Origin: Chlorobiota bacterium
GTDB taxonomy: Bacteria > Bacteroidota > Bacteroidia > Bacteroidales > Marinilabiliaceae
Length of the DNA: 64,000 bases
Assembly: GCA_013153405.1 (NCBI GenBank)
Contig: JAADEM010000050.1
Span: 1 to 64,000, forward strand
Direction: 5' to 3'
Of the stretch, positions 1 through 64,000 are shown in pieces (the stretch's first letter is position 1; every line of letters begins with the position of its first letter). The position numbers were made by a program, and so were the translations under genes. Below the pieces are notes generated by a model. It had not been told where the DNA came from, made no database searches, and saw only the letters and a list, made by a program, of their open reading frames with translations.

Positions 1-30
1 ATGCTTCTAAGAAACAAACTTGGAATAGAG

Positions 31-940
31 CTATAACATGGATATCAGTTTCTCATATAGCCTGAATGCTTTATTTGTTGCCTGATAATAACCGGTTTCC
101 ATACCTCCAAAACCTTTGTAGAACCTGGCAACGCCTTCTGTTCTGGAGCCTTCAAAATCCAGAATAATCTCTTTTCCCGCAAATATTTCGATTAACCTTT
201 ATAGGGTCATCTTCAACATCTGCAGTATCATATCCTTCAGATGTTGAAGATGACCCTATAAAGGTTAATCGATTATTAATCAAAATAAAGAAAGCTGTTG
301 ATAATATTACATTCCCTTTTCTGCACACAAATGTTTTTAAAATACCTTCTTTCTTTGTACGCTCAACAATCCGGGTAAATGCTCTCTTTTTTTTATCGTT
401 AAATTCAAACTTAAGATTCCGATAATGAAACTCTAACATTCCTATATCGGGAGACACTTCTGTTACTGATAACTGTATACTATTTGCCTTTTTAATATTT
501 CGTTTTGTGTTTTTCGAATATCTCCCATACAGTTCCTGATAATCAGGCTTCAGGTCAAGTTCTACATTCGGGTACTTCTTTATCTTCACCCCTTTAACAA
601 ACTGAGGAGCATTAAATGAATTAAAATTATACAATACAGGAAAAGTAAGATTCAGATATTTATAAAACTCATTTATTATTCCGTCTGATAATTTTTTCTC
701 CGAAAAAATTCCTAACTGCTGACAAAACACCGGTTGTGTAATAACTTTTACTCCATACTTTTTTGATAACGGCAAGGGCAAAACTGCATCATAATCATTG
801 TAAACCACCCCATACCAACCTGGAAAAACAATATCCATGTGCCAGGTTAAAGCCTGATGTCTGAAGCTGACAGAATCTGCAATGCAGCTATCCCATTTTT
901 TATCATCAATCTCTTTTCTCTTTAAAAGCCTCAAACTCAC
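31..940 (-). pseudogene. FemAB/GNAT-like acyltransferase, disrupted
   Basis: The intact 5' part starts at a GTG (938-940) and runs on the minus strand. It resembles FemAB/BioF2-like GNAT proteins that modify cell-surface glycans or peptides; the run NTKRNIKKA and the late GSSS motif are typical. The reading frame hits a palindrome at 188-272, shifts, and stops near 152. The expected C-terminus (AGKEIILDFEGSR, then a GFGG motif) is still encoded in another frame down to a TAG at 31-33. The gene is therefore broken and not naturally short. It lies 11 bp downstream of a polysaccharide deacetylase, which fits an envelope-glycan role. An assembly error at the palindrome would give the same picture. 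Confidence 0.75.
188..272. repeat. 35-bp perfect inverted repeat inside the broken FemAB-like gene
   Basis: Bases 188-222 are the exact reverse complement of 238-272, with a 15-base loop at 223-237. In the coding direction the first arm is ordinary gene sequence for the GSSS motif. The second arm is an inverted copy that replaces roughly the same length of expected sequence and shifts the frame. This is the signature of a template-switch mutation, or of a misassembly near a contig end. Confidence 0.9.
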
Positions 941-951
941 AATTATACTTT

Positions 952-1920
952 TTACCTTCTTACTGTATTCCTGAAAAACGGAACCTTTAACAAATAATAT
1001 AAATATTGGCGAGCCAGTATATCTTTCATACTAACCTCATATTCCTCAACGGGAATTCTTTGCAAATGAAACTTAAAACGTTCATTTTTAATTCCGGATG
1101 TACCAAAAGTAATATCTGCAATTTTCTTATCATAAATGTTTCTAAAAAAAGACGCACTCAGTCCTGAATCTGTAAACGGAAAACTAAAGCTTGCAAGCGA
1201 ATTTTTAAAATTATTCTTAACAAAATCAACACTTTCTTTTATTTGAAACATTCTTTCTTCATCGTTCAACAACTCGAAAAGTGGATGGTTTATACTATGG
1301 GCGCCGACATGAACTCCGTCATCATTCAGTTCTTTTAATTCTTCCACATTAAGATAGGGAGCATTATTCTTAAGATATTCGTTAAAATCAACTCCAAGAC
1401 AGCCTGCCAGTTGATCAAGTATATCTTTATTTTTAAAATCAATCTGCTTTACTTTATCTATCACAGTATTTCTCTTATCTGTATTTACCATTAGAGAATC
1501 ATAAATACATTTGAATCTTTCCACATTTGTGTTTCTCAGTGTTTCGATCAGAACACTTGCTTTAAATCTGTAAAACAACTCCTTATTGTCAACAAATCCG
1601 GAATTGACAAATAAAGCAACCGGAATTCCCCGTTTTTTTATAACAGGATAAGCAAACTCTTTAAACTCTCTTAATCCGTCATCAAATGTCAGAAGAAAAG
1701 ATTTTTCTGGATATCTCCCCTTGGTTATTAAACTTGAATATACGTCATCAATTGAAACCGGCTTGTAATGCAGCAAAAGAAACTCAAGGTCATCCTCGAA
1801 TTGTTTAACGGTTCTGACCCTGTAAAGATACTTAAGATGTACAGGTACCTTATCAGAAACTGCATGATAAAAAGGCATTATAAAATCACGGCGAGTTATT
1901 CTTTTTAAAACTTCAATCAT
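952..1920 (-). CDS. Polysaccharide deacetylase family protein
   Basis: A 322-residue protein with a NodB-homology fold, expected to remove N- or O-acetyl groups from a surface polysaccharide using a metal. The metal and catalytic motif TFDDG is near residue 80, and a second motif, GAHSINHP, near residue 205 supplies the two histidines. The arginine-type motif of the family is replaced by FSFPFTD near residue 245. No signal peptide is seen, so it may be cytoplasmic or attached by partners. It starts 23 bp after radC ends and is followed after 11 bp by the broken FemAB-like gene, so the three are probably co-transcribed. The exact substrate cannot be told from sequence. Confidence 0.85.
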   Translation of the reverse strand: MIEVLKRITRRDFIMPFYHAVSDKVPVHLKYLYRVRTVKQFEDDLEFLLLHYKPVSIDDVYSSLITKGRYPEKSFLLTFDDGLREFKEFAYPVIKKRGIPVALFVNSGFVDNKELFYRFKASVLIETLRNTNVERFKCIYDSLMVNTDKRNTVIDKVKQIDFKNKDILDQLAGCLGVDFNEYLKNNAPYLNVEELKELNDDGVHVGAHSINHPLFELLNDEERMFQIKESVDFVKNNFKNSLASFSFPFTDSGLSASFFRNIYDKKIADITFGTSGIKNERFKFHLQRIPVEEYEVSMKDILARQYLYYLLKVPFFRNTVRR

Positions 1921-1943
1921 ATCAGGTTATTAACTTATCGCGT

Positions 1944-2642
1944 TCACACCCTTCCTTCATCTGCAAAGCTAAAATAAGATTTATCAGTGACAATTATATG
2001 ATCAAGAAGCTTTATATCCATTAAATCTGCCGAAGAGGCAATTTTATCAGTTATCTTCTCGTCGGCATCGCTGGGTAAAGAATTACCTGACGGATGGTTA
2101 TGACACAAGATTATGGAAGACGCAAGATTCTCAATAGCAGGTTTAAGGATAAGACGTACATCTATCACGGTTCCGGAAACACCCCCCTGGCTTACCTTGA
2201 ATTTACCAATTACCAAATTAGATCTGTTTAGCAAAAGAACCCAGAACTCTTCATGAACAATATCGCCGAGTAATGGTTGCATCAACACAAAAACATCATT
2301 ACTCGAAGTAATTTTAGGACGCACAAAAGCATCCTGTAATTTACGCCTCCGTCCAATTTCAAGTGCAGAAACAATAGTTATTGCCTTGGCATAACCAATA
2401 CCATGATATGAATTTTTCAGTTCGGCAACCGTCTTTTTCCCCAACTCGTTCAGGTTGTTGTTACAGTCTTTCAGAATCTTTTTTGCCAGTTCAACAGCAC
2501 TTTCCTTTACACTTCCCGAACCAATCAGTATCGCAAGCAACTCAGCATCAGAAAGCGATTGTAAACCTTTTGCAATAAGTTTTTCCCTGGGTCTGTCCTC
2601 TAACGCCCATTCCTTAATACTCAGATGTCCATACTCTGCCAT
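1944..2642 (-). CDS. radC: RadC family JAB/MPN-domain protein
   Basis: RadC-like protein of 232 residues. The N-terminal part (starting MAEYGHLSIKEW) carries the helix-hairpin-helix-like region with LSDAELLAILIGSG. The C-terminal JAB1/MPN domain has the metal motif HNHPSG followed by a downstream aspartate (SLPSDAD). The family was once tied to DNA repair, but its biochemical role is unsettled. An in-frame upstream ATG at 2687 would add 15 hydrophobic residues foreign to the family, so the start at 2642 is preferred. It heads a probable operon with the deacetylase and the FemAB-like pseudogene. Confidence 0.9.
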   Translation of the reverse strand: MAEYGHLSIKEWALEDRPREKLIAKGLQSLSDAELLAILIGSGSVKESAVELAKKILKDCNNNLNELGKKTVAELKNSYHGIGYAKAITIVSALEIGRRRKLQDAFVRPKITSSNDVFVLMQPLLGDIVHEEFWVLLLNRSNLVIGKFKVSQGGVSGTVIDVRLILKPAIENLASSIILCHNHPSGNSLPSDADEKITDKIASSADLMDIKLLDHIIVTDKSYFSFADEGRV

Positions 2643-2846
2643 CACTTTTTTTAGATAAAAGTTAGAAAGGTAAAAGAAAAAAGGCAAGCAGAAAGGGTGA
2701 AAATTAAAATTATAACCTTAATGTTTTGAGTGAGAATGTCTAAAAAAAACGAAACAAAAATATCTCAAACAAAGGCATTGAAATCACAACATTAACAACA
2801 CCAGTCTATATATCCTATGTGTCTCTGTGTTCATCTCAAAAAAGGC

Positions 2847-2877
2847 ACAAAAAAAGCCCTTCCTTTTCGGAAGAGCT
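2847..2877 (-). terminator. Rho-independent terminator after the tRNA-Glu/rpsT unit
   Basis: A 9-bp stem (2855-2863 with 2869-2877, one G-U pair) closes a 5-base loop. Read on the minus strand it is followed by a run of U. It lies just past the downstream tRNA-Glu gene, separating that unit from radC. Confidence 0.8.
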
Positions 2878-2883
2878 CTCAGG

Positions 2884-2955
2884 TAGCCCGTAGGGGAATC
2901 GAACCCCTGTTACCAGAATGAAAATCTGGCGTCCTAACCCCTAGACGAACGGGCC
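2884..2955 (-). tRNA. tRNA-Glu (UUC), copy 1
   Basis: A 72-nt cloverleaf. The acceptor strands GGCCCGU and ACGGGCU pair, with one G-U at the end. The anticodon loop TTTTCAT sits between CCAGA and TCTGG and gives anticodon UUC. The T-arm GGTTCGAATCC is standard. The discriminator base is A and CCA is not encoded. The 72 bases are identical to those of the second copy at 3260-3331. Confidence 0.97.
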
Positions 2956-2968
2956 GCTCAAAAACAGC

Positions 2969-3223
2969 TTATGAAAGCTTGTTTACGTGGCGTGTTAACT
3001 TAGATTTTAAGTTAGCTGCCTTATTCTTGTGAATAATATTTCTTTTTGCAAGTTTGTCTATCAAAGAAGATACTTTTGGTAATAATTCCTGAGCAACTTC
3101 TTTTTCTGTTGTCAAACGCAATTTCTTTACAGCATTACGTGTTGTTTTTGCGTAATACTTATTGTGAAGTCTTCTTTTTTCACTTTGTCTTATTCGCTTC
3201 TTTGCTGACTGATGATTTGCCAT
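2969..3223 (-). CDS. rpsT: 30S ribosomal protein S20
   Basis: An 84-residue basic, helical protein beginning [18 protein letters not shown], the hallmark start of bS20, at the usual family length. It binds 16S rRNA in the 30S subunit. It is sandwiched between two identical tRNA-Glu genes, 36 bp from one and 13 bp from the other. All three appear to be one transcript from the promoter at 3374-3404 to the terminator at 2847-2877, so tRNA processing should also trim the rpsT message. Confidence 0.97.
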
Positions 3224-3259
3224 CTCTTCTATGTATAAAGTGTTACCTTAATAAATTAG

Positions 3260-3331
3260 TAGCCCGTAGGGGAATCGAACCCCTGTTACCAGAATGAAAA
3301 TCTGGCGTCCTAACCCCTAGACGAACGGGCC
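3260..3331 (-). tRNA. tRNA-Glu (UUC), copy 2
   Basis: A 72-nt gene identical base for base to the copy at 2884-2955, with anticodon UUC in the same loop. It is the first gene after the promoter at 3374-3404 and precedes rpsT. Confidence 0.97.
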
Positions 3332-3373
3332 AACACAAACAAATGAAACTATCTTTAATTTCAATTGCGGGTG

Positions 3374-3404
3374 CAAAGATATATCAAAATTAGTTACCTC
3401 CAAA
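3374..3404 (-). promoter_or_regulatory. Bacteroidota-type promoter for tRNA-Glu/rpsT/tRNA-Glu
   Basis: On the minus strand, TTTG (3404-3401) is followed after 19 bp by TATCTTTG (3381-3374). This matches the Bacteroidota vegetative consensus TTTG-N19-TAnnTTTG. The predicted start is near 3367, about 35 nt before the first tRNA base. Confidence 0.8.
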
Positions 3405-3710
3405 TATTTTTTCTGAAAAAGCTGTGAAATTTCCTAAAAATATAATTACACCACAAAAGCGGCTAATAGCACTGTAAATATCACCGAAACAGACAGGAAA
3501 CGTAACGTTAAACACCGCGAAAAGTTTTTGAATAACAAAAAAAATGCTTTTATTTGCAACATAAAACCAGTGAAAAGTGGAAGGATTTGGCTGCTTGCAA
3601 CCACTTTAAAAAATGCTAAAATGTAAATTAGCACCCTCCTTTCAATATTTCACTACAACTTATTAATGTATAACTCCTGCTTGTTATAAAGCAGTCTAAA
3701 AATTTTTATT
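3405..3710. other. Intergenic region upstream of metK
   Basis: AT-rich and non-coding. It contains a weak inverted repeat (AAAGTGG at 3574-3580 with CCACTTT at 3601-3607). I found no exact TAnnTTTG box for metK and no recognisable S-adenosylmethionine riboswitch. Confidence 0.4.
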
Positions 3711-4964
3711 ATGGGATATTTATTCACATCTGAGTCTGTATCGGAGGGACACCCGGATAAGGTGGCAGACCAGATATCAGACGCATTACTTGATAACTTT
3801 CTTGCATTTGATGCCAACTCAAAGGTAGCTTGTGAAACTTTAGTAACAACCGGACAGGTTGTGCTTGCCGGAGAGGTTCGTTCCGATACTTACATCGACG
3901 TTCAGGAAGTTGCGCGTGGCGTAATCAACAAAATAGGTTATACAAAAGGAGAATACCGTTTCGAAGGTGATTCGTGCGGCGTACTCTCGGCAATACACGA
4001 ACAATCATCAGATATTAACCAGGGTGTTGAAAGAGCTGAAAAGATGGAACAAGGCGCCGGCGACCAGGGTATGATGTTTGGTTATGCCTGCAAGGAAACA
4101 GACGAATATATGCCATTAGCTCTGGAACTATCACACAAATTACTGATAGAGCTTGCAGCCATCCGCCGGGAAGGTAAAGAGATGACCTATCTGCGCCCCG
4201 ATTCAAAGAGCCAGGTCACTATTGAATACGGTGACAACAATCAGCCCAAACGGGTTCATACCATTGTTGTTTCAACTCAACACGACGACTTTGACGACGA
4301 CGAGCCGATGCTGGCAAAAATAAAGGAAGATGTAAAAAACATTCTTATTCCGCGTACTATCAAAACATTGCCGGAACGCGTACAAGCTCTTTTCGACGAC
4401 AACTACATCCTGCATGTTAATCCAACAGGTAAATTTGTTATAGGTGGTCCGCACGGTGATACCGGTCTTACCGGTCGTAAGATCATTGTAGACACATACG
4501 GAGGCAAAGGCGCACACGGCGGTGGAGCTTTCAGTGGTAAAGACCCTTCAAAGGTAGACCGCTCGGCTGCTTATGCAGCACGACACATTGCCAAGAATAT
4601 GGTTGCAGCAGGAGTCGCTGACGAAGTGCTTGTTCAGCTTGCATACGCTATCGGTGTGGCTGAGCCGGTTGGTGTTTTCGTAAACACTTACGGAACTGCA
4701 AGGGTTGATCTGTCACACGGTGAAATTGCTGAAAAGATTAAAACAATATTCGACCTTCGTCCGGCAGCTATTGAGGAACGATTAAAGCTCCGCAACCCTA
4801 TTTATGAGGAAACGGCTGCCTACGGACATATGGGCAGAACTCCGCGTACAGTGACAAAAACATTTGAATCACCATATTTCGGAAGACGCGAATTCAAGGT
4901 TGAGCTTTTCACATGGGAGAAACTTGACTACGTAGACAATATAAAAGAAGCGTTCGGGCTGTAG
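3711..4964 (+). CDS. metK: S-adenosylmethionine synthetase
   Basis: A 417-residue enzyme making S-adenosylmethionine from methionine and ATP in the cytoplasm. Family signatures are clear: [17 protein letters not shown] at the N-terminus, the hexapeptide-like [12 protein letters not shown] near residue 115, and the phosphate-binding [18 protein letters not shown] near residue 265. Length is somewhat over the classic 384-residue form because of insertions, for example the acidic DDFDDDEP loop near residue 192, common in Bacteroidota homologues. It is monocistronic, ends at the hairpin 4989-5021, and is convergent with the next gene. Confidence 0.97.
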
Positions 4965-4988
4965 TCTTAACCGAACAACATTTTAGTG

Positions 4989-5021
4989 AAAGCCGCTGCA
5001 CACATCTCTGTCAGCGGCTTT
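4989..5021. terminator. Bidirectional terminator between metK and the transglutaminase-like gene
   Basis: A 10-bp perfect stem (4989-4998 with 5012-5021) has a run of T on the plus side and A on the other, so it can end both convergent transcripts. Its right arm overlaps the last codons and stop (5011-5013) of the minus-strand gene. Confidence 0.85.
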
Positions 5022-6516
5022 TTCTTTTCAGCTCAATGGGCTTAACTTTACTTACCGCATATTCAGGCATTGTAACTCCAATGGGAGCATTGATGTATGT
5101 CGGGTCACAAATAATGTATTTATTACCATTGTAAACAATAAAATCACCGCCCACATTACCGTGAAATCTGACAGCCGTGGCCATATGACCCGGATATTCT
5201 ATACCTAAAACGTCGAGACCGGTGAGTTCACGTACCAGATAAGAAAACAACACGGCACGATCCTCACAGTCTGAAGCCGGGTAATAAAACAGTTCATCTG
5301 GAAAGAATACCTTCTCCCGGCCAAACTGCTCCTGGTCGGTCTCATATTCAAATGCCGTTTGCACAAAATGCAACAGCAATGACACAGCATCTATTTCCGA
5401 CATTTCAGCCGTAACCGCCAGCTCACGCTTTAAACTCTCTCTTGTAACTGACGACACCGCCGCATCGAAATAAACCTCAACATTTGCAAGAGGATAATCA
5501 CGATAAAAATCTATTGCATTCCGGTTGTACTGTATATTTAAGTTATAATTTTTACCATTGAACCGGAATGACAATTCATTGCTCAAAACACTGTTTCCCG
5601 CAGAAACCGGCTTTTCCAGTTCCAGACTCACCACCCTTGTTGCCTCAGGATAATCACGTTCGTAAGTATAAATGTTATTCACCTCTCCCTCGACCAGATA
5701 AAACCGCAAACCATCGAATATAAAATACGGCATTTCATAAATTGTATTCAACGACGGAAGTAAAAGAAACAGATTTGAATTCTCGTAGGCGAGTTTCACC
5801 TTAAAACCTGACTTTAACAACAAAAACCATTGCACAAAAACCCTTTCGTTCCTGTTATTACTTACATTCTCCGAATAATCTTTCACAAGCAGGTAATACC
5901 CCCAGTCATTCAACATCATTCGTTCTTTTTCGTTAAAAAGCATTGCCGGAATATTATTATAAAACGAACCGGCCATATCCTCCCAACCCTCCGATATTGT
6001 GGTTTCATTTATTTCCTCTGCCAAATGAAACCGGAAACGGGTATCATCCGGAACCGAAACATTTGCACCATAAAAACCAAATGAAAGATATGTACTGCCA
6101 TTTAAGCCCGGATCTTCAGGGAGAGACAGAACCGGCGGCTTATCTGCATCCGGCAGCTTTGCCGGTTCTGCTTTTTCAGGCAGAACTATATCCTTCTCTT
6201 CCGGCTCCTTTTTAACGGACTCACGGTATTCCGGTACTGTTTCGGGTTTCGGCTCCGAGTACAGCTGCTCGGCCTTGAACAATTCGTACCTCTTCCACTC
6301 CTGCTTCAGATAATCTTTAAACTCTTTATCCAGCTTTTTGAGCCCTTCTTCGTATTGCTTTTTGAAGTTATCAAAATCTTTTCTTTTCTCTCTTTCAAAC
6401 TTTTCTCTGTCTTCCTTTTGTTTTTTCAGTATATCCTGTTCTACCTGTGCATTTACCAAAGAATTAAAAATTAAAATAAAAAACAGGGCCGTGAGTAGAT
6501 ATTTTATGGTATTCAT
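5011..6516 (-). CDS. Secreted protein with transglutaminase-like cysteine protease fold
   Basis: About 501 residues. The start at 6516 gives a clean signal peptide (MNTIKYLLTALFFILIFNS, then NAQ). A lysine/glutamate-rich coiled coil follows to about residue 75, then a proline-rich linker and a large beta-rich region. The C-terminal part has a transglutaminase-like triad: cysteine in SDCEDRA, histidine in YPGHMATAV and aspartate in ICDPTY. Such folds can act as periplasmic proteases or peptide cross-linkers; the substrate is unknown. A longer start at 6528 only adds four residues. It is monocistronic, and its last codons form one arm of the shared terminator with metK. Confidence 0.75.
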   Translation of the reverse strand: MNTIKYLLTALFFILIFNSLVNAQVEQDILKKQKEDREKFEREKRKDFDNFKKQYEEGLKKLDKEFKDYLKQEWKRYELFKAEQLYSEPKPETVPEYRESVKKEPEEKDIVLPEKAEPAKLPDADKPPVLSLPEDPGLNGSTYLSFGFYGANVSVPDDTRFRFHLAEEINETTISEGWEDMAGSFYNNIPAMLFNEKERMMLNDWGYYLLVKDYSENVSNNRNERVFVQWFLLLKSGFKVKLAYENSNLFLLLPSLNTIYEMPYFIFDGLRFYLVEGEVNNIYTYERDYPEATRVVSLELEKPVSAGNSVLSNELSFRFNGKNYNLNIQYNRNAIDFYRDYPLANVEVYFDAAVSSVTRESLKRELAVTAEMSEIDAVSLLLHFVQTAFEYETDQEQFGREKVFFPDELFYYPASDCEDRAVLFSYLVRELTGLDVLGIEYPGHMATAVRFHGNVGGDFIVYNGNKYIICDPTYINAPIGVTMPEYAVSKVKPIELKRKSR

Positions 6517-6704
6517 AACTATTGGCATTTTTCATATATAAAAAAGATATAAAAAAACGGCGTTTAATGTTTTTGTTTTAAAATGCGGAAGACCCGACCT
6601 TTAAACACATTCCCGTTAATCAAAAAAAACACCAGATACTTACTTATTTTTTCGTACTTTAGACAATATTAAACGTACAAAAGCTCAACTCAACCAAACC
6701 TTAA

Positions 6705-8162
6705 ATGGGATTCAGTCAGGATTTTGCAAAAGACACTGTTGTTTACGGACTCGGCAGAGGAATAAAAAAATTCATAGGTATATTTCTGCTGCCGTTCTAT
6801 ACACGTGCATTAAGTGTGGATGAGTACGGTATACTCGAAACATTGGCAACAATGACGATGCTCGGAGCTGCCTTTCTTTCAGTTGGGCTTGATTCTGCTG
6901 TAGGATTTTACTTTTTCAAAGCAGGAAAAAATGAGCGAGGCAAAATTACATTCACTCTTTTTGTAATCCGGCTTTTCACATTCATACCTTCACTTATTCC
7001 CGTACTTTTATCAAAGCAATTGAGCACAGCTCTTTTCGGCACCGATGAATATGTTATTCCGGTTGCCATCAGCAGTATGCTCATCCCCGTTTCGCTGCTT
7101 ATGGACGAACAGTCGAAGCTTTTAAGGTATTTCCGTAAACCCTGGCTCTTTTCGTACAGCTCGATACTTAAATCTCTAATTAATGTGGCATTGGGAATCA
7201 CCCTTGTAGTGTGGCTCTCGTATGGTGTAACCGGTTCACTTACAGCACAGCTTGTCAGTAGTATTGCTGTTATCCTTTTTATCTTCCTGTTTTTTTCACG
7301 AAAAAAATACGACTACCATTTTTCGGCTGAATGGGCAAAAAAGCTTTTTAAATTCGGATTTCCGGTAATGTGGGCCGGACTTGCCATATGGATAATGGAC
7401 AGTTCCGACCGTTTTTTTCTTCTTCATTTCAGCAACCTCACCGATATTGGCAGGTACTCTATCGGAAACACCTTTTCACAACCGGTCCTTTTGCTGAACA
7501 TGGCTGTACAGATGAGCTTCAGCGTACTGTTTTTCGATTTCTTTTACAAGGAAGAGGATAAAGCAAAGCCGAATTCGAAGCAAATAGCAATTACCGGTTT
7601 CAAGCATTACTTTGCCACATCATTGATGCTGTCGCTTGTTCTTTCCGTTTTCGGGAAAGACCTGGTTCCCTGGATAACTACACCTGAATATACCGCAGGA
7701 GCATTGGCAATTCCGTTCCTTACCTTCTCCCACATTGCTGCCCAGTCGTACCAGACTATGAGCCCTGGAATAATAATATCGGGTAAGACCTGGCACTTTA
7801 CCTGGATTACAGCAGTAGCGGCAACGGTAAATATTGCTCTTAACATTGCACTTATACCGCCATACGGTTTTACCGGAGCAGCCCTGGCAACTTTTATCTC
7901 ATTCTTCACTTACTGGGTAATAAAGATTATTGTTGCCCACAGATACCTTCCCATCCCTTACCCTTTTATTAAAATATTCATAACCTATTTTATCCTTTTG
8001 GCATTAGCTGTAATTATCCCCTTCCTTGAAATATACCGCAAATACGATTTCTCTTACTTAATCCATCTAATGGTTATTTTTTCCGGCTTTATGGTATTGA
8101 AGCTTATGGGATTTATTAAATTTGAAACAATTAGGAACCTCTTTAAAACATTTTTCAGATAA
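6705..8162 (+). CDS. Oligosaccharide flippase (Wzx/MATE-like)
   Basis: A 485-residue integral membrane protein with about 12-14 predicted helices. The N-terminus (GLGRGIKKFIGIFLLPFYTR, then ALSVDEYG) is typical of the polysaccharide-biosynthesis flippases that move lipid-linked repeat units across the inner membrane. It opens the glycan cluster and its stop overlaps the next start by one base (8162), so the two are translationally coupled. A near-consensus box TACTTTAG at 6655-6662 could serve as its promoter but lacks a good -33 element. Confidence 0.88.
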   Translation: MGFSQDFAKDTVVYGLGRGIKKFIGIFLLPFYTRALSVDEYGILETLATMTMLGAAFLSVGLDSAVGFYFFKAGKNERGKITFTLFVIRLFTFIPSLIPVLLSKQLSTALFGTDEYVIPVAISSMLIPVSLLMDEQSKLLRYFRKPWLFSYSSILKSLINVALGITLVVWLSYGVTGSLTAQLVSSIAVILFIFLFFSRKKYDYHFSAEWAKKLFKFGFPVMWAGLAIWIMDSSDRFFLLHFSNLTDIGRYSIGNTFSQPVLLLNMAVQMSFSVLFFDFFYKEEDKAKPNSKQIAITGFKHYFATSLMLSLVLSVFGKDLVPWITTPEYTAGALAIPFLTFSHIAAQSYQTMSPGIIISGKTWHFTWITAVAATVNIALNIALIPPYGFTGAALATFISFFTYWVIKIIVAHRYLPIPYPFIKIFITYFILLALAVIIPFLEIYRKYDFSYLIHLMVIFSGFMVLKLMGFIKFETIRNLFKTFFR

Positions 8163-9586
8163 TGCCTGGTATTCTCATTGCGATATTAGGAATCTTACTG
8201 GCTGCATTTTTTGTGTGGGCAACATTCCGGTGGCCCGACTTTTTTTTCTGGCTGTTCCTTATTTTGCTTCTCGACCCGACAGGTTATTTCACTATTTACT
8301 TTGACAAGGAAGCCTGGGGCGGCATATATTTTCAGGACCTGTTCTTCCCTCTTGTTTTCCTCCCCGTACTGTCGCCGAAAGTAGATAAATCGGGTTTATG
8401 GAAAGATAAATTCTTCAAGGCAGTACTGATCGCCGAAGCAGTTTTCTTCTTTTATCATCTGATAGTTTACGGTTACATTGTGCCCGGTAATGACTTTAAT
8501 TCATACGTGAGGTATTTTCTTATACGTTGGCGGATGAGTATTTTCGGATGGATAATACTCATCCCGGTATACATTATGGCGAAGCGGAAAATGAGCATTT
8601 TTGTCGATATGCTGGTGATAATAACAGTAGTGGTTTTCACTATCTTTTTCATCCAACTGCTTGCCGGCTTTGAGGTATTTCCCGTAATGCAGTTCGAAAG
8701 GTACAAGGGCTCAGGAATTATGCGTTACAGCTTGTACAGCACAGGACTGGCAGACTACACCATACCGCTGGCACTGTTCGTTTTTCTGCTGAACATACCA
8801 TACAGGTATAAAAAGCTGCTTTACATTGCAGCATCACTGGTTTTTGTAAGCATCATCATTGCCCTAACCAAAAGTGTTTACATATCACTTTTTGCATACA
8901 TCTTCACTGTGTTTTTTCTGATGTACAAGCTTTTCAACTACCCTGTAATGACACTGTTCAGGAGGGGAGCCCTGTTTTCGTCCCTGCTGGTAATTGCCCT
9001 GCTTATTACGTTTCCGCAATACCTGGACTACTCCATCCGGCTTGGTAAGGATATATATCTTTTTATAACAGGCAATCCTTACACATCAGGAGTAAAAGAG
9101 GCACGGCTCGAGAATCAGGTACCGGCTCATCTGGGTATCATACGGCAATCACCGTTTTTTGGTGCAGGTGCCGATGTGGCCGATAAGTATATTTCATTGA
9201 AATATGATAAGTCGGATTATGAAATATCCGACCTGCCTGTCACCGGCCATCTTGCTTATTTCGGGATAGTTGGAATACTAGTTTACCTGATGTTTTACGT
9301 ACAGATAGTAAAAGTGATGCGAAGGGTATACCGCTTCCTTAAACCTAAAATATCGACAGAGTTCCTGGCCGAGAACAGAATGGAGATAGCTATGATCTTC
9401 ATCTCGTTCGCATTCTTTTTCAAGACCCTTATTTTCAGGCCCAACTACCTTTTCAAAGAGATAACCTACGACCGGTTTACCATTAATTTCTTTGCCGGAG
9501 TACTGCTTGCTGCATTCTATCGGTTACGCCAGAAATATTCAGATAATGCTATACCTGATAATAACACAGAAAAACCGGGTAATTAA
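8162..9586 (+). CDS. O-antigen ligase/polymerase-like membrane protein
   Basis: A 474-residue protein with roughly 11 membrane segments and a large loop around residues 300-360, the layout of Wzy polymerases and WaaL ligases. The loop has ARLENQVPAHLGIIRQSPFFGAGAD-like features, where a histidine and arginines precede a G-rich turn, as in the Wzy_C family. It starts one base inside the flippase stop, so the pair forms a flip-and-polymerise module. Ligase and polymerase cannot be told apart from sequence. Confidence 0.75.
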   Translation: MPGILIAILGILLAAFFVWATFRWPDFFFWLFLILLLDPTGYFTIYFDKEAWGGIYFQDLFFPLVFLPVLSPKVDKSGLWKDKFFKAVLIAEAVFFFYHLIVYGYIVPGNDFNSYVRYFLIRWRMSIFGWIILIPVYIMAKRKMSIFVDMLVIITVVVFTIFFIQLLAGFEVFPVMQFERYKGSGIMRYSLYSTGLADYTIPLALFVFLLNIPYRYKKLLYIAASLVFVSIIIALTKSVYISLFAYIFTVFFLMYKLFNYPVMTLFRRGALFSSLLVIALLITFPQYLDYSIRLGKDIYLFITGNPYTSGVKEARLENQVPAHLGIIRQSPFFGAGADVADKYISLKYDKSDYEISDLPVTGHLAYFGIVGILVYLMFYVQIVKVMRRVYRFLKPKISTEFLAENRMEIAMIFISFAFFFKTLIFRPNYLFKEITYDRFTINFFAGVLLAAFYRLRQKYSDNAIPDNNTEKPGN

Positions 9587-9617
9587 ATACCTGCATCAAC
9601 TTATCTGATCTGCAACA

Positions 9618-10556
9618 ATGAACAAACCTATCGACATAGCAGTATCTCTTGTTTTGCATAATGAGCAAAAATTTATTCCACGCCTTGCCAGTGCATTGAA
9701 AAACCAGACCGTAAAACCTTGCTGTATCTATGTAACCGACAACAACAGCCGTGACAATTCAGCCGCATTATTAAAAGAGCTGCTCCCTGACGCTTACGTT
9801 CATCTATTGCAAAAAAACCCAGGGTATGGCACGGCTCACAACCTTAACCTTGATAAAGCATTCCGGGATGGTGCTGATGCGGTACTGATACTCAATACGG
9901 ATACCAGCCCGGAGACCACTCTCATTCAAACATTACAGGAGTTCCTGACCAAAAATCCGGATACCGGCATTGTTGCACCGTTGATACTTTACGGCCACAG
10001 CAATAATGATACCGGCATTGTTCAAAGTTTCAGGATTAAAGCAAATTTCAGGAGAGGAACTATAAAAAATATTGATGACAAAAAATATCTGTCATCGGCA
10101 AATCTGCCTTTATGCGAAACCGTAAACTATTTTTCAGGCACTGCCTGTGTTATCACAAAAAGAACATTTGAAACAATCGGCGGATTCACTGAAGACAACT
10201 TTATGTACGGCGAAGAGATGGATTACAGTTTCAGGGCAAAGAACAAAAACATTAAAATAACTGCCGTACGTAACGCGGTAGTCCGGCATTATCACGATTG
10301 GTCAGAAAAAAACATTGACGGGTTGTGCCGCGAGTACTATTACATAAACCGGAACAGAATAAGATATTTCAAAAAATACGGCATCAGCTCCGGACTTCTC
10401 CTGTTTGTGGCTAATGAGTTGGTGATGCTGCCGTTACGGCTCAGGTGGCTTGCCCGTAAAGGAGGTAAAAGATTTATCCGTGCTTTTTATCTTGGTATTA
10501 TTCACGGACTAAAGAATGTATCATCAAAAATGGAACATTTAAACCTGTACGAATGA
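9618..10556 (+). CDS. Family 2 glycosyltransferase (rhamnosyltransferase-like)
   Basis: A 312-residue GT-A fold enzyme expected to add a sugar from a nucleotide donor to a lipid-linked acceptor. The N-terminal VSLVLHNEQKFIPRLASAL strand-helix and the YVTDNNSRDNS motif are seen. The DxD-like LNTDTSPE is near residue 95, and the acceptor-side motif GEEMDYSFRAK near residue 200 supplies the catalytic acid. It is most like WbbL/RfbF rhamnosyltransferases, but the donor is uncertain. Its stop overlaps the next start by 4 bases. Confidence 0.88.
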   Translation: MNKPIDIAVSLVLHNEQKFIPRLASALKNQTVKPCCIYVTDNNSRDNSAALLKELLPDAYVHLLQKNPGYGTAHNLNLDKAFRDGADAVLILNTDTSPETTLIQTLQEFLTKNPDTGIVAPLILYGHSNNDTGIVQSFRIKANFRRGTIKNIDDKKYLSSANLPLCETVNYFSGTACVITKRTFETIGGFTEDNFMYGEEMDYSFRAKNKNIKITAVRNAVVRHYHDWSEKNIDGLCREYYYINRNRIRYFKKYGISSGLLLFVANELVMLPLRLRWLARKGGKRFIRAFYLGIIHGLKNVSSKMEHLNLYE

Positions 10557-11752
10557 AAGCCATTCTTGTAATAAATACATCAGGGAATTACGGAGGTGCC
10601 GAGAAGAGAGTGGTTTCACTTTTCGGACACATAAACCGTGAACGGAATGATTACTTCCTTTTGATCAACCGCACTCTTTACGACCAGATGTCTGAAAAAG
10701 GGATATTATCACCCGGCGAAAGGATAGTTATCATTGATATCCCGTTTGACAAAACAAAAACAGGCAGAGCCTCATCAACATCTGTTCCGGCAGCCACTCC
10801 CGGGCACAACCCCGTAAGGGCTTACTTAGGAAAAGTAAAATACTTTTTAAAAACACTTTACAGTCAGGCATCTTTCTCAAAACAGCTGGAAACCATACTA
10901 AAAAACAAAAACATAAAAACGGTTTACACCATTTGGCAGAGCGGCATCTGGGGACGAAAAGTTTTTAAACGACTAGCTATAAAAGTAATTTACGGTGCCA
11001 ACAGCAATCTGGTATGGCATCTGGAACGCGACATCCTGAATCGTTTCGACAGCCAGTACCGTATCTTGCGTGATGCTGACCACGTTGATTTTCTTTCTGC
11101 CGGCCTTGTTGAAGAACTTAAAGGATTGATGCCGCCGGAGGATTTTCCGGAAAACTATTCAATATCTCCCTGCAGTTTCATCAATTACGACAACTTCTAT
11201 CCTGTTTATCCAAAACAAAATAAAGTGATCTTTTCGGGCCGTCTGGTTAAGCTGAAAAACCCGATACTTTTCCTTGAAGCAGTTAAGATTTTTAATAAGT
11301 CATATCCCAGAAACAGCGAGATCAGTTTTCATATTCTCGGCACAGGTCCGGAAGAAAAAGCGATAAAGCACTTTGTTTCTGAAAACGGTCTAAACAATGT
11401 GTTTTTCGAGGGTAAGGTTTCCAAACCCGAACAGTATCTGCAGAAATCAAAAATATTCATCTCGATACAACAAACCGAAAATTATCCCAGCCAGGCCCTC
11501 ATTGAGGCAATGGCCTGTGAAAATGCCGTTATTGCAAGTAATGTGGGAGAAACACGCAAACTGGTAACGGATGATGAAGGAGAATTGGTACAACTGGATG
11601 CAAAAGAGATAGCAAATGCCATCATCCGGCTTTTTTCAGATGAAGAGGTCCTGGTGAAGAAAGGCAGGAGTGCCCGCAAAAAGGTAATGGCTGAACATAC
11701 TGCCGAAAGATTTAAGACGTACTTTTACAGCATCACAGACGATAAGCAATGA
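10553..11752 (+). CDS. Family 4 glycosyltransferase
   Basis: A 399-residue GT-B enzyme. The N-terminal domain begins with the glycine-rich ISTSGNYGGAEKR-type loop (seen here as INTSGNYGGAEKR). The C-terminal domain has FSGRLVKLKNP near residue 225 and the EX7E-type nucleotide-sugar site ENYPSQALIEAMA near residue 310. It overlaps both neighbours by ATGA-type junctions, so expression is coupled. It is probably a retaining transferase for one residue of the glycan repeat; the sugar is unknown. Confidence 0.88.
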   Translation: MKAILVINTSGNYGGAEKRVVSLFGHINRERNDYFLLINRTLYDQMSEKGILSPGERIVIIDIPFDKTKTGRASSTSVPAATPGHNPVRAYLGKVKYFLKTLYSQASFSKQLETILKNKNIKTVYTIWQSGIWGRKVFKRLAIKVIYGANSNLVWHLERDILNRFDSQYRILRDADHVDFLSAGLVEELKGLMPPEDFPENYSISPCSFINYDNFYPVYPKQNKVIFSGRLVKLKNPILFLEAVKIFNKSYPRNSEISFHILGTGPEEKAIKHFVSENGLNNVFFEGKVSKPEQYLQKSKIFISIQQTENYPSQALIEAMACENAVIASNVGETRKLVTDDEGELVQLDAKEIANAIIRLFSDEEVLVKKGRSARKKVMAEHTAERFKTYFYSITDDKQ

Positions 11753-12606
11753 ACAATGCCATTTTCAGAATATTGCGTTACAGCGGCCTCCCGTTTCTGT
11801 TCAGGGAGCTGATTCAACGCCGCATGGTAACAATAGTGATGATGCATGATATGTCGGTGCGTGCAGCAGAACAGGCATTCAGGTACTGGAAAAAACATTA
11901 CAACATAATCTCTTTTAACGATTACCTGAAAGCCCGGCAAGGAAAAGCAAAACTACCGCCAAAATCTCTCATCCTCACTTTTGACGATGGTCACAAAGGT
12001 AATTTCCTGCTTATGCCTGTCATCGAAAAAATGCAGATTCCGGTAACGATTTTTCTCTGTTCCTCCATCACAGGCACAAACAGGCATTTCTGGTTTTTGC
12101 AAAAAAACATTGCCCCCGACAAGCTTAAAAAACTCCCTGACGCAGAAAGAATCAACAAATTAAGAAATGCCGGTTTCGAAGAAGAAAAAGAATATCCCGG
12201 AAGGCAAGCCCTGTCACGTGAAGAGATCGATGAAATGAAACGATCCCCTTTTTTCGATTTTCAGAGTCACACACGCACACACCCAATATTACCACAGTGT
12301 GTTTCCAGTAAAGCATCTGAAGAAATTTCAGGTTCGAAAACCGAACTTGAAGAAAAATACGGATTGAAGATACGCGGCTTTGCTTACCCAAACGGCGACT
12401 ACTCTGAAAGAGAAATTGAAATGGTTGAACAGGCCGGTTATGATTATGCCCTGACAACTGATGCCGGTTACAACTCCATCAACACAAATCCGTTTAAACT
12501 AAAACGGTTTTCAGTAAATGACTCGGAAAGTATTGATGAAATTATTGTTAAAACAAGCGGAATATGGGGACTCTTAAAAAAATTGCAATGTCGAATCTAT
12601 TTGTAA
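11749..12606 (+). CDS. Polysaccharide deacetylase family protein
   Basis: A 285-residue NodB-type enzyme. Motif 1 is LTFDDGHKG near residue 77, motif 2 is SHTRTHP near residue 170, and motif 3 is RGFAYPNGDYS near residue 207. It should deacetylate an amino sugar in the surface polymer. Its start overlaps the GT4 stop by 4 bases, closing the five-gene glycan operon. The 3' end overlaps the convergent toxin gene by 10 bases (12597-12606). No signal peptide is evident. Confidence 0.87.
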   Translation: MNNAIFRILRYSGLPFLFRELIQRRMVTIVMMHDMSVRAAEQAFRYWKKHYNIISFNDYLKARQGKAKLPPKSLILTFDDGHKGNFLLMPVIEKMQIPVTIFLCSSITGTNRHFWFLQKNIAPDKLKKLPDAERINKLRNAGFEEEKEYPGRQALSREEIDEMKRSPFFDFQSHTRTHPILPQCVSSKASEEISGSKTELEEKYGLKIRGFAYPNGDYSEREIEMVEQAGYDYALTTDAGYNSINTNPFKLKRFSVNDSESIDEIIVKTSGIWGLLKKLQCRIYL

Positions 12607-12854
12607 ATTTCTTTCCTGTGCCCTATCGCAATTACATCAATTAAAAGCATATCATCGAATATTTCATAAATTATTCTGTAATTCCCCTGCCGTATACGAT
12701 ATCCGTTTCTCCCTTTTAGTTTTTTCACTCCCGAAGGGCGAGGATTTGAGCTCAGATTTTGAATCCTCTCAAGAACAGAAGCTACCTCCTTGTCCGGAAT
12801 TTTATCTAATTGCTTTTGGGCTTTCTTTGTTAAATATACCTTATAATCAGGCAT
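12597..12854 (-). CDS. RelE/ParE-family toxin
   Basis: An 85-residue toxin of the RelE type, which cleaves mRNA at the ribosome in characterised relatives. It shows the family pattern: YKVYLTKKAQKQLDKIP at the start, LKGRNGYRIRQGNYRIIYE in the middle with several arginines, and VIAIGHRKEIYK at the end. That final GHR..IY is the conserved C-terminal signature. It follows the antitoxin gene with an 8-base overlap. It lies in a glycan cluster and runs into the deacetylase 3' end. Confidence 0.93.
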   Translation of the reverse strand: MPDYKVYLTKKAQKQLDKIPDKEVASVLERIQNLSSNPRPSGVKKLKGRNGYRIRQGNYRIIYEIFDDMLLIDVIAIGHRKEIYK

Positions 12855-13050
12855 CTTTCTTTCTTTTTTTCATATAATCAGAAAGTAAAATACGATCGCC
12901 ATCATCTTCCTTTTTTGCCTCATCATAAAGACGAATATCCTCCAGCTCCTCCAGCTCTTCGAGTATTTTCTCATATTCATCCAAAGGAAGAATAACACTT
13001 ATCTTATTTCCTTTCTCATCAGTTATAAATTGCGGTGCTTTCATTTTCAT
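12847..13050 (-). CDS. RelB/Phd-type antitoxin
   Basis: A 67-residue acidic protein beginning MKMKAPQFITDEKGNKISV, then VILPLDEYEKILEELEELED. This is the common N-terminal DNA-binding and dimer part of antitoxins that pair with RelE. The C-terminal tail ends in a lysine-rich patch. The gene is immediately upstream of and overlaps the toxin, the normal order for this module, so it should repress its own promoter. Confidence 0.9.
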   Translation of the reverse strand: MKMKAPQFITDEKGNKISVILPLDEYEKILEELEELEDIRLYDEAKKEDDGDRILLSDYMKKRKKDA

Positions 13051-13070
13051 ATTTTAATTTCCTTACAAAT

Positions 13071-13955
13071 TTACAACATTTTCAACCTGTTGACAACCGC
13101 CTTTAACCGGACACTTAACAGGTGTTTTACAAGGTTTATTCCGGTAGCGGCTTTTTTTAATTCACTGTCGTAAAATGCATATGCACTTATATTTCCGGTT
13201 TCTTCTGCCTCTTTTCTCATTGAGTAATAAAAGTTCACAAGTGCCTCCTGTGAAATTTTTCCTTTATGTTTCTCAATAAACCTTTTTTGTGATGCAAAAT
13301 GAACATCTCCAAGTTTCCGTTTATACCCCTTATGCCAGTGTACCCTGATTGTAACCCGTGGATCACAAACAAATACAAACCTGTCGGCAAACCTTATCGA
13401 AAAATCATAATCCTGATTGCGATACAGCTCCTCATCCCAATGTATTCTTTTCACAGCTGCAGCCCTGTAAAAATGCGATGGTGTAGGACAAAAACCATCA
13501 GTAAGCAGATAGTCGGCCATTGATTCCTTTGCTTTCAAAGGGCGGCTTCTCTTTCTTCTTTCTTTAGTTCCGTCAAAAATACGGGCACTACCAAAAATAC
13601 CGTCACATTCCCAATCTCCCATTTTTTTCAATCGTCGTTCAAGATGAAAGGGCAGGAACTCATCATCGGCATCGAGCATCGCCACATACTCACCTTTTGC
13701 CTCTGCAATGCCCTTGTTACGCGCAGCATTGGCATTTTTATGCTCAATTCTGAAATACCTTATCCTCTCATCACCAAACCCGGCACAAACAGCTTCAATC
13801 TCCTCTGATGAACCGTCATCAACCACTATAATTTCAAAATCCCGGAAAGTTTGTGACAAAACACTTTTAACAGCCCGCACCAACTCAGCACTCCTGTTAA
13901 ATACAGGAATTACGACAGTAACGACAGGTCTTTTTTGTTTTTCAGTGCTTTTCAT
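13071..13955 (-). CDS. Family 2 glycosyltransferase
   Basis: A 294-residue GT-A enzyme: VTVVIPVFNRSAELVRAVKSV at the N-terminus, VVDDGSSEE near residue 45, and the metal-binding AMLDADDEF near residue 95. It faces the glycan operon on the opposite strand and sits just upstream of the toxin-antitoxin pair (20 bp from the antitoxin). It is likely part of the same surface-polymer pathway. Donor and acceptor are unknown. Confidence 0.9.
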   Translation of the reverse strand: MKSTEKQKRPVVTVVIPVFNRSAELVRAVKSVLSQTFRDFEIIVVDDGSSEEIEAVCAGFGDERIRYFRIEHKNANAARNKGIAEAKGEYVAMLDADDEFLPFHLERRLKKMGDWECDGIFGSARIFDGTKERRKRSRPLKAKESMADYLLTDGFCPTPSHFYRAAAVKRIHWDEELYRNQDYDFSIRFADRFVFVCDPRVTIRVHWHKGYKRKLGDVHFASQKRFIEKHKGKISQEALVNFYYSMRKEAEETGNISAYAFYDSELKKAATGINLVKHLLSVRLKAVVNRLKML

Positions 13956-14144
13956 TTCAATCGAAATTTACGAAAAACTTTTAGTAAATTTGTTAGAACA
14001 GTTCCGGCATCCTTCATTGGAATACTTGCTTACATAAAACCTGAACTTTGACTTTCTTTACAGCATTTTACTTCCTACACTCAGGTTGAACAAGGAAAGA
14101 AAGGTTGATTTCTATATTGACGATTTAAACGAATTTCTGAGGTA

Positions 14145-15602
14145 TTATCGCTTTCTTGGTTTTTTCCTGTCCGATTTATACGGACTATAATAACAAGGAA
14201 TAGCTCTTATGTCTTTAGATTTGGAAGAAGATTTTGTTTTGAATTTTTCATCACAACCAGGAACAAAGCTTAACCCAAACCTTATGTTTAGATTTCGGGT
14301 ATTGTCGAGCCTAAAAAAACCGGGTATATTATCGCTTATTATATGAAAATGCACAGGTCCGGCTTTTAGTCCTATACCAGCTCCAATATTGGTAAACTCG
14401 CCATTCTGAATAGTATAGGATATACTTGCATTCAGAGTTTTATAGTTAAAAGTATTTGCCGACAGAGTCAATGAAGGATGTAAACGGTTCCGGTAAATCT
14501 CAGTTCTCACAAGTACTCCGGCATTTAAATGGCCGGAGATTTCACGTGTTGCCCCGACATATACTTTAGGCACCAATGGCCCCATATAACCCGATGAATC
14601 AAGAACCGGAGTAACAATATCAACCAGTGAGTCGACTAATATCTGAAAATAATCAGGGTCATCAAACTCTGTATCCTTAGTGGTTCCTGCATAAGAAATA
14701 ACACCATCTGAAATAAACCGATTAAGCTCCGTATTCCAGAATATACCTCCAAAATCGAGCAGACTCCCTGATATGGTTGTTTTATCATCAGTTTTAAATA
14801 TAAACCCTGCATCGAGTGCGATACCAAAATTATGAAAATTCATAAAATAATTACTGAAAGAAGCATCATCTCTGATATCCACATCTGTAACCTTACCATC
14901 TTCATCAACTTCCACATCCAGAGGAAGCGAGCTTCTGATTTCAGATGAAAGAAGTAAATTCAGCGCATATGAATTTTCGTCTGTAAATATATAGCCTGTT
15001 GTTTTCGGAGTATAAACATTGCCGAGTCCGAACAGAAATTTGGTTCTCACCCCAAGTCGGAACCTGTCATTAATATCAGTTGATGCACCAAAGGCAAATT
15101 CGTGAAAATTTCCGGCATTTACTCTTGTTCCCGAAACATTAGCCTGATCGCCAGCAAACCGTGTATTGCCCTCCCACGCAAGTTCAATCATTTCTGATTG
15201 AATCATGTTATATACTGTAGCTCGTTCATTAACTGAAAAAGTAAAGTAATACCTTTTAAAATGCAATCCCATGGTAAAGAGTGTCAGATTCACATCAGAT
15301 GTTATAAGTTCTTTGCCGTGTAAATTGGACACAACGTTATCCGGATTCCAGTATAGTGAATCTCCTTTTTTGACAAGAGCATCCTGAAGTGACAATGCTG
15401 TATTTGAGTAATTTGCAGCAACTGATGACAGGGCAGGAAAACCGACAAACAACTTACAGGTGGCAGCTACAGCCGGATTCACAAAGTTTGCCTGAGGAAG
15501 TTCATGCATAAAAAACAAAGTATTATCCTGTTGTGAAAACACATTGAAATTTATGCTGAAAACCACCAGTAAAACACTCAGAATTTTTACTCCCCTATTC
15601 AT
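14145..15602 (-). CDS. DUF5723-type outer-membrane protein
   Basis: A 485-residue protein with a signal peptide (MNRGVKILSVLLVVFSINF then NVFSQQ) and a beta-strand-rich body with many alternating aromatic residues, matching the Bacteroidota DUF5723 outer-membrane family. The motif NTLFFMHELPQANFVNPA near residue 30 is characteristic of PorP/SprF-like and DUF5723 barrels. A basic tail (SDRKKPRKR) follows a conserved CYYSPYK. Its start overlaps the upstream lipoprotein gene by 8 bases, so they are co-expressed and probably act together at the surface. The function is unknown. Confidence 0.75.
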   Translation of the reverse strand: MNRGVKILSVLLVVFSINFNVFSQQDNTLFFMHELPQANFVNPAVAATCKLFVGFPALSSVAANYSNTALSLQDALVKKGDSLYWNPDNVVSNLHGKELITSDVNLTLFTMGLHFKRYYFTFSVNERATVYNMIQSEMIELAWEGNTRFAGDQANVSGTRVNAGNFHEFAFGASTDINDRFRLGVRTKFLFGLGNVYTPKTTGYIFTDENSYALNLLLSSEIRSSLPLDVEVDEDGKVTDVDIRDDASFSNYFMNFHNFGIALDAGFIFKTDDKTTISGSLLDFGGIFWNTELNRFISDGVISYAGTTKDTEFDDPDYFQILVDSLVDIVTPVLDSSGYMGPLVPKVYVGATREISGHLNAGVLVRTEIYRNRLHPSLTLSANTFNYKTLNASISYTIQNGEFTNIGAGIGLKAGPVHFHIISDNIPGFFRLDNTRNLNIRFGLSFVPGCDEKFKTKSSSKSKDIRAIPCYYSPYKSDRKKPRKR

Positions 15603-16233
15603 AAACCTTAGATATTTTCACCCTGACACCAAGCTGAGTAATAAACCTGTATGTTAAAAGATTTTGCTTTACCGGTTCAGTTATATAAAGATTTCTGACA
15701 ACAGTTCTTATTACCAACCTCGGCGATGTCATTAAATCATCTATTTGTTCCTGTCTTAGAGGGACATCAAGAGTTTTTTTCGATGGAATTGTTACTTTCC
15801 CTTCATCATCAATTTCACCGGCAGCAACTTCTATCGGCTCTTCACCTGTAACAGAACGGTCATAACTTGGTTGCTGTCCTTCTTCGGGATAGAAAATATG
15901 CACCTCACTTTGTGTTGGAAACTCATTAGTGATATTTATTCTGAAAATTACAGAATCAATTATTTCTCTTTCCTCCACCATATCCGAAAGATCAAATTCA
16001 AGGGTATCATACCAGATATCAGGCGGAGGTGTATAAAAATCACCTATATCAACACCAATAGTATCATGTCCGGAAAGGATAAAAGCGTTTGTCCCGACAG
16101 CAAAAGAGAAATCTGGAGACCAGGTTAAATCATCTGAAATTAAGTCAGGATCTGTTTTGTAACAGGATGTAAAGGTTATAATCCCTGCCAGAAACAGCAT
16201 TTCAAAGAGTTTTATTTTACGCAAAATACCCAT
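15595..16233 (-). CDS. Hypothetical lipoprotein
   Basis: A 212-residue protein with a lipoprotein signal: a hydrophobic segment ends FTSC, giving a lipidated cysteine near residue 24. The rest is acidic and beta-rich, with DTLEFDLSDMVEER suggesting strand repeats. I do not recognise a specific family. It is translationally coupled to the DUF5723 outer-membrane gene that follows, so a lipoprotein partner of that barrel is a reasonable guess. Confidence 0.7.
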   Translation of the reverse strand: MGILRKIKLFEMLFLAGIITFTSCYKTDPDLISDDLTWSPDFSFAVGTNAFILSGHDTIGVDIGDFYTPPPDIWYDTLEFDLSDMVEEREIIDSVIFRINITNEFPTQSEVHIFYPEEGQQPSYDRSVTGEEPIEVAAGEIDDEGKVTIPSKKTLDVPLRQEQIDDLMTSPRLVIRTVVRNLYITEPVKQNLLTYRFITQLGVRVKISKVYE

Positions 16234-16319
16234 TTCAAAATCATTTCATCACAGTACACAAAAGTCCTGTTCGTTAATAGAACGATTAAAAATGTAGTTT
16301 GTTGTAACTAACTCAAACG

Positions 16320-18575
16320 TTATCGGGAAGGATTAAATGCCTCATCAGGGTTGTCTGTCATAAGAAACTCTAGAGTGCCACCCTTGCGAATATCTTTATA
16401 ATCTATGAACAAATCATCAAGCTTATTACCATTAAGCTTTACCTCTTTTACAAATTTATTTCTGCGCGAATTGTTTTTCACGATCACTCTGAACTGACCG
16501 CCCTGAACTTTCAATAACGCTTCATCCACAATAGGACGACCGATTGTAAATTTCGTATTACCAGGACTCACCTGATAAATTCCCATTGCACTCAACACAT
16601 ACCAGGCTGACATTTGACCGCAGTCTTCATTTCCAATTATGCCTTCTGGCACGGGCAGATAAAAATTATAAAGAATACTGTCTACGTACAGTTGTGTTTT
16701 CCACGGAGAACCGGTCCAGTTATACAGATACGCCATATGATGACTTGGTTCGTTACCGTGGGCATACTGTCCTATCAGCCCGGTAATGTCACCGGAAGCT
16801 TCTTTCCCCTCCACTTCCGAGCTTGTTGTAAACAGAGTGTCGAGCATTGTCTCAAATTGTTTCTTCGAGCCGTGGACGGCAATAAGTCCGTTCACATCGT
16901 GAGGAACAAAGAATGCCCATTGCCAGGCCGTACCTTCCACATAATCACTTTTCTGATGACTAGAATACTTCGGACGGAAAGGTGTTCGCCAGGATCCATC
17001 TGCCATTTTACCCCTCATCAAACCGGTAGAAGGATCATAGTATTTTTTCCACCAGGTCGATTTTTCCATATAAACATTATAAACATTCTCATCTCCGGCT
17101 GCTTTTGCTATCTGTGCAGTACACCAATCGTAGTAAGCCATCTCCAGTCCCCACGAAACCGACTCTGAGATTGAGTCTGCAGGAATAAAACCATACTTAT
17201 CCTTGAAATAAAAATGGCGGGTCATTATATCAGACTCTCTGGTCCCCTTGAACTTCTCAACAATATCGGGCCGGTATACTCCTGATCGCTCAGCAGCTTC
17301 CAGTGCATCGTTCAAACGTTCTGTTACAAGCCCCTTTGCAATAACATCAGCAATAACGGCCACGGCAGGATAGCCGTCCATTGTACCCGTATAGTTTGAA
17401 ACCAGAGGCCACTTAGGCAGGATTCCGCCTTCACGGTACTTCTGCACCAGATTCACAGACCACTCTTTCGCCTTCTCGGGCTGAACAATTGTCAATAACG
17501 GTAACAGCGACCTGTAGGTATCCCATAATGAATAAGCCGTATGATTAACATATTTTTTCGGAGCTGTAAGAACTTTTTTATTCATTCCCAGAAACCGTCC
17601 GCTTATGTCCTGATATGTATAGGGAGCAATCATCGTATGATACAGTGCAGTGTAGAAATTCTTTTTCACTGTCTGATCCTTCGTTTTAATTCTGATTGTT
17701 GACAATGCTTTTTGCCATTTTTCACGGGCTTGTGAGTAAACTTTATCAAAATCCCACGTTCTGGCTTCAACATCCATATTCATTGCTGCACCATGAGTGT
17801 CAACGGGCGACAAAGCAACCTTGATAATTAACGGATGGTCAGAGTTTTTAAAGGTAAAATAGACCTGTGCCTCTTTGGTTTTAAACTCTTTTGCATTCAA
17901 AACTTTTCCATTCTCCACTGCTTCAATATCCATAACAGGTTCGGAAAATGTTATCCGGTATGCAATAACATGTTTAGCTGCCCATCCTGAAGTTATCTGA
18001 ACACCTTCAACAGAAGTTTTGTCAATTACCCTGAACTCATTCTCAACCATACGGTGTCCCCAATTGGGTTGAAGAACATGAGCCAGGTCCAGCATTACTC
18101 TTCTCGAATCAGTATTTTCATAAGTATATCTGTGATAACCGACCCTTTCGGTAGAAGTAAGCTCTGCTTTTACACCGTAGTTATCCAAAACAACGGTATA
18201 ATATCCCGGTGTTGCTCTCTCTGTCGATTTTTTGAACTGTGCTACCGGCTTCTCTTTTATATCACCGGAAAACGGCAAAAGAAGAACATCTCCCATATCT
18301 CCGATGCCGGTTCCGCTAAGATGAGTATGGCTGAAACCGTAGATAACAGTATCAGGGTAGTGATATCCGGATGAAGCATCCCACCCCAGAATATGTGTAT
18401 CTGGACTTAACTGAACCATGGCAAACGGAACTGTAGCCCCTGGAAATGTATGCCCGTGAAAATCTGTTCCGATAAACGGATCTACATACCTCAGAACATC
18501 CTCGTGACTTACATTTTCGTTATTGCACGAAGCTAAAGTCACCATAAAAGCAAAAACAAACAGAACTTTCTTCAT
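16320..18575 (-). CDS. GH92 alpha-mannosidase, lipoprotein
   Basis: A 751-residue glycoside hydrolase of family 92, which are calcium-dependent exo-acting alpha-mannosidases. A lipobox (VTLASC) places it on the envelope. Conserved blocks: VDPFIGTDFHGHTFPGA at the N-terminus, FSHTHLSGTG near residue 80, EGTAWQWAFFVPHD near residue 545, GNEPSHHMAY near residue 615, and GNEDCGQMSAWY near residue 650, which includes the general-base region. There is no SusC/SusD pair nearby. It starts 3 bp after the sensor kinase stop, so it may be co-transcribed with it. Confidence 0.93.
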   Translation of the reverse strand: MKKVLFVFAFMVTLASCNNENVSHEDVLRYVDPFIGTDFHGHTFPGATVPFAMVQLSPDTHILGWDASSGYHYPDTVIYGFSHTHLSGTGIGDMGDVLLLPFSGDIKEKPVAQFKKSTERATPGYYTVVLDNYGVKAELTSTERVGYHRYTYENTDSRRVMLDLAHVLQPNWGHRMVENEFRVIDKTSVEGVQITSGWAAKHVIAYRITFSEPVMDIEAVENGKVLNAKEFKTKEAQVYFTFKNSDHPLIIKVALSPVDTHGAAMNMDVEARTWDFDKVYSQAREKWQKALSTIRIKTKDQTVKKNFYTALYHTMIAPYTYQDISGRFLGMNKKVLTAPKKYVNHTAYSLWDTYRSLLPLLTIVQPEKAKEWSVNLVQKYREGGILPKWPLVSNYTGTMDGYPAVAVIADVIAKGLVTERLNDALEAAERSGVYRPDIVEKFKGTRESDIMTRHFYFKDKYGFIPADSISESVSWGLEMAYYDWCTAQIAKAAGDENVYNVYMEKSTWWKKYYDPSTGLMRGKMADGSWRTPFRPKYSSHQKSDYVEGTAWQWAFFVPHDVNGLIAVHGSKKQFETMLDTLFTTSSEVEGKEASGDITGLIGQYAHGNEPSHHMAYLYNWTGSPWKTQLYVDSILYNFYLPVPEGIIGNEDCGQMSAWYVLSAMGIYQVSPGNTKFTIGRPIVDEALLKVQGGQFRVIVKNNSRRNKFVKEVKLNGNKLDDLFIDYKDIRKGGTLEFLMTDNPDEAFNPSR

Positions 18576-18578
18576 TTT

Positions 18579-19931
18579 TTATTTTTTATTACGTGGAAGT
18601 GTGAAATAAAAAACAGAACCTTCCCCTTTTTTAGATTTAACATGAATCTTTCCTCCAAGCATTTCAACAATTCCTTTAGATATAGACAACCCCAGACCAG
18701 CTCCTTTAACTCCCGAAATAATATCATTCCGATTTGCTTTAACAAACCTGTCAAATATTTTACGCTGATCTTTTTTACTGATACCATCACCGGTATCTTT
18801 GACATAAAACTCCACTTCGTCTTTATGTACATTGAATCCGACTCTTACCTCACCTTTTTTTGTAAACTTTAATGCATTATTAATAAGGTTTATCAACACC
18901 TGCTTTAACCTCTGCTCATCAGTTACAATAGTCAAATCATTATCATTCCTTTCAAATATAAGCTCAACATTCTCATATTCCTTAATTACAGGAGTATAAA
19001 GCATCTCAAGATCTTCAAACACTTTCTGAAGCGACACTTCACGTTCATAAATCTTAAGTTGTTTTGTATCAAGTAACGAAACATCTAAGATATTCTCTAT
19101 GATATTCATCAGATATTGGCCGCTATCGTAGATTGTCTTAACATAATATTTTGCTTCATCTACAGTAATCTCAGGCTGATTAAGAATAAGGTCGGAGAAA
19201 CCAAGAACAGCATTCATTGGTGTTCTTATTTCGTGGCTCATGTTTGCCAGAAAAGATGTTTTAAGTTTATCCGATTCTTCGGCTTTAGTCTTGGCCTCTG
19301 CCAATCGGATAATATTCTCGTGCAGAAACTTACGCAAACGCTCTTTATGTCTTACAGTCTTATCAAGATTATCTACAATCAGGCTAAGCACAAACGAAAT
19401 GGAGCTTATAAGCAATACATTAATACCAACAAGAATAAATTGCCTCGTTCCGTACAAATTTATAGCCATATCCTGCATACAGCCCATAAATATCAGTATC
19501 GTCAAAACCACAAGAACGATCATTGTGGTTATGATACTGAAAACTGTTCCTCTAATACCAAAAAATACTGCAGCCAACATATTAAATGCCACAAGGTACA
19601 TTACTCCGGCACCTTCAGGCCCTACTATCAAAAGAAAAGATATACCTAAAATCAAAGGCAATAAAACAAAGGCCACAATCCTTTTTTTCAAAGAAAGGAT
19701 TTTATGCCACAATGTAACGATCAGCATCAGGAAGTAACCGGCTAAATCAACAGCAAGCAAAACATAATCATGTTCTTTTACAGACCCATAAACTGACATT
19801 AACAAAGCTATCGTTCCCACAATTATAGTTATGAGGACAAGATAATTAAACAGCTTCTCCCTCATATACTCCAGGCCGTCAGAAGGCCTGAATACTGTAT
19901 CAGACAATATCTTATCCAGCCCCGGTTTCAT
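18579..19931 (-). CDS. Membrane sensor histidine kinase
   Basis: A 450-residue kinase. About six membrane helices fill residues 28-185. A short coiled coil leads to the HisKA domain with the phosphorylated histidine at about residue 233 (NMSHEIRTPMN). The ATPase domain shows N (NLINNALKF), G1 (DTGDGIS), F (IFDRF) and G2 (GAGLGLSIS) boxes. No PAS or receiver domain is seen and no response regulator is adjacent. The start overlaps the stop of the YeeE/YedE gene by 4 bases. The signal may be sensed by the membrane part, and the partner is unknown. Confidence 0.93.
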   Translation of the reverse strand: MKPGLDKILSDTVFRPSDGLEYMREKLFNYLVLITIIVGTIALLMSVYGSVKEHDYVLLAVDLAGYFLMLIVTLWHKILSLKKRIVAFVLLPLILGISFLLIVGPEGAGVMYLVAFNMLAAVFFGIRGTVFSIITTMIVLVVLTILIFMGCMQDMAINLYGTRQFILVGINVLLISSISFVLSLIVDNLDKTVRHKERLRKFLHENIIRLAEAKTKAEESDKLKTSFLANMSHEIRTPMNAVLGFSDLILNQPEITVDEAKYYVKTIYDSGQYLMNIIENILDVSLLDTKQLKIYEREVSLQKVFEDLEMLYTPVIKEYENVELIFERNDNDLTIVTDEQRLKQVLINLINNALKFTKKGEVRVGFNVHKDEVEFYVKDTGDGISKKDQRKIFDRFVKANRNDIISGVKGAGLGLSISKGIVEMLGGKIHVKSKKGEGSVFYFTLPRNKK

Positions 19932-20959
19932 TCTGTGTCCCGGCTCTGTTTCTTACCATAAAATACTTTTCCTGTCAAAAGTAATCCCGTAAAGACAAAT
20001 ACAGCAAACACCAAACTACTGAATGCCAACTGCATTCCTCCCGAGATAATATGGCCACTGGTACACCCGCCAGCCATTCTTGCTCCAAACACAAGTATAA
20101 ATCCACCTGCAAATGCCCATAATGCCCTGTTATATACAGAACCTCCCTTTGTATATTTCCATCCGGAATAAATCATTCTGAATTTAAAATCTTTTTTTAT
20201 CAAAGAAAACACAAAACCTGCCAAAAGAGCTCCGGTGAGAAACACCAGTTCCCATAATCCAGGTTTTGTTATTTTCTCAAAATAACTGTTATTGGTTAAT
20301 CCGACAATACGATCGCCCAGGTATGGAAATGCTGTAGATGCACCTATAGGCCGGTTTGAAACGGCAGTGAGAAAAACAACCGAATTAAGAATAGCCAGTG
20401 CAATTCCGGAATAAAGCCATCTCATATCTGATGTTTTCTCTTTTCTGTGCAAAAACATCGCTACTGAAATAAATGCCACCCCGATTACAATAACAAGGAA
20501 GCCGTACAGAAAACCGGAGCCTCCGGTGATTGATGCCAATGATAGTTTTCCAAGATCGGGTCCCAAAACACCCTCTATTGAAGGCAAAAGAAGAGTAAAA
20601 ACGACACCGCCGGATAATCCTCCAACAATTCCAACCATTGCATCAAGAGCTCCCTCTCCGGCAGAAACAAACAGTGTTCCCGGGCAATAACCCAAAATTG
20701 CCATACCCGCTCCGAAAAGCAACCCTCCTAATATTATTCCTCCCGTCATAAACGGTTTAACATGAAATTCTGCCAAGCCGATACCGATCTCCAGCGCCAG
20801 AAACATTACCCCGACACCAATAGTCACAGCAATAGCTTTAGGAACAGTAAAATCAGTCAGACGGGCAGCACCGCTGATTGTATCAAATTTGTTCAGTCTT
20901 CCATAAACCAATATGGCACCAAATAAGAAACCGAGTAAACCTGTAATTAAAGCAACCAT
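19928..20959 (-). CDS. YeeE/YedE family sulfur-compound transporter
   Basis: A 343-residue membrane protein with two homologous halves of the YeeE/YedE fold. Characteristic motifs are GYCPGT near residue 90 and GGCTSGH near residue 310, where the cysteines line the pore for thiosulfate or related sulfur species in studied relatives. The two halves are joined into one chain here. Coupling to a sensor kinase by a 4-base overlap is unusual and suggests the transporter or its substrate is linked to signalling. Confidence 0.88.
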   Translation of the reverse strand: MVALITGLLGFLFGAILVYGRLNKFDTISGAARLTDFTVPKAIAVTIGVGVMFLALEIGIGLAEFHVKPFMTGGIILGGLLFGAGMAILGYCPGTLFVSAGEGALDAMVGIVGGLSGGVVFTLLLPSIEGVLGPDLGKLSLASITGGSGFLYGFLVIVIGVAFISVAMFLHRKEKTSDMRWLYSGIALAILNSVVFLTAVSNRPIGASTAFPYLGDRIVGLTNNSYFEKITKPGLWELVFLTGALLAGFVFSLIKKDFKFRMIYSGWKYTKGGSVYNRALWAFAGGFILVFGARMAGGCTSGHIISGGMQLAFSSLVFAVFVFTGLLLTGKVFYGKKQSRDTE

Positions 20960-20991
20960 AATATTAAGTTTTTAATTTATTTGAACGGAAA

Positions 20992-22149
20992 TCACTGATA
21001 AATGGATTTCCAGTCTTTTTTCATATCCACAACCAGCCAGTTGTTTTCTTCTGCGATATCAAGGCCTTTTTCCAGATGACCTATTTTAGAATCCTTGTCG
21101 TACGCCCATTCTCTCTGTGCATCTGTATGATGTATCAAACCCACCAGGCGTCTGCCTTCTCCTTCGTTAGTCCACCTTAACATGAAAATATCATTATCCG
21201 AATTTCCAAAAGCCAGAACAGGCCTTTTCCCAACTATCTGTTCAAGAGAAATAACCTTATTCACCTTATCATTTATAAAAAGTATCTCTTTATCGCGCAT
21301 TAAAACATGTTTACCATCTTTGTTTTTCCAAATCAATCTCCTTCGGCTTCCTACAACCTGTTCCACAGGTACACCATATACCTGCTTAACCCAGGGCCTG
21401 ATAAATCCCAATCCACTTTCTGTAACAATATACACTTTAAAACCATTATCTTTCAGATAAGCAATAAGCTCTAGCATTGGTTTATAAACCATATCTTTGT
21501 ACAACATACCAGTTTCCGGATGTTTTGCTTTATTTATCCAGTTTAGTATAACTTCACTATATTCTTCAACAGTCATGTTTGCCTGAGTTAATGTTGATAA
21601 CCGGAATAATCCCTCACTACCTGCTTTTTGAATCTTTTCAATATCTCTTTCCAACGCAGCTTTAACAAGTCTGTCCTTTTTCCATTCAGGATGTTCCGGC
21701 CACAACTCTTTTATTCTGTCAAACATAAATTCTATCTGAAAATACAGTGGTTTTTCTGGCCACAATGTCCCTTCCTGATCAAAAGCTGCAATTCTGTCTC
21801 CCGGTTTAACATAAAACCTGCTATTCATGTCAGTTACCGCCTTCACAAAATTTATTATCTCTTGCTTCGACGGTGTATCGTTCCACGATGGTAAAGGATC
21901 TGTTGTCATTTCCTTTTCCGTTTCATCTTTCATTTTATCAGGTTCAATAGCAATAAAAACCGTATCGTAAATAACTTTTGTGATTTTCTTTTCTTTCGTA
22001 TCCTCAACAATTACGGTATCAATCTTTTCTCTCACTATTGTTTTAGTATTTTTTCCACGATTGCCGGAACATGACTCACACGATGAAAAAACATACAAAC
22101 TCACAAAAACAATTAAAACCAACTTTACCAGAATCTTCATTTTCAACAC
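20992..22149 (-). CDS. HAD-superfamily phosphatase-like lipoprotein
   Basis: A 385-residue protein with a lipobox (FSSC) and a low-complexity linker, then a haloacid-dehalogenase fold. Motif I reads FDQEGTLW, so the second aspartate of the usual DxDGT is a glutamate. Motif II is IVTESG and motif IV is FGNSDND. Loss of the second aspartate alters the general acid/base, yet D-x-E forms occur in a subfamily of periplasmic HAD proteins, so activity is possible. It precedes the YeeE/YedE gene by 32 bp and could be its first co-transcribed partner. Confidence 0.8.
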   Translation of the reverse strand: MLKMKILVKLVLIVFVSLYVFSSCESCSGNRGKNTKTIVREKIDTVIVEDTKEKKITKVIYDTVFIAIEPDKMKDETEKEMTTDPLPSWNDTPSKQEIINFVKAVTDMNSRFYVKPGDRIAAFDQEGTLWPEKPLYFQIEFMFDRIKELWPEHPEWKKDRLVKAALERDIEKIQKAGSEGLFRLSTLTQANMTVEEYSEVILNWINKAKHPETGMLYKDMVYKPMLELIAYLKDNGFKVYIVTESGLGFIRPWVKQVYGVPVEQVVGSRRRLIWKNKDGKHVLMRDKEILFINDKVNKVISLEQIVGKRPVLAFGNSDNDIFMLRWTNEGEGRRLVGLIHHTDAQREWAYDKDSKIGHLEKGLDIAEENNWLVVDMKKDWKSIYQ

Positions 22150-22407
22150 CGTTTTTATTGAATTACTACATGTAAGAATTCATTGAAAATAATAAAGATA
22201 GCCCAAATAACAAAACAAAACAGAGAAAGGTATAAAAGGAAAATGGCAATTAACAACAAATATTTCAACATTGTCATGGTTTAAAATCCTGTGGTATTAC
22301 TCAATACCTCACTACATTGGTTCTGAACAAATGAAAAATCACAATTCCAATATTTTTTCGTTTAATTATTTATTTCTGGAAACAATATTCTACTCCGTCA
22401 AAATAAC

Positions 22408-22552
22408 AGACATCATCCCACCCCCCCTGCATTTTCCTCCATCATCGCTATTTTTTATATTTTTTCTTTTTATACCCCCCCTGTTTTTCACTCCTCCACC
22501 CGCCTGTTTTTTGTTTTTTCTGGTATCACCCCCCCCCACTTTTCTTGCTTTG
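22408..22552. other. Pyrimidine-rich low-complexity tract in an intergenic region
   Basis: The gene-free interval 22150-22605 contains about 145 bases that are strongly C/T on the plus strand. There are several C runs of 6-8 and T runs of 5-6, ending next to the promoter at 22545-22575. Such asymmetric tracts can form triplex or other non-B structures. No ORF or hairpin is obvious in the rest of the interval. Confidence 0.75.
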
Positions 22553-22575
22553 CGCGATGTTTTTATATACTTTTG
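22545..22575 (+). promoter_or_regulatory. Bacteroidota-type promoter for the TorF-like gene
   Basis: TTG (22545-22547), then 20 bp, then TACTTTTG (22568-22575), matching the Bacteroidota consensus. The start of transcription should be near 22582, about 24 nt before the ATG at 22606. Confidence 0.75.
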
Positions 22576-22605
22576 CCATTATTAATAATCAAAACAAAAA
22601 TCATC

Positions 22606-23301
22606 ATGAAAAGAAAAAAATTACTGTTTAGTTTAATTCTGTTATTGAGTACCTCGGCGATCATGGCCGGAGACAATGACGAAAAATCTCCTTTCAACAT
22701 TAGTGCAGACCTGGTAAACAGGTATATATTCAGAGGTTTAGATTTTGGAAGCTCTCCGGCCATACAACCATCTTTAGAATTCTCAACCAGCAACTTCACA
22801 ATAGGAGCCTGGGGGTCTTATTCATTTGTTGCAACACCTACCGGCATCGAAGCTGACCTGTTTGCCTACTACGATTTCGACTTTGGACTATCATTAGGGG
22901 TCTCGGACTATTATTTTCCCGGAGAAGAACTTAAAATATCGGATGATATCATTGCCCCGGAACGAACAGGCAATTATTTTAACTATTCTGATTATCATTA
23001 TTTTGAAATCAATGCAAATCAAACAGTAGGCAATTTTCACCTGTCTGCCAACTATGGTGCTGTAAACCTGGATAATGCAATTTACGTAGAAGCAGGTTAC
23101 GAATTTAAGTGGTTTGACCTGTTTGCAGGTGCCGGCAATAAGCTTTACACCCTGAGCGGAGATTTAAACCTTGTAAACATTGGCATATCCGCAACAAAAG
23201 AAATAGAGATTACCAGCGAATATTCCATCTCTCTCTCTTCTTCTCTTATTCTGAATCCAAATGCGGAGCAGATTCACCTGGTTTTCTGTTTAGGACTTTA
23301 A
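22606..23301 (+). CDS. TorF-like outer-membrane porin
   Basis: A 231-residue beta-barrel protein. The start at 22606 gives a standard signal peptide (MKRKKLLFSLILLLSTSAI, MAG). An upstream in-frame ATG at 22573 lies inside the promoter and is rejected. The body begins with SADLVNRYIFRGLDFG, the pattern of TorF/Gcw_chp putative porins, and ends with FCLGL. It is monocistronic with its own consensus promoter. The substrate is unknown. Confidence 0.8.
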   Translation: MKRKKLLFSLILLLSTSAIMAGDNDEKSPFNISADLVNRYIFRGLDFGSSPAIQPSLEFSTSNFTIGAWGSYSFVATPTGIEADLFAYYDFDFGLSLGVSDYYFPGEELKISDDIIAPERTGNYFNYSDYHYFEINANQTVGNFHLSANYGAVNLDNAIYVEAGYEFKWFDLFAGAGNKLYTLSGDLNLVNIGISATKEIEITSEYSISLSSSLILNPNAEQIHLVFCLGL

Positions 23302-23626
23302 GTTTAAACAGAGAATTAATATAATCACTTAAAACACAAAAAAAATTAAAACCGGATAATCCAAACAGTTTTTATTTCCCATTTATATTGTTTTAGTTCA
23401 CCTCATAAAATTGCAAATCAGACACCTGCTGTAATATAGCAATATTACATCCACCCCAAATGGTTACCCTGCAGGAGACTTTAATTCAGCAACTCAATCG
23501 CTTTTTAACAACCAATTGGGGGAGAATTAATCGAGCAGATATAAAGAAGTAAAAACAAATCAAAAAATCACAAGCGGGAACATGGATTAACCGGAACAAT
23601 AGAAGCAATCAAAAGTAGATAAATAC
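23302..23626. other. Non-coding interval with short palindromes
   Basis: There is no credible ORF. An 8-bp palindrome (23430-23437 with 23442-23449) and a longer imperfect one (23454-23465 with 23510-23521, about 11 of 12 bases paired) lie ahead of the repeat element at 23627. Either could be operator-like, but no specific factor is implied. Confidence 0.4.
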
Positions 23627-23813
23627 AAAAGAGACTGTCCGGAAAGTCACCACACCACATCAAACGAAGCCTTCATCAAATTACAGAAAACAGGCAACCG
23701 GTATCATTATGCATGTCACAGCATGTTGCCTGCTTTTAAATTTTCGTAATACTATAACTAAGTGCTTCCCGATGTAACCGTAAGTGTTTTTACAGTTCCG
23801 GACAGTCTCTTTT
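23627..23813. repeat. 187-bp element with 18-bp perfect terminal inverted repeats
   Basis: Bases 23627-23644 are the reverse complement of 23796-23813. The ends contain GAGACTGTCC, a form often seen at insertion-sequence ends. Inside is a second stem (23691-23698 with 23725-23732). No transposase is encoded, so it looks like a MITE or an IS remnant. It lies between convergent genes just past the CBS gene. Confidence 0.7.
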
Positions 23814-23830
23814 TATATTTTTTACGCGTT

Positions 23831-24307
23831 TTACTTATTATCTCCGTAAACGTGTATTCCCATTGGATTTTTAATATGTTCGCGAAGAAGGAATGCTTCC
23901 TCTTCATATTTTTCAAGAAGATAACCAAGAAGGTCGCCTACTGATATAATTCCGACTATAACACCATCATCCATAATAGGCACGTGACGTATTCTCTTTT
24001 TCAGCATTAACTTCATAACATCGTGCGGCTTATCGCTTTTCTGTGCAACATACATTTTATCGGCAGAGGTCATCAGGTCTCCAACCGAAAAGAATCCTAC
24101 ACCTTTTTCCTTAAGTTGTTTATAAGCTTTATACAGAAAATCACGCTCCGAAACTATTCCAACAACATTATCGTCCTTGTCGACAACAATCAAGGCTCCG
24201 ATTTTATGTTCATCGAGAATAGCCACAGCTTCGATGGCTTTCATATCTTTATCTACGGTGATTAAAGGTGAATCACCCTTTTTCTTCATTATATCTTCTA
24301 CTTTCAT
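23831..24307 (-). CDS. CBS-pair domain protein
   Basis: A 158-residue protein made of two CBS motifs. The first half has VVGIVSERDFL and the second half VGIISVGDLLGYL. CBS pairs bind adenine nucleotides or S-adenosylmethionine and act as energy or metabolite sensors. There is no fused effector domain, so it may control a partner. It lies downstream of the large ion-pump operon but is cut off from it by the terminator at 24404-24455. Confidence 0.92.
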   Translation of the reverse strand: MKVEDIMKKKGDSPLITVDKDMKAIEAVAILDEHKIGALIVVDKDDNVVGIVSERDFLYKAYKQLKEKGVGFFSVGDLMTSADKMYVAQKSDKPHDVMKLMLKKRIRHVPIMDDGVIVGIISVGDLLGYLLEKYEEEAFLLREHIKNPMGIHVYGDNK

Positions 24308-24403
24308 AATTATGTATTTTTTATGTATTATTCTAAAAAGTTTCTCCTATGAAAGTATAAAAATAAATTTACACTTCCAACCAGGCCAAAAACATTCGCT
24401 TAA

Positions 24404-24455
24404 TAAAAACAAAACACGGGTCGATTTGTTCGTTAAAACAAGCGGCCCGTGTTTT
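24404..24455 (-). terminator. Terminator of the Mbx-like operon
   Basis: A 10-bp perfect stem (24411-24420 with 24446-24455) encloses a 25-base loop. On the minus strand it is followed by a T-rich run to about 24404. It lies 28 bp after the stop of the last subunit gene (24484). Confidence 0.8.
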
Positions 24456-24483
24456 ATTTCTACAAGAAATACTTTTTATTTAT

Positions 24484-26277
24484 CTATTTCTTAGAGTTAA
24501 GGTAATTGTCTATACCTACGGCAGCCTTGTGTCCGTCGGCAATACCATGAATAACGTCAGGGCCAACAACAATATCACCACCTGCAAATAACCATTCTAC
24601 AGAAGTCTGGTTATACTCGCTAATGAGATATCTGCCACGAGGTCCGCGTTCAAGTTGTTCGTCAATCTCTTTTGGTATATATGACAAATCAGGAGCTTGT
24701 CCAATAGATTCTACAATCATATCACCTTCGAAGAATTTCTTCTGGTTCTCATCGAATTTAGGATTGAATCTATGATCCTCATCAAAGACAGACAGCACTT
24801 TAACGACGTGCAGACCTTTTATTTTTCCATCTACAATTTCAATTTCCTTTGGTCCCCATCCCGGATCGATAGTTGCACCTTCTTCACGAGCTTCAACAAC
24901 CTCTTCGCGGTCAGCAGGCATCTCTTCTTCACTTTCTAGCGATGTTGTAATAATCTGTACCTTTCCGTATTTGGCTCTTTGCAAACGTGCAAGAGAACGA
25001 GTGATATCCATGGCAACATTACCACCACCGATAACCACAATTTTCTCAGGAACCATAATCTCTTCACCTGCGGTAATCTTACGCAACAGATCAATTGACT
25101 GAAAAACATGTTCATGATCAGAACCAGGAATACGAGTTGAACGTCCGAGATGCAGGCCGGTACTTACAAATACAGCATCGTAATCCTTCTGTAATTTTTT
25201 AAACATCTCCTCATCAACAGTTGTGTTTGTTTTAAGCTCAACACCAAGTGAGAGAATGTAATTCACATCTTTGTCTATCTGATCATAAGGAAGACGATAC
25301 TCAGGAATACCGTAGCGCATCATACCGCCGGGCTTATCCAGTTTCTCGAAAATGGTAACGTTGTGGCCAAGCAATGAAAGGTAATAAGCGGCAGAAAGTC
25401 CGGCAGGACCGGCACCGATAATGGCAACCTTCTTGTCGTCTTTGTATATCTTTTTGGTATCAAGAATTTCGTGATACTGCTCAGCAGGAACCTGGTCAGC
25501 TATATAACGCTTAAGCCAGCGAATAGAAAGGGGATCTCCGTTAACACCAACAGAACAAACTGTTTCACACTTATGAGTACAGATACGTCCGCAAATTTCG
25601 GGAAGCGGGTTTGTTTCGTAAAGAATTTTCAACCCTTCCTCCATATCGTCGTTACGTACTGCTTTGATATATTCAGGAATACCCATATGTGCAGGACATG
25701 TTCCAATACAGATACCGCACTCAACGCAGCGGTCTGCCTCTTGTTGTGCCTGCTCTTTTGAGTAACCTTTAACGAATTCGATGAATGAATCTCCACGCTC
25801 TTCAGGTCCGAGCTCTTCCATCTTAACACGCTCCTGCGGATAGAAATGATAGTTCGGCTCCGGCTTTCTCCAACCTTCTTCCTTCTTGTACCAGTCCTTC
25901 TCATCAACTCCCGGAATGAAACGGAAATTATCAGGATCGGTATCTACCCACTTGAACTCGTTGGTCAGACGGAGAGAGTTTGTTGTACAGATATCAACAC
26001 AAAGAGCACACCAGCAGCAACGTCCGTAATCGATCTTCGGACGGAGTCCACTGTCACCGTCTTTAGTCTCAATACCTTCAACGGGAACAAGGTCGATGGC
26101 TTCATTTTCACAAATTGCCTCACATGTACCACAACCTATACATGTTTCCACATCATTGTCGTGGAAACCGCGGTAACGAGGAGCACCTTCCCTGCTCAAC
26201 GGATCTTTTATCGTTACAGGATCCTTTACAACTCTGGACCAGGCCGTAAAAGGCGTTAATATATCTTTTAAGTTCAT
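24484..26277 (-). CDS. NuoI-like ferredoxin fused to GltD/NfnB-like flavoprotein
   Basis: A 597-residue fusion. Residues 46-56 and 87-97 are two CxxCxxCxxxC motifs of an 8Fe ferredoxin like NuoI/MbhN. After a linker, residues 184-241 hold the GltD-type cysteine region (C184, C187, C190, C194 and C229, C233, C237, C241). The FAD site is IIGAGPAG (287-293 region), and the pyridine-nucleotide site IGGGNVAMD starts at 416. The NADPH-specific YRR of GltD is absent (ITTSLESEEEMP instead), favouring NADH. It is the last gene of the operon, so it should feed electrons between NAD(P)H and the iron-sulfur chain of the NuoB/C/D-like arm. A pure glutamate-synthase role is unlikely, as no large subunit is present. 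Confidence 0.85.
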   Translation of the reverse strand: MNLKDILTPFTAWSRVVKDPVTIKDPLSREGAPRYRGFHDNDVETCIGCGTCEAICENEAIDLVPVEGIETKDGDSGLRPKIDYGRCCWCALCVDICTTNSLRLTNEFKWVDTDPDNFRFIPGVDEKDWYKKEEGWRKPEPNYHFYPQERVKMEELGPEERGDSFIEFVKGYSKEQAQQEADRCVECGICIGTCPAHMGIPEYIKAVRNDDMEEGLKILYETNPLPEICGRICTHKCETVCSVGVNGDPLSIRWLKRYIADQVPAEQYHEILDTKKIYKDDKKVAIIGAGPAGLSAAYYLSLLGHNVTIFEKLDKPGGMMRYGIPEYRLPYDQIDKDVNYILSLGVELKTNTTVDEEMFKKLQKDYDAVFVSTGLHLGRSTRIPGSDHEHVFQSIDLLRKITAGEEIMVPEKIVVIGGGNVAMDITRSLARLQRAKYGKVQIITTSLESEEEMPADREEVVEAREEGATIDPGWGPKEIEIVDGKIKGLHVVKVLSVFDEDHRFNPKFDENQKKFFEGDMIVESIGQAPDLSYIPKEIDEQLERGPRGRYLISEYNQTSVEWLFAGGDIVVGPDVIHGIADGHKAAVGIDNYLNSKK

Positions 26278-26287
26278 ATTTAGTGAT

Positions 26288-26317
26288 TTTTACCCCCCTT
26301 CAACTCCATTTTAGGAG
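26288..26317. repeat. Intergenic C-rich repeat copy with short stem
   Basis: The gap 26278-26385 holds a run TTTTACCCCC similar to the one at 28145-28156, followed by a small stem (26304-26307 with 26314-26317). It appears to be a degenerate member of the hairpin repeat seen between the nuoB- and nuoC-like genes. Confidence 0.45.
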
Positions 26318-26385
26318 AGCAGGGTATCTTTTTTTATAACAATATGTCTGTTATTTTTTACTCAAAAATTCTTCATTACGAGAAA

Positions 26386-27582
26386 TTATCTCTCAATTTC
26401 CGGAGGACAGGTTTGCAATGAAACCATTAATGCGTGTACATCTGCAACATCAGCACCAACAAGCATATCTTCAAGCAATGCAACTCCGTGGGTGTAACTT
26501 GGTCCGCGAAGATTTACACGACGAGGCTTATCACTTCCGTCGGTTACATAGTACATTCCGTATTCACCCCGGCCACTTTCAAGACGAACATAAGTTTCTC
26601 CTTTAGGTATCCTCCAGTGAAGTACATTTGGCATGTTTGCTCTGATATCTCCTTTCTCTGGCATCTTGGCCATTATCTGGCGAAGAAGGTCGACTGTCTG
26701 TATAAGTTCCTGCCAACGCACCCATGTTCGGGCATAAACATCACCATCGGTATCTGTGGGAGGATCAAAATCAAGCTGATCATAGTACAAATACGGATCA
26801 TCCTTTCGCACATCCCGCTTAACACCTGAAGCACGGGCTGTAGTTCCAACTATACCGTATTTATCAACCATTTCAGGAGTAATAACCCCAAGTCCTATTG
26901 CTCTTTTCTTGAACACGGCATTATGGAACATAAGTTTTTTAATGCGGACAATGAAATCGTCAATCTCTTTAAGATTATCCTCGAGGCGGGCTTTGAATCC
27001 GTCAGGAAGTAATCCTCGAACGCCTCCTGGAATGATGTACATGTGATATACACGGCCTCCAGTTAATTCTTCGAAACGGTCAAGAATAAGGTCACGCAGA
27101 TAAACACCCCATTGAACTCCTAGTCCGAGAGCAAAAGTACCCCCCTGACCCGGAACACCACGAAGCAAACCCTGCAGACGTGCCATCTCAAGCGAAAGCA
27201 TTCTGAGCCATTTTGCCATTTCCGGCACTTCTTTGTCATATCCAGAAAGCTGCTCTGTACATGTAGCAATCAGATACTCGTTAGTGTCAGGCTCGGCCAC
27301 ACACATACGAATACTCGTAGGAAACCCCTGAACATAAAGGCGTCGCTCAATGAGCTTCTCAAAACCACGGTGCAGATATCCAACATGAGTTTTGGCTTTT
27401 ACAACAGTGTTACCTTCAACCCATAGCTCCATAGCCATGTTACCGGTAACACCCGGGTGGTTAGGCCCAAGCCATATCTTCTGATATTTTTGCGATGACA
27501 GGTCAATTTCCGCCCCAATCTTTGCTCTTTTCGAGGGCAGTTTGCTTTCATCTGGCTCAAATCCTAAAAACTTATTTATCAT
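26386..27582 (-). CDS. NuoD/MbhL-like 49-kDa subunit lacking the [NiFe] ligand set
   Basis: A 398-residue protein of the complex I 49-kDa / [NiFe]-hydrogenase large-subunit superfamily. It has the conserved GPNHPGVTG near residue 40 and HRGFEKL near 71. Hydrogenases need two CxxC motifs; here they read C94-VA-E97 and C392-PP-E395, so the first Cys of each pair is kept and the second is Glu. That rules out a standard [NiFe] site. Length and order place it beside the NuoC-like gene, which it overlaps by 11 bases. It probably holds the quinone- or redox-coupling pocket of the pump. Confidence 0.88.
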   Translation of the reverse strand: MINKFLGFEPDESKLPSKRAKIGAEIDLSSQKYQKIWLGPNHPGVTGNMAMELWVEGNTVVKAKTHVGYLHRGFEKLIERRLYVQGFPTSIRMCVAEPDTNEYLIATCTEQLSGYDKEVPEMAKWLRMLSLEMARLQGLLRGVPGQGGTFALGLGVQWGVYLRDLILDRFEELTGGRVYHMYIIPGGVRGLLPDGFKARLEDNLKEIDDFIVRIKKLMFHNAVFKKRAIGLGVITPEMVDKYGIVGTTARASGVKRDVRKDDPYLYYDQLDFDPPTDTDGDVYARTWVRWQELIQTVDLLRQIMAKMPEKGDIRANMPNVLHWRIPKGETYVRLESGRGEYGMYYVTDGSDKPRRVNLRGPSYTHGVALLEDMLVGADVADVHALMVSLQTCPPEIER

Positions 27583-28132
27583 TGTCTTTTCTTTTTGCTG
27601 TTACCGGTTGATTCGGATAAAGTTTCTCCTGCATATATGTTGCCGGGTCATATGTTTTTCTACCCGGACGCGGGAAGTATGTCTTTTCCGAATATTCTTT
27701 AGTATTAAACTCTCGACGCATATGAGGAATATCATCCCAACCTTCGAGAACAAAATTTTCATCTACTCTCGGGCTTCCCGGGAAATCAATTCCAAATGCC
27801 TCATGAAGTTCCCGTTGATAAGTCCATATCTGTTTCCATAAATGATGTGCGCTCTCCATAACAGGATTTTCGCGATCGATATATGTTTTAACACCTATGT
27901 CGATTTTAGTATCTGGATTGTGCAACAGATATAACAACTGAAATTTACCTTCTTCCATCCAGTCCACACAACTCATCATCACAAAGTGGGAAAAGCCTTC
28001 GTAATCCCGAAGCCATGTTACGGCATCAATTGCAAGGTCTTTTGCAACAGTAACAAAAGCCAGACGTTCGCGCTGAACGGTCACATCCTCTGCATTGTAC
28101 TTCTGCTTTATTTTGTCTAATATTTCGTTCAT
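27572..28132 (-). CDS. NuoC/MbhK-like 30-kDa subunit
   Basis: A 186-residue protein of the complex I 30-kDa family. Signature residues near the C-terminal half include WKQIWTYQRELHEAFGIDFPG and GWDDIPHMRREF, which pack against the 49-kDa subunit. No cofactor is expected. It overlaps the next gene, so translation is coupled. It is preceded by a 129-bp gap with two hairpins. Confidence 0.9.
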   Translation of the reverse strand: MNEILDKIKQKYNAEDVTVQRERLAFVTVAKDLAIDAVTWLRDYEGFSHFVMMSCVDWMEEGKFQLLYLLHNPDTKIDIGVKTYIDRENPVMESAHHLWKQIWTYQRELHEAFGIDFPGSPRVDENFVLEGWDDIPHMRREFNTKEYSEKTYFPRPGRKTYDPATYMQEKLYPNQPVTAKRKDNDK

Positions 28133-28143
28133 TGGTCTCTAAA

Positions 28144-28259
28144 CTTTTACCCCCTTTAACTTCCCCTGATAGGGGGAGAATAACGGGTTATATTTTAATT
28201 TTTACAGACATTCTTTTTAGCTCCTTTCTACTCCCCTAGCAGGGGAGACCGGGAGTGAT
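28144..28259. repeat. Paired C/G-rich hairpins between the nuoB- and nuoC-like genes
   Basis: Two short stems fill this gap: 28162-28167 with 28171-28177 (loop 28168-28170) and 28231-28237 with 28241-28247 (loop 28238-28240). The second is a perfect 7-bp stem with a 3-base loop. A related C-rich copy occurs at 26288-26317. They may be a dispersed repeat or act as RNA processing or stability elements inside the operon. Confidence 0.7.
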
Positions 28260-28261
28260 GT

Positions 28262-28984
28262 TTACCAGTTGTAATCCGGCATGTTCCAGTCCTTAACTAT
28301 TTTCTTCTGGTTCGCTTTGTACCAGTCGAAATTTCTTGCATATTCATTAGCTTTCTCCGCTTTACCGGCTTTAATAAGCTCTTTCAGCTTGCCAAAACCT
28401 GCAAGAAGCGCTTCGGGACGAGGCATACAACCTGCAATGTAAACATCAACAGGAATATAATGATCAAGACGATTTATTGTACTGTAACTATCGTAGTACA
28501 TACCTCCGTTTATTGTACATGAACCAAGTGCAAGCACGTACTTTGGCGACGGCATCTGCTCATAAGTTCTGATAACTCTTTTAAGCGTTTTTACCGACAG
28601 ATAACCTGAGATTATGAATGCATTTGATTGCCTTGGTGTAGGTCTCATCTGAACACCAAAACGGAACATATCGAAACGAGGTGTTACAAGAGGAGGAATC
28701 TCAATACTACCGCAACCTGTTCCGAATCCCAACACCCATATACTCTCGGCACGTGCCCAGTTAAGGAACTTCTCTACGATACCATTCCGCGGCTTCTCCT
28801 CCTCGGGACGGGCTCCGCTGAAATAATCATAAATAGGATTAACTTTTATGATAGAGCCGTCGGGGGCAACCACTTCTCTCTCTTCATCTTCTGGGCGAAC
28901 AAACTTCTTTCCTGAGTTCTTAGCATTTGCTTCGGAACGTGCCAGCATTTCGCTCACCTTCGAGTTCATATCTTTTTCAGACAT
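28262..28984 (-). CDS. NuoB/MbhJ-like small subunit
   Basis: A 240-residue protein of the PSST/NuoB family, with an N-terminal extension of about 75 residues. It should hold the terminal iron-sulfur cluster (N2-like). Three cysteines are seen: C91 (FGTGCGSIE), C156 (LALGSCTINGG) and C186 (IAGCMPRPE). Complex I uses an adjacent Cys pair at the first site; here the second is Gly92. A three-Cys site with another ligand, or a different cluster, is therefore possible. It is followed by hairpins and the NuoC-like gene. Confidence 0.88.
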   Translation of the reverse strand: MSEKDMNSKVSEMLARSEANAKNSGKKFVRPEDEEREVVAPDGSIIKVNPIYDYFSGARPEEEKPRNGIVEKFLNWARAESIWVLGFGTGCGSIEIPPLVTPRFDMFRFGVQMRPTPRQSNAFIISGYLSVKTLKRVIRTYEQMPSPKYVLALGSCTINGGMYYDSYSTINRLDHYIPVDVYIAGCMPRPEALLAGFGKLKELIKAGKAEKANEYARNFDWYKANQKKIVKDWNMPDYNW

Positions 28985-28995
28985 TTTATATCTTT

Positions 28996-29910
28996 TTAGA
29001 AACTAAAAACTATTATTGCCAATACTCCTAATACCAGCGGAACTTTAAAGAACCATGTAATCGACTGTTCGATCTTGTAACGCGGGAATACCATTCCTAC
29101 AAAAACCGACCAGAAATATATCAGGAATGTTTTTACTATCAGTTCAGGCCAGCTTGTTGCTCCACCGAACACAAGGTTCATGAACAATACAGCCTCCATC
29201 ACATGAAGGATACTTCCGGCACTCTGCATGAAACCAAGATAAGTTCCTTCGTATTCGGTTGCAGGACCGATAAGGATCTCGTTAGGAGCTTTAACAAGGT
29301 TAAAGGGAGAGTGTCCCATTGCACCAAGCATTGCAAGAATTATTGCACCTGCTGCAAACGGATTAGTAAAAAGTACCCAGTTCTGGAAACCACCCTGTTG
29401 AGCTTCAACGATTTTGTACATTGAAAATGTATCATACTGAATAGCTATTGAAAGAATCGCCAGTGTAAGAGGCAGTTCAACAGCAGCATGTTGCGCCAGC
29501 CCTCTGGCAATACCCATTGCCGAATACGGATGACCTCCTTCTCCAGCACCCATTGCCATTCCAAGCATTCCGAACAGTTGAAAGTAAAGTATAAGTATCA
29601 GGTCGCCTTCGAATGAGAAGTTAGTCCACATTCCATTAGGGTCACCTGTGTAAATCAAAGGCATGAAAAACAACAGACCAATACCTCCGGTAAGACGGAA
29701 AACAGGTCCAAGATAATACATAACACCATGAGTGATAGTAGTACGAACACCAACACTTTTGAAAAAATTTATCCACGGCTGATAAAACGGGATGCCGATA
29801 CGTCCTGATACACGAGCACCAATCTTACGAAAAATTGCACCCATCAAGAAACCCCAGTTCCAAACAATGAACAGACCGAGGAGTGTATATCCTAATTTTG
29901 CGATAGTCAT
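28996..29910 (-). CDS. NuoH/MbhM-like membrane subunit
   Basis: A 304-residue membrane protein with about eight helices, the bridge between the redox arm and the antiporter arm. It keeps the family regions RVSGRIGIPFYQPWINFFK near residue 33 and GAMGHSPFNLVKAPNEI near residue 200, with charged residues used for quinone- or ion-coupled movement in relatives. It starts 5 bp after the fused antiporter gene ends and 11 bp before the NuoB-like gene, a tight operon. Confidence 0.9.
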   Translation of the reverse strand: MTIAKLGYTLLGLFIVWNWGFLMGAIFRKIGARVSGRIGIPFYQPWINFFKSVGVRTTITHGVMYYLGPVFRLTGGIGLLFFMPLIYTGDPNGMWTNFSFEGDLILILYFQLFGMLGMAMGAGEGGHPYSAMGIARGLAQHAAVELPLTLAILSIAIQYDTFSMYKIVEAQQGGFQNWVLFTNPFAAGAIILAMLGAMGHSPFNLVKAPNEILIGPATEYEGTYLGFMQSAGSILHVMEAVLFMNLVFGGATSWPELIVKTFLIYFWSVFVGMVFPRYKIEQSITWFFKVPLVLGVLAIIVFSF

Positions 29911-29915
29911 TTAAA

Positions 29916-32900
29916 TTATCCTCCTATTATTACGAAATAAGTTACTATAATAAACAACACAATATGTATAACATAAGACTGTCCGTTTCCGCTGTAAATT
30001 CGTCGTACTATACCAGCAGTATCGTGCAGGAAGTCTGACACTTTGTTCCACCACTTTTCAACAAGCGGAATTGTAGCAACCCACATAGCCTGATAAAGAC
30101 CTTCGAATACATTGTATGCCACATGAGTTGTTTCAGGACGTTCAGGACGTTCTCCTGAATATGTAATATCAAACTGTTTTACTTTATGCGCCTTGCGTGT
30201 TGAAATCATCAACAGTGCAGTTACCACAAGGAATGCGGCAATGATGGTAACAGCAACAGCTGTTCCTGCCCAATGTCCGTATTTAGTAAATGCTGTTCCT
30301 CCGTCCCAGGTAAGTTGTCCGTCCGGAAACCACTGTGCCACGATGTCTCCAAGCGGTTGAAGTACCCATTGCGGTTTAACCGAATAAACCATAATGCCTG
30401 CCAACAATGTATAAATCGGTATAAGGAACCAGATTGATATCTCTTTTACGTTACGGTGATTGTCTTTAAGTTGACCAAGGAAAATTGTATGAATCAGTCT
30501 CCACAGATACATGAATGCAATACCTCCCGAGAAGAACATTATAGCTCCCTGCAAGTACCAGCCTTTTTCAAGAATCGCATTGTAGAAAAGCCATTTCCCT
30601 GCAAATCCTGACAACGGCGGAACACCTGAAAGTGCAATGATACCGATCATCACGGCTGTAAATGCAAGAGGCATACGCTTGATAAGTCCTCCCATTTCGT
30701 ACATATTGTGTGTCTTAACACGAAGCACAACAGCACCAATTGTTAAGAACAGAACTGCCTTGTAAAGGAAGTGGTTCACTACATACGAGAAACCGCCGAG
30801 CCATCCGAGGTGAGACATCATTGCAAAACCAAGAACGATGTATCCCAACTGACCGATAGAAGAGTAAGCCAACAACCTCTTAGCATCCTCCTGGAATACT
30901 GCCATAAGGTTACCAGAAAAGGCCGTGATAGCACCAAGCCATCCGAGTGCGTAAGGCAGCCAGGGATAGGCATTGTTTTCGCCACCCATTCCAATAAGAG
31001 TAAGAACAATTCCGAAAACACCCGCTTTAAGCAGAATGGCAGATACCATAGGTGAAACATCACTTTCGGCCTCACCGTGAGCTCCCGGCAGCCAGATGTG
31101 TAATCCGAGTGCAGCAGTCTTGGTAAGGAAACCAACGATTAGCAGACCGTATGCCCAGTAAGGAATGTATGAAATAGAGTTGATAATGCTCATATCGTAA
31201 GACCCCTGACCTGCAAAAGCCATTCCTAATCCCATCAGCAAAGCATAAGCACCGCCTACTGAGAAGAGCATATAACTTAGTCCGTGAGGCATTGAACGCT
31301 TACCGCGAATGATGAGGAAGTAAGAACCTGCAGTCATCAGCTCCCAGCCAAAGAAGAACTGAAGAGTGTTCTGTGCTTCAATGATGGTGGTAAGTCCTGC
31401 GTACATCAGAAGAGCAACCGGATAAAATCCTGGACGTGTTCCCTTGTATGCATAACCTGCAATCAGGGTAAGAATACCTCCGATCATGAAAATTGCTTCG
31501 AAAACAAGACGAAGATTATCAAGATCAGGATAAATAGTATAGAAATAGAATGCCATTCCTATAATGGCAATAGTGTTCTTAATAAATACAGGAAGGAAAT
31601 CAAGAATGAAGATTGCTGCTACGAAAAACAACGGTATCCAGTTGATTGCAGCTCCTGCATCTGTATGTTGAGATGTGAAATATCCTGTTACGTAAAGGGC
31701 GATAGCCACAATACCAACGGGAAGTATTTTATTCCATTCTATTTTGAAGTCTTCGATATTCTCATTCTCACCTTTGATAGCATATCCAAACCAGCGGAAT
31801 AAATAAACAGCTTCCATCATTGAGCCGAAAAGGATAGCAACAACCCATGGAAGATTTCCTGTGTTAACTAGCTCCATCACAAGCTCCCACTTTGCAAAGA
31901 AAGAGGGGAACGGTGGGAATCCTATCAATGCGAAAATGAAAGTTCCCATCAGGAACAGGAAGTAAGGCTTTTTGCGTATAACAGCCCAATTCGCAATATC
32001 ATTTTGTTTCACGATACCGGCCAGCCAGAAAAGACCCGCTTTGGCAAAGTAGTGTGAGAACAGAATTCCGAATGCAACGTAAGGAGTATTATCACCGAGA
32101 ACATCTTTGAATCCGAGAATGATCATCAACAATCCTATCTGACCTATTGAAGAGTATCCCAGCAGACGTTTTGCAATTCTTTGTTTAAGGGCAAGAACAT
32201 TACTTCCCACGAATGATACAGCTCCGATAAGTGCTACCCAGTAATTCCACTCACTTCCGGCCATTTCGAGAAGTTTTGAAAGAACAAAATACATTGCAGT
32301 TGCTGTAGCTGCAGAAAGCATTGCTCCGATACCGGCATTTGAACCTTCATAAATATCCAGCCCCCATCCGTTGGCCGGGAATGATTTTAGTTCAAGAATT
32401 ATTGACACCATAATCAAAAGAAGTGCTACACTTCCACCCTTAAGGGCACCAATATTCGCAGCGGTAAGTCCGTCAATATTCAGAGTTCCGCTGTAGTAGT
32501 ATGCGAAAATGATACCCAACAGCAATACTCCGCTAATTATTCCGGTTGCAAGCATATATTTAAAACCTGCCTGTATTGACTTACCCGATTCGGTAAGTAT
32601 AACAAGACCGGCAGTAGCAATACTGACGATTTCGAGGAATACAAAAAGGTTAAAAATATCACGGGTCATTATTACAACATTCAAACCCATAATGAAAATA
32701 AGAAAAACCATCACAGCATGGTTTCCTGCTTCTTTCAGATTCCTGTACAGGTATATACCTCCCAACAGCCCTATAAAGTTCACAGCTGTGGTAAGAACAC
32801 TCTCGTTCAGTCCCATCAGAAGATTGATGGAAAACGGGGGCTTAAATCCTGCCGTAAAAATCTGTTGTGCACTTTCTCCGTTTATCAACCCGATTAACCA

Positions 32901-33038
32901 CGAGCCTGTTAAAACTCCCATCAAAGCTATTGCAGCCAGCATTAAAACAGCAGCCGCATCTTTTGCCTTTTTGGGAACAAACCCGAGGGCAAAGGCACCG
33001 CCAAGACCAATGGTTAGTATATGAATAGGTGAGATCAT
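29916..33038 (-). CDS. Double MnhD/NuoL-like antiporter subunit (H-H' fusion)
   Basis: A 1040-residue membrane protein that repeats the proton-translocating antiporter module twice in one chain. Half one (residues 1 to about 500) has ANGWGLDIYEGSNAG and LLGYSSIGQIG. Half two (about 510-970) has HIWLPGAHGEAESDVSP and LLAYSSIGQLG. Each half also shows the PPFPSFFAKW / VPPLSGFAGKW motif. In archaeal Mbx these are separate H and H' subunits, so this is a natural fusion. No frameshift or internal stop is seen. It supplies two of the likely ion channels. Confidence 0.9.
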   Translation of the reverse strand: MISPIHILTIGLGGAFALGFVPKKAKDAAAVLMLAAIALMGVLTGSWLIGLINGESAQQIFTAGFKPPFSINLLMGLNESVLTTAVNFIGLLGGIYLYRNLKEAGNHAVMVFLIFIMGLNVVIMTRDIFNLFVFLEIVSIATAGLVILTESGKSIQAGFKYMLATGIISGVLLLGIIFAYYYSGTLNIDGLTAANIGALKGGSVALLLIMVSIILELKSFPANGWGLDIYEGSNAGIGAMLSAATATAMYFVLSKLLEMAGSEWNYWVALIGAVSFVGSNVLALKQRIAKRLLGYSSIGQIGLLMIILGFKDVLGDNTPYVAFGILFSHYFAKAGLFWLAGIVKQNDIANWAVIRKKPYFLFLMGTFIFALIGFPPFPSFFAKWELVMELVNTGNLPWVVAILFGSMMEAVYLFRWFGYAIKGENENIEDFKIEWNKILPVGIVAIALYVTGYFTSQHTDAGAAINWIPLFFVAAIFILDFLPVFIKNTIAIIGMAFYFYTIYPDLDNLRLVFEAIFMIGGILTLIAGYAYKGTRPGFYPVALLMYAGLTTIIEAQNTLQFFFGWELMTAGSYFLIIRGKRSMPHGLSYMLFSVGGAYALLMGLGMAFAGQGSYDMSIINSISYIPYWAYGLLIVGFLTKTAALGLHIWLPGAHGEAESDVSPMVSAILLKAGVFGIVLTLIGMGGENNAYPWLPYALGWLGAITAFSGNLMAVFQEDAKRLLAYSSIGQLGYIVLGFAMMSHLGWLGGFSYVVNHFLYKAVLFLTIGAVVLRVKTHNMYEMGGLIKRMPLAFTAVMIGIIALSGVPPLSGFAGKWLFYNAILEKGWYLQGAIMFFSGGIAFMYLWRLIHTIFLGQLKDNHRNVKEISIWFLIPIYTLLAGIMVYSVKPQWVLQPLGDIVAQWFPDGQLTWDGGTAFTKYGHWAGTAVAVTIIAAFLVVTALLMISTRKAHKVKQFDITYSGERPERPETTHVAYNVFEGLYQAMWVATIPLVEKWWNKVSDFLHDTAGIVRRIYSGNGQSYVIHIVLFIIVTYFVIIGG

Positions 33039-33102
33039 TTTATAATGTTTATTTGTTTAATCCTTTTATTGTTTCTTCCAAATCCGAATATCTTACATCA
33101 AA

Positions 33103-33459
33103 TTACCATTTCAGGTCTTTGAAACTCTCAATGTCGAGTGATTTCTTCTCCTGATGAAGTCTCATGGCATATGCAAGCATAAGAGCTGTTACACCCAGTC
33201 CAATAACAATAGCAGTAAGAACTAGCGCCTGCGGAACAGGGTCTACAATCTTATGAGCAGTATCGGTAAGCAGTTCTTTTTTGTCAAGTATCGGAGCTAC
33301 TCCGCCTTTAACGAAAGCCATTGAAACCATTACAATGTGAATACCTGTATCAAACAATGAGAAACCGATAATGATACGGATAAGGTTCTTACGGGTCATG
33401 ATAGCCCAAAGCCCGGCAAGAATGATAAGAAATCCTGTAGTTATAGTTATATATTCCAT
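33103..33459 (-). CDS. MnhC/NuoK-like subunit
   Basis: A 118-residue protein with three membrane helices. The NuoK/MnhC signature GFSLFDTGIHIVMVSM near residue 32 and VDPVPQALVLTAIVIG near residue 72 are clear. It is equivalent to MbhG. It lies 15 bp after the MnhB-like gene and 64 bp before the double antiporter gene. Confidence 0.9.
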   Translation of the reverse strand: MEYITITTGFLIILAGLWAIMTRKNLIRIIIGFSLFDTGIHIVMVSMAFVKGGVAPILDKKELLTDTAHKIVDPVPQALVLTAIVIGLGVTALMLAYAMRLHQEKKSLDIESFKDLKW

Positions 33460-33474
33460 TTGTAAATCTTTTAC

Positions 33475-34164
33475 TTAATTATCTGCCTGAACCGATTTAA
33501 ACTTATGCAGAATGTTCGACAATTCGGCACCTACCTTCAACCCGACGAATGAATAAATTACCGGAATAGCCCCTGCACTGAATAACTCACCGAATTTTCC
33601 CAGAGGTAAAATTGCATTATCAAGAAATCCAAGTCCCAGGATTGCTCCGAAAGCAGCCAGCCCCACATAAACCAGTCCGGATACACTTTCAAGTGATTCG
33701 AAAAATTTATGGCTGAACTCCATATTCGGGAACGCCAGAAACATTAGAATAACAGCAGAAGCAATTACAGCACCTCCCTGAAATCCTCCTCCCGGTGTAA
33801 GGTGTCCGTTTATAAATATGTAGATACCAAGCATGGTAATTATCGGAATTAACAGCTTTGCCGCAGTTTTAAATATCTCACTGTTCTTTCTCAAGGTACG
33901 CTTATCCGATTCCTTTTTCAGAAAGAAAGCAATAATGGCGGCAGTAAGGAAAAGAATAGTAACCTCACCTAGTGTATCAAGTCCCCTGTATGTTACAACG
34001 ACAGCAGTTACAAGGTTTTGGGAGTTTACTTTTTCTATATTTTCTTTACTTGCATAAAACTGTGAAACCTCGGTAAGACCCGTACTTCCGTGGAAACTGC
34101 TGTAAAGCGGATAAAGCACACTTACGAAGGCTGCCAATATGAATAGTACTAAAAGCTTTTTCAT
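33475..34164 (-). CDS. MbhE-MnhB (MbhF) fused membrane subunit
   Basis: A 229-residue protein. The first 90 residues match the MbhE part, with VTYRGLDTLGEVTILF, and the rest is the MnhB/MbhF domain with HLTPGGGFQGGAV near residue 120. In many Mrp systems these domains are in MnhA's tail and in MnhB, so here they are merged and MnhA is missing as such. It is an integral membrane part of the sodium/proton antiporter arm. Confidence 0.88.
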   Translation of the reverse strand: MKKLLVLFILAAFVSVLYPLYSSFHGSTGLTEVSQFYASKENIEKVNSQNLVTAVVVTYRGLDTLGEVTILFLTAAIIAFFLKKESDKRTLRKNSEIFKTAAKLLIPIITMLGIYIFINGHLTPGGGFQGGAVIASAVILMFLAFPNMEFSHKFFESLESVSGLVYVGLAAFGAILGLGFLDNAILPLGKFGELFSAGAIPVIYSFVGLKVGAELSNILHKFKSVQADN

Positions 34165-34190
34165 TTGAGTATTTTACTTATTAATGATAA

Positions 34191-34478
34191 TTACTTATTT
34201 GGTATCTCATCTATTTCATCACTTTCACGTCCCTCTTTATCGTTTTGTCTTATTCTGTTCAGGACGTAGAAAAATATGATGGTTGACAAACCGCTACCAA
34301 TTGCTGCTTCGGTCATGGCAACATCAGGTGCTGCAAGAAACAGATACATAATGGAAGCAAACAGTCCTACTGCACCAGTGGCAATAACCGCAACTATCAT
34401 TTTTTTATGATAGATAGCAATAAAGGACATTGCCAGCATCAGAATACCAAGTAATGTGGTTATAATTTTAAATTCCAT
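34191..34478 (-). CDS. MbhD-like DUF4040 subunit
   Basis: A 95-residue membrane protein with three helices and the conserved APDVAMTEAAIGSGLSTI motif of the MbhD family (DUF4040), found in the C-terminal part of MnhA in classical Mrp antiporters. A hydrophilic acidic tail follows. It is 26 bp from the MnhB-like gene. Confidence 0.88.
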   Translation of the reverse strand: MEFKIITTLLGILMLAMSFIAIYHKKMIVAVIATGAVGLFASIMYLFLAAPDVAMTEAAIGSGLSTIIFFYVLNRIRQNDKEGRESDEIDEIPNK

Positions 34479-34541
34479 ATCTTTTAATTATATAAACCCG
34501 CTTAAGGATTAAATTGTCTATTATTTAATAACGTACAGCGA

Positions 34542-34895
34542 TTATTTCTTCTCGTACTCAACCTTACGAGCTTTTGCACTAACCTTTAACTTATCAACAA
34601 CTGTCTTATCGGTAAAGGGTATCTTAATAAAGTAAGAAGCCCTTGCCAGAACATGCGAAGACACCGGACTGGTCATCATCACAAAAAAGATGAGCAATAC
34701 CAGTTTACCCCACCATCCGGGCATTATAAGAATAATTCCAAGCAGACTTAATATAGTACCCAGTGTTGTTGCCTTGGTTCCAACCTGCAGGCGATTATAC
34801 ACATCCGGCATTCGTAAAAGACCTATGGATGCCACAAGCAATATCAGCGAACCTGTCAGGGTTGTTATTGCTCCAATCAATTCCAAAATTTCCAT
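34542..34895 (-). CDS. mnhG: MnhG subunit
   Basis: A 117-residue Mrp G subunit: IGLLRMPDVYNRLQVGTKATTLG is the family core, with three helices. The ATG at 34895 (MEILELIG) is preferred. An upstream ATG at 34943 would overlap mnhF by 29 bases and add residues foreign to the family. It is 63 bp ahead of the MbhD-like gene. Confidence 0.92.
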   Translation of the reverse strand: MEILELIGAITTLTGSLILLVASIGLLRMPDVYNRLQVGTKATTLGTILSLLGIILIMPGWWGKLVLLIFFVMMTSPVSSHVLARASYFIKIPFTDKTVVDKLKVSAKARKVEYEKK

Positions 34896-34914
34896 TATTG
34901 CTATATTAAATTCG

Positions 34915-35175
34915 TTATAAACTCTTTTCCAAATACTTTGCAATGATTATCACAGCAAGAAATCCCAACAGACCATAGACAATAGCCACATCAAGATAGA
35001 TTTCCCTTTGGGTCACATATGAAAGAATAGCTATAAGAGCCAGAGAAGCAATAGACATCATATCAAATGCAATCACCCGGTCTACTGAAGTTTTTCCTTT
35101 CACGAAACGAATCATGGTAAGCCCGATGCTCAGCAGAATAATGGCAACAGCGACCTCTAAAATTGTATTAACCAT
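34915..35175 (-). CDS. mnhF: MnhF subunit
   Basis: An 86-residue, three-helix Mrp F subunit, with IRFVKGKTSVDRVIAFDM as the family motif near residue 23. It overlaps mnhE by 8 bases and ends 19 bp before mnhG. It is equivalent to MbhB. Confidence 0.92.
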   Translation of the reverse strand: MVNTILEVAVAIILLSIGLTMIRFVKGKTSVDRVIAFDMMSIASLALIAILSYVTQREIYLDVAIVYGLLGFLAVIIIAKYLEKSL

Positions 35176-35656
35176 AAATTACCTCCAAATATTTTTCAAA
35201 TTTTTCAACTATCTCTTTACTTGCACTTTTAATGTCCTCATCCTTTACATCAATCCAGTGAATAAAGAATGAATCATCTACAACATCCACAGTAAGTGTT
35301 CCCGGAGTAAGTGTAATTGAATTAGCCAGAAGCATACGTGCAAACTTTGATTTCAGCTTAGTTTTTACTTCTACAATACCGGGTTTAATCGGCAGTGCAG
35401 GATTAAGCACACGCTTAGTTACATCCAGGTTTGACTTTATCAGCTCCACCATAAAAACCCCGAGAAACCATATTGTGTAAAATATTCCTTTAGGGGTAAA
35501 ATTCATATCCTGAAACAGCTCACACCTTTTACACATAAAAAGACTTAAAAACACAGCTATAACGGCTCCAACCAACAGAATATCAGGCTGAAATGTATTG
35601 TTCAACAATACCCAAACAACCATCAGTATTAAAAAGGTAATAATAAAATTTTTCAT
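35168..35656 (-). CDS. mnhE: MnhE subunit
   Basis: A 162-residue Mrp E subunit. Two membrane helices are followed by a soluble domain with LLANSITLTPGTLTVDV, the family signature. It is the first gene of the operon and is equivalent to MbhA. A candidate promoter lies at 35736-35743, facing away from the Crp-family gene. Confidence 0.93.
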   Translation of the reverse strand: MKNFIITFLILMVVWVLLNNTFQPDILLVGAVIAVFLSLFMCKRCELFQDMNFTPKGIFYTIWFLGVFMVELIKSNLDVTKRVLNPALPIKPGIVEVKTKLKSKFARMLLANSITLTPGTLTVDVVDDSFFIHWIDVKDEDIKSASKEIVEKFEKYLEVIYG

Positions 35657-35735
35657 CTGGCTTTCTTTAACTCTTGAAAGTAAACTAATTAAACGAATGC
35701 TTATATTTTTAAGCAGCTTTAAAAAAATGATTGCA

Positions 35736-35743
35736 CAAAAGTA
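35736..35743 (-). promoter_or_regulatory. Candidate -7 box for the Mbx-like operon
   Basis: TACTTTTG on the minus strand matches TAnnTTTG. It is 80 bp upstream of mnhE. No good -33 TTTG is seen at 17-23 bp, so an activator may be needed. The divergent Crp-family protein is an obvious candidate. Confidence 0.4.
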
Positions 35744-35782
35744 TTATCTATCATTTAATTTTAATAAGATACTCAGTTTAGA

Positions 35783-35790
35783 TATATTTG
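35783..35790 (+). promoter_or_regulatory. Candidate -7 box for the Crp-family gene
   Basis: TATATTTG on the plus strand fits TAnnTTTG and lies 118 bp upstream of the start at 35909. There is no clear -33 element. The two -7 boxes are divergent and about 40 bp apart, so the regulator could act on both. Confidence 0.35.
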
Positions 35791-35908
35791 CACTTTGATA
35801 TAAATTTATCTACCATAACGTAGACATAAATCTATATTCAGCAGAAATTATAAAATCGGTTTTTTGCGGATGTAAAATTAGTATAAAGGTACACTATTTT
35901 AAAATAAA

Positions 35909-36601
35909 ATGAAAAAGGCGGGAAAAGAGGAGCTTACGAGAGAAATGACCGGTTGTTTTCAGAGACTGACTGACGAACAACTTCGGAAACTGGCGGAAAA
36001 CAGGGTACACCTGAAATACAATAAAAAAGAGATAGTAGCCAAACAGGGTGCCTTTGTTTCTCATATTATATTTATTAAGCACGGGTATGTAAAATTATAT
36101 ATTGAATCAGAAAGTGATGACAACAAGGACCTTATCATAAACATATTCGGCCCTAACCAGCTAATAGGTCTTTCATCCCTTTTCGAAAGAAACAAATATC
36201 AGTACAGTGTAAGTACACTTGTTCCGTCCGAACTTTGTCTTTTTGAAGTAAACGACATTAAAGAACTGATCGGATTAAACCCTGACTTTGCACTGGGTAT
36301 CCTGCAACGGTCGCACAAAAGCACAATTCATGCTTACAATCAAATGTTTAATCTTACGCATAAACAATTGAACGGAAGAATAGCAAGTGCATATCTGTAT
36401 CTTTCAAAACAAGTGTTCCAAAGCAAAAAATTTAAAATGATACTGACCCGTAATGAGCTTGCCAACTTCACTGCTATGGCAACTATGAGTGCAGTACGTA
36501 CTATTAACATGTTCAAGCAGCAGGGAATAATAAAAGAAGAGAACGGAGAAGTGGAGATTTTAAATGTAAACCGACTTGAAGAAATAAGCCGTTTCGGTTA
36601 G
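35909..36601 (+). CDS. Crp/Fnr-family transcriptional regulator
   Basis: A 230-residue protein with a cyclic-nucleotide-binding-like domain (residues 15-140) and a C-terminal winged helix (about 155-225; TRNELANFTAMATMSAVRTI is the recognition region). No cysteine cluster is seen near the N-terminus beyond C16, so it is not a classical Fnr iron-sulfur sensor. It is divergent from the ion-pump operon and upstream of the fumarate reductase genes. Its stop overlaps the convergent hydrolase stop by 4 bases. Confidence 0.9.
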   Translation: MKKAGKEELTREMTGCFQRLTDEQLRKLAENRVHLKYNKKEIVAKQGAFVSHIIFIKHGYVKLYIESESDDNKDLIINIFGPNQLIGLSSLFERNKYQYSVSTLVPSELCLFEVNDIKELIGLNPDFALGILQRSHKSTIHAYNQMFNLTHKQLNGRIASAYLYLSKQVFQSKKFKMILTRNELANFTAMATMSAVRTINMFKQQGIIKEENGEVEILNVNRLEEISRFG

Positions 36602-37389
36602 TTACCCGGCTTATTTTCAATGAATTTTTTAATGCAGTTCAATATATATTCCTTGCGTTGTGCAAGAATAAAGTGATTGCCCGGCAGTTCACAATGTGAT
36701 ACCCCTTTACTCCTGATCATTTCTTCCAGAGCCTGCAAAGGAATGGTATCATCATTCCTACCATATATTAGCAACACATCACCGGCTGCCTCCAGTTGAA
36801 CACTCCTATCAGGTCTTGCCATCATGGAACGCTGCGCACTCACAATATTCTCATATCTCACCTTTTTTACCATTTCGGAATACAGTTTCCTAATGGTATC
36901 ATCTTTCAGGTTGTGAAGAAATAAACTTAATAAATGCTTAACCTTTCCTGAATTTGCAAGATAAATTTCTCTTTCCCTGTAAGCTTTCTTATCAATTGAA
37001 TCACTGAAAGGATTAGTGCTTATGAGAATCAGTTTATCAACAAACTCAGGGTATCTCTCCGAAAGTTCTAATGCAACATAACCACCAAATGAATTTCCTG
37101 CCACAATACATTTTTCAAATCCAAAATTACCTGCTACTGTACGTACTACATCGGCTGTAAATGAGATCATATCCTCTCCTTCGGGTAATAAATAGTCGTC
37201 AGAAACAGGTAGTTCCGGTACAATTACAGTGTAGTTTTCTAACTCTCCAGCTATACCGGACCATATCAATCTGCTTTCAAGATAGCCATGTAAAAGCAAT
37301 ACACAGGGCCCTTCACCTGATATCGAAAATCGCAGCTTACGTGCAAAAAGAGACACATTTAGATGACAATTATCATACATTTTCATCAC
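36598..37389 (-). CDS. Alpha/beta hydrolase
   Basis: A 263-residue enzyme of the alpha/beta-hydrolase fold: oxyanion-side LLLHGYLES near residue 32, nucleophile elbow GNSFGGY near residue 98 (Ser), acid in YGRNDDTIP near residue 215, and histidine in LPGNHF near residue 240. All triad residues are present. It is cytoplasmic with an unknown substrate. It is convergent with the Crp-family gene. Confidence 0.9.
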   Translation of the reverse strand: MMKMYDNCHLNVSLFARKLRFSISGEGPCVLLLHGYLESRLIWSGIAGELENYTVIVPELPVSDDYLLPEGEDMISFTADVVRTVAGNFGFEKCIVAGNSFGGYVALELSERYPEFVDKLILISTNPFSDSIDKKAYREREIYLANSGKVKHLLSLFLHNLKDDTIRKLYSEMVKKVRYENIVSAQRSMMARPDRSVQLEAAGDVLLIYGRNDDTIPLQALEEMIRSKGVSHCELPGNHFILAQRKEYILNCIKKFIENKPGN

Positions 37390-37444
37390 TGATATTAGCG
37401 TTAATTAGAATGGTTATAAATATAGTTCTATTTAATGATTTTTA

Positions 37445-37476
37445 TTTGCTCAACCGATCAAACAAATTTACTTTTG
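37445..37476 (+). promoter_or_regulatory. Bacteroidota-type promoter for frdCAB
   Basis: TTTG (37445-37448), 20 bp, TACTTTTG (37469-37476): a full consensus match. Transcription should start near 37483, about 43 nt before the cytochrome b start. Confidence 0.8.
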
Positions 37477-37525
37477 AGGTTATCTTTTATCAAAATCAGT
37501 CATAAATTAAATAAATGAATTCCTT

Positions 37526-38221
37526 ATGAGTAACTTTCTTAGTTCTTCAATTGGGAAAAAGCTTCTGATGAGTATCACAGGGCTTTTTTTAGTGACATTC
37601 TTATTTATTCACTTATCCCTCAACGCATTATTGTTGGTAAACGATGGTGGTGAGATGTTTAATGCCGCAGCCCATTTTATGGCCACAAACCCCATTATTA
37701 AAATAATGGAACCCATACTGGCACTGGGCTTTATCATTCACATCTTCTATGCATCATTGCTAACACTACAAAACCAGAAAGCACGCGGCAAAGACCGTTA
37801 TGCTTCGGGCAACAGTACTCCGGATGTATCATGGGCATCAAAAAACATGTATATTCTCGGGGCAACCATACTTGCTTTTCTGGTAGTTCACATCGCCCAA
37901 TTCTGGGTTAAATTTAAAATCACCAAGGAATTAACACCTGTACACATCGACATTGCCGGTGTGGAGACCGAGGTTGAGAATGCCTATGCATTGGTTAATC
38001 AAACCTTCGGAATGTTATGGGTTGTTATTGTTTACGTACTCGGTTCCATAGGATTGGCATGGCACCTTTCTCACGGATTCTGGTCGGGATTACAAACAAT
38101 CGGATTCAGTAATACCATATGGAGAACCAGATGGTCTGTGATTGGAACAATAATTGCCTGGATATTCGGTTTGGGATTTTCTTTAATTGCAATATTGCAA
38201 TACCTCTTTTTTCAATCATAA
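37526..38221 (+). CDS. frdC: Fumarate reductase/succinate dehydrogenase cytochrome b subunit
   Basis: A 231-residue membrane protein with five helices, the b558 type that carries two haems and binds menaquinone. The histidines expected for haem are in FLFIHLSLNA, FIIHIFYAS, VVHIAQFW and LAWHLSHGFW. It is the first gene of a three-gene operon and anchors the flavoprotein and iron-sulfur subunits. Sequence alone cannot tell fumarate reduction from succinate oxidation, but the anaerobic context favours the former. Confidence 0.92.
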   Translation: MSNFLSSSIGKKLLMSITGLFLVTFLFIHLSLNALLLVNDGGEMFNAAAHFMATNPIIKIMEPILALGFIIHIFYASLLTLQNQKARGKDRYASGNSTPDVSWASKNMYILGATILAFLVVHIAQFWVKFKITKELTPVHIDIAGVETEVENAYALVNQTFGMLWVVIVYVLGSIGLAWHLSHGFWSGLQTIGFSNTIWRTRWSVIGTIIAWIFGLGFSLIAILQYLFFQS

Positions 38222-38243
38222 TTGCCAATAAATTCATATTGAT

Positions 38244-40184
38244 ATGACAAAGATAGATTCTAAGATTCCTGAAGGGCCTCTCGCCCAGAAATGGACTAAT
38301 TATAAGAACAATCAGAAATTGGTCAATCCGGCCAATAAAAGAAGATTAGATGTAATAGTTGTTGGTACTGGTCTTGCAGGAGCTTCTGCAGGAGCTTCAC
38401 TCGCAGAAATGGGTTTTAAGGTAAAAAGTTTTACCATCCAGGACTCACCCCGCCGTGCACACTCAATTGCAGCACAGGGTGGTATCAACGCAGCTAAAAA
38501 TTATCCTAACGACGGCGACTCTGTTTATCGTCTGTTTTATGATACAATTAAAGGCGGTGACTACCGTTCACGTGAAGCCAACGTTTACCGCTTGGCAGAG
38601 GTTAGTAACAGCATTATCGATCAGTGTGTCGCACAGGGTGTTCCCTTTGCTCGTGAATATGGTGGTTATCTGGCAAACCGTTCTTTTGGTGGTGCTCAGG
38701 TAAGTCGTACATTTTACGCCAAAGGTCAGACCGGACAGCAGCTTCTTCTTGGAGCATATCAGGCTCTGATGCGTCAGGTTCACGAAGGAAATGTTGAACT
38801 GCATACACGTACCGAGCTTGTAGAAATTGTTATTATCGACGGAAAAGCCCGTGGTATTATAACCCGTAATCTTATCACCGGAGAACTGGAACGTCATTTC
38901 GGACATGCAGTAGTAATTGCCTCCGGCGGATACGGAAACACATTCTTCCTTTCAACCAACGCAATGGGCTCAAATGGTTCGGCAGCATGGAAAGCATATC
39001 AGAACGGAGCTTTCTTTGCAAATCCTGCCTTCGTACAGATTCACCCAACATGTATTCCTGTTCACGGAGAATTCCAAAGTAAGCTTACTCTTATGTCTGA
39101 ATCACTTCGTAACGATGGCCGTATCTGGGTACCGAAAAAGAAAGAGGATGCAGAAGCAATTCGTGCAGGAAAACTCAAGCCAACCGAAATAGCCGAGGAG
39201 GATCGAGATTACTATCTCGAAAGAAGATATCCGGCTTTCGGTAACCTTGTACCCCGCGACGTTGCATCACGTGCTGCAAAAGAACGCTGTGATGCCGGCT
39301 ACGGAGTTGGTGCTACAGGACTTGCAGTTTATCTTGATTTTAAAGATGCAATTGAACGTCTTGGCCGTGATGCCATAGAAGCACGTTATGGTAACCTTTT
39401 CCAGATGTATGAAAAAATAGTTGATGAAAATCCGTATGAAACTCCAATGATGATTTATCCTGCCATACACTATACCATGGGTGGCCTTTGGGTAGATTAT
39501 GAGCTTCAGACCAACATTCCGGGATTGTTTGCAATAGGTGAGGCAAACTTCTCCGACCACGGTGCCAACCGCCTGGGTGCTTCAGCGCTTATGCAGGGAC
39601 TGGCCGACGGATATTTTGTTTTACCATACACTATCCAAAACTACCTTGCTGATGACATCCGTACTCCGAGAATGAGCACAGACCTTCCTGAATTCGAAGA
39701 AAAAGAAAAGAAAGTTAAAGATAGATTTAAGAAGTTATTAAGCATTAACGGAAAATATTCCGTAGACCACATACATAAAGAACTTGGCCATGTAATGTGG
39801 GATTTTGTAGGAATGGCCCGTAACAAAGAGGGACTGCAGAAAGCTCTTGACAGAATACTAGAGATAAAGAAAGAGTTCTGGACTAACGTTCGTATACCCG
39901 GCAAACTTGAGGGAATTAACCTTGAACTTGAAAAAGCCGGACGTCTGGCCGATTTCATCGAAATAGGTGAACTTATGGCACGTGATGCTCTCAACAGGGA
40001 GGAAAGCTGCGGCGGACACTTCCGTGAAGAATATCAGACAAAAGAGGGTGAAGCATTGCGCCGTGACGATGAGTTTGCATATGTATCCTGCTGGGAATAT
40101 AAGGGAGACGATAAAGAACCGGTTATGCACAAAGAAACTCTTAAGTTTGAGTACGTAGAGCTTAAACAACGTAACTACAAATAA
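38244..40184 (+). CDS. frdA: Fumarate reductase/succinate dehydrogenase flavoprotein subunit
   Basis: A 646-residue flavoprotein. FAD is expected to be covalently attached at H73 in [10 protein letters not shown]. The nucleotide-binding loop is [12 protein letters not shown] near residue 39, and substrate residues occur in [11 protein letters not shown] (near 267) and [10 protein letters not shown]. The length and insertions match the epsilonproteobacterial/Bacteroidota type. It is 22 bp after frdC and 37 bp before frdB. Confidence 0.96.
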
Positions 40185-40221
40185 TCAATCGGGTTAGTTC
40201 AATTATTAAACAGAAGATAAA

Positions 40222-40977
40222 ATGGAAAAAAATATAAATCTCAAATTAAAAGTATGGCGTCAGGACGGCCCTAAAGCAAAAGGCCGTTTTGAAACATACG
40301 AGGTTAAAAATATTTCTACCGACAGTTCTTTCCTTGAGATGATGGATGTTCTGAACGAACAACTTATCCAGGAAGGAAAAGAGCCGGTTGCATTCGACCA
40401 CGACTGCCGTGAAGGAATTTGCGGTATGTGTTCTATGTATATTAACGGACACCCTCACGGACCGGATGAAGACATAACAACATGCCAATTACATATGCGC
40501 AAGTTTAAAGACGGGGAAACAGTTACAATTGAACCCTGGCGTTCTGCAGCTTTTCCTGTAATTAAAGACCTTATGGTCAACCGGAATGCATTTGATGAAA
40601 TAATAGCTGCCGGAGGGTATGTTTCAGTAAGTACAGGTGGGGTTCCCGATGCCAACTCTATTCCTATTCCTAAGGAAGCTGCAGATGAGGCTATGGATGC
40701 TGCATCCTGCATTGGTTGTGGTGCATGTGTTGCTGCTTGTAAGAACGGTTCAGCAATGCTGTTTGTTTCTGCTAAAGTCAGCCAGCTGGCTTTACTGCCA
40801 CAAGGTAAGGTTGAAAGAGCACGCAGAGCAAAAGCAATGGTTGCTAAAATGGATGAACTCGGATTTGGTAACTGTACAAACACCGGAGCTTGTGAAGTTG
40901 AATGCCCCAAAGGAGTGTCAATAACCAACATTGCAAGGCTTAATCGTGAATATCTAATGGCCAAATTCAAAGATTAA
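40222..40977 (+). CDS. frdB: Fumarate reductase/succinate dehydrogenase iron-sulfur subunit
   Basis: A 251-residue protein with three cluster sites: 2Fe-2S ([10 protein letters not shown] plus TCQLH), 4Fe-4S ([11 protein letters not shown]) and 3Fe-4S ([14 protein letters not shown]). It carries electrons from quinol at the cytochrome b to the flavin. The operon ends at the strong terminator 41004-41034. Confidence 0.96.
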
Positions 40978-41003
40978 GTTTTAATTTATTATACTGATAT
41001 TAA

Positions 41004-41034
41004 AAACCGGCAGAAATATTCTGCCGGTTTTTTG
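41004..41034 (+). terminator. Terminator of frdCAB
   Basis: A perfect 14-bp stem (41004-41017 with 41021-41034) has a 3-base loop and ends in a run of T. It lies 27 bp after the frdB stop. Confidence 0.93.
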
Positions 41035-41218
41035 TTTTTAGTACCCTATTGTACATTGCACGGTAGATTAGTGTCAATTTGTCATTTACAGTCAATCCGA
41101 ATGTAATACACTATCTAAAAAACAGTTGCATTCAGGACTATTTATTACCCAATGATTTGCAAATAGTTACATTTTTTATTATTTTGCTTGCGAATAGCCA
41201 CCCTCTCAACCAGAAACA

Positions 41219-41923
41219 ATGCCATACAGACGATTACCCAACACAGATCAGGCCAGGTTGCGTGCACTAAAAGCAGCACACAACAAGGGAGTATCAATGA
41301 GTCCCTGGGACCTGGCATTCTCACAAAAACTGTTTTTACAACTCAAAGCCTTTCTTCCTTTATTTGAACAGGCTATTGATCAGTACAATTTCAGTAAAGA
41401 CAAACAGGCACAATATGGCAAGTTGCTAAACGAACAGTTTAAAGAGGCACGCCTGTATGTATCACACTTTTTACAAGTACTGAACTTCTGTATAATTCGT
41501 GGTGAAATAAAACCAGAAGCCCGTGAAGTTTTCGGACTAAGTGCTGATGAACGATCTGTTCCCGACATGGGTACTGAGCAACAGCTTATTTACTGGGGCG
41601 AAAAAGTTATAAACGGCGAACAGCAACGAATGCTTTCTGGTGGCAACCGGATTTATAATCCATCGATTGCAATAGTAAAAATAAAGTATGAAAAGTTTCT
41701 TGATTACTACAACAACCATAAAAACCTGCAGGTAACAACTAAAAAAATGCACGATAAAGTAACTTCATTAAGAGATAAAGCAGATGCCCTTATTCTGCAT
41801 ATCTGGAATGAAGTTGAGCAGAAGTTTGATAATCTTGAAGCTGAAGAAAAGAGAGAAAAATGCTCTTCTTACGGAATAGTTTACATGTTGCGAAAACAGG
41901 AAAAAGAAACAGCATCAAGATAA
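41219..41923 (+). CDS. Hypothetical helical protein
   Basis: A 234-residue, mostly helical protein without signal peptide or membrane segment. I do not recognise a named domain. It starts MPYRRLPNTDQARLRAL and has a conserved-looking run EIKPEAREVFGL near residue 95. The C-terminal half is charged and helical. It is monocistronic and ends 10 bp before the convergent protease gene. Confidence 0.7.
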   Translation: MPYRRLPNTDQARLRALKAAHNKGVSMSPWDLAFSQKLFLQLKAFLPLFEQAIDQYNFSKDKQAQYGKLLNEQFKEARLYVSHFLQVLNFCIIRGEIKPEAREVFGLSADERSVPDMGTEQQLIYWGEKVINGEQQRMLSGGNRIYNPSIAIVKIKYEKFLDYYNNHKNLQVTTKKMHDKVTSLRDKADALILHIWNEVEQKFDNLEAEEKREKCSSYGIVYMLRKQEKETASR

Positions 41924-41932
41924 ACATAACTA

Positions 41933-42832
41933 TCATCTGTACCCTCTCGCATTTCGTCTGATAATAAACAGCATTCCCAGAGTACTTACAACGCTGATTA
42001 AAACCATAACCCAGGAGAAATGAATCATATTATTCATCTCCAGGCCATTTTCAAGACTTTCGACACCTTTTGATCGAATAAACAACAAGGCAAGAAAATT
42101 GTTTGTAAAGTGTCCTGCTACCGAATACCAAAGACTTCCGCCAAAATAAAACAAATATCCCAGAATCATTCCCAGAAAAAAACGAGGAAGAAAAGTCAGA
42201 AACTGCATATGTAATGCAGCAAACAAAACCGAAGTAATAAATACTGATACATGAACATTACCTGTCCATTCTTTTAAATACCGCTGAATGTGCCCCCTGA
42301 ATAACCATTCCTCTCCTATAGCCGGCAATACAGCAATCAGAAACACATTGAAAAGAAAACCTGATTCGGAGTCACTTAAAACAAGTTTCAGTGCAAGTGC
42401 TTTTGCGTCATTTTCCGCAGATATTATCCAGTCACTTATCCCTTTCATAGATTCAGGAAGGGCAAGACATCCATTAAAGAATCCAGACCAGCCGATAAAA
42501 TATTGACTGACTATAAGAGTAAGAGCTGATGCAAAAACAATCTTAATATTTACTTTTTTTTCTCCAAACAGCTCATTGAAAGATGAGGGCAAAAACAATA
42601 TTGCTGCTACAACCGAAGGTAATACAAATACAAGAACTGACTGAATCAGTTGAAGTACCTTAAGCATCTTTACATCTGACAATATAATTTCCTTATCAGG
42701 CTGAAACGTACAATAGCTTGCCATGAAAATTATACCGGCAATAAGATAAAACAAAACCAGAGCTGCCAGCATCATTATAAACAACACCAACAATTTAACT
42801 CCGGGACTTAAATGTTTCAACCTACCATACAT
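41933..42832 (-). CDS. CPBP-family (CAAX-type) membrane protease
   Basis: A 299-residue membrane protein with about eight helices. Motif 1, EEWLFRG near residue 175, gives the EExxxR signature. Motif 2 has the histidine in AALHMQF, and motif 3 is GHFTNN near residue 240. Bacterial relatives cleave membrane peptides or confer immunity; the target here is unknown. Confidence 0.9.
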   Translation of the reverse strand: MYGRLKHLSPGVKLLVLFIMMLAALVLFYLIAGIIFMASYCTFQPDKEIILSDVKMLKVLQLIQSVLVFVLPSVVAAILFLPSSFNELFGEKKVNIKIVFASALTLIVSQYFIGWSGFFNGCLALPESMKGISDWIISAENDAKALALKLVLSDSESGFLFNVFLIAVLPAIGEEWLFRGHIQRYLKEWTGNVHVSVFITSVLFAALHMQFLTFLPRFFLGMILGYLFYFGGSLWYSVAGHFTNNFLALLFIRSKGVESLENGLEMNNMIHFSWVMVLISVVSTLGMLFIIRRNARGYR

Positions 42833-42949
42833 ACTGATATGTTTTGAGATAATGTAGATGTCCTGAATGTAGTCATTCCGGGTATAATGATAACTATTTT
42901 AATACGACAGAGTATATACCATAATCGCAATTTGCTCAAGCGAACATGA

Positions 42950-43180
42950 AGGATGTCCAAAAAGTATAATCTTAACGTCATTGCAAGAATTCACCACAAT
43001 TCTTGTGGCACAACGAGTAAATGACGGAATATACACGTCACTGCGATGAGCGTGAATGAAGAAGCCTGCCTGGAAAATCCATTCAGACAGGCATGCCTGA
43101 CCGAGTCGATCAGGCAGCCTCTCACTTGCCGGGGATTCCTTCATCCCGTAAAACGGAATTTACAACGATGTAAACATCCT
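42950..43180. repeat. Dispersed palindromic repeat, long variant (copy A)
   Basis: It begins with AGGATGTCCAAAAAGT and ends with ACATCCT, the ends seen in copy B. Nested stems fill it: 42976-42982 with 43020-43026, 42994-42999 with 43003-43008, a 12-bp palindrome at 43088-43099, and 43094-43100 with 43110-43116. No ORF is present. It fills most of the 362-bp gap between the protease and POT genes. Confidence 0.7.
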
Positions 43181-43194
43181 CTTTTAACAAACAG

Positions 43195-44649
43195 CTATTT
43201 CTTGTTTGTCTTCAACAGGAATTTATCATACAGGAACAATGCAATCACTGTAACAACACCAATAGCACTGAACACCATCCATATTTTCGACGGATGATAT
43301 GTATTCCACAGATATTGTGTCAGATCATGCTCATTCATTCCCATTAATTCACAAGCCTTTTTCACATAATCATTTTGTGTAAATCCTTCTCCAATGTTCT
43401 GAATTTCGAGTCCCCGTTTTGCAACCTCTTTTTGAAGTAGCGATATCTTATCTGACCATTTCTCATAAAATTCTCCGGACAAGTATCCGGCAATAAGATT
43501 TCCTGCGGCAACAGGCAGGAAAGATGTACCCATATACAGTGCCTCCTTGTTCTTCGGTGCAATACGGCCAATATACTCGGTAAATTTAGGCGAGCTAGAC
43601 ATTTCACCTATGGCAAAAATAAAGATACCGACAATCACATAAAAACCATTACCTGTACCGAATGCGATACCAATACCTATAGCATTAACAATAATACCGG
43701 ACATAATCGCATTAAGCGGCTTGAATTTCATCACAAGTGTAGATATCAATACCTGAAACAGGATAATAGCACCGGCATCAAGATTAACCATCATTTCAGG
43801 AGCAATTGTACCTTTGCTTGTTCCTATTGCAGCAGCAAGAGAAGGACTTATACCTTCAAGCCATTTGTAAATAATAGTTGTATCCACCCATTGATCAATA
43901 AAATTAGGCAGGGTGTAAAAAAGCTGATTAAACATAGTCCAGAAACCAACCATGATAATCAGGAACAGCACAAGACGAATATCCATCAATGCTTCTCCGA
44001 TATTCCTTAATGACTTTCCGATTGCCTGTCCGAGAGTATCCGAAGTCTTCTCCCTGTCAGGCTCTTTATAAAAGAACAATACGAGAAACAGGTTTACTAT
44101 TATGGCTGATGCTGCCATTATGAAAACAATCTTCCATCCGTAGGCATCACGAAGCTTTGAAGAGAACAACGGCCCCACAAAACCGCCAATATTAACTATC
44201 ATATAAAAAATACCAAAACCAATAGAAGATGTTTCTTCATTGGTTGTTTTGGCAACAGTTGCAGAAATTATAGGCTTAAACAGTGCAGCACCAAGGGCAA
44301 CCCATAAAAATGCAAAATAGAAAAGTCCATACGAGTGTACCGACCCCATCAGATAATAACCTGATGACAGTACCAGATACGCAAATATCAGGACCTTTTT
44401 ATACCCCAGACGGTCGGCAAGCGCACCGGTTATCAGTGGTAAAAGATAAAGAATTGCAGTTACCGGCCCCATTATATTTCCCTTCTGACTTTGTGAAAAG
44501 CCTAGAGCTCCTTCATCTGTAGAGCCTGTGATATAAAGTGCTAAAACTGCAAACATTCCATACCAGGCCCATCGCTCAAACAACTCCATTGTGTTGGCTA
44601 CCCAGAATGCCTTCGGGAATTTCGTAAAGATGTTCTTCTTTTCTGTCAT
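43195..44649 (-). CDS. POT/PTR2-type peptide transporter
   Basis: A 484-residue MFS protein with 12-14 helices. The N-terminal FWVANTMELFERWAWYGMF resembles the ExxERFxYY motif of proton-coupled oligopeptide transporters, and the central GIFYMIVNIGGFVGP matches the PTR signature. Residues near the motif differ from the classic (WAWYG for FSYYG), so substrate range is uncertain. It ends with a lysine tail. It follows the HigA-like pseudogene by 33 bp and may share its promoter. Confidence 0.82.
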   Translation of the reverse strand: MTEKKNIFTKFPKAFWVANTMELFERWAWYGMFAVLALYITGSTDEGALGFSQSQKGNIMGPVTAILYLLPLITGALADRLGYKKVLIFAYLVLSSGYYLMGSVHSYGLFYFAFLWVALGAALFKPIISATVAKTTNEETSSIGFGIFYMIVNIGGFVGPLFSSKLRDAYGWKIVFIMAASAIIVNLFLVLFFYKEPDREKTSDTLGQAIGKSLRNIGEALMDIRLVLFLIIMVGFWTMFNQLFYTLPNFIDQWVDTTIIYKWLEGISPSLAAAIGTSKGTIAPEMMVNLDAGAIILFQVLISTLVMKFKPLNAIMSGIIVNAIGIGIAFGTGNGFYVIVGIFIFAIGEMSSSPKFTEYIGRIAPKNKEALYMGTSFLPVAAGNLIAGYLSGEFYEKWSDKISLLQKEVAKRGLEIQNIGEGFTQNDYVKKACELMGMNEHDLTQYLWNTYHPSKIWMVFSAIGVVTVIALFLYDKFLLKTNKK

Positions 44650-44682
44650 AAGTTTCTTTCTTAAAGTTAAATTTATGAGATC

Positions 44683-45090
44683 TTAATTATTATTTTTTGT
44701 ATGATACTTCTCCTCCTGTACTGCCACAAGGTTGTAAGGACGATTAAACACATTCTGTGAAAGCCTAAAATATTGCGATAGCTTCCTGATGGTTTCTTTC
44801 GACATTTCTTTATGATAGTTGAGTATCTTTGAAATAGTTCCTTTTGATAACCCAAATATCTCTGTCAGGTCTTTTTCCTTTAACCTAGGATCTTCCAATA
44901 ATGCTTTTAAAATCTTAACAGTATCCTCAACTTCATAATTAACACTGTTTTCACCATCTCAATTCTCGATCAACAGGGTCAAAAGCTCTATTACTTCCTC
45001 CAACTGCTTATCTTCTTTAATAAGCAGCTCTTCAATAATTTTGCAATACTCATCATATTGCTCCCGCGTATTAATAGCTGTATTAAACAT
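44683..45090 (-). pseudogene. HigA-like antitoxin gene with in-frame TGA at codon 44
   Basis: The frame runs from ATG at 45090 to 44683 (135 codons) and matches HigA-type antitoxins: an acidic N-terminal part (MFNTAINTREQYDEY), then DLTEIFGLSKGTISKIL (helix-turn-helix) and LSQYFRLSQNVFNRPY. Codon 44 is TGA (44959-44961) where relatives have a residue, plausibly Trp (TGG), in LIEN-x-DGEN. A downstream ATG at 44898 can start the DNA-binding half alone (71 residues). No HigB toxin gene is adjacent, so the module looks decayed. Recoding is not suggested elsewhere in the window. Confidence 0.8.
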
Positions 45091-45179
45091 CTCTCTATTT
45101 CACCTGTTAGTTTGAAATAATTCCAAACTTCCTCAGCCCCATAGTTAAACTCCCTATAAACCAAGACTACACATCCTTT

Positions 45180-45307
45180 AGGATGTCCAAAAAGTCGTCA
45201 TTCCGAATGAAATGAAGGAATCTCTAAATTCACAAATACTGATAATCTATAGATTGCTTCGTCGTCTCTCCTCGCAATGACGTCATTTTTTACTTTTTGG
45301 ACATCCT
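45180..45307. repeat. Dispersed palindromic repeat (copy B), 16-bp perfect ends
   Basis: A 128-bp element whose 16-bp ends (45180-45195 and 45292-45307) are perfect inverted repeats. The interior carries CGTCATTCCGAAT, GAAGGAATCTC, GATTGCTTCGTCG and CTCGCAATGACG. The last block is also in copy D and, inverted, in copy C. It has no coding capacity. It lies between pyrH and the HigA-like gene. Confidence 0.85.
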
Positions 45308-45325
45308 CATAAAAGGGGATAAGAC

Positions 45326-46033
45326 TTACACTTTCACCACAGTTCCGATATTCTCGCCTGACACAACCTTCTTCAGGTTACCGTAAGTATCCATATCGAA
45401 AACAACTATCGGCATATTATTTTCCTTACACATTGTAGTTGCAGTAAGGTCCATAACCTTCAGACCACGGTTGTAAATCTCATCGTATGTTATCTCATCA
45501 AATTTCACGGCATTGGGATCCTTTTCCGGATCGGCAGTGTAAACACCATCCACACGGGTTCCTTTAAGCATTGCGTCGGCCTCTATCTCAATAGCACGAA
45601 GCGACGATCCGGTATCTGTTGTAAAGTACGGATTGCCAGTTCCTGCAGAAAAAATCACCACTTCACCATTCTCAAGGGCTGCTATTGCTTTGGGTTTTGA
45701 ATAAAGCTCTCCTATCGGCTCCATCCTGATTGCCGAAAGAACCCTTGCCTTCACACCTATGTTTTCTAATGCCGAGCTTAATGCAAGTGCATTTATTACA
45801 GTAGCCAGCATTCCCATCTGGTCGCCCTTGTAGCGATCAAAACCTTTTGAAGCCCCGCTTAGTCCTCGAAATATGTTACCACCTCCGATAACTATCCCGG
45901 TTTGAACTCCCATACCGGTTATATCTTTTATCTGCTCCGCATAGTCATTAAGACGTTTCGGATCTATACCATGCCCCTGCTCTCCCATCAGAGACTCTCC
46001 GCTAAGCTTCAATAAAATTCGTTTGTATTTCAT
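45326..46033 (-). CDS. pyrH: Uridylate kinase
   Basis: A 235-residue hexameric UMP kinase of the amino-acid-kinase fold. It has KLSGESLMG at the start, GGGNIFRG near residue 52, and [11 protein letters not shown] with the ATP-binding [13 protein letters not shown] region. It makes UDP from UMP for RNA and sugar-nucleotide synthesis. It is downstream of tsf but separated by a terminator and a leader-like hairpin, so its transcription may be partly independent. Confidence 0.97.
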
Positions 46034-46047
46034 CGTAATAACAATTT

Positions 46048-46078
46048 AGGCCTGATACGTTAAAAAAACGTCAGGCCT
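46048..46078 (-). promoter_or_regulatory. Leader hairpin upstream of pyrH
   Basis: An 8-bp stem (46048-46055 with 46071-46078) is extended by imperfect inner pairs around an A-rich loop. It ends 14 bp before the pyrH start and follows the tsf terminator. It could be a processing or attenuation element; no uridine-specific motif was seen. Confidence 0.45.
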
Positions 46079-46100
46079 GTAAATTTAATTTTTTAAATCA

Positions 46101-46130
46101 AAAAAAGGGGACTGAACAGTCCCCTTTTTT
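46101..46130 (-). terminator. Terminator after tsf
   Basis: A 13-bp stem (46101-46113 with 46118-46130) has a 4-base loop and an A/T tail on each side. It lies 21 bp past the tsf stop (46151). Confidence 0.9.
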
Positions 46131-46150
46131 ATCTATATCTTAAAATATTC

Positions 46151-46978
46151 TTAGTTACTCAATGAGAAACGAATGAATTCTGTAACAGTAAGGTCTTTAT
46201 CAACTCCCTTAAGGTACTTCTCAATAGTAAGCTTGTTATCTTTAACAAAGGCCTGCTCAAGAAGAACATTTTCCTTAAAGAATTTATTCAAACGACCCTG
46301 GGCAATCTTGTCAAGCATCTGCTCGGGCTTACCTTCGTTACGAGCCATCTCTTTACCAATCTCAAGCTCCTTCTCTACAACGTCAGCAGGAACCTTGTCG
46401 CGTGAAACAGCTACGGGGTTCATAGCAGCAACCTGCATTGCCACGTCTTTAGCAACCTGAACATCGAATCCGCTCTTGTTGAAACCAACCAAAGTAGCAA
46501 GTTTGTTACCCGGGTGAATGTATGCAACAACGAATTCAGCATTTATTTTACCATAGAAAGAAAGCTCAATTTTCTCTCCGATAACACCTACCTGCTCAGT
46601 AACAAGGTCACTGATCTTTGTTCCGTTAAGCTCAAGTTCTTTAAGTGCATCAAGATTCTCAGGAAGATTCTTCAATGCAACATCAAGAATTGAACTTGTA
46701 AGGTCTACAAAACTTTCGTTCTTGGCTACAAAGTCAGTTTCGCAGTTAAGAACAACAAGCGCTCCGCTTTTTGCATCCTCATTTACTCTGGCAAGAACAA
46801 CACCTTCAGATGCGTCACGGTCAGCTCTCTTACTTGCAACTGCCTGACCTTTTTTACGAATTATTTCAACAGCTTTATCGAAATCTCCATCGGCTTCGGT
46901 AAGGGCTTTTTTACAGTCCATCATACCGGCACCGGTCATTTTCCTCAATTTGCTTACATCAGCAGCAGTAATAGCCAT
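46151..46978 (-). CDS. tsf: Elongation factor Ts
   Basis: A 275-residue guanine-nucleotide exchange factor for EF-Tu. The N-terminal UBA-like domain has SKLRKMTGAGMMDCKKAL, followed by IRKKGQAVASKRA. The standard TDFVAKNE signature is near residue 82. It follows rpsB by 32 bp, the conserved order. Confidence 0.97.
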   Translation of the reverse strand: MAITAADVSKLRKMTGAGMMDCKKALTEADGDFDKAVEIIRKKGQAVASKRADRDASEGVVLARVNEDAKSGALVVLNCETDFVAKNESFVDLTSSILDVALKNLPENLDALKELELNGTKISDLVTEQVGVIGEKIELSFYGKINAEFVVAYIHPGNKLATLVGFNKSGFDVQVAKDVAMQVAAMNPVAVSRDKVPADVVEKELEIGKEMARNEGKPEQMLDKIAQGRLNKFFKENVLLEQAFVKDNKLTIEKYLKGVDKDLTVTEFIRFSLSN

Positions 46979-47010
46979 TATATATCTTTTTTAATTGTTA
47001 TCAATAAAAA

Positions 47011-47856
47011 TTACTTATCTTCTTTTTTTTCTTCCTTTTCAGCTTCAGCAGGTTTTTCCGCTTTTGCCTCAGCTTTAGGAGCTTCTTTTTTTGCCTGCTT
47101 ACGCTTAGGTTCATCCTTCTTTGCTTTGGCAGCTTTCTTCTCTTTTCCTCCTTCGCTCTTCATCTCTGCCTTACGTTCCTGAAGTCCCTCTTCGATTGCT
47201 TTTACCATAACATCGACGATAAGCTCGATTGATTTTGTGGCATCATCGTTAGCTGGTATCACGAAGTCAATGTTTGAAGGATCAGAGTTTGTATCAACGA
47301 TACCGAAAACAGGAATATTCAAACGAACAGCTTCCTTAACGGCAATGTGCTCCTTCATTACGTCTACGACAAACATTGCTGCCGGAAGACGATTCAGGTC
47401 CTTGATACTACCAAGTGTTTTTTCAAGCTTGGCGCGCTGACGTGTAATCTGAAGTTTCTCTCTTTTCGACAAGCTGTTCCATGAAGGATCAGCCATCAAT
47501 TTATCAATAGATGTCATCTTCTTAACAGCCTTACGAATTGTAGGGAAGTTGGTAAGCATACCGCCCGGCCAACGTTCAACAACATAAGGCATCTTAATTG
47601 CGCCAACCTTTTCAGCGATTATCTCTTTTGCTTGTTTTTTAGTTGCAACAAACAAGATCTTCCGTCCCGATTTTGCGATCTGTTTTAATGCATTTGCTGC
47701 CTCTTCAATTTTAGCAGCTGTTTTGTGAAGGTCGAAAATGTGGATACCGTTACGCTCCATAAAAATATAGGGAGCCATTGCTGGATTCCATTTTCTTTTC
47801 AAGTGGCCGAAATGTACTCCGGCATTCAACAATTCTTCAAATGTTACTTTTGGCAT
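47011..47856 (-). CDS. rpsB: 30S ribosomal protein S2
   Basis: A 281-residue uS2. The core (about 1-225) has GVHFGHLKRKWNPAMAPYIF and GIVDTNSDPSNIDFVIPAND. A C-terminal tail of about 55 residues is rich in Lys, Ala and Glu, longer than the usual 240-residue form, and probably disordered on the ribosome surface. Confidence 0.97.
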   Translation of the reverse strand: MPKVTFEELLNAGVHFGHLKRKWNPAMAPYIFMERNGIHIFDLHKTAAKIEEAANALKQIAKSGRKILFVATKKQAKEIIAEKVGAIKMPYVVERWPGGMLTNFPTIRKAVKKMTSIDKLMADPSWNSLSKREKLQITRQRAKLEKTLGSIKDLNRLPAAMFVVDVMKEHIAVKEAVRLNIPVFGIVDTNSDPSNIDFVIPANDDATKSIELIVDVMVKAIEEGLQERKAEMKSEGGKEKKAAKAKKDEPKRKQAKKEAPKAEAKAEKPAEAEKEEKKEDK

Positions 47857-47964
47857 TTTTCTTTTTTTAAGTCGTTTACATTCTGTGTTTAGGCAACCGC
47901 TAAGTAGTTCTCCTGAATCAGGAAAAATCTTAACGATTTAGATACTAAACGCACCGGATAAATA

Positions 47965-48351
47965 TTAACGTTTAGAAAACTGGAATTTCTTACGTGCCTT
48001 CGGTTGTCCCGGCTTCTTACGCTCAACAACGCGAGAATCACGTGTAAGGAATCCTTCAGCTTTCAGTTTTGGTTTGTTCTCTTCGTCAATTTTCACCAAT
48101 GCTCTGGCAATAGCAAGTCTAAGCGCTTCGGCCTGTCCCTTAAAACCTCCGCCTGTAAGGTTCACTTTAATGTCGTAGTTATCAGCTACACCAAGAAGGT
48201 TCAAAGGTTGTTTCACCACATACTGCAAAGTAGCTGCGGGGAAATATTCCTTTAAGTCGCGCTTATTAATAGTAATCTGGCCTTTGCCATCCTTCAGGTA
48301 AACACGTGCAATAGCCTCTTTACGTCTACCAATGGTGTTAATTACTTCCAT
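47965..48351 (-). CDS. rpsI: 30S ribosomal protein S9
   Basis: A 128-residue uS9. The central GGGFKGQAEALRLAIARAL and the basic tail ending KARKKFQFSKR, which reaches the decoding region, are diagnostic. It is 5 bp downstream of rplM. Confidence 0.98.
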   Translation of the reverse strand: MEVINTIGRRKEAIARVYLKDGKGQITINKRDLKEYFPAATLQYVVKQPLNLLGVADNYDIKVNLTGGGFKGQAEALRLAIARALVKIDEENKPKLKAEGFLTRDSRVVERKKPGQPKARKKFQFSKR

Positions 48352-48356
48352 AATAA

Positions 48357-48812
48357 TTATTTAATCTTGTTTAAATCAATAGTTTTTGGTTTCTGAGCTT
48401 CATGTTTGTGCTCAGGTCCGGTATACACATGCATATTCTTCAAAAGTTTGCGTCCCAGACGATTTTTAGGTAACATACCTTTAACAGCTCTTTGTAAAAG
48501 TTTCTCAGGACTTTTGGCAAACAGTTGAGCAGGAGTCAGGTCATGACGACCACCAGGGTATCCACTGTAGTAGAAGAACACTCTGTCGTTCCACTTGTTA
48601 CCTGTCAAACGCACTTTGTCGGCATTAATAATGATAACATTGTCTCCGCAATCTACATGGGGAGTGAAATTTGGCTTGTATTTTCCACGAAGCAACTTCG
48701 CCACTTTAGAAGCCAAACGACCAACTACCTGATCGGTAGCATCTACAACTACCCACTCTTTGTTTACGGTAGCGCTGTTAGCCGAAATTGTTTTGTAACT
48801 TAACGTATTCAC
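48357..48812 (-). CDS. rplM: 50S ribosomal protein L13
   Basis: A 151-residue uL13 with the family signature around GMLPKNRLGRKLLKNMHVY and the VDATDQVVGRLASKVAKLL start region. It is the first gene of rplM-rpsI-rpsB-tsf. A long untranslated leader with a strong palindrome (48885-48910) follows its promoter at 48971-49001. Confidence 0.98.
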   Translation of the reverse strand: MNTLSYKTISANSATVNKEWVVVDATDQVVGRLASKVAKLLRGKYKPNFTPHVDCGDNVIIINADKVRLTGNKWNDRVFFYYSGYPGGRHDLTPAQLFAKSPEKLLQRAVKGMLPKNRLGRKLLKNMHVYTGPEHKHEAQKPKTIDLNKIK

Positions 48813-48884
48813 AGTCTTCCTTAATTTAATTTATTATTAAAAACAGTTTATTAAAGCGTAAAATAACTACCACCCAACACTTAG

Positions 48885-48910
48885 GTTATCAACACTAAGT
48901 TGTTGATAAC
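48885..48910 (-). promoter_or_regulatory. Candidate rplM leader stem
   Basis: A 10-bp perfect stem (48885-48894 with 48901-48910) with a 6-base loop lies in the 5' untranslated region, about 73 bp before rplM. Ribosomal protein operons often carry leader RNAs that bind their own product. A Bacteroidia L13 leader has been proposed from comparative analyses as far as I recall, but I cannot check the match. Confidence 0.45.
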
Positions 48911-48970
48911 GTTTGTAATGCATTGAGGTGCAATTAAATTACAGCTTTCGGCACGGATAATAATCGGCCG

Positions 48971-49001
48971 CAAAAGTAAGGTTTATTTTATTTAACGCCA
49001 A
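48971..49001 (-). promoter_or_regulatory. Bacteroidota-type promoter of the rplM operon
   Basis: On the minus strand, TTG (49001-48999) is followed after 20 bp by TACTTTTG (48978-48971). The predicted start near 48964 gives a leader of about 150 nt, long enough for a regulatory structure. Confidence 0.8.
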
Positions 49002-49050
49002 TAGTTTTTATATTTTTTTAAAAAAAGGTTCATTAAAAAATCCTAATTCT

Positions 49051-49058
49051 TAAATTTG
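49051..49058 (+). promoter_or_regulatory. Candidate -7 box for the deaminase gene
   Basis: TAAATTTG matches TAnnTTTG and lies 52 bp before the start at 49111. No clear -33 element is seen at the right distance. It is divergent from the rplM promoter. Confidence 0.45.
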
Positions 49059-49110
49059 CGCAAAGTCAGAGATAATCATCCGATGACTGGATATTTTAAA
49101 AACAATAATT

Positions 49111-49578
49111 ATGACGCACGAAGATTTTATGAAGGAAGCCATTAAGCTTTCTGTTGAGAATGTTGAAAAAGGAGGCGGCCCTTTTGGAGCTGTAATAGTA
49201 AAAGACGGAAAAATAGTCGGTAAAGGAGCTAATAGCGTAACATCACATAACGACCCCACTGCTCATGCTGAAATAATGGCTATCAGGAATGCTGCCAAAG
49301 AACTCGGCACTTTCGATCTTTCCGAATGCACTATTTATACTTCCTGTGAACCTTGTCCAATGTGTCTTGGAGCTGTCTATTGGGCACGGTTGTCGAAAAT
49401 GTACTACGGAAACACCAAAACCGATGCGGCCAAAATAGGCTTTGATGATGCGTTTATATACAAGGAGATGGAATTACCACTGGAAAAGCGCTCAATTCCA
49501 GCCAAACAACTTCTTCACGACGAAGCTTATATTGCCTTTAAAATGTGGGAGGAAAATCCGGATAAGATAGAATACTGA
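49111..49578 (+). CDS. Nucleobase deaminase (guanine deaminase-like)
   Basis: A 155-residue zinc enzyme of the cytidine/deoxycytidylate deaminase fold. Zinc and catalytic residues are in AHAEIMAIRNA (His and Glu) and TSCEPCPMCLGA (two Cys). The C-terminal tail with DDAFIYKEMELP resembles GuaD-type guanine deaminases more than TadA, but tRNA editing cannot be fully excluded. Confidence 0.88.
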   Translation: MTHEDFMKEAIKLSVENVEKGGGPFGAVIVKDGKIVGKGANSVTSHNDPTAHAEIMAIRNAAKELGTFDLSECTIYTSCEPCPMCLGAVYWARLSKMYYGNTKTDAAKIGFDDAFIYKEMELPLEKRSIPAKQLLHDEAYIAFKMWEENPDKIEY

Positions 49579-49637
49579 AGAACCTTCACCAACACTATCT
49601 GCGTAACGGGAAGTCACACCGACAGTGTCTATGAAAC

Positions 49638-50156
49638 ATGAACAAAAAACTTACCAAGGACTTCTACTCAAAAGATGCCGTAACCGCGGCAAAAGAACTA
49701 CTCGGCAAAGTACTTGTCCGCCGTTTTAAGGATGGTACGGAAATCAGGGCCGTTATAACCGAAACAGAGGCATACCATGGCGAGGAGGACCTTGGCTGCC
49801 ATGCCAGCAAAGGGCGCACTCCGCGCACAGAAGTGATGTACTGGCGAGGTGGTTATGTTTATGTTTACCTCATCTACGGGATGTACTGGCTTCTGAACAT
49901 TGTTACCGGCCCCAAAAATCATCCGCAGGCTGTTTTGATTAGAGGTACAGATCTTGCTCCCGGTCCGGGAAGAATTGGAAAACTCTTAAAACTCGACAAA
50001 TCATTTTATGGTGAAGACCTTCTTACATCGGATAGAATATGGATAGAAGAAGGTGAAAGAGGTAATATTAAGCATAAAGCTTCACCACGTATAGGAATTG
50101 ATTATGCAGGTCCTGTATGGAGCAAAAAACCGTGGAGATTTACAACAGAGCCGTAA
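49638..50156 (+). CDS. 3-methyladenine DNA glycosylase (AAG/MPG type)
   Basis: A 172-residue base-excision repair enzyme. ETEAYHGEEDLGCHASKGRT gives the active-site Glu region, and YVYLIYGMYWLLNIV and PGPGRIGKLLKL are family motifs. It starts 59 bp after the deaminase and is likely on the same transcript. It removes alkylated bases from DNA. Confidence 0.93.
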   Translation: MNKKLTKDFYSKDAVTAAKELLGKVLVRRFKDGTEIRAVITETEAYHGEEDLGCHASKGRTPRTEVMYWRGGYVYVYLIYGMYWLLNIVTGPKNHPQAVLIRGTDLAPGPGRIGKLLKLDKSFYGEDLLTSDRIWIEEGERGNIKHKASPRIGIDYAGPVWSKKPWRFTTEP

Positions 50157-50160
50157 GTTT

Positions 50161-51294
50161 TTACCAGCTCTTCAGCTTAGCTATGCGAAAGTTCGGAGTA
50201 TAAATAAGGCTTAGGCCGTAAGAATAATCAAATTGATTAGCCGGGAAGTCATAATACCCGTTCAGACATGCATTCAACTTTACATTTTCATCACTAAAGA
50301 TTCTGAAGAATGTTATTTTAACCACCCCCATTTTGCGGTATTTTGAATAAAAACCCTCCTGAAAATCAGAAAGAGACATAAACTCCGGATTACCTTTTAA
50401 AGAATAAAAATCATCTGCATACCAGTATCCCAGCATAAACTGCCCGTACTTATAATCAATTCCCACATTGGGATAAAATGCATGACCCGACTCAAATCCC
50501 AGATCAAGAGTGCCGGCAAACTGGGAAAAACCAACATAGTACCCTTTCATCCAAACTTTTTTCACAAAATCACCTTCGGAATAAACACCGGCATCCAGTC
50601 CAACAACCATATTAGCCATTGAGTAATCAGGATCAGTATAATCGCTAATCTGTCCGCTCTGATGTTCGGCAACAACATGAAAAGGAATATTTATATCAAT
50701 ACTGCTATTACCATTGGTAAGCATCAGGTTTCCGGAAATGCCGGCAGTAAATCTTTCCGGCACTGTGTCGCCCCATGAGATAAACTGTTCCCAGTCAATC
50801 CACATATCAACATTCAGTCTGGATGACTTAAACAAAAGCTGAACACCATTTTCAACTGGTCTGAAATACTGGCTTTCCGGATCAAGAACAGGTTCAATCA
50901 GATTATGATGGACATTTCCTCTCAATGCTCCGAGAATAATTGTAGTCCTGTCCGATGCCCTGAACTGAGCAGAGATCACAGGCTGAACATCAAACAAACT
51001 TTCAGAGCCGTAAAACTGTGTCAGATGCGCACCTATCTTAAACCTTAAATGTTTGCCCGCATAATACATCAAAGTGGGCTGAAGCATAAAACCTGGCAAT
51101 GTATATCCTTCGGTATAGTTACTGAAATATTCGTTGTTTTTAAAAAAAACATTGCTTTCCAGACGAAACAAAAGATCGTCCTGCGATGTAGTATCAAAAA
51201 CAGGAAAGGTATATCTGCTTGAAAGATCTGTCTGTGAAAACAACAGTCCTGAAGAAAAAACAAGAATAACAAAAATGCTTAAAAGGAACCTCAT
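50161..51294 (-). CDS. Hypothetical outer-membrane protein
   Basis: A 377-residue protein with a signal peptide (LLSIFVILVFSSGLLFSQ) and beta-strand-like aromatic repeats throughout, ending RIAKLKSW. I do not recognise a named family; the pattern fits a barrel of the Bacteroidota outer membrane. It is convergent with the DNA glycosylase gene, 4 bp apart, and no shared terminator was seen. Confidence 0.65.
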   Translation of the reverse strand: MRFLLSIFVILVFSSGLLFSQTDLSSRYTFPVFDTTSQDDLLFRLESNVFFKNNEYFSNYTEGYTLPGFMLQPTLMYYAGKHLRFKIGAHLTQFYGSESLFDVQPVISAQFRASDRTTIILGALRGNVHHNLIEPVLDPESQYFRPVENGVQLLFKSSRLNVDMWIDWEQFISWGDTVPERFTAGISGNLMLTNGNSSIDINIPFHVVAEHQSGQISDYTDPDYSMANMVVGLDAGVYSEGDFVKKVWMKGYYVGFSQFAGTLDLGFESGHAFYPNVGIDYKYGQFMLGYWYADDFYSLKGNPEFMSLSDFQEGFYSKYRKMGVVKITFFRIFSDENVKLNACLNGYYDFPANQFDYSYGLSLIYTPNFRIAKLKSW

Positions 51295-51438
51295 CTATTG
51301 TTAATTTAATGCCTGCGAACAAACATACTTTTTTAAATCAATAAATCAAAGAATGATGATAAAACAATAAAATTACATTTAAAACAATGACACCCCTTAA
51401 AGCAACTTCTGTAAAAAATCACAGGCTATAACCACAGC

Positions 51439-53376
51439 TTACTTTTTCTTCGGAGAGATAATTAACGGCAGAACAAACCTTACCAGAGTTCCTTTATCAA
51501 AAGGATTAAGCCGTCTTTTATCGATAACGGTAAAAGATGTTTTAAAATTAGCGTCTTTTTCAAGTATCTGAAGACGGGCTTTTGTTATTTTCATAGCCAT
51601 TGAATCATGGCTTTTATCCTTCACCATTAATGAAGAATCTATTCCTTCGCCATTGTCATCCACTTCTATAACAAGAGATTTTTCAGACTTAATAAAACGC
51701 ACAAACAAGAACCCCTCCTCCTCGCTATGTTTAAACCCATGTTCAATTGCATTTTCAAGAAATGGCTGAGTCAGCATTGGAGGAACCATGGTAACCGCCA
51801 AATCCAGTTCCCTGTCAATATTTATTTCAAACTTAAACGGACGGGAGAATCTAAGTTGTTGCAGCCTCAGGTAATAACCAATAACATCAACTTCCTCCTT
51901 TAATGTGATATACTCATAGTTACTGCTTTTCAGTACCTGTCGCATTAATCTTGCAAAATCAGACAAAAACGCTGCAGCTTTCTCCTTATCATTCTCAAGA
52001 ATAAAAACCTGTATAGCACTCAGAGCATTAAAAATAAAATGCGGATTCATTTGCGTCCGTAAAAGTTGCTGTTTATACCTGAGGGTTTTATAGCTGCTGC
52101 GCAGACGGTTCTGGTAAACAATAAGTGCAATGGCAAAAGCAAGAGCAAACATCAATAAAATTGAGGTTATTATAATTATTCGCTGCTGTTTTATTTTCAT
52201 TTGCTGCTTAAGCTTTTCCTGTGACAACTTCATTATACGATTTCCTTGTTTTTCCGATTCCAGAACGGTTTCAAGAGTAGAAATGTAATGTAATGTTTTG
52301 TCATTAATAAGGCTGTCTTTATAAACATCACTCAACTTCTGCAGATCCAAAGCTTTTTTATAGTTTCCTTTCAGTTCATTCAGTTCAGACAAAAGCCAGT
52401 AAGCCTCTTTTATCTGATAAATTGAGCCTATATCCCTGGCAATATTCAGTCCTTTCATTATGTATGTCTCAGCATTTTTATAATCGCCGGCCTTCATATA
52501 AGTTTCCCCAAGATTTACATAACTGACAGAGATATGTAAACGATCGCCTTCGGCCAGATTTATCTCAAGGGCTTTTTTCAGATATTCCAGAGCCTTGTCA
52601 ATATTCCCTTTCGCTATATATGCATTCCCTATACTGTTATAGCATATCGACTCGCCAAAATGATCACTACTTATCTCTCTGTTTTTTTCAAGCGAAATAA
52701 AGAAGTAGTACAATGCCGAATCTGTTTCTCCAAGCCCCAAAAATGCCTCTCCGATATTATTATTGTTAATAGCCTGCCCCAGCAAATTATTCTCATTTAC
52801 TGAAATATTCAGCGATTTACGAAAATACTCAACGGCAGCATGATAACGTTTTAAGCTAAGATTTATATTTCCGATACCATTCAGCGACACCTCTATGTTG
52901 AAAGAATCGGGAAGAGCCTCGGCCAGCTTTAAAGCCTCAAAATGAAAATCGAGAGCTATCGGATTCTGATCCATCCTGCGGTAAACAACAGCAATTTGAT
53001 TGTAATAGTCCACCAGCAGATCATCTCTGCTATATTTAAGAGCTATTTCAATAGCTTTTTTATAATACTGTATAGCTTCCTTATAATAAGCCCTGTTCCG
53101 GTAACGTTTACCGATAATGCTGTAGATTTCCGACAGTTGTATCTCTCTCTTGTTTTTACTTGCTATCTCGGCTGCCTCCTTCAGCAACTCATCGTAAACG
53201 GGAGTATCCAAATTCTTATCATGATAACTTTCGTTCGACTTTTTAATTAGGTTACATATCACCAGGGAGTCGGAATCTTCTGTTTTTACGTTACTTTTCA
53301 CCTGATGCTTTCCGTAATCATCGGAACAGTTGTAAAAAAGCATAAACAAAAGGGAAACCAGAAGTATTCGCATCAT
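51439..53376 (-). CDS. TPR-containing membrane histidine kinase (LytS/His_kinase type)
   Basis: A 645-residue protein. A hydrophobic N-terminus ends near a Cys (FYNCSDD), possibly a lipoprotein. About eight tetratricopeptide-like repeats fill residues 50-350, a helix spans about 398-420, and a coiled coil leads to the kinase domain with the phosphorylation site in NPHFIFNALSAIQ. The ATPase part has PPMLTQPFLENAIEHGF and DDNGEGIDSS. This is a common Bacteroidota type. No LytTR response regulator is next to it, so the partner is elsewhere. Confidence 0.92.
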   Translation of the reverse strand: MMRILLVSLLFMLFYNCSDDYGKHQVKSNVKTEDSDSLVICNLIKKSNESYHDKNLDTPVYDELLKEAAEIASKNKREIQLSEIYSIIGKRYRNRAYYKEAIQYYKKAIEIALKYSRDDLLVDYYNQIAVVYRRMDQNPIALDFHFEALKLAEALPDSFNIEVSLNGIGNINLSLKRYHAAVEYFRKSLNISVNENNLLGQAINNNNIGEAFLGLGETDSALYYFFISLEKNREISSDHFGESICYNSIGNAYIAKGNIDKALEYLKKALEINLAEGDRLHISVSYVNLGETYMKAGDYKNAETYIMKGLNIARDIGSIYQIKEAYWLLSELNELKGNYKKALDLQKLSDVYKDSLINDKTLHYISTLETVLESEKQGNRIMKLSQEKLKQQMKIKQQRIIIITSILLMFALAFAIALIVYQNRLRSSYKTLRYKQQLLRTQMNPHFIFNALSAIQVFILENDKEKAAAFLSDFARLMRQVLKSSNYEYITLKEEVDVIGYYLRLQQLRFSRPFKFEINIDRELDLAVTMVPPMLTQPFLENAIEHGFKHSEEEGFLFVRFIKSEKSLVIEVDDNGEGIDSSLMVKDKSHDSMAMKITKARLQILEKDANFKTSFTVIDKRRLNPFDKGTLVRFVLPLIISPKKK

Positions 53377-53513
53377 ACTTACTAATAAGTTTTTGACAAT
53401 ATAAGCAATTCATAAAAGTAAAAAAGTATTGTCTTTTACCAAAATTTAAACAGAATATTAACACCCCCGTGATCAGGCATGTTATATTTTCAGGTTTAAA
53501 ACAAATGATGCAG

Positions 53514-53521
53514 TATATTTG
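53514..53521 (+). promoter_or_regulatory. Candidate -7 box for dusB
   Basis: TATATTTG matches TAnnTTTG. It is only 16 bp before the TTG start of dusB, so a very short leader (about 10 nt) is implied. There is no good -33 element. Confidence 0.4.
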
Positions 53522-53537
53522 CAAAAAATAACGTCTA

Positions 53538-54515
53538 TTGAAAATAGGAAATATCATATTCGACAAAACACCGCTTTTACTGGCTCCTATGGAGGATGTA
53601 ACGGATGTTGCTTTCCGTTCATTGTGTAAAAATTACGGTGCCGACCTGATGTATACCGAATTTGTTTCGTCGGATGCATTGGTGCGTCATGTGGAAAAAT
53701 CGAAACGAAAACTCATTGTTCTTGATGAGGAACGGCCTGTAGGCATCCAGATTTACGGTAAAGATCCGGAAGCAATGGCCGAGGCCGCGCGTATAGCCGA
53801 AGAGGGAAAACCCGACCTGATAGATCTTAATTTCGGTTGTCCGGTAAAAAAGATTGCAAAAAAAGGAGCCGGCGCTGGTCTTTTGCTTGACATTCCTCGA
53901 ATGATTGAAATAACCAAAGCTGTAGTAAATGCAGTAAACACACCTGTTACTGCAAAGACCCGCCTCGGCTGGGACGACAACTCAAAAATCATTGTTGATG
54001 TTGCAGAGCGGCTTCAGGACACTGGCATTGCAGCACTCACTATCCACGGACGCACACGTGCACAGATGTACCAGGGTGAGGCCGACTGGACTCTGATAGG
54101 TGAAGTAAAAAACAACCCCCGTATGCACATTCCCATAATTGGTAATGGCGACATTTTCGGACCGGAACGGGCAAAAGAGTACCTTGACCGTTACGGTGTC
54201 GATGCACTAATGATAGGACGACCATCAATAGGACGCCCCTGGATCTTCAGAGAGATTCGCCACTACCTTGACACCGGCGAACTGCTTCCGCCTCCGACAC
54301 TTGAAGAGCATGTAAACATGATTCGCGACCAACTGGTAAAAACTGTGGAATGGATTGGTGATGAAAGGAGAGGCATTTTGCATATGCGACGTCATATGGC
54401 TGTTACATTTAAAGGACTGCCTAACTTCAGGCCTCTGAAAATAAAAATGCTCCGGTCGGAAAGAGTTGAAGAGCTCCACTCTATTTTTGACACTATCATT
54501 GAAACATACGGATAG
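53538..54515 (+). CDS. dusB: tRNA-dihydrouridine synthase (DusB-like)
   Basis: A 325-residue flavoenzyme that reduces uridine in tRNA. The TIM-barrel start has LLAPMEDVTDVAFRSL, and the catalytic Cys is in NFGCPVKKIAKKGAGAGLL near residue 95. The FMN-phosphate region IGNGDIFGPE and the C-terminal RRHMAVTFKG helix are present. It uses a TTG start (53538), chosen because the first residues KIGNIIF match the family. It is convergent with the permease; copy C of the repeat lies between. Confidence 0.93.
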   Translation: MKIGNIIFDKTPLLLAPMEDVTDVAFRSLCKNYGADLMYTEFVSSDALVRHVEKSKRKLIVLDEERPVGIQIYGKDPEAMAEAARIAEEGKPDLIDLNFGCPVKKIAKKGAGAGLLLDIPRMIEITKAVVNAVNTPVTAKTRLGWDDNSKIIVDVAERLQDTGIAALTIHGRTRAQMYQGEADWTLIGEVKNNPRMHIPIIGNGDIFGPERAKEYLDRYGVDALMIGRPSIGRPWIFREIRHYLDTGELLPPPTLEEHVNMIRDQLVKTVEWIGDERRGILHMRRHMAVTFKGLPNFRPLKIKMLRSERVEELHSIFDTIIETYG

Positions 54516-54600
54516 CATTTGTAGAATTATATAATTTTAGTGAAAGCTATATCTTTGAAGGAATAATCTTATTCTTTCGAGCTATAACCCAAAATGGGAC

Positions 54601-54721
54601 TGTCTAAAAAGCTTGAATGCAACGTCATTGCGAGGAGGAACGACGAAGCATTCTACTGGCAATCAACATAAATGATTTGTGAGATTCCTTCACTCCGTTC
54701 GGAATGACGGCTTTTTAGACA
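54601..54721. repeat. Dispersed palindromic repeat (copy C)
   Basis: A 121-bp element with 12-bp perfect inverted ends (54601-54612 and 54710-54721). It carries the same CGTCATTGCGAGGAGGAACG, ACGAAGCA and GAGATTCCTTC blocks as copy B but in the opposite orientation. It fills the gap between convergent dusB and the permease. Confidence 0.85.
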
Positions 54722-54734
54722 ACCTCATCGCTTT

Positions 54735-55970
54735 CTAACGACCAATTTGGGTATAATATTTATCCACTATTACTTTTACCGGATACCAGGCACCAAGCAA
54801 ACCAATTGTGGAAACCGTTACAAGCACTAACAAAACATCGGTCCATTCAAGTGCCACGGGATAAGCATCGACTATAAAACTGCCACCTCCCTGAAACTTC
54901 AGCAGACCGTAATTCTCCTGCAACAACACCAGTACAATTCCGATAACGAGCCCGGCAATAACTCCCACAAGCGAAATCATCCAGCCCTCAGTCAGAAATA
55001 TGCGGGTTACCAGTCGCTTAGTAGCTCCCATACTGCGGAATGTAAATATGCTCTCTTTTTTCTCGTAGATGAGCATAGAAAGAGTACCAATAATATTGAA
55101 AGCAGCAATGAGCAGGATAAATGATAGAATAAGGAAAGCCATAAGTTTCTCGAGCTGCATCATTTTGTAAAAGGATGCATGCTGTTCCTGCCTATCGGCA
55201 ATTTTATAACCCGGTCCCAATACTTCAGCAAGCTGTTTTTTCACATTGCCTACATTACTGTAATCGTTTACTTTCAGATACAACGAAGAAACCACTGTGC
55301 TGTCGTACTCAAAAAGCCGTCGTGCCTGTTCAATGTTAATAATGAGATATTGAGAATCGTACTCTATCTGTTTTACCATAAAAATACCAACCGGACTGAT
55401 ATACTCAGTACGGAAAGCATTCTGAGGATTAGCCATATTTATCCTTCCTGTACGGCGGGGAGCATACATCGAAAGAGGCGTAACAAAATTCAGACGAACC
55501 GAAAGCTGATCGGCAAGAACATATCCCAGCACTCCCTGATTCTCCTTTTTATACTTTGTGCGAAAAATACCGTCGTGCATTATGGTGTCTATACCAGTAA
55601 CTTTATGGTAGTTATCGTCTACCCCGATAATTGTGGCAGGCATCTGTCTTTTGCTGAACTTGAGCAGAGCATTATCCTCGAGTACCTCTGACCACGCCAC
55701 AACACCTGGAATATTCTTTATCTTATCAACACCAACACTGTCGAGTGAAAAGATTTTTCCCTGAATTGCACTGATTTTAATATCCGGGTCGAATGAGCTG
55801 TATAAACTCCCTATAAAACCGTGAAGACCGTTAAACACAGATAAAACAACGATAAGCGCTGCCGATCCTGTAAGAATCCCGATTACCGAGATCATCGATA
55901 TCACATTGATAATATTCTGTGATTTCTTTGCAAACAGATACCTAAGTGCTATGTTGAATGCTAACTTCAT
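54735..55970 (-). CDS. LolC/LolE-like (FtsX-type) ABC permease
   Basis: A 411-residue membrane protein with one N-terminal helix, a large periplasmic domain (about residues 45-260) and three C-terminal helices. LRYLFAKKSQNIINVISM at the start and FRSMGATKRLV near residue 305 are typical of lipoprotein-releasing system permeases. The ATPase is not in the window. It is 49 bp downstream of the methyltransferase gene. Confidence 0.88.
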   Translation of the reverse strand: MKLAFNIALRYLFAKKSQNIINVISMISVIGILTGSAALIVVLSVFNGLHGFIGSLYSSFDPDIKISAIQGKIFSLDSVGVDKIKNIPGVVAWSEVLEDNALLKFSKRQMPATIIGVDDNYHKVTGIDTIMHDGIFRTKYKKENQGVLGYVLADQLSVRLNFVTPLSMYAPRRTGRINMANPQNAFRTEYISPVGIFMVKQIEYDSQYLIINIEQARRLFEYDSTVVSSLYLKVNDYSNVGNVKKQLAEVLGPGYKIADRQEQHASFYKMMQLEKLMAFLILSFILLIAAFNIIGTLSMLIYEKKESIFTFRSMGATKRLVTRIFLTEGWMISLVGVIAGLVIGIVLVLLQENYGLLKFQGGGSFIVDAYPVALEWTDVLLVLVTVSTIGLLGAWYPVKVIVDKYYTQIGR

Positions 55971-56019
55971 TGGCTTCCTCCGGTTCTCCCTAAACAGGAA
56001 TATAAATTGCCGTTATTTT

Positions 56020-56847
56020 TTATTTAAATGCTTTTACTTTCAGTCCGGTCCCGGTTTTATGCTTCAGCTTTACATCAAAATAGTTCAACACAAGAGCAAA
56101 CGGCATAACCAGAATGTAATACAAAGGCAGAATAATAAAGAACAACTTTGATGCATTGAGCATCAGAATAGGATATTTCATGGTAAGTTTCCAGGCAAGA
56201 CTTCCGGGCCTGCCGTACGTATACTCTGCCACAACATCTTTAAATCCGGCTCTTTTAAGTTTCTGTGTAATATCTTCGACTCCGTATCCGTCACGAACAT
56301 GCTCATCGATAAACCCTGTTGCTCCCTCTTCGTGATCATGGTCGTGATGGTGAGCATCGCTTCCTCCCTGGTCCGACGGGGTTGAGATCAGCAGCATTCC
56401 GCCCGGCTTCATTGCCTTGTAAAAATTCTCAAAGACCTTCTCATCCCCTTCGATATGTTCCATCACATCAACCGAAAGTATCAGGTCGTACTTCTCTTTT
56501 TCATCAAGTTTTGTAAGGTCACAAAACTCAAACTTTACTCTGTTGTTAAGCTTTGCCTTGGTGAAAAAAGCGTTGCAGTCATCTATCTGCTCCTGTTTTA
56601 CATCAACACCTTTAACAGTCCATTCTTTTCCCAGTTGCGACATATAGTAATCGTACTGTCCGAAACCGCTTCCTGCATCAAGAATGGCAGCATCAGAAGG
56701 TGCGGTTTTTGCCCATTGCTTCAAGTCTTTACGAATATGCCAGGCCCTCAGCAACAGGACATCAAGCATTTTGTAAAACATGATACGCAAGAAAGGTGTT
56801 TTGTTAAAAACATTTCCGAGCGACCGTTTTATCGGATCATACTTCAT
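56020..56847 (-). CDS. SAM-dependent methyltransferase
   Basis: A 275-residue class I methyltransferase with a C-terminal membrane anchor. Motif I is ILDAGSGFGQYDYY near residue 54, and motif III/IV is YDLILSVDVMEHIEGDE. A His/Asp-rich run (GSDAHHHDHDHEEGA) near residue 165 may bind metal or be a flexible insertion. Two hydrophobic segments at about 220-260 suggest membrane attachment. It may modify a lipid or quinone-related compound; the substrate is unknown. It starts 2 bp after rbfA. Confidence 0.85.
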   Translation of the reverse strand: MKYDPIKRSLGNVFNKTPFLRIMFYKMLDVLLLRAWHIRKDLKQWAKTAPSDAAILDAGSGFGQYDYYMSQLGKEWTVKGVDVKQEQIDDCNAFFTKAKLNNRVKFEFCDLTKLDEKEKYDLILSVDVMEHIEGDEKVFENFYKAMKPGGMLLISTPSDQGGSDAHHHDHDHEEGATGFIDEHVRDGYGVEDITQKLKRAGFKDVVAEYTYGRPGSLAWKLTMKYPILMLNASKLFFIILPLYYILVMPFALVLNYFDVKLKHKTGTGLKVKAFK

Positions 56848-56849
56848 AA

Positions 56850-57191
56850 TCAGTCATTTTTCAATAAACGGTCGATATTGTCGATGTAATCGAGTGAATC
56901 ATCGATGAAAAACTGTAACTCGGGAATAACACGAAGCTGCTTCCCTACCCTTTGTCCGAGAAAATACCTAAGCTTACTTGTATTCTCTGTAATATAGTTG
57001 AAAACCTCATCCTTTTTATCAGGAGGAAAAATACTTAAATAAACTCTTGCAATACTTAAATCTGAAGTAACTCTAACAACCGTTACGCTAACCATCGCTC
57101 CAAGAGTATATTCACGTGCTTCGCGCATAAACATCTCCGACAAATCACGCTGAAGAAGCTTACCTATCTTTTTTTGTCTTGTACTTTCCAT
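56850..57191 (-). CDS. rbfA: Ribosome-binding factor A
   Basis: A 113-residue KH-type factor for 30S maturation. It has RQKKIGKLLQRDLSEMF at the start, VTVVRVTSDLSIARVYLSIF near residue 35, and VGKQLRVIPELQFFIDDSLDY near the C-terminus, all diagnostic. It heads the rbfA-methyltransferase-permease operon. Confidence 0.95.
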   Translation of the reverse strand: MESTRQKKIGKLLQRDLSEMFMREAREYTLGAMVSVTVVRVTSDLSIARVYLSIFPPDKKDEVFNYITENTSKLRYFLGQRVGKQLRVIPELQFFIDDSLDYIDNIDRLLKND

Positions 57192-57817
57192 AATTCACGT
57201 AATTTTTACGTTTTATGCGAAATTACGGAAAATCTGACAAATAATACTTTTATATATCCCCAACTCATAAATTTGTATCGACTGTATTTAACTGAAATCC
57301 TGTGAAACATTACTTTTTATGCCAGAATTGGTTTATACCTCTTCGGGATAAGTGCCGCCGGCAGCCGGAAACATAGAATTTCAGTAATACGTGCCCTTGC
57401 ATCTAAACCCAATTCATACCAACCGATAAACCCACTACAGTAAAGCCGCTATAGAGCTTCTTGACATAATGCACGAATTTTATCGCAGGGAGAAAGTCAC
57501 ATTTACATTTTTCACTCAAAAACTACGGGTTATCAAAAGGGCTGAAAAATCCTTTCCTTCAAAGACGGTAAATGAGGTAAGTGATGTTATAGTTTCAGGT
57601 AAAAATACGGACAATATCACTTCTGATCAGAAAACTACATATAACAGCCTAACTTTAACTCTTCAAAAAACATTACCATATTTTAAATTAACAACACCAA
57701 TAACCGTTTAAAAAGATTTATTTTTTAAATTTAAAAAACATAATACCGTAACGGATATTTTACTACCTGTTTTTAAATGGTATTAAACCGGAGTAAAATT
57801 ATTAAACAACAACATAT
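57192..57817. other. Gene-free interval upstream of rbfA and the AI-2E-type gene
   Basis: About 626 bp without a convincing gene. A plus-strand open frame at 57469-57711 has no family features and poor codon sense. No clear promoter box, tRNA or strong hairpin was found. The last 100 bp are very AT-rich. Confidence 0.5.
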
Positions 57818-58888
57818 ATGAAAAAGCAGGAATTCATAAGCTGGTGTATCGAAGCTGCTCTGAAAATAGGAGTAGTAGCTTTAATACTTGTCATAAGTTT
57901 TTTAATATTCAAACCTTTTATTGTTCTTATTGCCTGGGGGGCAATACTGGGTATGGCATTTTATCCGCTGGAGAAAAAACTCAGTAAACTTTTAAACGGG
58001 AAAAATACTCTCGCGGCAACAGTTATTACTTTAATCATGTTAATAATGCTGATTGCCCCTTCCATAGTGTTCGTAAACAAGCTGGTAACTCATGCCACAG
58101 ATATTGCCGTAGGACTGCAGGACGGAACAATTACCATTCCTCCTCCTAAAGAAAGCATTAAGGAGTGGCCGGTAATAGGAAAAACCATTTACAACACATG
58201 GGAGATGTCAACAAATAATCTCGAACAAACAGTTACTCATTTTCAGGAAGAGATAAGCACAGCAATAAAATGGTTAATCGGGGCTATACAAGGATTGATG
58301 AGTAGTGTTCTGATTTTCTTCTTCTCGTTGATAATTGCAGGTGCTTTCATTGCAAAAGCCGATGAGATTTACAGGTTCGCTGTTGCTTTTGCTGAAAAGT
58401 TTGTAGGTAAAGACGGTAAAAAGCTTATCGATAATTCTGTCGGAACGGTTCAAAGCGTTGCTAAAGGAGTCATTGGTGTGGCATTTATTCAGGCATTGCT
58501 TGTAGGTGCAGGATTCTGGTTTTTTGAAATTCCAGGCTCTTCCGTACTTACCCTGATTGTATTTATTCTTGCGCTGATACAGCTACCTCCTATGATTGTT
58601 GTATTGCCGGTTATGATTTACATATTCAATGCCGAAAGCACCTCTACTGCAATTTTTTTCACTGTCTACGAGCTGGTTGCCGGAGCCAGTGATAATATAC
58701 TTAAGCCCATGCTTCTGGGACGTGGCCTTGATATTCCTATGCTTGTTATCCTTATCGGGGCAATAGGAGGAATGATACTTATGGGAATGCTCGGTCTTTT
58801 TGTCGGTTCGGTGGTGCTTGCTTTAGCTTATCAGATTTTTGTGTACTGGATGAATGACGAAAAGGATGAAACAATAAAACCGGAATAA
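57818..58888 (+). CDS. AI-2E family transporter (PerM-like)
   Basis: A 356-residue membrane protein with about eight helices. KPFIVLIAWGAILGMAFYPLEK near residue 32 and the long amphipathic region around 100-150 match the AI-2E/PerM family, whose members include sodium/proton antiporters and putative exporters. The C-terminal GRGLDIPMLVILIGAIGGM is the family core. The name does not imply autoinducer-2 transport. Confidence 0.9.
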   Translation: MKKQEFISWCIEAALKIGVVALILVISFLIFKPFIVLIAWGAILGMAFYPLEKKLSKLLNGKNTLAATVITLIMLIMLIAPSIVFVNKLVTHATDIAVGLQDGTITIPPPKESIKEWPVIGKTIYNTWEMSTNNLEQTVTHFQEEISTAIKWLIGAIQGLMSSVLIFFFSLIIAGAFIAKADEIYRFAVAFAEKFVGKDGKKLIDNSVGTVQSVAKGVIGVAFIQALLVGAGFWFFEIPGSSVLTLIVFILALIQLPPMIVVLPVMIYIFNAESTSTAIFFTVYELVAGASDNILKPMLLGRGLDIPMLVILIGAIGGMILMGMLGLFVGSVVLALAYQIFVYWMNDEKDETIKPE

Positions 58889-58949
58889 AACAGAACAAAC
58901 TTAACTTCCGATATTTCAACTGACTTAAATTTATTAAAGAGTAACCAAT

Positions 58950-59114
58950 ATGTATTTCCACACCCCTGAAGACCGGAAACCGGAATATGTTCGACTTTAC
59001 CAACATCATACAACAGAGAACTTTCCGCAAACAATGGTAAGATTCGTGGACAACATCGTAATAGCAACAAGATATATCAGCCCCGCAACAATTAACGATA
59101 TTCTTCCGCTTTAA
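58950..59114 (+). CDS. Possible small protein, unknown
   Basis: A 54-codon frame from ATG 58950 to TAA 59112 starts MYFHTPEDRKPEYVRLYQ. It has a mixed polar composition and no signal peptide or known motif. It sits alone in the 300-bp gap between the AI-2E-type gene and the DUF6263 gene. No promoter or ribosome-binding site is clear, so it may be a chance frame. Confidence 0.2.
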   Translation: MYFHTPEDRKPEYVRLYQHHTTENFPQTMVRFVDNIVIATRYISPATINDILPL

Positions 59115-59148
59115 CTCTGTATACCTGTGGACTCAAAAATTATTTCTC

Positions 59149-59156
59149 TATATTTG
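59149..59156 (+). promoter_or_regulatory. Candidate -7 box for the DUF6263 gene
   Basis: TATATTTG matches TAnnTTTG, 31 bp before the start at 59188. There is no strong -33 element. Confidence 0.5.
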
Positions 59157-59187
59157 ACTTAATATTAAACTTTAATCAATATCTACT

Positions 59188-60075
59188 ATGAAAAAATCAA
59201 TTTTGTTGTTGTTTACGGCAACCTTAGTTTTCACATCGGTCATATATGCCAAAGATGCCGATCTTAGTTTAAGACTGAAAAAAGGTGAAACATATGAAAT
59301 TACCACCAATATGAGAAACACCATTAATCAGGAAATGATGGGACAATTAATTAATGTGGCCCAAAACATGACAGCCACCGTATTGATGAAAGTAAAAGAC
59401 AAACTTCCGAACGGAAGCTATATTATCGAACAATCATACAAACGAATCACACTCAACATTAATTCTAACGGACAAACTTTATCGTATGATACGGATAACG
59501 AAGCCGACAACGGCTCTCCTCTGGCTATGGTGAAAAACATTATTGGTCCTTCGGTACAGTACGAAGTAACTCCTGATGGTGAAATATCAAATATCAGCGG
59601 ACTGGATGAGATGCTTAATAAGATTGGAGGAAGCCAGCAACAACAAATGATGTCAGGAGTTGTAAGTAAAGAAAGTTTATTGAGTTTTTATAATTATCTG
59701 CCCAAAGAAAAGGTCAAAGAAGGCCTTTCTTATTCAAAAAAGATTAACATGAAAGAGATGCTGGGAACTGAGGTAACGGTTTTTTATACTGTTGCTAAAA
59801 TTACAGATAAAAACATAACCCTGAATGTGAACTCTGATATTAAATTCAACCCGGATAAACCTATTGAAAATAACGGGATGAAAGTAAATATGAAAGGTGA
59901 TGGAAAACAGACCGGCAAATACATAATCAGTGCAAATACAGGAATGCCGGAAACAATGGAAATAGATCAGACTATAAATATGACTATGAGCATGAAAAAT
60001 CCACAGACAGATAAAATCATAAGTTTACCGATAAAAACCAACAGTATTGTAAAAACAACAGTTATAAAAAAATAA
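59188..60075 (+). CDS. DUF6263-like secreted protein
   Basis: A 295-residue protein with a signal peptide (KKSILLLFTATLVFTSVIYA) and a lipocalin- or LolA-like beta-rich body. The body begins LSLRLKKGETYEITTNM, as in Bacteroidota DUF6263 proteins. It is periplasmic or surface exposed with an unknown function. It is monocistronic and followed by repeat copy D. Confidence 0.75.
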   Translation: MKKSILLLFTATLVFTSVIYAKDADLSLRLKKGETYEITTNMRNTINQEMMGQLINVAQNMTATVLMKVKDKLPNGSYIIEQSYKRITLNINSNGQTLSYDTDNEADNGSPLAMVKNIIGPSVQYEVTPDGEISNISGLDEMLNKIGGSQQQQMMSGVVSKESLLSFYNYLPKEKVKEGLSYSKKINMKEMLGTEVTVFYTVAKITDKNITLNVNSDIKFNPDKPIENNGMKVNMKGDGKQTGKYIISANTGMPETMEIDQTINMTMSMKNPQTDKIISLPIKTNSIVKTTVIKK

Positions 60076-60105
60076 AACAATCAAGACAGGATTATTGTTA
60101 TAAGA

Positions 60106-60232
60106 AGCTGTACAAAAAGTCGTCATTCCGAATAAAATGAAGGAATCTCTACACTCACAGATGCTGAGAATCTAGAGATTGCTTTATCGTTTCTCCTCGC
60201 AATGACGTCTGTCTTTTACTTTTTGGACATCC
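60106..60232. repeat. Dispersed palindromic repeat (copy D)
   Basis: An element of about 127 bp closely similar to copy B, in the same orientation: CGTCATTCCGAAT, ATGAAGGAATCTCTA, GAGATTGCTT, CTCGCAATGACGTC and the right end ACTTTTTGGACATCC (60218-60232). The left end (CTGTACAAAAAGT) has diverged. It occupies most of the gap before the BamA-type gene; the rest of 60076-60431 is AT-rich and shows no gene. Confidence 0.8.
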
Positions 60233-60431
60233 TCTTTTTTATTGTCCGGAAAGAACTGAATATGATTCGGCACTATTCCCGGTTATAGCATGTCAAGGTA
60301 TAGTTTAAAAATTATTCCATTGAAGTAAAAATTGAAAAATTATTGTTTGATTACAAAAGAGCTGCAGGCTGTTGTAAAGCAATTGACAACTAAATGAATT
60401 ATATTGTTTAAGCAATTAACAAAACAAATAA

Positions 60432-61523
60432 ATGAATAAAAATATTCTTATTCTATTGCTGCTCATATGTACGGTATCAGGTTTATCACAACCAAAACCT
60501 GCAGTAAAAAAGAATAAAAAAGTAAACCTCGCATTTATTCCCGTTATTTCTTACAACCGCTCTTTTGATGCACAAATAGGGATAATGGCCAGTGGCTATT
60601 TCGACTTCAATAAAAAAGATACCATATCTCCGGCTTCTATGGTTTCGTTTTCGGGCAATTACTTCACCAGTAACACAATATTCTTCGGCCTTTTTAACCG
60701 GATGTTTTTCAATGAAGACAAATGGAGAACAAAAGCAGCTATAGGATATGGCGATATAAAATTTCAGACATTTATGGAAATGCCCGATGGGCTTCCGGGA
60801 TTAATGATTGATGAAGAAAACGGAGAATTCGTTGATTACAGAACAATGTTGATGTTTTTGTATGGTGAAGCCAGCCGAAGGGTTCTCGGAGACCTTTTTC
60901 TTGGTATACGATTTACATATTCATATGTCAACACAGTGTTTGATTCGGATTATGTACCCGATGAAACGTTAAACCTTCTGGGATTGGGACTTCAGGCTGA
61001 ATATGATACAAGAAACAATGTTTTCAATCCCAAATCCGGAATGAACGGAAAAATTAAAACATTCTCATTTTTCGAGGCTCTTGGTTCAACCGAAACATAT
61101 CACCGGATAAACCTGGAATACAATAAATATTTTACACTCGGAAAAAAAGCAATAATTATGGCAAGGTTTTACAGTGCCGTATCAGCAGGTGATTCGATTC
61201 CATTCAACGGTCAGAATACCGTAGGCCGTGATGACCTGAGAGGCTATACCAATGGCAAATTCAGAGCAAATCAGGTTTATGACATCCAAAGCGAATATCG
61301 CTGGAGCTTTTATAAAAAATGGGGCATGGTAGCTTTTACCGGAGTTGCTATTGCTACTGATAACCTGAAAGGAGACAACTACAGCGGACTGCTTCCCGGT
61401 GCTGGTGCCGGAATAAGATTCATGGCAATACCTAAACGAAAAATAAATGTTGGTGTTGATGCAGCAGTAGGTAAAGATGACTGGGGTATTTATTTTCGCA
61501 TTGGAGAACCATTTACCAGATAA
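60432..61523 (+). CDS. BamA/TamA-type outer-membrane barrel (surface antigen-like)
   Basis: A 363-residue protein with a signal peptide (NILILLLLICTVSGLSQ) and a C-terminal 16-strand-like barrel. The motif GRDDLRGYTNG near residue 275 matches the VRGY loop of the BamA/TamA superfamily. There are no POTRA domains, so it is a short BamA relative like those with unknown function in Bacteroidota. It is convergent with the deacetylase gene, whose end touches its stop. Confidence 0.8.
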   Translation: MNKNILILLLLICTVSGLSQPKPAVKKNKKVNLAFIPVISYNRSFDAQIGIMASGYFDFNKKDTISPASMVSFSGNYFTSNTIFFGLFNRMFFNEDKWRTKAAIGYGDIKFQTFMEMPDGLPGLMIDEENGEFVDYRTMLMFLYGEASRRVLGDLFLGIRFTYSYVNTVFDSDYVPDETLNLLGLGLQAEYDTRNNVFNPKSGMNGKIKTFSFFEALGSTETYHRINLEYNKYFTLGKKAIIMARFYSAVSAGDSIPFNGQNTVGRDDLRGYTNGKFRANQVYDIQSEYRWSFYKKWGMVAFTGVAIATDNLKGDNYSGLLPGAGAGIRFMAIPKRKINVGVDAAVGKDDWGIYFRIGEPFTR

Positions 61524-62903
61524 TCACATTTCATCTTCAATTTTATTCAACAGCATTTCTCCCGTAAGAGATTTGGCTCCCTGCGCCATAACCTCAGCAA
61601 GAATATTTTCATAAAACATTGTAATGCCGGGAATCTCATATTCGTCGAACATAGAGTTATGCCACAACAAAGAAAAAACTCCTCCGAATTTCTTCACTTC
61701 TGAAATTACAGTCATTATTGCTATCCCGGCTCTGTCAAAATCGAGTTTCCGATAATAAAAAAGCGTTGCATCCATAACGTTCAGGGGAAATTCCCAAATG
61801 TCAATCATCTTGTCTTCTTTTATATCGTATGGCTTAAACGGATAACAATAACCATTACGGAACCCTTCATGTGGGGCAAAACCAAGTGTAGTATCATAAC
61901 GGAATCCTGCTTTTTGCTGAATGTAAAAAGTCCGGGGATATGAAAACTTCAGGAAATGTTGCCTGATACCTGTTACTTTGTAAGAGTATGCATTTCTTAG
62001 CTCCGATACTGCATTCATCATTGCTTTTTCATCCTCAGCTGTCCTGAATGAACCATGCAAGCCAACTTCACAACCTTTTCTGCGTATAAAGGACATAACG
62101 TCTTTTATTCTCTTTTCTGAAAAAAAATAACGGGCATCAAACGAAGAACCATCTCTGTTGAGAAAATAAAAAGATGAAACAATATTCAGTTTACTTTCTG
62201 CTTTACACATTCTCTCAAAGCTCCAGAAAGGGTCATTATCGCCTGGAAATACTGTGGGAATTATTGAATCAACAGCAGCCCGAAAAAGTCTTTTCCTGTT
62301 GTAATGCGCCTTTCGCAAACCTAATACCTGCATCCAGCGGTAAGCTGTATCGCGCCAATGAAAATAATCAATCTTATCGACATCGTGCGATAACACAAAA
62401 CCAAAATCTTTGAAAAGCTTTTTACGGACCAGTTTAAGCCTGTGTTTTTCAGCAAATTTCTCAAGTCCTCCGGCTATAAAATCAAAATAATAATTGACCA
62501 GAGGAATAGCTGTAGCGTTAAGTTTATTTTGCACTGAACTTTCATAAGGGAACCGACCAAACGTATCCACGTCAGTACTTGTTTGTTCCTGATATCCGCT
62601 TAAAAGATAAAATGCAGACTTCAGAAAATCGTGATTAAAAACAAGACTATCTCCATCGAATGTATAAACCTCCGCATTATCTTTTACCGGAAACAAAACA
62701 GGAATACCATTTAACAAAAACGGAGGATTATCCTGTACTTCTTTTTCGGATAATAAGAATACAATCTTTCCTTTTTTTTCAATGTTATTTTCTGTATTGT
62801 CAGAATATTCAAAATACGGCCTTATCTCTTCTAATCCATCCAAATGTTGCGCCAGGTGAAAAAGAACATAATCTATTTTATTTTTATTTAAAGGCTTTTG
62901 CAT
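61524..62903 (-). CDS. Polysaccharide deacetylase family protein
   Basis: A 459-residue protein. An N-terminal region of about 170 residues precedes the NodB-type domain, whose first motif is LSHDVDKIDYFHW near residue 172, with metal ligands later in GLHGSFRTA near residue 280 and LLWHNS near residue 415. It resembles the long deacetylases encoded in Bacteroidota surface-glycan loci. The substrate is unknown. Its stop abuts the BamA-type gene stop. Confidence 0.83.
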   Translation of the reverse strand: MQKPLNKNKIDYVLFHLAQHLDGLEEIRPYFEYSDNTENNIEKKGKIVFLLSEKEVQDNPPFLLNGIPVLFPVKDNAEVYTFDGDSLVFNHDFLKSAFYLLSGYQEQTSTDVDTFGRFPYESSVQNKLNATAIPLVNYYFDFIAGGLEKFAEKHRLKLVRKKLFKDFGFVLSHDVDKIDYFHWRDTAYRWMQVLGLRKAHYNRKRLFRAAVDSIIPTVFPGDNDPFWSFERMCKAESKLNIVSSFYFLNRDGSSFDARYFFSEKRIKDVMSFIRRKGCEVGLHGSFRTAEDEKAMMNAVSELRNAYSYKVTGIRQHFLKFSYPRTFYIQQKAGFRYDTTLGFAPHEGFRNGYCYPFKPYDIKEDKMIDIWEFPLNVMDATLFYYRKLDFDRAGIAIMTVISEVKKFGGVFSLLWHNSMFDEYEIPGITMFYENILAEVMAQGAKSLTGEMLLNKIEDEM

Positions 62904-62960
62904 AAAACAGTATCATCTGTTGCCATCATTCACAACAAATGTAACCATAATTAAAATATT

Positions 62961-64000
62961 TTACCGGTTTTTGACGTTGAGCCCGTTTATTTCATTTTCC
63001 ACATCACTGTACAGTGATAAAAATATTGTAAACGACTCGTCTGCATTCAGCTTATTCTCCATTAATGCATCAAATGCCTTTATCCGTATATCTCCCAACT
63101 CGGCCAGAAACTGTTTTACATGTCCTTCGTCCTTATGCTCGATAGCCCTTTTCCGAATTTGCAAAAGTTCGGTATATAGGGAGTCCATTCGTATTTTTTT
63201 CCGTTGGCTTATATGCCTTTTCAAAGAGGCAAAAGCTCCGGCTATAATTGCAAGAATAGAAATAAACGGCCAGATAACCGATGCATACCTTGTCCAGACA
63301 GATGGTTTATTCCGATTAAGGTAGTTAAGTGCTCCACGGTGAAGAGGAAATGAATACATTATGTTTCTCATTTCCTGTTGTCCGTTCAAGAGAGTGTATA
63401 TATTATCCTCAGTAATTAATTCGGCTTTTTTCTCATCTAATATTTTTACTATTTTATATACTAAATAGTTTTCTGTCTTTCTGCAGGTAACAAGAACGTC
63501 AGGGATAGCAATGGTAACTACAGGTTTTAATGGCCTTCCCTTATAAAATGATTTAGGCAAAATAAATGGATACAATTTAGGAAAACTAAGTTTTAACCCT
63601 TCTACAGAAGAGCCCTTGCCAAGTAATGTAACATCATCAAGAGAGAAAAAAGAGGCACCATGATCAAGCATCTCTTTCATTATGGGATTATGCAAATGCG
63701 TAAGCCCTACATACACAAAGGAAGAATCATTCCAGCCGGTTCTGTTTAGCTGATGTGCAAAATATGAGTCACGCTGATTCGGTGTTATATCATAACTGCG
63801 GAAAAAACTATCAAAAAACATACTGTCCAGACGTGACATCTCCTCAAATATCACAACATTCTTTTCAAACAGTTCTTTCACTGTCTGATTTTTGGCCTGT
63901 GGCAGATTATAAGTCAGAATTACAAGTATCCTTGGTAAAAGCGGAGAAACAGTTCGCAGGTCATTTTTATTTTCACAACTCTCGGTATTATTTGGAATTA
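62961..64000 (-). CDS. TAXI-family TRAP receptor-like protein with membrane tail, partial
   Basis: The frame stays open to the window edge, so the gene is cut and its N-terminus is outside. The visible part begins inside the receptor (SPLLPRILVILTYNLPQ, about 63900) and shows the TAXI-like tail region SFPLHRGALNYLNRNKPS. A membrane helix (about 63220-63300) and a charged coiled-coil C-terminus follow. TAXI proteins bind carboxylates such as glutamate for TRAP transporters, and a helix fused at the C-terminus is an anchored form. No TRAP permease is visible here. The GTG at 63881 is not the true start. Confidence 0.75.
   Translation of the reverse strand, partial: IPNNTESCENKNDLRTVSPLLPRILVILTYNLPQAKNQTVKELFEKNVVIFEEMSRLDSMFFDSFFRSYDITPNQRDSYFAHQLNRTGWNDSSFVYVGLTHLHNPIMKEMLDHGASFFSLDDVTLLGKGSSVEGLKLSFPKLYPFILPKSFYKGRPLKPVVTIAIPDVLVTCRKTENYLVYKIVKILDEKKAELITEDNIYTLLNGQQEMRNIMYSFPLHRGALNYLNRNKPSVWTRYASVIWPFISILAIIAGAFASLKRHISQRKKIRMDSLYTELLQIRKRAIEHKDEGHVKQFLAELGDIRIKAFDALMENKLNADESFTIFLSLYSDVENEINGLNVKNR

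Follow-up and report, generated by a model that had tools for sequence, protein, structure and literature searches.

Background

In the two CxxC motifs of [NiFe] hydrogenases, the first cysteine is a terminal nickel ligand and the second bridges nickel and iron. Relatives of these enzymes in which the motifs are incomplete have been described from archaea. Yu et al. (2020, PMC7684303) presented the MBS complex of P. furiosus as having lost two of the four NiFe cysteines, with C85 and C385 of the large subunit retained; C85A/C385A P. furiosus MBS reduced dimethyl trisulfide as the wild type did, and a three-cysteine proximal cluster was regarded as the catalyst. Homologues of MBS have also been tied to bacterial sulfur reduction and are among the closest known systems: in T. 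maritima, mbxA and yeeE were up-regulated in the presence of sulfur or thiosulfate (PMC9431562), and the sulfur-oxidising Riftia symbiont has been noted to carry a putative Mrp-Mbx (PMC11636981).

The DNA under study (hereafter the window) is a stretch of 64,000 nucleotides from contig JAADEM010000050.1 of a Marinilabiliaceae bacterium (assembly GCA_013153405.1). An earlier note, made from its sequence alone, had drawn attention to a NuoD-like subunit in which both CxxC motifs are changed to CxxE, and had proposed either a redesigned metal or redox pocket or a shared ancestral loss.

Identity of the large subunit

The gene (26386..27582) is read from the minus strand, the plus strand of the same interval having stops in frame 1, and encodes a NuoD/MbsL-like large subunit of 398 aa matched by PF00346. 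Its translation confirmed C-V-A-E at residues 94-97 and C-P-P-E at residues 392-395, the codons of which lie on the minus strand at 27292..27303 and 26398..26409, respectively. The whole protein has three cysteines, two of them within CxxE, and at least two CxxE motifs arose in 1.3% of trials when its own composition was shuffled. The pattern is considered non-random chiefly because of its conservation in the family, where residue 97 is Glu in 83 of 83 MBS-type sequences and residue 395 is Glu in 82 and Asp in one, more than on account of the shuffle.

The best PDB match was 6u8y_L, the P. furiosus MbsL (E 4.9e-85), and the same chain ranked first in a Foldseek search with the predicted structure (TM 0.85/0.91, 39% identity; model pLDDT 84.8, below 50 for residues 393-398). 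The best 50 matches listed by VIA-align, with Z near 43, were without exception chains of complex I or related NDH and do not discriminate. In the same columns, P. furiosus MbsL displays C85-V-P-E88 and C385-P-P-D388, so that the first cysteine is kept and the second lost at both motifs, the mark of MBS and MBX, exactly as for C94/E97 and C392/E395. On a maximum-likelihood tree, 83 MBS-type rows including MbsL formed one clade (SH-aLRT 99) apart from the complex I and hydrogenase rows; the tree was made quickly and its reference branches are long, so its deep order is not claimed. Judged by sequence and predicted fold, the protein is an MbsL-type large subunit, a bacterial relative of the MBS subunit. 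The half-lost cysteine motif is real and inherited, and has already been published for archaeal MBS. Since archaeal MbsL and the entire clade carry CxxE or CxxD, the proposal of a shared ancestral loss holds, and CxxE marks the MBS branch, which lies between hydrogenases and complex I.

Former [NiFe] cysteine positions

The large subunit was aligned (MAFFT) with E. coli HycE, P. furiosus MbhL and five Bacteroidales hydrogenase-type rows. The columns of C94, E97, C392 and E395 were those of the four CxxC cysteines of group 4 hydrogenases, each being Cys in 7/7 hydrogenase rows; C94-V-A-E97 fell on C-G-I-C of HycE and MbhL, and C392-P-P-E395 on C-Y-S-C of HycE and C-L-S-C of MbhL. A failure of C94 and C392 to superpose on the ligand positions, named in the earlier note as what would refute its observation, does not occur. 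As the second cysteine of each motif is the one that bridges nickel and iron, the residues lost here are precisely the two bridging thiolates.

The large subunits of group 4 [NiFe] hydrogenases (MbhL, HycE) are homologous, and C94 and C392 are common to both groups, but the hydrogenases possess all four cysteines in two CxxC motifs, which the present subunit does not. A functioning hydrogenase with altered ligands could be argued from the shared superfamily origin and from the two former nickel ligands that are kept. Such an enzyme is extremely improbable: besides the loss of two of four ligands, all 83 MBS-type rows have Thr where the hydrogenase rows have an acidic β1-β2 loop residue, HypD (PF01924), required as a NiFe maturation gene, was found in 0/7 genomes (the own genome, 93% complete, and six relatives bearing the complex), and NiFeSe_Hases (PF00374) was absent from the same own genome and six relatives, controls being positive in both searches. 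The only PF00346 proteins of the own genome were the large subunit of the window and a paralogue on contig C150. The claim that the complex is distinct from hydrogenases is thus borne out.

Its claimed separation from complex I stands only in part. Complex I NuoD/Nqo4 shares the fold, PF00346 and an acidic residue at the position of E395, whereas its rows have Asp or Glu at 94, Ser, Gly or Ala at 97 and Val at 392. C94, E97 and C392 therefore set the two apart; position 395 is Asp in 15/16 of the complex I rows with a residue there, and an acidic second position in the C-terminal motif is not a mark separating the large subunit from NuoD.

Partner subunit and quinone site

The adjoining NuoB/MbsJ-like subunit (28262..28984, minus strand) has cysteines only at 91, 156 and 186, a predicted set of ligands for a three-Cys proximal [4Fe-4S] cluster. 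Its top PDB match was 6u8y_J (E 3.1e-64), and its three cysteines occupy the MbsJ ligand positions C28, C93 and C123, a likeness to P. furiosus MBS accompanied by one difference: the non-ligating C25 of MbsJ is replaced by Gly, here and throughout the 77/77 bacterial rows. The three-Cys pattern was found in 77/77 MBS-type NuoB-like rows, while complex I rows display a tandem CC and hydrogenase rows a CxxC (as a sequence pattern).

The quinone-binding histidine (His38 of Nqo4) is Thr in 83/83 MBS-type rows and His in 17/17 complex I rows. The column of Nqo4 Tyr87 is not Tyr in the MBS-type rows either, but Tyr occurs in only 3/17 complex I controls and the column is not diagnostic. These observations bear on another possible explanation, namely an Fpo/Nuo-like variant of complex I that reduces quinone and receives electrons from NADH through an unusual module. 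The NuoD fold and an identity of about 30% to complex I 49 kDa subunits are in its favour, as is the fact that complex I NuoD was not found in the own genome, nor a separate one in the own genus. With the quinone His and the tandem CC of NuoB both missing, and with the large subunit clustering with MbsL on the tree, such a variant is quite unlikely.

Conservation of glutamates and cysteines

Among the 83 MBS-type sequences, the two glutamates and the two cysteines showed contrasting behaviors. C392 is replaced by Tyr in 26 rows and C94 by Ala, Ser or Thr in 11, all of them among the 26; parsimony on the tree required five changes at position 94, three at 392, one at 395 and none at 97. Loss of C94 was seen only where C392 is Tyr, in 2-3 independent events (counted as independent pairs on the tree), too few for a covariation test. 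His390 accompanied Tyr392 in 25/26 rows.

Loss of C94 and C392 in part of the family while the glutamates are kept indicates that selection retains the latter and tolerates the loss of the former. This comparative result adds to the published archaeal picture, and it is the opposite of what a cysteine-based redesigned metal site predicts. According to that proposal, C94, E97, C392 and E395 would form a catalytic site of two cysteines and two carboxylates, for example for Zn or Fe; the coincidence of the four positions with the [NiFe] ligands, and the occurrence of C,E,C,E or C,E,C,D in 57/83 sequences, agree with it. The substitutions at both cysteines are difficult to accommodate, as are the activity of C85A/C385A P. 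furiosus MBS and the fact that the available part of the same report describes no metal at that place (PMC7684303). A redesigned pocket built on the retained cysteines, as the earlier note had suggested, is consequently very improbable, and both it and the hydrogenase were rejected on the grounds of cysteine variability, published mutants and missing HypD.

The invariance of the acidic residues can also be understood as a catalytic role, E97 or E395 acting as a proton relay or binding the open iron of the proximal cluster as a fourth ligand other than cysteine, the more so as the NuoB-like subunit offers only three cysteines. For MBS, by contrast, sulfur reduction is proposed to need neither protons nor amino-acid residues, and the cysteines kept in MbsL are placed about 12 Å from the cluster (PMC7684303). 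An acidic residue 395 is moreover present in complex I, the cluster of which has four cysteines, and a catalytic glutamate seems unlikely. Purifying selection acts on E97 and E395, most likely, we infer, because they matter for how the cavity wall is built or for its electrostatics, and C94 and C392 are best read as vestigial.

One branch departs from the common pattern: in loci L079-L109, residues 390 and 392 of the former NiFe pocket are His and Tyr in place of Gln or Ala and of Cys, respectively, and position 91 carries an additional Cys. A changed substrate or proton chemistry is possible in this branch.

Operon organization

All genes of the operon are on the minus strand. It begins with two genes assigned to putative MnhE-like (35168..35656) and MnhF-like (34915..35175) subunits from their operon position and from homologues in L035-L112, followed by an MnhG/MrpG-like subunit (34542..34943; TIGR01300 above cut-off), an MbhD/MrpA C-terminal-like subunit (34191..34478), an MnhB/MrpB-like subunit (33475..34164) and an MnhC/MrpC-like subunit (33103..33459). 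Next is a double antiporter-like subunit of 1040 aa (29916..33038), an MbsH'/H-type fusion with halves at about 2-454 and 461-1035 which is split into two genes in loci L035 and L112. The NuoH/MbsM-like membrane anchor (28996..29910; NCBIfam NuoH model, E 7.6e-30), the NuoB-like subunit, a NuoC/MbsK-like subunit (27572..28132; NCBIfam NuoC models, E 5e-17, syntenic in relatives) and the large subunit come thereafter, and the last gene encodes a NuoI-GltD/NfnL fusion of 597 aa (24484..26277; PRK13984, E 4.8e-275, just below cut-off).

This order is shared by Bacteroidota, Chlorobiota, Delongbacteria, Spirochaetota, Calditrichota, Acidobacteriota and Pseudomonadota (including Thiothrix and Magnetospirillum), and the fusion comes after the large subunit at all loci that extend far enough to reveal it. 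A divergent Crp/Fnr-type regulator lies upstream of the operon (35909-36601), Crp-like genes being found at the same place in many relatives. Genes of a succinate dehydrogenase/fumarate reductase, identified by eye as b-type anchor, flavoprotein and Fe-S subunit, are also close to the operon (37526-40977).

A further likeness to P. furiosus MBS is the membrane arm, which is of Mrp descent and has two antiporter-like units. The bacterial operon differs from it in that the antiporter subunits are usually fused and in that the NuoI-GltD/NfnL fusion occupies the gene place of a stand-alone ferredoxin-type MbsN; owing to the absence of that stand-alone subunit, the complex is classified as MBS-like and not as MBS proper.

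The fusion comprises two N-terminal [4Fe-4S] motifs, an NfnL-type [4Fe-4S] domain and FAD and NAD(P)H domains, and its 17 cysteines are conserved among relatives. A YRR motif, tied to NADP(H) in work on DsrL (PMC7596348), is present in the NAD(P) loop of the C150 paralogue and of Spirochaete members. In the fusion of the window, the loop reads TSLE in place of YRR and contains a short insertion, which suggests a use of NAD(H) rather than NADPH.

Proposed function

The homology of the subunits, their motif states, the operon, the three-Cys cluster pattern and the absence of NiFe maturation are data of the present analysis. They are probably best explained by an MBS-like sulfur oxidoreductase that is linked to NAD(P)H, pumps ions and has a vestigial [NiFe] pocket; its substrate, direction and ion we infer. 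Electrons would pass between NAD(P)H, FAD, the Fe-S clusters of the fusion and the proximal cluster of the NuoB-like subunit, polysulfide or sulfane sulfur would react at the open iron of this predicted three-Cys cluster, and the Mrp-like membrane arm would link the sulfur chemistry to ion transport. A sulfur role is favoured by the YeeE-like gene beside the operon, the sulfur-related genes that accompany the paralogous C150 operon, the presence of Thiothrix among the relatives and the sulfur response of T. maritima mbx and yeeE. As regards the pocket, both second, bridging cysteines would have become acidic in the MBS ancestor, consistent with the Fe(CN)2CO unit having been lost, while the first cysteines, formerly terminal nickel ligands, would have been inherited and are disappearing from part of the family.

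P. furiosus MBS takes ferredoxin as donor and is without a GltD-like module, so that donor and energetics differ in the bacterial complex. By our own estimate, electron transfer from NADH to polysulfide yields little energy for pumping, and the bacterial complex may for this reason work in the opposite direction or have a different acceptor. The substrate may also be thiosulfate or some other sulfur compound.

A broader proposal can be put forward only tentatively and with considerable doubt, namely that a mesophilic and widespread branch of MBS in bacteria couples NADH or NADPH directly, by way of its integral NfnL-type module, to ion-translocating sulfane-sulfur chemistry on a [4Fe-4S] cluster with three Cys ligands, the bridging positions having become an essential carboxylate pair and the cysteines drifting away, with a Tyr/His pair replacing them in the branch of Thiothrix and Spirochaetes. 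Many bacterial phyla, known sulfur bacteria included, contain MBS-like complexes that carry an NAD(P)H module, and a role in sulfur metabolism is accordingly testable in cultured strains, e.g. of Thiothrix.

Sulfur-related neighbours and a second operon

A YeeE/YedE-like sulphur transporter gene (19928..20959, minus strand; PF04143, E 2.3e-27) lies downstream of the operon, near a CBS-domain gene. It is found beside the operon here and at only two other loci, L039 and L040, and its product is a possible functional neighbour, not a subunit. Of the YTD sulfur-disproportionation cluster, only scattered parts were seen (YeeE-like, TusA and DsrE-like genes).

The same genome harbours a second MBS-like operon on contig C150 (L035:790-12241), with a large subunit about 49% identical to that of the window, split antiporter subunits and a NuoI-GltD subunit of the YRR, i.e. 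NADP(H), type. It is followed by DsrE-like, TusA, FlpD and Hdr/Qmo-like genes and by a HydABC-type [FeFe] hydrogenase, the Qmo-like and hydrogenase names being given by eye.
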